A program made the position numbers and the translations under genes. Positions 1-32,882 of a stretch of 32,882 bases of DNA are shown here, piece by piece. The stretch covers positions 1-32,882 of the forward strand of contig QOQC01000014.1 of assembly GCA_003331365.1 (NCBI GenBank), read 5' to 3'. The notes below the pieces were generated by a model. That model ran no database searches, was not told the DNA's origin, and saw only the letters and a program-made list of their open reading frames with translations. How positions within the stretch are numbered: position 1 is the stretch's first letter; every line of letters begins with the position of its first letter. This DNA comes from Flavobacteriales bacterium (GTDB lineage Bacteria; Bacteroidota; Bacteroidia; Flavobacteriales_D; Crocinitomicaceae).

Positions 1-87
1 GCAGGAGCAAGTGCACTTGTGGCTGGTAGCTTTGTTTTCAATTCAGACTCTCCTACTCAAACCATCGAAAGATTAAAACAACTATAA
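1..87 (+). CDS. rpe: Ribulose-phosphate 3-epimerase, 3' end only (truncated by window edge)
   Basis: Frame 1 reads AGASALVAGSFVFNSDSPTQTIERLKQL* ; the A-G-A-x-x-L-V-A-G-S-x-V-F motif is typical of the Rpe C-terminus. Confidence 0.8.
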   Translation, partial: AGASALVAGSFVFNSDSPTQTIERLKQL

Positions 88-126
88 GTGCGTAACACTT
101 TGCAAAAAGACACGTTAAATTCATAA

Positions 127-1203
127 ATGTTCAATAAGCTACATCTTCTTTTTATTTTTATGCTTGTGGGTAATTTTACCTTTGGTCAATTAGACCTTGA
201 ACAAGAAGAATTAAAATTAAATGATGAACTTCTTAGTTTTCGAAAAGAGTTTACCAAACTGGGAATGGACCAAGCTAGTCTTTCCTTTGCTTCAAAGATG
301 AAATCATTTTTATCAAATGAAGGTGCATTCGACTATAATTTTAAACATCTTGAAACCGTTGCAATTCTTGACAGCCCTGATGGGAAATTGCGCATAGTTA
401 ATTGGAATATTGAATATCCTGACTTCTCCTATTCTTTTGCTGGATTCGTTATGCATAGAAACAAAACAAAAGTTTCCATATTTGACCTTAAAGATGCATT
501 GGACCCCTATGAAGTTAAACCCAAAGGGGTGATTAATGAAAATAAATGGTATGGCGCGCTTTATTATAAAATCATTCCTTTTGAAAGTGGAAGAAATACA
601 AAATATCTATTAATAGGTTGGGATGGCGGAACAACTGGGAGTAATTTTAAAATCTTAGATGTATTATCCATATCAAAAAAGCACATCTATTTTGGAAGCC
701 CGGTTTTTTATTCAAATGGTGAGGTATTAGAGAGAATTATTTTTGAATACTCTGATAAAGCCAATATGACTGTGAGATATGAAGAAAAGTATGGTCGAAT
801 TGTTTTGGACCATCTTTCACCCGAAGCTCCCTCAATGGAAGGCGTGTATTCTTATTATGTTCCAGACTTTTCCTATGATGCCTATATTTTTAATGGTAAA
901 TACTGGACACTTAAAGAAGATGTCATTGCAGTAAATAGTCCTCAAGAAGGAAAAAATGAATTTATACAACTTAACCCTCGAACAGGCAGATTGGAGAAAA
1001 AAAGGTTTAAAAAAGACTGGATCAATCCAACCAATAGTCAGATAAAAGGTGAAGTAGAACATGTCGCAAGAATTCCAGAAACGCCTGAAGCTAATGAAAC
1101 CATTCCGCAAGAAAAGAAAAATAAAAAGAGGCATAAGAAGTATGACTCAGGTCTTTCTGTAACTACAGGTAAATACAAGAGAAAACGAAAGAGAAATAAT
1201 TAA
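127..1203 (+). CDS. Secreted protein of unknown function with a Lys/Arg-rich C-terminal tail
   Basis: 358 aa ORF with N-terminal signal peptide (MFNKLHLLFIFMLVGNFTFGQ) and basic tail KKNKKRHKKYDSG...KYKRKRKRNN; stop overlaps the next start (TAATG). Confidence 0.8.
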   Translation: MFNKLHLLFIFMLVGNFTFGQLDLEQEELKLNDELLSFRKEFTKLGMDQASLSFASKMKSFLSNEGAFDYNFKHLETVAILDSPDGKLRIVNWNIEYPDFSYSFAGFVMHRNKTKVSIFDLKDALDPYEVKPKGVINENKWYGALYYKIIPFESGRNTKYLLIGWDGGTTGSNFKILDVLSISKKHIYFGSPVFYSNGEVLERIIFEYSDKANMTVRYEEKYGRIVLDHLSPEAPSMEGVYSYYVPDFSYDAYIFNGKYWTLKEDVIAVNSPQEGKNEFIQLNPRTGRLEKKRFKKDWINPTNSQIKGEVEHVARIPETPEANETIPQEKKNKKRHKKYDSGLSVTTGKYKRKRKRNN

Positions 1204-2054
1204 TGCAACTTGGCCTCATAAATACCCTAACCATTGATAGATTCACTCCTCCTGGTGCTTTTTTGAGAGACTCACAAGGTAATGAGGTTTTACTTCCTAA
1301 AAAGTATGTTAAAGAGGAGTTTGAACTTGAACAAGAAATTGACGTATTTGTCTTTAAAGACAGTGAACAACGAATTGTTTCTACTACAGAGAAGCCTCAC
1401 CTACTGCTAGGCCAATTCACTTATCTAAAAGTAACCCAAATCCAACCTATTGGCGCTTTTGTGGATTGGGGTTTAGATAAAAACTTACTTGTACCTTACG
1501 GCGAACAAATTTATAATCTTGAAGAAGAGGAATCATACCTCATTGCGCTAAAATATGATGACAAGACAGACCGTCTTTATGGGAGCATGAAAATAAGAAA
1601 CTTATTAGAGCCATGTAGAGAGGACTTAAAAGGTCAAAAAGTAGATCTATTGATTTGCGAATACAATGACTTGGGCATTAGTGTCATTGTAAACAATAAA
1701 TATGATGGGTTAATTTTCAATAGCAATATCATTGCAGATATCAACCATGGAGAGGAAATTGATGGCTATGTAGAAAAAGTAAGAGTCGATGGAAAGCTTG
1801 ATATTCGCTTAGAACCCATAACTGTTAAAAAATATGATATAGCTATTGAAAAAATCTTGACCCGTTTAAATGAACAAGGAAAGCTTTATCTATCTGATAA
1901 ATCTAGTCCAGAAGACATTAACAACGAACTAGGAATGAGCAAAAAAACTTTTAAGCAATCAATCGGAAAGCTTTATAAATGGCGCAAAATCAAACTGCAT
2001 AAAAATTATATTGAGCTTATTCGTCAATCAAACCCGGATGGTAAGAGCGAATAG
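1203..2054 (+). CDS. cvfB: S1-like RNA-binding protein, CvfB/YitL family
   Basis: 283 aa; S1-type motifs (GAFLRDSQGNEVLLPKKYV, GAFVDWGLDKNLLVPYGEQ) plus C-terminal winged-helix-like segment, matching CvfB family layout. Confidence 0.8.
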   Translation: MQLGLINTLTIDRFTPPGAFLRDSQGNEVLLPKKYVKEEFELEQEIDVFVFKDSEQRIVSTTEKPHLLLGQFTYLKVTQIQPIGAFVDWGLDKNLLVPYGEQIYNLEEEESYLIALKYDDKTDRLYGSMKIRNLLEPCREDLKGQKVDLLICEYNDLGISVIVNNKYDGLIFNSNIIADINHGEEIDGYVEKVRVDGKLDIRLEPITVKKYDIAIEKILTRLNEQGKLYLSDKSSPEDINNELGMSKKTFKQSIGKLYKWRKIKLHKNYIELIRQSNPDGKSE

Positions 2055-4089
2055 AATCTTTTATTACCACATCAAGCTGTAAGCTCATTTTTTTTCTTTC
2101 TTGACGGGCATACATTTCCATCTGATCTGTATAATGAGGACTATCCAATCGTCTTGAATTTCCATAAGGCAATACTGTTTCGACCTCTACTCCTTTGTCG
2201 TCATATTGAATAATCATAATATAAGATTCTCCATGGACAGGCTTTACTGTTCCATTCTTTTGCACTTTTGAAGTCATAGCCGCGATCATATCTGTTAAAC
2301 CAGGAACTGCCAATTCTTTACCCACTCTTGAATGTCTTTGATATAATTTCAAGGGAATATCAATACGACCGAAGTACTTCATCAAATGTTTATGAGTTTT
2401 TTCCAGTACTTTTGAAACGAGTATTTCTTGATCAGAAATTTCATTTTTCATCGACAGGTAATTTCGGTAATACTCGGCCCATTGCGCAGCACCAACATTC
2501 ATTGTATCCGCGCGATGATTCCAATTATGAATAATTCGCACCAATTCTTTTTCATTGGGAAAATCTTCAGGCTTATAATTGAAGATTGCATTTGCTCCAG
2601 AAGGTGTCCATATGTCCTGTGGATATTGTATGTCGTATTTGATCTTGAAAAATTCATCCAAACTCAATTTTTTCTTGTTTCTTATAAGTTCCTCAAATCT
2701 CCGACTTCTATTGTTGTAATTTTCAAAATAATCAAGGTGGTATTTTTCATATATTGAGCTATCTGGATTATCTAAATGATGTGCGCAATTATATGGTGAA
2801 TTGTTCGTATTGAATAAGTATCCATGTTTAGGGTTGATCTTCTTTGGTAAAGCCTCAAAGGGTAAATAACCATGCGTCAACAAGGCCGAGGTATCTCCCA
2901 ACATCACATCGTTATGAAACAATTCATCTGATGGGCGATTTGGAATCTTCCCAAGGCTCATGTAGAAAATAGAATCTTCACGGTCTGCATACATTACGTT
3001 AAATCTTGGTATGGCCATCATTTTCAATGCTACTTCAAACTCCTTCCAAGAATTGGATTTTGTCATATGGTACCATTGATCAATTGAAGATATGTTTTCA
3101 AAAGCATTAGAATTGAAAGCAAAGAATCCTTTTTTATTTTTGAGGACTGGTCCAAAAACACTCCACAATACTTTTTTCTTTACACCAATCCTAATACCTA
3201 GTTTGGTTTTTAATTTCAATTTAATTTTCTTTTTTTCAAAATCAATCCAACTTCCATCAAGCATATATTGATTATGATTTTTAGGATTTACCTTCAATTC
3301 ATACATATCAATCAAGTCTGGATAATTGTAGGTATGTGTCCAGCCCAAATTTTCATTGGTTCCTATCATTGGAAAAGGAGAGCCAGGAAATAAACCTCCC
3401 AGCATATTCCAACCTTCTTCAGATATAACATGTGCCTCATACCAAGAAAAGGCTCCTTCCAAAGGCTGATGTGTATTTACATTTAAAACCGTTTTGTTAT
3501 TGGTCATCATTTCACGACTAAAAGCAAAAGCATTTGAACCAATTGTGTTCTGCTCCATAAGCTCATCTCTTTCTTGAACCGTAATATTTTTATTTCCCAA
3601 TAATTCCCCTAGTATATTACCTGTATCGGAGAACAAATGAATAACCAAATTATATCCGGTCAAATAATCCATAACCGTCATAGGAAAGGTATTGTTAACG
3701 AGAACTTCTTCCGGGTGACTATTTGCATAGGCGTTAATTCCATTAACGTAGCCTTCAATTATCAATAAAACTTCATCCGATAAATCAGAATAATGATTTT
3801 CAGCTGTCTTTCTACAGCGAAGCAGAGCTGCCAAATAATCCATGATCACACCTTCTTTGCCACTAAATAAACCCATCTTACCCACCGCAGGAAGAAAGGT
3901 AAATTGAATGGTTTTAAAATCGTCTTCAGCGTGAGCCCAAGCCAAGCCATAGGCAGCATCTCGGTCTGTAACCCCGAGAATATGGGGAACACCATAAGAA
4001 TCACGGTAAATAGTGACATCTTTATTTACCATTTGCCCCTGAAGGTGAAACCCAATAAAGATTAAAAAGAATAAGATTGTATTTTTCAT
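2017..4089 (-). CDS. Penicillin acylase family (Ntn-hydrolase) exported protein
   Basis: YRDSYGVPHILGVTDRDAAYGLAWAHAEDDF and GSNAFAFS (candidate autocatalytic Ser) are family hallmarks. Start moved to internal ATG (MKNTILFFLIFIGFHLQGQ), which gives a signal peptide; the track ORF extends to 4140. Confidence 0.87.
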   Translation of the reverse strand: MKNTILFFLIFIGFHLQGQMVNKDVTIYRDSYGVPHILGVTDRDAAYGLAWAHAEDDFKTIQFTFLPAVGKMGLFSGKEGVIMDYLAALLRCRKTAENHYSDLSDEVLLIIEGYVNGINAYANSHPEEVLVNNTFPMTVMDYLTGYNLVIHLFSDTGNILGELLGNKNITVQERDELMEQNTIGSNAFAFSREMMTNNKTVLNVNTHQPLEGAFSWYEAHVISEEGWNMLGGLFPGSPFPMIGTNENLGWTHTYNYPDLIDMYELKVNPKNHNQYMLDGSWIDFEKKKIKLKLKTKLGIRIGVKKKVLWSVFGPVLKNKKGFFAFNSNAFENISSIDQWYHMTKSNSWKEFEVALKMMAIPRFNVMYADREDSIFYMSLGKIPNRPSDELFHNDVMLGDTSALLTHGYLPFEALPKKINPKHGYLFNTNNSPYNCAHHLDNPDSSIYEKYHLDYFENYNNRSRRFEELIRNKKKLSLDEFFKIKYDIQYPQDIWTPSGANAIFNYKPEDFPNEKELVRIIHNWNHRADTMNVGAAQWAEYYRNYLSMKNEISDQEILVSKVLEKTHKHLMKYFGRIDIPLKLYQRHSRVGKELAVPGLTDMIAAMTSKVQKNGTVKPVHGESYIMIIQYDDKGVEVETVLPYGNSRRLDSPHYTDQMEMYARQERKKMSLQLDVVIKDSIRSYHPGLIDE

Positions 4090-4186
4090 ACGCGAATTTA
4101 AAAAACTAACATGGATAAAATCAATTTGTTGTTCAATCAACTCATATTTGAGATATTTATTATACAGATTATAATTGGTGGCCCTA

Positions 4187-4217
4187 TTGATGCAATCAAT
4201 CTAAAAACATATATTTG
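4187..4217 (+). promoter_or_regulatory. Bacteroidetes-type promoter upstream of efp
   Basis: TTG at 4187-4189, 20-nt spacer, TATATTTG at 4210-4217 (TAnnTTTG consensus). Confidence 0.6.
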
Positions 4218-4233
4218 CCCATAATTTTTAGTG

Positions 4234-4800
4234 ATGGCAAATACTTCGGATATCAGAAATGGATTGTGTATAAAGCACAATGACAAGTTATTTCAAATTA
4301 AGGAATTTCAACATGTAAAACCAGGTAAGGGACCTGCATTTGTAAGAACCAAAATGAGACAAATCGAAACAGGTAGAGTTCTAGATCATACCTTTTCTGC
4401 AGGGCATAAAATTGAAATTGTCCGCATAGAAAATAGGGATTACCAATACCTATATCAAGATGGTGAATCATTCGTTTTCATGAATAATGAAAATTATGAG
4501 CAGGTCAATATTGAGGCTTCTATGGTTGAAAAACCAGAGTTCCTTCAGGAAGGAATGATTTGTAGTATTCTTTTTCATGCAGAAGAAGAATCACCATTGG
4601 TACTTGAACTTCCAATGTATATTATTTCTGAGATCACTTACACAGAACCAGGCGTAAAAGGAGATACAGCTACAAATTCAATGAAACCAGCAACAATTGC
4701 AACAGGTGCTGAAATTAGAGTCCCACTTTTTATTGAAAATGGAGAAACCATTAAGGTTGATACAAGAACTGGAGTTTACGTTGAAAGAGTTAAAAACTAA
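4234..4800 (+). CDS. efp: Translation elongation factor P
   Basis: MANTSDIRNGLCIKHNDKLFQIKEFQHVKPGKGPAFVRTKMRQIETGRVLDHTF is a clear EF-P N-terminal domain; C-terminal IKVDTRTGVYVERVKN. Confidence 0.96.
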   Translation: MANTSDIRNGLCIKHNDKLFQIKEFQHVKPGKGPAFVRTKMRQIETGRVLDHTFSAGHKIEIVRIENRDYQYLYQDGESFVFMNNENYEQVNIEASMVEKPEFLQEGMICSILFHAEEESPLVLELPMYIISEITYTEPGVKGDTATNSMKPATIATGAEIRVPLFIENGETIKVDTRTGVYVERVKN

Positions 4801-4803
4801 TGA

Positions 4804-5886
4804 ATGAAAAAAACGGCACTCACCCATAAGCATATTGAGCTTGAAGCTAAAATGGTACCATTCGCCGGGTATAACATGCCTGTTCAATACGAAGGTGTAA
4901 ATGCGGAACACGAAACCGTAAGAACAGGAGTCGGTGTTTTTGATGTTTCACACATGGGAGAATTCATCTTGAAAGGTCCACAAGCCCTTGAACTGATACA
5001 AAAATTTTCTTCTAATGATGCATCAAAATTATTTGATGGAAAAGCACAGTATTCATGTATGCCTAATGGTAAAGGCGGTATCGTTGACGATTTGATTATA
5101 TATCGAATTTCAGAAAATGAGTATTTCCTTGTAGTGAACGCCTCAAATATTGAAAAAGATTGGAACTGGATTTCATCATTGAATGATTTAGATGTTGAAA
5201 TGACCAATGTTTCTGATGAATACACCTTACTTGCCATTCAAGGACCTCAGGCAGCAACATCGATGCAATCTTTAACGGATGTCATCCTCACTGAAATGCC
5301 TTACTACACCTTTCAGTATGCAACATTTGCAGGAATTCAGGATGTAATGATTTCTGCAACTGGTTACACTGGGTCAGGCGGTTTTGAGATCTACGTCAAG
5401 AATGAAGATGCTGAAAAATTATGGGATGCGGTTTTTGAGGCTGGTAAGGAATTTGGGATTAAACCTATAGGACTTGCGGCTCGTGACACCCTACGTCTAG
5501 AAATGGGATTTTGTCTTTACGGAAATGACATTAGTGATGAAACTTCTCCGCTAGAGGCGGGATTGGGTTGGATTACGAAATTCACGAAAAATTTTGTGGA
5601 TAGTGAATATTTATCTAAACAAAAAGAGGCGGGTATTCAAAGAAAGCTCATTCCTTTTGAATTGATTGATCGGGGCATTCCAAGACAAGGGTACGAAATT
5701 GCTAATGCTAGTGGGCAAATAATCGGGCATGTTACGTCAGGAACAATGTCTCCAAGTATGAAAATTGGTATTGGTTTGGGATATGTTCAAATGAAATACA
5801 CCGCCATAGATTCTGAAATTTACATCGTAGTTCGAAACAAATCCTTGAAAGCAAAGGTCGTCAAGCTACCATTTTATAAAAAATAA
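4804..5886 (+). CDS. gcvT: Aminomethyltransferase, glycine cleavage system T protein
   Basis: [30 protein letters not shown] and [22 protein letters not shown] motifs. Confidence 0.96.
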
Positions 5887-5889
5887 GGT

Positions 5890-6681
5890 TTACCCAGTTT
5901 CAACTACAGCGCGTCTGATGTCATCTGGTAAAATTCCAGTAGGTCTTTTTTCTATCGCCTTTCGAATCTTATTTACAGAGCGTATGTTATAGAGATATAT
6001 TTTCCAATCTTGATTCATATAATGCTGAATATCATCCCTTGACAATGTTTCGTATCGGACAAATAATCCCGCCATCTGAGGATACAAAGAAAAATAATTA
6101 TCTATAGCTGATTTGGAATCAGAATCCAAATATGTAGGATAATCATTTACAAAATGTGCAATCCATGATGCATTGACTGTAATTACTCCGATTTGACATT
6201 CTAAATCAGAAATGACACTATTCAGTGAATTCTTGAATTCCATTGGATCCACGACAACACCGATGGATTGAGGATAGGCTTTTATATCTATAAATAATGT
6301 TTTTGAACTATCGAAAAGATCAAGAATATCACGTAGTTTGCAGAGCTTTTCCTTTTTCATCGTTTGATAATTCAACTCCTCCAAAAATTCTGTGTTATAT
6401 TCTGGTATAGAACCTTCCATACCACAAGAAGATAAATCAATATCATGATAGAGCCACAGCTCTCCATCAAGATCCATTTGAACATCAACCTCAACACCAT
6501 CAACGCCTGAATACTGCATGGCCAATTCAATGGATTCAAATGTATTGTCATGATAAATCGACATTAAATGATTCAAACCCATTCCGCCATGACCTATAAT
6601 TTGGATATCAGCATAATTTTCTTGTTTCTGACAAGAAGTAATGAATAAAATAAAAACAAATAAAAAGATGTTATATCTCAT
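5890..6681 (-). CDS. Glycerophosphodiester phosphodiesterase-like lipoprotein
   Basis: Lipobox FITSCQ; GDPD motifs IIGHGGMG...NTFESIELAMQYSGVDGVEVDVQMDLDGELWLYHD. Start at MRYNIF (6681), which overlaps the upstream gene's stop by 11 nt (ATGAGATATAA). Confidence 0.78.
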   Translation of the reverse strand: MRYNIFLFVFILFITSCQKQENYADIQIIGHGGMGLNHLMSIYHDNTFESIELAMQYSGVDGVEVDVQMDLDGELWLYHDIDLSSCGMEGSIPEYNTEFLEELNYQTMKKEKLCKLRDILDLFDSSKTLFIDIKAYPQSIGVVVDPMEFKNSLNSVISDLECQIGVITVNASWIAHFVNDYPTYLDSDSKSAIDNYFSLYPQMAGLFVRYETLSRDDIQHYMNQDWKIYLYNIRSVNKIRKAIEKRPTGILPDDIRRAVVETG

Positions 6682-7189
6682 ATGACAAACCAATGGAAAA
6701 ATGAAAATTCGGATAAATCAAGCGAACTTCTCTACTAATTCCAGAAAAAGATTCACTCATCAAACCAATAAATGTTTTTTGAAAAAACTTAGTCTTTCCC
6801 CCTATCCTAAATACATATCCTGCACAAAGCTCGTGATGTGATGTAAATGAAGGGCGATTGTAAAAAGAAAAATAATATCCTCCCCCGACACCGAGAACAA
6901 CAAGCTGATTCTCACCAAAACATTTATATAGAGGATTATAAATCAAATCTGTACCAAATCGCAGAAACAAATTCGATTGAATAAATGAATGAATGACTCC
7001 AAATCCAATAGACGGATTTAAAGAAAAAGATTTTACAGGTTTTATGTAGGTAAAAGTTGAATAAAAATCATTTCGTTCTGCACTTGCTGTAATCGCTAGA
7101 GCATCTTTTGAAGTGTTAAGACTTTCGTGTAAATTTTGAGAAAAAGCACATCCATAAGATATAAGGAAAAAAAAGAATATTAAGCGCAT
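6671..7189 (-). CDS. Small outer-membrane beta-barrel-like protein, unknown function
   Basis: 172 aa, signal peptide MRLIFFFFLISYGCAFSQ, alternating hydrophobic/polar strands, aromatic/Gly-rich, ending FHFSIGLSYEI. Confidence 0.65.
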   Translation of the reverse strand: MRLIFFFFLISYGCAFSQNLHESLNTSKDALAITASAERNDFYSTFTYIKPVKSFSLNPSIGFGVIHSFIQSNLFLRFGTDLIYNPLYKCFGENQLVVLGVGGGYYFSFYNRPSFTSHHELCAGYVFRIGGKTKFFQKTFIGLMSESFSGISREVRLIYPNFHFSIGLSYEI

Positions 7190-7195
7190 TGAATC

Positions 7196-7333
7196 CTAAA
7201 ACTTTGGACATTTCTTACATGCATAACCCTTTTTTTTGAACTTTTTACAACACTTTTTCTTCTTTTTATCCATATCACAACTTACTATTGGTAAAATGGA
7301 ATCAAATACACACTCAGAAGGGTTCTTTTTCAT
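7196..7333 (-). CDS. Cys/Lys-rich 45-aa miniprotein, not in the supplied ORF track
   Basis: Hand translation: MKKNPSECVFDSILPIVSCDMDKKKKKCCKKFKKKGYACKKCPKF*. Stop lies 6 nt upstream of the next gene's ATG (7189); TACCTTTG -7 element 20 nt upstream of the ATG. Confidence 0.6.
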   Translation of the reverse strand: MKKNPSECVFDSILPIVSCDMDKKKKKCCKKFKKKGYACKKCPKF

Positions 7334-7336
7334 CTA

Positions 7337-7353
7337 TTTAGAATAATTCTAAA
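7337..7353. promoter_or_regulatory. Palindromic Fur/PerR-family-like operator
   Basis: TTTAGAATAATTCTAAA, a perfect 8-1-8 palindrome containing TTAnAATnATTnTAA (the Per/Fur 7-1-7 box pattern), between the -7 element and the start codon of the 7196-7333 ORF. Confidence 0.5.
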
Positions 7354-7361
7354 CAAAGGTA
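7354..7361 (-). promoter_or_regulatory. -7 element of the minus-strand operon 7333-5890
   Basis: Plus CAAAGGTA = minus TACCTTTG (TAnnTTTG); no clear -33 TTG seen. Confidence 0.45.
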
Positions 7362-7432
7362 ATAACATTATTTGATTTAAATATGACATCTACATAAACC
7401 GTAACCAATAACTCAATATTGATTAAATAAGT

Positions 7433-8182
7433 ATGAATCAAATATTATTTTTACTTATTCTTTTGAGCCCATTATGCGCGATTAATCAAGAGCAATTTAC
7501 CGTTTACTTTCCAACTGACAAATCATACATGGTTCATTCAAGTAAAATGAAACTTAAAACAATGATTGACTCTGAAAGAATAAAGAGCATTGTGAAAATC
7601 GAGGGTTACACGGATTCTACAGCTTCAAATGAATACAATAAAGAATTGGCAGAGAAAAGAATATTAGATATCAAATATTATTTGATTCAAAATAATATTC
7701 AATTAGACGAAAACTTCAGTTCTAAAGCCATCGGAGAAGATTTTAATCAAGAAAATGAAATTTCAAAAAACAGAAAAGTCATTATCACTTACATTTCAAA
7801 TATCAACAAAAAGATAACGGATCTAAAAAAAGGAGAAAAACTGGCTTTGAATCATTTGAATTTTCAACCAGGTACAGACGTATTTAGAGACATTGCTTTT
7901 CCCGTTCTTGAAGATTTGTTACTTACACTGAAAAAACGAGAAGATATACATATTAAAATTCATGGACATATCTGCTGTGCCTTAGATGATTGGCAGGATT
8001 TATCTACACAAAGAGCTATGAGGGTACTTGATTATCTGACTAAAAATGGTATTGACCCCCAAAGGCTGAGTCATCAAGGACATGGAAGCTCCAAACCTAT
8101 ACATAAACTACCAGAAGAAAATGAAGATCAGAGGAAAAACAACAGGAGAGTAGAAATCGAAATTGTTTCGATCAAAGAATAA
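7433..8182 (+). CDS. Exported protein with two tandem OmpA-like peptidoglycan-binding domains
   Basis: Half 1: VKIEGYTDSTASNEYNKELAEKRILDIKYYL...ISKNRKVIITY. Half 2: IKIHGHICCALDDWQDLSTQRAMRVLDYLTKNGIDPQRLSHQGHGSSKPI...QRKNNRRVEIEI. Confidence 0.82.
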   Translation: MNQILFLLILLSPLCAINQEQFTVYFPTDKSYMVHSSKMKLKTMIDSERIKSIVKIEGYTDSTASNEYNKELAEKRILDIKYYLIQNNIQLDENFSSKAIGEDFNQENEISKNRKVIITYISNINKKITDLKKGEKLALNHLNFQPGTDVFRDIAFPVLEDLLLTLKKREDIHIKIHGHICCALDDWQDLSTQRAMRVLDYLTKNGIDPQRLSHQGHGSSKPIHKLPEENEDQRKNNRRVEIEIVSIKE

Positions 8183-9538
8183 TTAAACTATCCCTTGATC
8201 AATCATGGAATCAGCAACTTTCACAAATCCTGCAATATTAGCTCCTTTGACATAATCAATCGAACCATCCTCAAGTCTTCCATATGAAACACAAGCCTCA
8301 TGAATTGAAACCATTATAGTATGAAGCTTTTCATCAACTTCTTTGGAAGTCCAAGACATCCTTAGGGAGTTTTGAGACATTTCAAGACCAGATGTAGCGA
8401 CACCACCAGCATTAGAAGCCTTACCAGGTGCAAACAACACTTTTGAATTATGAAACTCTTCAATGGCTTCAGGGGTACAAGGCATATTTGCACCTTCCGC
8501 AACACAAATTACACCATTCGAGGTTAATGACTTGGCTTCTTCACCATTCAATTCATTTTGAGTAGCACAAGGAAGCGCTATGTCAACATCTTTCTCCCAC
8601 GGTCTTTTTCCCTCGACGAAAACTGCCGATGGATATTTTTTAACATATTCAGCTATTCTACCCCTTTGTACATTTTTAAGGTTCATTACGTAAGCCAATT
8701 TATCTGCGTCAATACCATCAGCATCATAAATGTATCCTTTAGAATCTGATAAGGTCACAACCTTGCCTCCGAGCTCTGTTGCCTTTTCACATGCATATTG
8801 CGCAACATTTCCAGATCCAGAAATGGCTACTATTTTACCCTGAAAAGACTCATTTTTGGTTGCCAACATTTCTTTTGCAAAATATACCGTACCATATCCA
8901 GTAGCTTCAGGACGAATTAAAGACCCTCCCCAATTTCTTCCTTTACCAGTTAGAACACCTGTAAATTCATTACGAATCCTCTTGTACTGACCAAACATAT
9001 ATCCAATCTCACGTCCTCCTACTCCTATATCTCCGGCAGGCACATCTGTATCCGCACCGATATGTCTTGACAATTCTGTCATAAAAGATTGACAAAATTT
9101 CATCACCTCGTTATCAGACTTTCCTTTTGGATCAAAATCAGAACCACCTTTACCTCCGCCTAATGGAAGAGTAGTCAATGAATTTTTGAAAATTTGTTCA
9201 AAACCTAAAAATTTTAAAATAGATAAGTTTACCGATGGGTGAAATCTCAAACCACCTTTGTAAGGACCTATTGCAGAATTAAACTCTACGCGATAACCTC
9301 TATTTACCTGAACATTTCCATCATCATCTAGCCATGGCACCCTGAACATTATCGTTCTTTCCGGTTCCACAATTCGATCTAAAATTCTAGCTTTCTTATA
9401 TTTTGGATTAGCTTCAATAAATGGTATTACGGCCTCTGCCACCTCTTGAACCGCTTGTAAGAATTCTTGCTCATGGCTATTTTTAGCGCTTACACGCTCC
9501 ATAAAAGCTTCTATTTCGGAATGAAAATGATCTGACAT
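8183..9538 (-). CDS. gdhA: NADP-type glutamate dehydrogenase
   Basis: GPYKGGLRFHPSVNLSILKFLGFEQIFKNSLTTLPLGGGKGGSDFDPKGKSDNEVMKFCQSFM; start taken at MSDHFHSE. Confidence 0.95.
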   Translation of the reverse strand: MSDHFHSEIEAFMERVSAKNSHEQEFLQAVQEVAEAVIPFIEANPKYKKARILDRIVEPERTIMFRVPWLDDDGNVQVNRGYRVEFNSAIGPYKGGLRFHPSVNLSILKFLGFEQIFKNSLTTLPLGGGKGGSDFDPKGKSDNEVMKFCQSFMTELSRHIGADTDVPAGDIGVGGREIGYMFGQYKRIRNEFTGVLTGKGRNWGGSLIRPEATGYGTVYFAKEMLATKNESFQGKIVAISGSGNVAQYACEKATELGGKVVTLSDSKGYIYDADGIDADKLAYVMNLKNVQRGRIAEYVKKYPSAVFVEGKRPWEKDVDIALPCATQNELNGEEAKSLTSNGVICVAEGANMPCTPEAIEEFHNSKVLFAPGKASNAGGVATSGLEMSQNSLRMSWTSKEVDEKLHTIMVSIHEACVSYGRLEDGSIDYVKGANIAGFVKVADSMIDQGIV

Positions 9539-9661
9539 AAGTGATATCATTAATGGTTAATTCTTGGCAAAAATAATCAAGATTTGGGAATGTGAAATTT
9601 TTATCTTTAAAAAGTTCATAAGAATTTGAGAAGCGCTATATATCAACTCTTTAAACATAAA

Positions 9662-9694
9662 TTGTGATGATTTTAACTAAATAAACTATTTTTG
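9662..9694 (+). promoter_or_regulatory. Putative promoter of the SprB-repeat secreted protein gene
   Basis: TTG at 9662-9664, 22-nt spacer, TATTTTTG at 9687-9694. Confidence 0.45.
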
Positions 9695-9757
9695 TCTGTG
9701 TAAAGCAACCTATTAACTGCGTTTATCGTTTATCTTTCAAACTTAACTATAAACCCC

Positions 9758-12448
9758 ATGAGGTATTTTTTGGCTCTTTTTAGTTTCTTTGTAATGGGAT
9801 ATTTCCATGCACAGCAAACCATATGTTTAGGTGATAGCGCAACGGTTTGTGGGGGCTCATTGATAATTGAAGACTGTTCATCCTCAGGCACCAATATCAC
9901 CGGGGGCATTAACTTGAATTCTCCAACAGTGATTCCGACTTTAAGTGATGACTCCTTTAGCGGGCCTGTTCCTATCGGATTTAACTTTGTTTTTTACGGA
10001 AATAGCTTTAATCAATGTACAATAGGATCAAATGGAATTATTTCATTTAATATGGCAAATGCCAATGGTTATTGTCCATGGGCATTAGGAGGTGTTGGAA
10101 CCCTACCTTCTGCAGGAACAGCTGTCACGCTGAATGCGATTATGCCGGCATATCAAGATATGAATCCAAGTGCAGGAGTTAGCCCTAATGGAAATATTCA
10201 ATATCAAACAATAGGCACTGCTCCTAACAGAAAACTTGTGATCCTATACAGAGAAATAGGTGCCTTCTCATGTGGAATTTCAGAATGTAATTACATCGGA
10301 ATAATTTTATATGAGACTTCTAATAATATTGAAGTACATATTGGAAAGAAAACTGTTTGCGGAACTTGGAACGGTGGTCTTGCCATTCAAGGTATTCAAA
10401 ACAGCAATGGAAGTATTGCTCACATTACTCCAGGTAGGAATAATACAATTTGGTCTGCAAATAATGATGCCTATCGATGGGAATATCAAGGGGGAAGCAA
10501 TTACAATATCCTTCCAATTACTTATATTCAAATCACTGGTATTGGAAGTAGTTTGGTATGGAATAATACGCTTGGTAATACGTCCCCTTACAATGGAGGA
10601 ACATTAAATATTTCTAATGTACCCTCAGGTACTACTGGATATTTTCTTACTAGTTCTGCATGTGGAACCGCTTTAGGTGGCGTATCTGATACTTCCTGGG
10701 TCACGCTTGCTTCACCTGAAGTTGTGGCTAATTCAACGCCAGACGTTTGTAGTCAAGGCGTTGGAAGTGTAAGTGCCTCTCCAGGTGCTGGATCGCCCCC
10801 TCCGTATACTTACTCTTGGCCTGCTTTAGGAGCAACAAGTCAGACGGTAAACAACATTACTGCTGGAACTTATTCAGTATTTATGACAGACGGAAATGGA
10901 TGTACATCGAATGCTACAGTAACGGTAGGTGATAGCCCTGCAACATTCACTGGTTCATATACACAAGTATCTTGTACAGGAGGATCAGATGGAACAGCTA
11001 CAGCGACGATGACTCCGTCGGACGGTACGGAAACTTACCTATGGAATGATGGGCAAACAACCCAAACGGCCGTAGGTTTGACCGCAGGGACTTACACATG
11101 TGATGTTAGTGCCGGGTCTGGTTGTAATGGAACTGTAACTGTTATTGTAGATGAAATTCCTTCGATGACACTCAGTATTGAAGATCAGCAAGATGCTTTA
11201 TGTAACAGCTTAAATAATGGAATGATTATGGTTGATGTTGCAGATGGTTCCTCTCCTTATACCTATTCATGGGATCAGAGTGCTTCTCTAGACAGTGTTG
11301 CTAATGATTTATATGCAGGTACGCATACTGTTACTGTTACTGATGCCAATGGTTGTGTAAATCAAATTTCATCGACAATAGGTGAACCTGAACCTTTAAG
11401 CATTACCAACTTAACCCCCGACTCAGTAATTTGCGCCGAGGCAATTATAGACCTAGAAGCGACAGGAAATGGGGGATCTTCTCCTTACATATTTACATGG
11501 ACAGAAAATGGAAATTCATTAGATGTAGGTCAAACAATAACTGTAAATCCTACCGGAAATAATACTTTATATTGCCTAACATTATCAGAAGAATGTGGTT
11601 CCCCAGAAGTTTCAGAATGCCTTACTGTTACCTTCCCAGACCCCATTATTCCCCAAATCAACCCAGATGTTCCTGTTCAGTGTTTACCGGGTGAATTCAT
11701 TTTCTACAATAATTCAGTAAACGCAGCGGAAATTTTTACTACTGAATTCATCTTTTCGAGTGGTAACGTAATTTTAGCGAATGGAGATGAAAGCATAGAC
11801 CTCTCCCTTCCCGATCCCGGTGTATATGATTTGAATGTGAATATTATTTCCAATTATGGTTGTTTATATACTGGAGAGTTTATTGGGATTGTTGAAGTCA
11901 CACCGCTACCTACAGCGAATTTTAGTATATCACAAAATCCTGTTACATGGTTTGAAACTGAAATTCAAACAAGCGAAACTTCTATTGGAAATGTGGTGGA
12001 ATTCGAATGGTTTAGCCCAGGAGCAAGCTCCTTAATAAATAATGGCGGAAGTGCCTTAATTTCATATCCAGAGGGAGTTACAGGAACTTACCCTATTACA
12101 TTAGTTGTAACGACAAATGAAGGATGTTCTGATTCAATTACCTTAGAAGTAGAAGTCACACCAGATGTTATTTTTTATGCTCCAAATACATTTACCCCTG
12201 ATAATGATGAACATAATCAAACTTGGTCTATCGTTATTGAAGGTATAGATGAAATGAATTTCAATCTTGAGATTTATAATCGATGGGGAGAAATTATCTG
12301 GAAATCCAGTGATATTAATGCTGAATGGGATGGTTCATATGCAGGAGGTATTGTTCCTGAAGGCACTTATATATGGAAAGCCTCTTACAAGGAAAGGAAC
12401 AATGATGGTAAAAAAATGTACACAGGATATATCAACGTCATCCGATAA
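9758..12448 (+). CDS. Secreted T9SS substrate with SprB-like repeats, Ig/PKD-like domains and gliding-motility-type C-terminal sorting domain (CHU_C / type B)
   Basis: Signal peptide MRYFLALFSFFVMGYFHAQ; repeats ending ITAGTYSVFMTDGNGCTSNATVTV / LTAGTYTCDVSAGSGCNGTVTV / LYAGTHTVTVTDANGCVNQISSTI; C-terminus FYAPNTFTPDNDEHNQTW...LEIYNRWGEIIWKS...WDGSYAGGIVPEGTYIWKASY. Confidence 0.92.
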   Translation: MRYFLALFSFFVMGYFHAQQTICLGDSATVCGGSLIIEDCSSSGTNITGGINLNSPTVIPTLSDDSFSGPVPIGFNFVFYGNSFNQCTIGSNGIISFNMANANGYCPWALGGVGTLPSAGTAVTLNAIMPAYQDMNPSAGVSPNGNIQYQTIGTAPNRKLVILYREIGAFSCGISECNYIGIILYETSNNIEVHIGKKTVCGTWNGGLAIQGIQNSNGSIAHITPGRNNTIWSANNDAYRWEYQGGSNYNILPITYIQITGIGSSLVWNNTLGNTSPYNGGTLNISNVPSGTTGYFLTSSACGTALGGVSDTSWVTLASPEVVANSTPDVCSQGVGSVSASPGAGSPPPYTYSWPALGATSQTVNNITAGTYSVFMTDGNGCTSNATVTVGDSPATFTGSYTQVSCTGGSDGTATATMTPSDGTETYLWNDGQTTQTAVGLTAGTYTCDVSAGSGCNGTVTVIVDEIPSMTLSIEDQQDALCNSLNNGMIMVDVADGSSPYTYSWDQSASLDSVANDLYAGTHTVTVTDANGCVNQISSTIGEPEPLSITNLTPDSVICAEAIIDLEATGNGGSSPYIFTWTENGNSLDVGQTITVNPTGNNTLYCLTLSEECGSPEVSECLTVTFPDPIIPQINPDVPVQCLPGEFIFYNNSVNAAEIFTTEFIFSSGNVILANGDESIDLSLPDPGVYDLNVNIISNYGCLYTGEFIGIVEVTPLPTANFSISQNPVTWFETEIQTSETSIGNVVEFEWFSPGASSLINNGGSALISYPEGVTGTYPITLVVTTNEGCSDSITLEVEVTPDVIFYAPNTFTPDNDEHNQTWSIVIEGIDEMNFNLEIYNRWGEIIWKSSDINAEWDGSYAGGIVPEGTYIWKASYKERNNDGKKMYTGYINVIR
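10730..11400 (+). repeat. Three SprB-type protein repeats within the secreted protein
   Basis: Protein-level repeats of about 70 aa: C-x-n-GSVSASP..YTYSW..TSQTVNNITAGTYSVFMTDGNGC, then two further copies; diverged at nucleotide level. Confidence 0.75.
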
Positions 12449-12461
12449 TAAAATAATCTTA

Positions 12462-13214
12462 ATGAAAAACAAAATCACCTACATACTTGCAAGTGCAATA
12501 ATATTTTCGTCTTGTGATGTACTGAATGAGGCTGCTCAGCAAGCTGAGAATATTGTAAACTCAAACAACAATAATACCGAAACACAAAACCCTCTTACAA
12601 ACGCCGAGGTGATATCAGGACTACGTGAAGCATTGAATATTGGAATTGAAAACTCTGTCAAAAGCACTTCTGTCGTTGATGGATTTATGAATAATTCCGA
12701 AATACGACTTCCTTTCCCACCTGATGCAGAAAAAGTAAAAGAAAAAGCATTAGACTTTGGATTGGACAATCAAGTGGATAAATTTGAAACAACCCTAAAC
12801 CGTGCAGCTGAAGAAGCTTCTAAAGAGGCACTACCCATATTTATAAATGCTATTAAAAATATGACCGTTCAGGATGGTTTCGCCATCTTAAACGGAGGGA
12901 ACGGGGCAGCTACTGAGTACTTAAAAAATCAGACAAGAGCCCAACTGAAAGAGGCTTTTATGCCGAAGGTCAAAGATGCCATTTCGAAAGTAAAACTAAC
13001 AGACTACTGGAATCCTATAATTAGCAAATACAACACCTATGCTAAACTAAGAGGCCTAGATGAAGTTAATCCAGATTTAGACGAATTTGTAACTGAAAAA
13101 GCGATTGATGGCCTATTTCATATGGTCAAAAAAGAAGAGGATAAAATAAGATTGGATCCAATGGCTCGAGTTACTGATTTATTAAATAGAGTTTTCGGAA
13201 GCCTCAATAACTAA
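12462..13214 (+). CDS. DUF4197 family lipoprotein
   Basis: True start is the internal ATG (MKNKITYILASAIIFSSCDVLNEA, lipobox FSSC). The track ORF start at 12267 lies inside the upstream gene. GLREALNIGIENSVKSTSVVDGFMNNSEIRLPFP matches the DUF4197 pattern. Confidence 0.83.
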   Translation: MKNKITYILASAIIFSSCDVLNEAAQQAENIVNSNNNNTETQNPLTNAEVISGLREALNIGIENSVKSTSVVDGFMNNSEIRLPFPPDAEKVKEKALDFGLDNQVDKFETTLNRAAEEASKEALPIFINAIKNMTVQDGFAILNGGNGAATEYLKNQTRAQLKEAFMPKVKDAISKVKLTDYWNPIISKYNTYAKLRGLDEVNPDLDEFVTEKAIDGLFHMVKKEEDKIRLDPMARVTDLLNRVFGSLNN

Positions 13215-13220
13215 TTTATT

Positions 13221-14090
13221 TTGAAGAAATTCGCTCCAACTGAGCTTGTACTCAATGCCCAAAACCAGGTATACCACCTGGGTTTGAGCCCCGAAAACGT
13301 ATCGGAAAAGATTATTCTTGTTGGTGACCAAGAGAGGGTTTCATTAGTATCAGCACAATTTGATAAAATTGAATTTAAATCAAATCATCGAGAGTTTTTC
13401 TGTCATACAGGCCAATATAAAAACAAACGTATCTCCGTTATATCAACTGGAATTGGTACAGACAACATTGATATTGTTATTAATGAATTAGATGCCTTAT
13501 TCAATATTGATTTAGATCTCAAAACTGAAAAACCAGATAGAAAACAAATCGAATTACTGAGAATTGGAACATGTGGAATATTACAATCAGATATCCCCAT
13601 TCATTCTTATGTTTTATCAGAATATGCGCTCGGACTTGATAATATTGGACATTTCTACGACACTGTATTAAGTGAAGAAGAAGAGGCTCTTTTAAATGAT
13701 ATTTCCAAACATGATATTTTTCCTAAAAACATCATCCCGTATATCAAAAAAGCGAGTGAAAAATTCATGGAAAAATTTGACGGTCCTTTATGCCATAAAG
13801 GAATTACTGTAACAAGCTCAGGTTTTTATGGACCTCAAGGACGAGAATTAAGATTGTCCACCTTTACAAATGGCTTACATGAGAAATTAGAACGCTATAT
13901 TGATTCAAATCAAAATCGATTTGTAAACTTCGAAATGGAAAGCTCTGCGCTGTTCACCTTAGGAAAAGGGTTGGGCCATTCTTGTTCTACTATTTGTTTG
14001 GGAATAGCCAATCGTCCTAATCTTGACTTTTCAAGTGATTACTCAAATGAAATGGTCAAGCTAATTAAATACGCACTAGACAGGCTTTAG
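13221..14090 (+). CDS. Nucleoside phosphorylase (uridine phosphorylase-like)
   Basis: TTG start; VGDQERVSLVSAQFDKIEF, VISTGIGTDNIDIVINELDAL, GTCGILQSDIPIHSYVLSEYALGLDN, VNFEMESSALFTLGKGLGH. Confidence 0.88.
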   Translation: MKKFAPTELVLNAQNQVYHLGLSPENVSEKIILVGDQERVSLVSAQFDKIEFKSNHREFFCHTGQYKNKRISVISTGIGTDNIDIVINELDALFNIDLDLKTEKPDRKQIELLRIGTCGILQSDIPIHSYVLSEYALGLDNIGHFYDTVLSEEEEALLNDISKHDIFPKNIIPYIKKASEKFMEKFDGPLCHKGITVTSSGFYGPQGRELRLSTFTNGLHEKLERYIDSNQNRFVNFEMESSALFTLGKGLGHSCSTICLGIANRPNLDFSSDYSNEMVKLIKYALDRL

Positions 14091-14623
14091 TCCTGAATAT
14101 AACGGTCTAAAGTAATATGAAGGTTAATACCTCTAAGCTCACTTCCCTGTGCAATAACTCTTCCCTCACCATCAATTAGAACAGCATATGGAATGGAGTT
14201 CACGTCATATAATTCACTTGCTTTTTTATACTCATCCCAAGCATGGTATTTCCATACTAGTCCGTCTTTTTCGATAGCAGAAATCCAAGCTGATTTATTT
14301 TTATCCAGAGAAACACTGAAAATGTCAAATCCTTTACCATTTTCAAATTTTCTTTTTCGGTATTTGTTATAGGCTTCAACAAGATTTGGACTTTCCTTTC
14401 GGCAAGGCCCGCACCATGAAGCCCAAAAGTCAATGAGCACCAGCTTACCCCTTAATTTGGAAAGCTTGATTTTCTTTCCTTTCGGATTGTATAACTCAAT
14501 TTCAGGGGCCAATTCATCTTTATCAAAAGTCTTACCCGAAGATTGCCTATAATTATTGTTGAAAAAAATAAATAAAAGAATACCTATGGATATGATTCCA
14601 AATGAAAAGGTAATCTTTCTCAT
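14087..14623 (-). CDS. TlpA-like membrane-anchored thioredoxin-fold protein
   Basis: N-terminal TM segment; LVLIDFWASWCGPCRKESPNLVEAYNKY with CGPC active site; SIPYAVLIDGEGRVIAQG. Confidence 0.93.
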   Translation of the reverse strand: MRKITFSFGIISIGILLFIFFNNNYRQSSGKTFDKDELAPEIELYNPKGKKIKLSKLRGKLVLIDFWASWCGPCRKESPNLVEAYNKYRKRKFENGKGFDIFSVSLDKNKSAWISAIEKDGLVWKYHAWDEYKKASELYDVNSIPYAVLIDGEGRVIAQGSELRGINLHITLDRYIQD

Positions 14624-14624
14624 T

Positions 14625-15932
14625 CTAACCTATTCTTCTAATATCAGCTCCAATATTGTTCAATCGATATTCGATATCCTGATATCCCCTATCAATCTGT
14701 TCAATATTATGTATGACACTTTTACCCTTTGCAGAAAGTGCCGCAATTAATAATGATACTCCAGCACGGATGTCTGGTGATGTCATACTAATCCCCCTTA
14801 AATCATGCTCCCTATTTAGACCAATAACAGTAGCTCTATGTGGATCACATAATATAATTTGAGCTCCCATATCGATTAATTTATCTACAAAAAATAATCG
14901 TGACTCAAACATTTTTTGGTGAATCAAAACGGAACCTTTAGCCTGTGTAGCTACAACCAAAATAATTGATAATAGGTCTGGAGTAAAACCTGGCCAAGGT
15001 GCATCATAAATCGTTAGAATCGAACCATCAATAAAGTTCTCAATTTCATAGGAATCTTGGGCAGGAACATAAATATCATCTCCCCTTCTCTCTAGTTTGA
15101 TTCCCATCCTTCTAAAAACATTAGGAATTACTCCCAGGCTATCATAGCTTACGTCCTTAATCGTAATCTCTGATTTAGTCATTGCCGCTAAACCGATGAA
15201 GCTACCTATTTCAATCATATCAGGATTTACTCTATGATAGCACCCCCCTAAAGATTTTACGCCTTCAATTATCAGCATGTTCGATCCTACACCGCTTATT
15301 TTCGCACCCATCGAATTCAACATTTTACACAATTGCTGAATATAAGGCTCACAGGCCGCATTGTAGAATGTTGTTTTACCAGAAGCCATAACAGCTGCCA
15401 TAATCACATTCGCTGTTCCAGTTACCGATGCCTCTTCAAGGTGTATATAGGTTCCCTTCAATTTTTTGCATTCAACCGAATAAAAATGCTCGCCAGCGTC
15501 ATAGTTGAATTTGGCGCCTAGTTTTGCAAAACCTTCAAAATGGGTATCTAAACGTCTTCTACCAATTTTATCACCGCCTGGTTTAGGAATGTAACCTGCA
15601 CCAAATCTTGCGAGTAATGGACCTACAATCATAATGGAGCCTCGTAAAGAAGAAGCTCTCTTTTTGAAATCTTCCGTTTCCAAATATTTCAAATCGATAT
15701 CTTTCGCTTGAAATATATAAGTCCCCTTTTCTACTTTTTCTACCTTCACTCCCATAGCTTGCAAAAGGGCAATTAGCTTGTTTACATCTATGATATCAGG
15801 AATATTAGAAATGGTAACTTTTTCCGGAGTTAACAAAGGAGCACATAAAACCTGTAAAGCCTCGTTTTTGGCTCCTTGTGGTATAAGTTCACCCTTTAAT
15901 GGTTTTCCTCCATGTATTTCAAATGAAGCCAT
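14625..15932 (-). CDS. murA: UDP-N-acetylglucosamine 1-carboxyvinyltransferase
   Basis: MASFEIHGGKPLKGELIPQGAKNEALQVLCAPLLT, RRRLDTHFEGFAKLGAKF, PWPGFTPDLLSIILVVATQAKGSVLIHQKMFESRLFFVDKL. Confidence 0.96.
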   Translation of the reverse strand: MASFEIHGGKPLKGELIPQGAKNEALQVLCAPLLTPEKVTISNIPDIIDVNKLIALLQAMGVKVEKVEKGTYIFQAKDIDLKYLETEDFKKRASSLRGSIMIVGPLLARFGAGYIPKPGGDKIGRRRLDTHFEGFAKLGAKFNYDAGEHFYSVECKKLKGTYIHLEEASVTGTANVIMAAVMASGKTTFYNAACEPYIQQLCKMLNSMGAKISGVGSNMLIIEGVKSLGGCYHRVNPDMIEIGSFIGLAAMTKSEITIKDVSYDSLGVIPNVFRRMGIKLERRGDDIYVPAQDSYEIENFIDGSILTIYDAPWPGFTPDLLSIILVVATQAKGSVLIHQKMFESRLFFVDKLIDMGAQIILCDPHRATVIGLNREHDLRGISMTSPDIRAGVSLLIAALSAKGKSVIHNIEQIDRGYQDIEYRLNNIGADIRRIG

Positions 15933-15935
15933 AAC

Positions 15936-16574
15936 TTATTTTTTATATTTATTTTTCTTGGATTTGTAATTGGATCTGTTAGACTTATTTGACTTAGAAA
16001 ATTTCTTATTCAGTCCCATCGTGCGAAGTAATTGATTCGTACCCACAAGTTCCTCGGGATTCTCAATTGAAAGATCTCCATTAGATAACTCATTCAAGTT
16101 TTCGGCAATCACATGGTTTTCAACGGCTCCATTATTGTGAACCAAATATTGTTTTTTCATAAAATTAGCCATGGCCATCTTAAATGAATCCTTTGCCTCT
16201 GGATCATCGATTTCTTTGGCAGATTTCAACAATTTCTCCGTGTACTTACCGTAATGCCCATATTTTATATGCCCCATTGGATATATCATTAGCTCAGGCT
16301 TTTCGTTCAAGACCTCTTCTTTGGGAATTTCATAAGGTGAATCAACATCCAATTTGAAATCAGACATCACAAACAAATGCGTCCATAATTTATGACGAAA
16401 ATCATCAACATCTCTCAAATGGGGATTTAATTGTCCCATTACTTCAATTATGGCCTGTGCCGCTCTATTTCTCTCTGTACGGTCTTTAATTTCCATGGCA
16501 TGTGAAATCATATTCTGCACATTTCTACCATATTCAGGAAGAATTAGCTTTTCTCTTGTCGTATTATATTCCAT
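15936..16574 (-). CDS. DUF4290 domain protein
   Basis: MEYNTTREKLILPEYGRNVQNMISHAMEIKDRTERNRAAQAIIEVMGQLNPHLRDVDDFRHKLWTHLF pattern typical of DUF4290; directly upstream of murA on the same strand. Confidence 0.85.
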   Translation of the reverse strand: MEYNTTREKLILPEYGRNVQNMISHAMEIKDRTERNRAAQAIIEVMGQLNPHLRDVDDFRHKLWTHLFVMSDFKLDVDSPYEIPKEEVLNEKPELMIYPMGHIKYGHYGKYTEKLLKSAKEIDDPEAKDSFKMAMANFMKKQYLVHNNGAVENHVIAENLNELSNGDLSIENPEELVGTNQLLRTMGLNKKFSKSNKSNRSNYKSKKNKYKK

Positions 16575-16577
16575 AAA

Positions 16578-18815
16578 TTAGTTTTCTAAGATTCTACCTA
16601 AAGCATTTTCAAAGATATCTTTAGCCTCATCTACAAAGCCAAAATGTTCATCATCCACAACCATCTTTCCTTTCGTTACATGTCCAAGTAATGTCAAGTT
16701 AACTTTAGATGAAATCATGTACTCCAAAAACTCATCCTCTTCGTCCTCTGAAACGGTAACAACTACCCTTCCTTGACCTTCACCAAACAGAAACGCGTCT
16801 TCTCGTATTTCAGAATCGGTAACGATATCAAAACCTAAATTACGATTTAAAGACATCTCTACCAAAGTTACATAAAGTCCTCCATCCGAAACATCATGAG
16901 CGGCATTTATTAAATCACTATTAATGAGCGTTTTAATGACTTCTTGCATTTTGAATTCTTCTTCTAAGTCGAAATATGGCGCAGAAGATGCTTTAACACC
17001 ATGATAATTTGCAAGGTATTCAGATGAAGAAATATCCTCCTTGTATTCTCCAATAAGGAAGATCAAATCACCTTTAGTTTTAAAATCCAATGACATCAGT
17101 TTATTCTTATCCTCCAAAATACCAATCATACCAATTGTTGGTGTTGGATGAACAGGAATTTCAACTCCATCAGTTACTGATTGGTTATAAAAAGACACAT
17201 TTCCTCCTGTAACCGGTGTTTTAAATTTGAGACATGCAGCGGACATTCCTTTGATTGCTCCAACAAATTGCCAGTATGATTCAGGGTTATAAGGGTTTCC
17301 AAAATTCAAACAATTTGTAATCGCGCTAGGTTCTCCTCCAGAACAAACGATATTACGTGAGGCTTCGGAAACAGCTATCATTGTTCCTACCTCGGGATCT
17401 GCGTTCACATATCTAGAATTACAGTCAACTGTCATTGCCAAACCTTTATTCGAACCTTTAATGTTGACCACTCCTGCATCTGACGGAACATTGGTAGTCA
17501 TTGTTCTGGTTCCAACCATTGAATCGTATTGCTCATATACCCATTTCTTTGAAGCAATATTCGGCATTGCAAGTAAAGCATGAGCTACTTCTTTTAATGA
17601 AGTTGGCATTTCGATGGAGTCGATATTAAACTTTTTAAACTCTTGATAGTAAGCTGGCTCTGAATACTCCCTTTCATATTGAGGAGCGCCTCCTCCGAGA
17701 ACCAATGACTCAGCAGGAACATCCCCCACAAGCTCTCCTCCCATGTAATACCTAATTCTTTTGGTATCTGTCACAACGCCAATTTCTTCCGCGTGAAGAT
17801 CCCATTTGGTAAATATTTCCTTGACAATATCTTCTTTTCCTTTGTGAACAACAACCAACATTCTCTCTTGAGATTCAGACAATAGAATTTCATATGGCAA
17901 CATATTGTCTTGTCTTGTTGGAACATGGTCCAAATTAATCTCCATACCCACATCTCCTGCCGCACTCATTTCACATGTCGAGCAAGTGATTCCTGCTGCC
18001 CCCATATCCTGCATTCCAACAATAGCATCAGTTTTGGATAATTCCATTGTGGCTTCTAGCAAAAGCTTTTCCATAAAAGGATCCCCAACCTGAACAGAAG
18101 GCAAATCAGAAGCTGAATCTTCAGTGATGTCTTTTGAAGCAAATGCTGCTCCTGCAATCCCATCTTTTCCAGTGGAAGAACCAACTATAAAAACCGGATT
18201 ACCTGGCCCTTTTGCTGTCGCTGAAATCATATTATTTATATCGATTGTACCAGCCGAAAAAGCATTGACAAGTGGATTTGTATTGTAAGAATCATCAAAA
18301 GCAACCTCTCCTCCAACAATTGGAATACCAAAAGCATTACCATAGTCACCAATTCCTTTAACTACACCTTTAACCAACCATTTGGTTCTGTCTTTTTCAA
18401 TATTTCCAAAACGCAATGAATTTAACTGTGCAATTGGTCTAGCACCCATAGTAAATATGTCTCGATTAATTCCACCTACACCAGTAGCTGCTCCCTGATA
18501 TGGCTCGAGTGCACTTGGATGGTTGTGAGATTCAATTTTAAACACACATCCCATACCATCACCAATGTCAACGAGACCGGCATTTTCTTCTCCTGCTTTA
18601 ACCAACATGTGAGGACCATCCTTAGGTAAGGTTTTTAACCAAAGTATTGAGTTTTTGTAGGAACAATGTTCAGACCACATGACAGAATATATTGCTGTTT
18701 CTGTAAAATTAGGGGTCCGTCCAAGAATATCTTTAATCATCTCAAATTCATCGGCTCGCAAACCTAAATCAATCGCTTGTTCAATAGTGGCCTCTACTTG
18801 CTGCGTATCATTCAT
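16578..18815 (-). CDS. purL: Phosphoribosylformylglycinamidine synthase subunit PurL (short form)
   Basis: [73 protein letters not shown]; 745 aa, no fused glutaminase domain. Confidence 0.95.
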
Positions 18816-18834
18816 TTAATATCATTTTATCGAA

Positions 18835-18842
18835 CAAAAATA
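18835..18842 (-). promoter_or_regulatory. -7 element upstream of purL
   Basis: Minus TATTTTTG, 19 nt from ATG. Confidence 0.4.
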
Positions 18843-18946
18843 ACGATAATAAGGGGATAACTATCGATTAAAAGAGAATAAAATCGAAGCACTTATTTAA
18901 GACAAATCCACTCTTCTCAATTAGACTTAATTATCATTATTTTCAG

Positions 18947-18954
18947 TACTTTTG
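18947..18954 (+). promoter_or_regulatory. -7 element upstream of lpdA
   Basis: TACTTTTG (TAnnTTTG), 19 nt before ATG at 18974. Confidence 0.4.
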
Positions 18955-18973
18955 TTTCCTAAAATATTTGAAT

Positions 18974-20365
18974 ATGAGTTATGATATTATTGTAGTAGGC
19001 AGTGGGCCAGGTGGATATGTAACAGCTATTAGAGCATCACAGCTTGGAATGAAGACTGCTGTTGTTGAGAGAGAATCTTTGGGAGGTATTTGCCTCAATT
19101 GGGGTTGTATTCCAACAAAAGCTTTATTGAAATCTGCTAATGTTTTTGAATATTTAAGTCATGCATCGGATTATGGTATTTCTGTAAAAGAAGCAAAAGC
19201 TGACTTTGGAGGAATGATTAAAAGAAGTCGTGATGTGGCAGATGGTATGAGCAATGGTATTAAGTTTTTAATGAAAAAAAATAAAATAGACGTTCTAAGT
19301 GGTACTGGTGTCCTCAAAGCTTCAAAAACGGTTACTGTTACTGATAAGGATGGAAAGTCTGCAGATTACACTGCAAGTAAAGGTATCATAATAGCCACTG
19401 GAGCAAGATCAAGAGCGCTCCCTAACCTTCCTCAAGATGGCAAGAAAATTTTTGGTTATCGACAAGCAATGACTCTAGAGAAACAACCGAAAAAAATGGT
19501 AGTTGTGGGTTCAGGAGCAATTGGAGTTGAGTTCGCTTACTTTTATAACGCTATTGGAACAGAAGTCACAATTGTTGAATACATGCCAAATATTGTTCCT
19601 GTTGAAGATAATGATGTATCTAAACAGTTAGAGAAATCATTCAAAAAAGCGGGTCTAAAAATTATGACCAATTCATCCGTTGAATCTGTTGACATAAAGG
19701 GCAAAGGTTGTGTGGTTCATGTCAAAACGGAAAAAGGGGAAGAAAAAATTGAATGTGACGTTGTTCTCTCTGCTGTTGGAATCCAAGCAAATATTGAAAA
19801 TATTGGACTCGAAGAACTTGGAATAGTTGTAGATAACGGAAAAATTTTGGTTAATGATTTCTACCAAACAAATCTTCCTGGGTATTATGCGATTGGAGAC
19901 GTGGTTCCTGGCCCTGCTCTGGCTCATGTAGCCTCAGCAGAAGGAATCGTTTGCGTTGAGAAAATAGCAGGTCATCATCCGGAGCCTATCGATTATGGTA
20001 ATATTCCAGGATGTACCTACTGCTCCCCAGAAATTGCCTCTGTGGGCATGACTGAAAAAGCAGCAAAAGACAAAGGATTGGATATAAAAATCGGGAAATT
20101 TCCATTTTCTGCTTCTGGAAAAGCCAGCGCTGCTGGTGCAAAAGATGGATTTGTTAAACTCATATTTGATGCAAAATACGGCGAACTACTTGGAGGACAT
20201 ATGATTGGAGCGAATGTAACCGAAATGATTGCGGAAATCGTTGCCATTAGAAAATTGGAAACAACGGGTGAAGACTTAATTAAAACCATTCACCCTCATC
20301 CGACAATGTCTGAGGCTGTTATGGAAGCTGCGGCTGCAGCTTACGATGAGGTAATTCACCTTTAA
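18974..20365 (+). CDS. lpdA: Dihydrolipoyl dehydrogenase
   Basis: YDIIVVGSGPGGYVTAIRASQLG, GGICLNWGCIPTKALL redox motif, YYAIGDVVPGPALAHVASAEG, HPHPTMSEAVMEAA. Confidence 0.96.
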   Translation: MSYDIIVVGSGPGGYVTAIRASQLGMKTAVVERESLGGICLNWGCIPTKALLKSANVFEYLSHASDYGISVKEAKADFGGMIKRSRDVADGMSNGIKFLMKKNKIDVLSGTGVLKASKTVTVTDKDGKSADYTASKGIIIATGARSRALPNLPQDGKKIFGYRQAMTLEKQPKKMVVVGSGAIGVEFAYFYNAIGTEVTIVEYMPNIVPVEDNDVSKQLEKSFKKAGLKIMTNSSVESVDIKGKGCVVHVKTEKGEEKIECDVVLSAVGIQANIENIGLEELGIVVDNGKILVNDFYQTNLPGYYAIGDVVPGPALAHVASAEGIVCVEKIAGHHPEPIDYGNIPGCTYCSPEIASVGMTEKAAKDKGLDIKIGKFPFSASGKASAAGAKDGFVKLIFDAKYGELLGGHMIGANVTEMIAEIVAIRKLETTGEDLIKTIHPHPTMSEAVMEAAAAAYDEVIHL

Positions 20366-20402
20366 TATAACACTGAGATACTAAATTTAGAAGGGTAGAC
20401 GT

Positions 20403-20969
20403 TCAACGAGCGTACTGCAGCATTACTATTGTAAATAAGTCAAATATAGACTGCAAAATCCATAAATATCGAAAAGGATTGCGCTGGTCTGACCTCCATA
20501 ATTGAAAAGCTACAATTGCAGGTGCCAAAGGGCTTATCCAAAAAAAGTCTTCCGTCATCCCAATCATGACAAACAAGCTGAAAGCTAAAATGATTAAAAA
20601 AGAAAATTTCAGATTTCGCTGAAATCTCCAAAAGATTAAAGTCGCAATTAATAGTAGTTTGGACACAAGTTTTAGTAAATCAACAATTAAGAAATCATCT
20701 AATTGATTCAGGTGAGGTGAGCTTAACACTGTCCCTAAAAAAAGTGTATTGCAGAAAACCTGAAGTAATGCAGCAAAAAAATAAACCCAGATGTAGCCTT
20801 TTATTGCGTTTCTATTCCAAAACAAAAATTGGACAAAAACAGCAAAGAATATGAGGTCAAATAATGGAAATGGAATCAAAAAAAAAGAAGCGTCAAGAAA
20901 TATTCCTAGGGCATACAACAATACCGTCAATATTGCGACAGAAATCAATTTTCCCTCTCTAATCATCAC
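20403..20969 (-). CDS. Multi-pass membrane protein of unknown function
   Basis: 188 aa, several hydrophobic spans; overlaps the 3' end of map by 11 nt. Confidence 0.7.
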   Translation of the reverse strand: MMIREGKLISVAILTVLLYALGIFLDASFFLIPFPLFDLIFFAVFVQFLFWNRNAIKGYIWVYFFAALLQVFCNTLFLGTVLSSPHLNQLDDFLIVDLLKLVSKLLLIATLIFWRFQRNLKFSFLIILAFSLFVMIGMTEDFFWISPLAPAIVAFQLWRSDQRNPFRYLWILQSIFDLFTIVMLQYAR

Positions 20970-21738
20970 TTCCTATAACATCATAGATGAAATCAAAAGT
21001 TGATAAAATATCAGGGGTTCCATCTACAATCGCAATATCGTGTTCGTAATGTGCACTAGGCCTACCATCTGCCGTCACAATTGTCCATTCATCATCCAAA
21101 GTCACTACTTTTTCAGTACCCATATTAATCATAGGTTCAATAGCGATGGTAAGACCATTTAAAAGTTTTTTACCCCTACCCCTTCTGCCATAATTAGGCA
21201 CCTGTGGCTCTTCGTGCAATGACTTACCTAAACCATGTCCAACGAGATCTCGCACCACCCCATATCCATGAGACTCGGCATGCTGCTGAATCGCCCATCC
21301 AATATCTTCTAGGCGATTTGAAACCGTACATTGCTCAATTCCTTTATACAAACATTCCTTAGTTACTTTTAGCAGCTTCTTTACGTCGGCAGATACCTTA
21401 CCAATTTGGAATGTATACGCATGGTCACCATAATACCCTTTATATACAGCCCCACAATCCACAGAAACAATATCTCCTTCTTCCAGCGGTTTGTCTGTGG
21501 GCAATCCATGAACAACCTGCTCATTTACAGATACGAGAAGCGTACTTGGGCATCCATATAAACCCAAAAATCCAGGAGTAGCATCTTGAGAAAGAATATA
21601 ATCATATGCCATTTTATCAAGCTCCTTAGGTGTAACTCCCTCTTTCATATGCTTTGCAATCAAGCCAAGTGTTCTGCTCACTACTTGAGCGGCATCTCGC
21701 ATAATGGCTATTTCTTCTTTCGTCTTGTATAAAATCAT
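20959..21738 (-). CDS. map: Type I methionine aminopeptidase
   Basis: Start taken at MILYKTKEEIAIMRDAAQVV as in typical MetAP; VNEQVVHGLP, VSVDCGAVYKGYYGDHAYTF, VGHGLGKSLHEEPQVPN. Confidence 0.95.
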   Translation of the reverse strand: MILYKTKEEIAIMRDAAQVVSRTLGLIAKHMKEGVTPKELDKMAYDYILSQDATPGFLGLYGCPSTLLVSVNEQVVHGLPTDKPLEEGDIVSVDCGAVYKGYYGDHAYTFQIGKVSADVKKLLKVTKECLYKGIEQCTVSNRLEDIGWAIQQHAESHGYGVVRDLVGHGLGKSLHEEPQVPNYGRRGRGKKLLNGLTIAIEPMINMGTEKVVTLDDEWTIVTADGRPSAHYEHDIAIVDGTPDILSTFDFIYDVIGSDD

Positions 21739-21795
21739 CTTTCTACTAAATAATGACATGGGATGCAAATTTAGACAAATATCAATTGAAGAAAG

Positions 21796-22842
21796 CTATT
21801 TTAAATCATTTAACCATTGAAGCGTATCTACCCCATCGGCATAATCATCTAATGAAGGTTTTTGAGTGAGTCCAAAAGGGATATATTTCTGACCTACAAT
21901 ACACTGGAGATCATCTTTATTGTTATCAATATATTCCTTTAACTCGGATACTGAATCATAAAAATGATAATTAAGCATTCCGAGGGGAGAAAAAAGCTCT
22001 GTTGATTCCTTTAGTAATACGAAATTATTATCCAATAGCTCTACCTGATTCAATAAGTGTACAGCCTTGTTGTAGTCATAGTTATTTCCATACTTCTTAT
22101 TATGTATCACTTCTCCCATGACCACAATTCCTTCAAATATTCGATTCAAATCAAAGTTCCTCGGAAGCAATAAATGAGTTACATTTCTGCACCCTCTGCC
22201 GTAATAATCAAAAATATCATGAGCTAATAATTTGATTTCTTTAAGACTCTCGCCTCCATTAAGAACAGCTAATGAGGTTCTGTTTGATCTAAAAATATGT
22301 GGATATGATGAAAAATACTGTTCAAAATAAGCTGAACTCGAATCGCTCCCTGTGGCAATGACAGCGTCAAAACCACTTATTTTACCTTCAGAAAACTGAA
22401 TACGATTTTTCAATGCTGGCTCAAAAACGAATAAAAACTTAGCCAATGCAGGAAGTAAATATTTATCGTCAGAGCTTAACTTAGCTAATAGCTTATTTCC
22501 AGAAATTAAAACACTTAAAAAATCATGAAAACCGACCAATGGTATATTCCCTGCCATAATTACGGCAATGGTTTTTGGTTTAACCGCGAATTCATACTTA
22601 CCCGTCCATGCAGAGAACTTTTCGGTATCCAATAATTTGCCTAGGTTTAGCAAGGATTTCCTTACCATATCTTCAGTAAACCAACCATTGTAATGCTTCT
22701 GTTTGAGAATAAGCTCATTAAATTGACTGTACTCCTCTTCTGTTACTCCCAAATCAAATCCAGTCCATGCCTTAGATTCACCAAAATGAATCATTAATTT
22801 TCCAAGCTGATTAAAAGCAATTTGTATTTGTTCTTTTTTCAC
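21796..22842 (-). CDS. LuxC-like acyl-CoA reductase
   Basis: AVIMAGNIPLVGFHDFLSVLISGNKLLAKLSSDDKYLLPAL, ATGSDSSSAYFEQYFSSYPHIFRSNRTSLAVLNG, DYYGRGCRNVTHLLLPRNFD (candidate catalytic Cys); GTG start. Confidence 0.85.
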   Translation of the reverse strand: MKKEQIQIAFNQLGKLMIHFGESKAWTGFDLGVTEEEYSQFNELILKQKHYNGWFTEDMVRKSLLNLGKLLDTEKFSAWTGKYEFAVKPKTIAVIMAGNIPLVGFHDFLSVLISGNKLLAKLSSDDKYLLPALAKFLFVFEPALKNRIQFSEGKISGFDAVIATGSDSSSAYFEQYFSSYPHIFRSNRTSLAVLNGGESLKEIKLLAHDIFDYYGRGCRNVTHLLLPRNFDLNRIFEGIVVMGEVIHNKKYGNNYDYNKAVHLLNQVELLDNNFVLLKESTELFSPLGMLNYHFYDSVSELKEYIDNNKDDLQCIVGQKYIPFGLTQKPSLDDYADGVDTLQWLNDLK

Positions 22843-22846
22843 GCCA

Positions 22847-22854
22847 CAAATATA
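22847..22854 (-). promoter_or_regulatory. -7 element of the acyl-CoA reductase gene
   Basis: Plus CAAATATA = minus TATATTTG, only 4 nt before the GTG start. Confidence 0.45.
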
Positions 22855-22858
22855 CTAA

Positions 22859-23275
<417 letters not shown>

Positions 23276-23278
23276 TAA

Positions 23279-23800
23279 TTAGATGGGTTGTGCCTCTGAT
23301 AATGTGATCTCTATAAAAGATGCACCCACTCCTTGAGGACTGTAGTTGGCGTCGTGCATTGCGTATCCCTCACTCTTATAAATTAATGTCATAATTTCAC
23401 TTTTTAATCTACCCTCGCCTATACCATGAATGATGAGCACTTTCGTTTTTCTCTTGGCTAAATTCTGGTTGATAAACTCTCTGAATCGTTTAATCTGATA
23501 ATTTAATTTATCATAAGAGCTGTACCGAACATCATCTTCAATTAAGGCTTCAAAATGTAAATCAATAGAAGGAATTCGATTTAAGTCTCTTTTTTTTCGA
23601 ACAGGATTGAATTCATCGTCATCTTTAATAACAATTCTACTGCTATCTATCGGTTTGGTTTTTACAATTAAAGATATTGGAACCTCTCTATCAAAACCAT
23701 GCTCATCTTCTACCTTTACTTTGGTATCGCTTATTTCTAATATAATATAGCTTCCGGTTTCTTTAAGAATTGAAACCCTTTCTCCAATTGTAAATTTCAT
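23279..23800 (-). CDS. Smr-domain protein with N-terminal DUF2027-like region
   Basis: IDLHFEAL and VLIIHGIGEGRLKSEI Smr motifs. Confidence 0.85.
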   Translation of the reverse strand: MKFTIGERVSILKETGSYIILEISDTKVKVEDEHGFDREVPISLIVKTKPIDSSRIVIKDDDEFNPVRKKRDLNRIPSIDLHFEALIEDDVRYSSYDKLNYQIKRFREFINQNLAKRKTKVLIIHGIGEGRLKSEIMTLIYKSEGYAMHDANYSPQGVGASFIEITLSEAQPI

Positions 23801-23810
23801 TCAGGTAGTT

Positions 23811-26800
23811 TTACATGTTGCGACGATACTGACCACCCACTTCAAATAAAGCATTAGTCACCTGACCTAAAGAGGCCACTTTACATGTCTCCATGAGCTC
23901 CTCAAAGATATTCTGATTATTCACAGCAGCATCTTGGATAGCTTTAAGACCCTCTACTACTTCTTTTTGATTCCCTTTATTTAAATGACCAAGCATTGAA
24001 ATCTGAAACTTCTTCTCCTCTTCAGTAGCCCTTATAACTTCTTTAGGAAGTATAGTTGGAGATCCTTTTGAACTCAAAAATGTATTGACTCCAATTATTG
24101 GGAAATCTCCTGTATGCTTCAGGGTTTCATAATATAAAGATTCCTCTTGAATTTTAGACCTTTGGTACATCGTCTCCATTGCGCCAAGAACTCCACCTCT
24201 TTCCGTGATTCTATCAAATTCAATAAGGACAGCCTCTTCTACAAGATTTGTGAGGTCTTCAATAATGAAAGAGCCTTGTAATGGATTTTCATTTTTTGCC
24301 AAACCTAGCTCTCTATTGATAATCAACTGTATGGCCATTGCGCGACGAACAGATTCTTCCGTTGGTGTAGTAATTGCCTCATCATACGCATTGGTATGTA
24401 AAGAATTACAATTGTCGTATATCGCATACAAAGCCTGCAAGGTGGTACGAATATCATTGAAGTCTATTTCCTGCGCATGCAACGAACGACCAGAGGTCTG
24501 AATATGATATTTCAACATTTGCGCACGTGCATTTGCCCCATATTTCTTACCAAGTGCTTTGGCCCAAATCCTTCTTGCTACACGACCTATTACGGCATAC
24601 TCGGGATCAATTCCATTCGAGAAAAAGAAAGATAAATTAGGTCCAAAATCATTAATGTTCATCCCTCTACTGAGATAATACTCTACGTAAGTAAATCCAT
24701 TTGCCAAGGTAAAAGCAAGCTGGGTAATTGGATTTGCACCAGCCTCTGCAATATGATATCCCGAAATAGAAACCGAATAAAAATTCCGAACTCCCTTGTC
24801 TATAAAATATTCTTGAACATCTCCCATTAGCCTTAAGGCAAATTCCGTAGAAAATATACATGTATTCTGGGCTTGATCTTCTTTTAAAATGTCTGCTTGA
24901 ACAGTTCCACGAACTTGTTTTAAGGTGCTTGCTTTGATTTGCTTATAAACATCCTCATCAAGGACTTGATCTCCTGTTACGCCTAACAACATGAGTCCTA
25001 ATCCATCATTACCTTCAGGTAATTCACCATTGTATTTTGGTCTTTCAACTCCTTTACTTTTGTAGATCACATTGATCCTTTTTTCAACTTCGGCCTCAAG
25101 GCCATGCTCCTTTATATATTTTTCACAATTCTGATCAATAGCAGCATTCATGAAAAAGGCAAGAAGCATTGGTGCAGGACCATTAATTGTCATCGAAACT
25201 GAGGTTGCTGGATGACTCAAGTCGAATCCTGAATATAATTTTTTAGCATCGTCCAAACAGCAGATGGAAACCCCGGCATTTCCGATTTTTCCGTAAATAT
25301 CGGGTCTCAAATCAGGGTCATTTCCATATAATGTAACAGAATCAAACGCCGTTGACAATCTTTTTGCGGGCATTCCAAGACTCACATAATGGAATCGTTT
25401 ATTTGTTCTTTCTGGACCTCCTTCTCCTGCGAACATTCGTGTAGGGTCCTCTCCTTCCCTTTTGAATGGGAATAATCCAGCAGTATAGGGAAAATCTCCT
25501 GGAAAATTCTCCTGTAGAATCCATTTCAGAATGTCTCCCCAGCTTCTGTAATTTGGAGAAGCTACTTTTGGAATTTGAGAATGAGATAAAGACTCCGTAT
25601 GTGTTTTCATCTTGAGCACTTTATCTCTTACTTTGAATTCGTATATAGGATTTTCGAAAGCCTGTTTTTTATTTTTCCAATTTTGAAGCAACTCCCAATT
25701 CTTAGGATCAAAATTCAGTTTTTCCTTTTCAAATAGCTCCTGAACATTTTTTATCAAACGGTCTTTGTCCTCGATATCTGAATTTTTCAAGCTTTCAATG
25801 GAAGAATCAAGCCCCTGAAGCTTAACAGCTACTTCAACCTGCTCATTGACCCACTTATCGTATGCTCTATTGTTCTCTGATATCTCGGATAGGTATCTTG
25901 TTCGCTCAGGTGGAATTACAAATATCTTTTCAGACATTTCAAGTGTAATTTCAAAAGTTGAAACCAATTTTGAACCTGTTTTTTCAACAATTTGGTCCAT
26001 GATTACCTTATACAAGGAATTCATGCCGGGATCATTAAATTGAGAGGCGATTGTCCCATGAACCGGCATGTCATCAATTTTGGAATCCCACAAATTGTGA
26101 TTTCTCTGGTACTGCTTACGCACATCCCTTAAGGCATCTAAGGCACCACGTTTATCAAACTTGTTTAAGGCGATAACATCCGCAAAATCGAGCATGTCAA
26201 TTTTTTCCAATTGGGTTGCAGCTCCATATTCCGGAGTCATAACGTACAAGGAAACATCAGAATGGTCCAAGATTTCAGTATCAGATTGACCTATTCCTGA
26301 GGTCTCTAAAATAATTAAATCATAAGATGCCACCTTTAAAATAGCTAAAGCATCAGCCACATGCTTTGAAAGTGCCAAGTTTGATTGTCGTGTTGCAAGA
26401 GAACGCATGTAAACCCGGTCATTTTTAATCGAATTCATACGAATTCTATCTCCAAGTAATGCTCCTCCTGTTTTACGCTTAGAAGGGTCAACCGAAACAA
26501 CTGCTATTTGTTTATCACTAAAATCGACTAGAAATCTTCGAACGAGTTCATCAACCAAGGATGACTTTCCTGCACCTCCAGTACCTGTAATTCCTAATAT
26601 AGGTGTATTAATTTTACTTGCCTCCTTTCTTAAGGATTCAATAATGTCTTTATGCTTATCAGAGAAGTTTTCAGCTGCAGAAATCATTCTGGCCAAACCA
26701 GGCACATTTTTTTCCTTTAGGTCATTTATGCTGTAGTCCAGCTTCTCTCCTACAGCAATATCACAGCGCTCCACTAAATCGTTAATCATTCCTTGCAAGC

Positions 26801-27191
26801 CAAGTGAGCGACCATCATCTGGATGATATATCCTTTCAATTCCGTAATCTTGCAGCTCTTTTATTTCGGAGGGCAGAATTGTTCCACCACCTCCACCAAA
26901 AATTTTAATTTGAGGAGCACCCTTTTCTTTAAGCAAATCATACATGTACTTAAAATATTCATTGTGACCTCCTTGATAAGAAGTCATCGCTATGGCCTGA
27001 GCATCTTCCTGAATTGCACAATTTACAACTTCCTCAACAGAGCGATCATGACCCAAATGTATTACCTCACATCCAGTGGATTGAATAATACGTCTCATGA
27101 TGTTTATAGCTGCATCGTGTCCGTCAAAAAGTGACGCAGCGGTAACAATTCGAATTTTATTTTTGGGTTTATAAGGTGCTACCTGTTCCAT
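23811..27191 (-). CDS. icmF: Fused B12-dependent acyl-CoA mutase (IcmF: B12 domain + G-protein chaperone + mutase)
   Basis: [17 protein letters not shown]12 domain; [24 protein letters not shown]-loop; [18 protein letters not shown] and [18 protein letters not shown] mutase domain; 1126 aa. Confidence 0.93.
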
Positions 27192-27274
27192 CTAAAATCT
27201 AAATTTTAAGCGCCTAAAAGTACGAAATTCAGCGCTAAAAGAAGACCAAAAACGATAGAATTAGATATATGCTA

Positions 27275-27814
27275 TTACTCTACAGAGGAAACAAAGACCC
27301 AATATCTTTTATAGGCGCTATGATTTGTTTGATAATAACCAACACCCATATGAGTTGCACTCTCGTTCAAGAGATTCGCATGATGACCTGGACTATTCAC
27401 CCAACCATTGAATACGGCCTCAGGTGAAAAATATCCGGCACCACAATTTTCAGTATTCGCAAAACCATCGTAAAACATCTTAATGCGTTTAAATGTTGAC
27501 ACACCTCTCACTAAACGACTACCAATTCTGTTGTGTGTTGCATGCTCAAAATAATCTTCATTAGCCATGTCGGCTGCATGGTATCGACTCGCGCGCATCA
27601 ATGAATTATGAATCTTCAAAGTAGATAGTCCTTGATCATTTCGGTATTTATTTATCAAACGAATCAGGTCCTTCTCAAAGGATGAATTCATCACTTGTAT
27701 CTGCTCTTTTCCAGATGGATTTGCATTGAATTTGACTGATATAGGTTTTTCATTGGGCAAATGAAACGAAAAAAGCAGTGTACTTAAAACCAATAGATAC
27801 GATAAGGACTTCAT
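27275..27814 (-). CDS. Secreted CAP (SCP/PR-1-like) domain protein
   Basis: LINKYRNDQGLSTLKIHNSLMRASRYHAADMA...FEHATHNRIGSR...ENCGAGY...WVNSPGHHANLLNESATHMGVGYY. Confidence 0.92.
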   Translation of the reverse strand: MKSLSYLLVLSTLLFSFHLPNEKPISVKFNANPSGKEQIQVMNSSFEKDLIRLINKYRNDQGLSTLKIHNSLMRASRYHAADMANEDYFEHATHNRIGSRLVRGVSTFKRIKMFYDGFANTENCGAGYFSPEAVFNGWVNSPGHHANLLNESATHMGVGYYQTNHSAYKRYWVFVSSVE

Positions 27815-27856
27815 ACAGGAGATCTTTACCCATCATAATGCAAGTCATGTATTCTG

Positions 27857-28078
27857 TTACGTCTCTGTATGTTTTAAAAACTCCTCTTCTGTACTCATTT
27901 CGAATGGTGGCTCGCAATCTATCATATCCTTTATCCTTATGATTTCCGGATATTTAGTGGCGTTTATAGTCATTCTCATGACGGATGAGCCAAGCAGCTG
28001 AAGCTCTTCAAATGAATTTCCTGAGAGTATCTTGTAAAAAGATTTATTGTTGGATAGCCTTCGGAATTGAGGGTACAT
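27857..28078 (-). CDS. 73-aa protein of unknown function
   Basis: ORF starts 2 nt after the upstream lipoprotein ORF ends; charged, no signal peptide. Confidence 0.5.
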   Translation of the reverse strand: MYPQFRRLSNNKSFYKILSGNSFEELQLLGSSVMRMTINATKYPEIIRIKDMIDCEPPFEMSTEEEFLKHTET

Positions 28079-28080
28079 CT

Positions 28081-28539
28081 TTATTTTTTTGGATCAAATT
28101 TTGAACTTAAACTTATTTTGTATTTAATTTGATTTTCATCATTTAAAAACTTACTTGCTTGACCGAGATAATCCGACCTTAAAATATGCTCTATACTTGT
28201 TTCTTTCGATCTGTAGTTCAATGTATCCTCATAAAGAGGTAATTCAATTTTTTCATGTTCCTGTATTAATATAAAATACATTGTTCGGTAATCTTCCAAA
28301 GGTTGACGTTGTAGAAATTTCAATACCTCTTTGGCAAAGAGCTTAGAATCCAAAGAGAAATTATGAACGATATAAACTTCATTCATTATTTGATTGCTAT
28401 CCGTAATTTTTGTTAAATGGTCAATTCTTTCAAATCTTATATTTTTAGTTTTATTCCCTTGACCATCACCATTACAGTTGGAAAAAAGACCAATCATAAA
28501 AATCAAAGCCAAAACGAAATAGGCCTTATTATTCGACAT
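28081..28539 (-). CDS. Lipoprotein of unknown function
   Basis: MSNNKAYFVLALIFMIGLFSNCNGDG (lipobox LFSNC). Confidence 0.7.
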   Translation of the reverse strand: MSNNKAYFVLALIFMIGLFSNCNGDGQGNKTKNIRFERIDHLTKITDSNQIMNEVYIVHNFSLDSKLFAKEVLKFLQRQPLEDYRTMYFILIQEHEKIELPLYEDTLNYRSKETSIEHILRSDYLGQASKFLNDENQIKYKISLSSKFDPKK

Positions 28540-28592
28540 AATTACATTTTATTATAAAAGTATATTATTTTGGCTTGCAAAGATTTTCATTT

Positions 28593-29093
28593 ATGAGCGA
28601 ATCATTAAACGAGAAAGACCGAAATAGTTTAACTGAAGCTAAAAAGAACCGCAAGGTTTACCGAAAAAAGCTCCTTCAGCTGAAAAAACAGAAACCAAAA
28701 CAGCTCAATCGGCAATTCAATGATCTTCATGACGAAGAATTTGAAAGCATGGATTGTTTGACCTGTGGGAATTGCTGTAAAACCACGAGTCCAATTTTCA
28801 GGAATGCAGACATCAATAGAATTGCAAAACACCTGAGGGTAAAGGCAGGGAGTTTTACCGAAAAATATTTAAAACTAGATGAGGATAATGATTACGTATT
28901 AAAGCAATCACCTTGTTTTTTTTTAAATGAAGACAATACCTGTCAAATATATGATGTTAGACCTCTGGCATGCAGAGAGTATCCGCATACAGATCGAAAA
29001 AATGTAACTCAGATAATGGATCTTACCATTCGAAATACCACCGTATGCCCTGCCGTCGCCAGAATTGTAAAAGAAATCATAAGTACTACCTAA
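28593..29093 (+). CDS. YkgJ-type cysteine cluster protein
   Basis: MDCLTCGNCCKTTSPIF...SPCFFLNEDNTCQIYDVRPLACREYPHTD...CPAV; start at internal ATG MSESLNEK. Confidence 0.87.
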   Translation: MSESLNEKDRNSLTEAKKNRKVYRKKLLQLKKQKPKQLNRQFNDLHDEEFESMDCLTCGNCCKTTSPIFRNADINRIAKHLRVKAGSFTEKYLKLDEDNDYVLKQSPCFFLNEDNTCQIYDVRPLACREYPHTDRKNVTQIMDLTIRNTTVCPAVARIVKEIISTT

Positions 29094-29096
29094 TTA

Positions 29097-29336
29097 TCAT
29101 TTGTCATCAAGTGTAATGAAAATCTTCATTAAATGAAGTACATAACAAAGACTGAAGAAAAGGATAAACAAAACCAAAAAAATCAAGATTGAAGAGATAC
29201 AAATCTGACATAAATAAACAACATCATTTGTAGTACTTATGTATTTATGGATCACATTTGTAATCGAATACCATTGATTTATAAAAGGATAATGATTGCT
29301 CCCCCCAAGAAAATATATGAGTATATCATTCCACAT
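29097..29336 (-). CDS. Possible small membrane protein (79 aa)
   Basis: One long hydrophobic span (ICISSILIFLVLFILFFSLCYVLHL); intergenic, convergent to the YkgJ-type gene; no family recognised. Confidence 0.35.
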   Translation of the reverse strand: MWNDILIYFLGGSNHYPFINQWYSITNVIHKYISTTNDVVYLCQICISSILIFLVLFILFFSLCYVLHLMKIFITLDDK

Positions 29337-29362
29337 AAATAATCCACTAGTACAATAAAAAA

Positions 29363-29380
29363 GCCCAACATTTGTTGGAC
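29363..29380 (-). terminator. Intrinsic terminator of the small lipoprotein gene
   Basis: Minus strand GTCCAAC-AAAT-GTTGGGC followed by TTTTTT; 24 nt downstream of the stop at 29404. Confidence 0.75.
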
Positions 29381-29403
29381 TTTATTAAAGATGAAGAACG
29401 AAC

Positions 29404-29625
29404 CTAAACCTTCTTTTTCACTATGACTTTGTCATCCTCTTTTATAGGTTCTTCCTCTTTCAATTGAACAGATTCTCCTTCTGCATTTTTGGGTTCTGCA
29501 ATGGAATCTTTATCCAATGTATCTTCGACTACAACATCCGGATTGTCAGAGGCAGAAGTACCACCACAACTCGCAAGACCCAATCCACAGCCTGCGATAA
29601 ATAAAAAAACTAACTTTTTCATCAT
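29404..29625 (-). CDS. Small acidic lipoprotein (73 aa)
   Basis: MMKKLVFLFIAGCGLGLASCGG lipobox; acidic linker then KKKV terminus; followed by a terminator. Confidence 0.65.
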   Translation of the reverse strand: MMKKLVFLFIAGCGLGLASCGGTSASDNPDVVVEDTLDKDSIAEPKNAEGESVQLKEEEPIKEDDKVIVKKKV

Positions 29626-29766
29626 TTTTGATTTTTAATTAACACTTGCACTTAAAGCGATCTTATTCAGGATCGTTACTACTTACTATGCATTTTTAAC
29701 TTTCTTTATGAGTTTAAATATATTTAGAGCTATTCAACATTCAGGTTTATCATTTGTTACAGCACC

Positions 29767-30663
29767 GTGATTGCATTTGATTCTATATACGTACATCCTC
29801 TTCCAGAAAATCACCGTTTTCCAATGGAAAAGTACGATCTGCTTCCCCGTCAGCTATTGCACGAAGGAACCATTAGTGAGAATGAAATCATCGTACCTAA
29901 AAAAATAAATCAGGCATTTATTTCAAACATTCATTGCAAAGACTATTTGAATGATCTTCAATCATTAAAAATATCAGCAAAACAACAAAGACAATCGGGT
30001 TTTATCCATACACATCAGCTGATTCAAAGAGAGCTGACTATCATGGAAGGCACAAGAATAGCTGCTGAAAGTGCTTTAAAAGGAGCTATTTCTTTTAATA
30101 TAGCCGGAGGGACACATCATGCATTTTTCAACCGAGGTGAGGGCTTCTGTTTGCTTAATGATCAAGTGATAGCTGCCAAATGGCTTCAAAATAATACATA
30201 TGTCAATCAAATTTTAATAATTGATCTTGATGTTCATCAAGGAAATGGAACCGCCGCCCTGTGCACGGAAGAAAAAAACATCTATACTTTCAGTATGCAC
30301 GGCAAAAACAATTATCCATTACATAAAGAAAAATCGGATGTAGATCTTGAGCTGGATAACGGTACTAGAGATAAGGAATACCTATACATGCTCGAAAAAC
30401 AACTTCATGAAATTGGAAATATCCTCGAGCCTGATTTTATATTCTATCAATGTGGAGTGGATGTTTTAGAAACGGATAAGCTTGGAAAGCTGTCTCTGAG
30501 TATGAATGGATGCAGGCAAAGGGATGAAATTGTTTTCAATTTCAGCAAAGAACTAGACGTACCGATAACATGTACAATGGGAGGAGGATATAGTGAAGAA
30601 ATTAAAACAATTATTGAGGCCCATGCCAATACTTTTCGGGTCGGTCTCAATTGTCGAATATAA
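29767..30663 (+). CDS. Histone deacetylase family protein
   Basis: NIAGGTHHAFFNRGEGFCLLND, ILIIDLDVHQGNGTAALC, FYQCGVDVLETDKLGKLSLS; GTG start. Confidence 0.9.
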   Translation: MIAFDSIYVHPLPENHRFPMEKYDLLPRQLLHEGTISENEIIVPKKINQAFISNIHCKDYLNDLQSLKISAKQQRQSGFIHTHQLIQRELTIMEGTRIAAESALKGAISFNIAGGTHHAFFNRGEGFCLLNDQVIAAKWLQNNTYVNQILIIDLDVHQGNGTAALCTEEKNIYTFSMHGKNNYPLHKEKSDVDLELDNGTRDKEYLYMLEKQLHEIGNILEPDFIFYQCGVDVLETDKLGKLSLSMNGCRQRDEIVFNFSKELDVPITCTMGGGYSEEIKTIIEAHANTFRVGLNCRI

Positions 30664-30707
30664 AAATTCATATGTTTCATGTTTTTTTTTCAGATACAAA
30701 TAAGTTG

Positions 30708-30715
30708 TAAATTTG
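30708..30715 (+). promoter_or_regulatory. -7 element of the TatA-like gene
   Basis: TAAATTTG, 6 nt before ATG at 30722. Confidence 0.4.
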
Positions 30716-30721
30716 TCCCCG

Positions 30722-31084
30722 ATGGCAACATTGTTATTTCTTAATGATATCGCAGGAAGTGAGATTCTATTGATTCTGGTCTTTGTATTGCTTTTTTTTG
30801 GTTCAAAGAGTATACCGAGTATTGCAAAAACCATGGGTAAAGCAATTTATCAAATTCGAAATGCTTCTGATGACATCAAAGATGAAATAAAAAAATCAGG
30901 AGGCGATATCAAAAAAGATTTGAACATATCAGAACTGGTTAAAGAAACAGAAGAAGAAATAAAGGTGCCTATGGATCAAATGCTAACGGATATTAAGCAC
31001 ACAGTAAATTACGAGCCCCCAGTGAAAAAACAGGTGAAAACCAATACTGGAGAAAAAGAACTGAATGAAAATGAAACAGATTAA
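30722..31084 (+). CDS. tatA: Sec-independent protein translocase TatA/Hcf106-type protein
   Basis: [45 protein letters not shown]: single TM, hinge, amphipathic helix; start at internal ATG MATLLF. Confidence 0.82.
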
Positions 31085-31559
31085 AGTTGGAATTATCATG
31101 GGAAGTGCGTCTGACCTACCAGTCATGAAAGACGCCAAAGACATATTAGATGTATTCGGAATCGAAGCAGAGGTTCAAATCGTTTCTGCCCATAGAACAC
31201 CAGATAAAATGGTAGAATACGCGCGCAGTGCTTCCAAAAGAGGAATTCAGGTAATTATTGCTGGAGCAGGAGGTGCTGCTCATCTCCCTGGAATGACAGC
31301 ATCCATGACCACACTTCCTGTCATCGGAGTACCTATAAAATCATCGAATTCCATTGATGGCTGGGACTCTATCTTGAGTATCCTTCAAATGCCAAATGGT
31401 ATTCCAGTAGCTACTGTAGCATTGAATGGCGCCAAAAATGCCGGAATATTGGCTGCCAGAATCATCGGCGCTAATGATAAAAAGGTTGAAGAAACACTCG
31501 CGAAGTATTCAGCAGAAATGAAGGATAAAGTAGAGAAAAGTCAGGAGCAAATTGACTAG
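31065..31559 (+). CDS. purE: 5-(carboxyamino)imidazole ribonucleotide mutase
   Basis: [68 protein letters not shown]; start at 31065 or 31071. Confidence 0.96.
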
Positions 31560-32803
31560 TCATAGATTAGATAACGGGCTCTTACCGCTTTGAATTTATC
31601 TAATCCTTCATTCCAAGAATTTCTAATTTCATTTTGACTCATTCCAGAAGCAATTTGCTCGAACAATTGGTCTGTTCCTGCCAATTTATTAAAAAATGAG
31701 TTTTTAGTCATGAAATCCTCCTTTAGTAGATTATATGACTTTATTACATAATCAAGATTTATCTTCTTTTTCTCGAAATCAACGACTGGTATGAAGGCAT
31801 TACATTTTACATTCTCATGTTTCGGATGACTTGCCCCTTCTATTGACTTTGGTGTAAATGACAAACCTTGTTCCGGAAATTTAGGGTGTCCAAACCATTC
31901 AAACGGAGATGAGGTGCCTCGACCTACACTCACCGAAGTGGCTTCAAGAAGACATAAGCTGGGATAAAGCCTTATTGAGGCATCTGACTTTAGATTTGGT
32001 GAAGGAGGTACGGGTAGGGAGTATCTCATTTGATGCGTGTAGTTCTTGCAAGGAATTACCTCTAAAATACACTGTACTGAATCTTTCATCCAAAACTGTC
32101 CATTAATCATCTTTCCGTATTCACCAATGGTCATTCCATGAACAATGGGCACTGGATGCATTCCTACAAAGGATTTATATTTCAATTCTAATATGGGTCC
32201 ATCCACATAATCTCCGTTTGGATTAGGTCGGTCAAGAATCATTAAAGGAATATTATTTTCAGCACATGCCTCCATTACATAATGTAATGTAGATATGTAT
32301 GTGTAAAAGCGTACACCTACATCTTGAATATCAAAAATAAGAAGCTCTATTCCTTCCAAATCTTTTGTAGTTGGCTTCTTGTGTGAGCCATATAATGAAA
32401 CTATTGGCAATCCTGTTTTAGGGTCTTTAGAATTAGAGATGTGCTCTCCGGCGCTTCCTTTTCCTCTGAAACCATGCTCAGGAGAAAAAACTTTAATCAA
32501 TTTGTGATGTAAGGAAAATAAAGTGTCTACTATATGTACTCCATTATTTAATATGGAAGATTGATTTCCAACTACGGCTATACTTCTACCGTTTATATAT
32601 TCACTAATTAAATCAAGCTGTTCAGCTCCAACTATGATATTGGTATCCGATTTCTCCGAATGAATACCTTTTAATTTATCGCCAATTGGCTTTTGATTGG
32701 AATGACATGAAAAAAGTAAAAACAAAAAAATAAACTCCAAGCATAAAAGCTTTGTGTATTTTTGAGTATTAAAAAACAAGTACTTGTCTTTTGAATATTT
32801 CAT
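31556..32803 (-). CDS. namZ: DUF1343 / NamZ-type exo-beta-N-acetylmuramidase lipoprotein
   Basis: [93 protein letters not shown]; lipobox LLFSC. Start chosen at MKYSKDK; the track ORF extends to 32872. Confidence 0.85.
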
Positions 32804-32882
32804 AGCGGATAAAATTCTTAAAAACAACAAGAAAGGTATAAAAGTTTCTAAACCTATCATGCGCATATCCATGATAAGTATT

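Follow-up and report, generated by a model that had tools for sequence, protein, structure and literature searches.

A predicted Fur operator at the promoter of a cysteine-rich miniprotein conserved across Bacteroidia

Described Fur systems and the palindrome at 7337-7353

Fur-controlled genes have been described in R. anatipestifer, a member of the Flavobacteriales, in which the Fur box ATTTAGAATTATTCTAAAT was predicted from the promoters of genes identified as Fur-regulated by RNA-seq of a fur mutant. Purified R. anatipestifer Fur bound promoter fragments with putative boxes in EMSA (PMC5609570). The box is quoted here as given in the results section and discussion of that paper, the abstract of which reports another string (GATAATGATAATCATTATC). 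In Bacillus subtilis, Fur controls the small basic proteins FbpA, FbpB and FbpC, which have been proposed to assist the sRNA FsrA as RNA chaperones (PMC7430163). In E. coli, the reductase FhuF is derepressed at low iron through Fur, and the C-C-x10-C-x2-C motif in its tail provides the ligands of a [2Fe-2S] cluster (PMC8068687).

We analysed a window of 32,882 nucleotides, corresponding to contig C6 of a 1.66 Mb MAG that is 68% complete. The relevant features are as follows.

7337..7353, no strand assigned: predicted operator (Fur box) TTTAGAATAATTCTAAA, a perfect 8-1-8 palindrome, assigned by conservation and by its match to the published R. anatipestifer Fur box
7354..7361, minus strand: Bacteroidota -7 promoter element TACCTTTG (TAnnTTTG), adjoining the operator, assigned by sequence and by conservation across loci
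7196..7333, minus strand: miniprotein of 45 aa, MKKNPSECVFDSILPIVSCDMDKKKKKCCKKFKKKGYACKKCPKF, with the core CC-x9-C-x2-CP
6671..7189, minus strand: outer-membrane 8-stranded beta-barrel protein of 172 aa, whose gene often comes second in the operon (AlphaFold2 pLDDT 84, eight strands)
5890..6681, minus strand: GDPD-like lipoprotein with an ITSC lipobox, its gene overlapping that of the barrel at the latter's end (PF03009, E=1.1e-9)

The palindrome, noted in the first-pass annotation as a possible operator, is indeed perfect. It contains TTAGAATAATTCTAA and is directly adjoined by TACCTTTG (7361-7354, minus strand). Along the minus strand, the order of elements is TACCTTTG-TTTAGAATTATTCTAAA-TAG-ATG, which places the palindrome directly after the -7 element and 3 nt ahead of the miniprotein start codon (7333). 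The transcription start of the minus-strand promoter is expected to fall inside the palindrome.

The 17-base core of the R. anatipestifer box is identical to 7337-7353 apart from the free centre base. As in the genome analysed here, an Fe(III)-dicitrate (FecA-type) receptor is among the genes preceded by the R. anatipestifer box, which lies within 100 nt of start codons. In contrast, the box at 7337-7353 adjoins a TAnnTTTG element and ends 3 nt from a start codon, and the published list of R. anatipestifer Fur targets does not include the miniprotein (PMC5609570).

By sequence alone the palindrome is not rare, as the window contains 4 perfect 8-1-8 palindromes and 0.87 are expected under a first-order Markov model. 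The case for it has to be made by comparison. The 7337-7353 site is the only one in the window that matches the box pattern with up to 3 mismatches.

Conservation and further copies of the box

The box was searched for in the 90 nt upstream of the CC motif of the miniprotein, allowing up to 2 mismatches. It was found at 25 of the 26 loci of the genus and at 33 of 58 loci outside the genus. The same 90-nt search at the 26 genus loci yielded 0 matches to the reversed pattern and 0.0015 matches per locus to shuffled patterns. Conservation of the box upstream of the miniprotein is far beyond chance, so that the phylogenetic footprinting suggested in the first-pass annotation came out in favour of the site. 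At 60 miniprotein loci in which the box has a consistent position, TA..TTTG is directly followed by the box and then by TAA/TAG. Both half-sites are strongly kept (mostly 1.4-2 bits), the centre base is free (0.26) and the flanking DNA drifts (about 0.3); the box columns were selected at up to 3 mismatches, which inflates their conservation, and no selection was applied to the promoter (TA..TTTG) and TAA columns. No clear -33 element was seen in the 60-locus footprint.

At a single genus locus (L108) the miniprotein is kept, whereas the box is missing, as are the barrel and GDPD genes. In some other families and orders, the miniprotein is accompanied by a degenerate box or by none that is clear. 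For instance, at several loci from other families of the order (L129, L131, L137, L186, L188-L191 and L198-L205) the Cys core is kept, mostly with no recognisable Fur box nearby.

Pattern searches revealed further copies of the box in the same genome, the next-best preceding a FecA-type TonB receptor gene by 62 nt (TTTAGAATGATTCTAAA, L003), nqrA by 91 nt (L005) and the gene for ActA of alternative complex III by 47 nt (L006). Two additional copies with 2 mismatches are found within or at the end of genes. Across 61 genomes of the genus, the average is about 2.7 boxes (up to 1 mismatch) per genome, versus about 0.1 for the reversed-pattern control, and 56 genomes have the box. Neighbours of the genus sites listed were named by eye and from sequence motifs, the family-library check being confined to the receptor of the own genome; they include ActA with a divergent SPOR gene (17 sites), FecA-type receptors (16), a NarL-type response regulator (15), the miniprotein (7), nqrA (6), DUF4856 (2) and ClpC (2). 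Most of these neighbours are iron-uptake or respiratory genes, and the FecA-type receptors place the same box at iron-uptake genes both in the own genome and in the genus. Of the neighbours of the sites listed, none was recognised as a peroxide or zinc gene. Degenerate copies of the box were found in the genus near feoA and sufA-like genes.

In the case of the NarL-type response regulator (L037, L045, L047, L052, L058, L142, L156), whose gene is usually divergent from a Sua5-like gene, a Fur box precedes the likely start codon by a few nt, and the promoter is laid out like that of the miniprotein. Boxes in the divergent ActA/SPOR region (L006, L042, L050, L056, L161) and before nqrA (L005, L055, L157) suggest that Fur may control respiratory complexes. 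In R. anatipestifer, expression of a gene named cytochrome c oxidoreductase quinone-binding subunit is lower at low iron (PMC5609570). A second intergenic palindrome, ATACC-N8-GGTAT, is found in the genus at FecA-type receptors, feoA and sufA-like genes, beside Fur boxes that are either full or degenerate (L243, positions 1501-1518 of G000:C44; L241, L246, L247, L251, L254, L259, L266, L267). Another regulator of iron or iron-sulfur type may bind there; an Rrf2 protein was not found in the own genome.

The regulator and other readings of the box

The own genome carries one Fur-family gene (L001), close to purA; because the MAG is 68% complete, a second one could be missed. The single Fur gene of Flavobacterium psychrophilum is also located upstream of purA (PMC9331221). 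In the genus, a Fur-family match was obtained in 56 of 61 genomes, nearly always to one strong gene, to which some relatives add a second, weak Fur-like gene. The solved structures nearest to L001 are V. cholerae and P. aeruginosa Fur, and Fur models score above PerR models. L001 reads VIEF where V. cholerae Fur has VIEF; in an alignment to Fur, the Glu of this motif falls where PerR carries Asp (Asp104). Judged on these features, L001 is Fur-like rather than PerR-like.

The palindrome at 7337-7353 is very probably a Fur (iron) operator. Conservation, iron-gene co-targets, the identity with a published Fur box and the single Fur-type regulator together strongly support the Fur-family operator originally placed on the miniprotein promoter. 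Of the three signals then envisaged, iron is favoured by the iron and respiratory neighbours of the box and by the Fur-like regulator, and zinc and peroxide find no support, genes of neither kind having been recognised among the neighbours listed. When iron is sufficient, metal-loaded Fur would bind 7337-7353 and cover the minus-strand start region, blocking transcription of the miniprotein and of the downstream barrel and GDPD genes. As iron falls, Fur would leave the box and the operon would be expressed. Repression of the promoter by Fur at this site is likely; we infer binding in the Flavobacteriales host, repression and the identity of the metal from sequence data.

It is very unlikely that the box is the operator of a PerR- or Zur-type regulator, with the operon responding to peroxide or zinc. 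Although TTAnAATnATTnTAA also fits the PerR box, and some relatives possess the second Fur-like gene mentioned above, L001, the sole Fur gene found, has its closest solved counterparts among Fur proteins and carries Glu at the position of PerR Asp104, and peroxide or zinc genes were not recognised among the box sites listed. Moreover, R. anatipestifer Fur is reported to bind fragments with such boxes (PMC5609570).

The box lies in a divergent region, 80 nt from the start of an OmpA-like gene (7433-8182), and could mainly serve that gene. We consider this very unlikely: across relatives the box tracks the miniprotein rather than the OmpA-like gene, which was seen as a neighbour in the close relative L041 only.

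A palindrome a few nt from a start codon might also act in RNA, as a leader hairpin near the ribosome-binding region. This reading, which we rejected as extremely unlikely, is at odds with a predicted fold no better than that of shuffled sequences (z=-0.05), with the presence of the same box, on either strand, ahead of TonB receptor and ActA genes at distances of tens of nt or more, and with the fact that most box variants alter one half alone. Finally, AT-rich DNA might have produced the palindrome by chance, as the abundance of such palindromes in the window (4 versus 0.87 expected) might hint. This reading is refuted by conservation to the point of being negligible, since the box occurs at 25/26 genus loci, against 0 for the reversed control and 0.0015 per locus for shuffles, and keeps one place relative to promoter and start codon across loci.

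The miniprotein and its partner genes

The Fur operator itself is of a known kind; what it is predicted to control is an uncharacterised family. Members of the miniprotein family share the core K-K-x-C-C-K-K-Y-K...C-x2-C-P, in which 8-10 residues separate the Cys pairs (CC-x8-10-C-x2-C). FbpA, FbpB and FbpC resemble the miniprotein in being small, basic and, as predicted for the latter, under Fur control; we know of no Cys core in them. Profile searches detected the miniprotein in 25 of 61 genomes of the genus and in 69 of 199 genomes of the order. The family is found across Bacteroidia, and a scan of genome contigs with the miniprotein gave two matches in other phyla. The miniprotein is translated, as most differences in the core are at third codon positions (3094, versus 552 and 487 at the other two). 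Neither a consistent Pfam match nor a confident NCBIfam family was obtained for the miniproteins, and profile searches of the PDB and a search of plasmids gave no match. AlphaFold predicted no reliable fold (pLDDT 66, pTM 0.27), and the core motif string was found in no paper of the collection searched.

A link to siderophore reductases emerged from NCBIfam, in which 33/33 miniproteins, and 0/33 shuffled sequences, match TIGR03950 (siderophore ferric iron reductase). In every member for which coordinates were shown, the match covers the last 20-30 positions of the model; scores are weak for each protein and far below cut-offs (best E=5e-4). The miniproteins gave no match to PF11575. Alignment of FhuF tails to the miniprotein with hhalign gave P=0.0087 (shuffled control 0.8) with a probability of 4.6%, and is suggestive only. 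The C-terminus of E. coli FhuF consists of CCQRYRLPDVQQCGDC plus three residues, and its terminal stretch CCQRYRLPDVQQCGDCTLK contains the cluster ligands. The miniprotein resembles the tail of FhuF-type reductases (E. coli FhuF, TIGR03950, TIGR03951), CC-x-R/K-Y-R/K...C-x2-C(P), and FhuF is also under low-iron control through Fur, which for the miniprotein is a prediction. In contrast to FhuF, a protein of 262 aa with a globular domain and the spacing CC-x10-C-x2-C, the miniprotein has about 45 aa, is Lys-rich, has a spacing of 8-10 and has no globular domain. With 45 aa it falls well short of the globular reductase domain and the 220-260 aa or so of FhuF-type proteins. Because individual scores are weak, the similarity is best described as a shared motif rather than as proven descent.

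By analogy with the FhuF-type tail, CC-xn-C-x2-C of the miniprotein plausibly holds an iron-sulfur cluster or some other metal. That the miniprotein helps to recover iron, as a small carrier of electrons or as a reductase, is a guess, and one we would sooner bet against.

Many loci carry the barrel and GDPD genes behind the miniprotein. The AlphaFold2 model of the barrel matches the fold of NspA, OmpA and OmpW. The GDPD-like lipoprotein keeps the catalytic His, E-x-D and HD; the arginine of the usual HR is replaced by A/G in 26/26 relatives examined, and its substrate or activity may therefore differ from the usual one. At L095, L102, L112, L128, L130 and L136, the box and the miniprotein are kept and GDPD was not detected. 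The envelope module formerly proposed for the three genes is only partly right. The absence of barrel and GDPD genes from several boxed loci makes the miniprotein the constant partner of the box.

Taken as a whole, the findings might tentatively be read as follows: a stand-alone protein of ~45 residues that has the unusual vicinal-cysteine [2Fe-2S] motif of FhuF type, is conserved throughout Bacteroidia and is produced at low iron under Fur control would serve as a minimal iron-sulfur carrier of electrons or as a reductase of ferric siderophores, accompanied in some lineages by an outer-membrane barrel and a GDPD-like lipoprotein; we regard this as possible, if doubtful. The miniprotein is small enough for direct synthesis and testing. 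If the proposal is true, a Fur-controlled miniprotein resembling the FhuF tail could explain the release of siderophore iron or the re-routing of electrons at low iron in some Bacteroidota.
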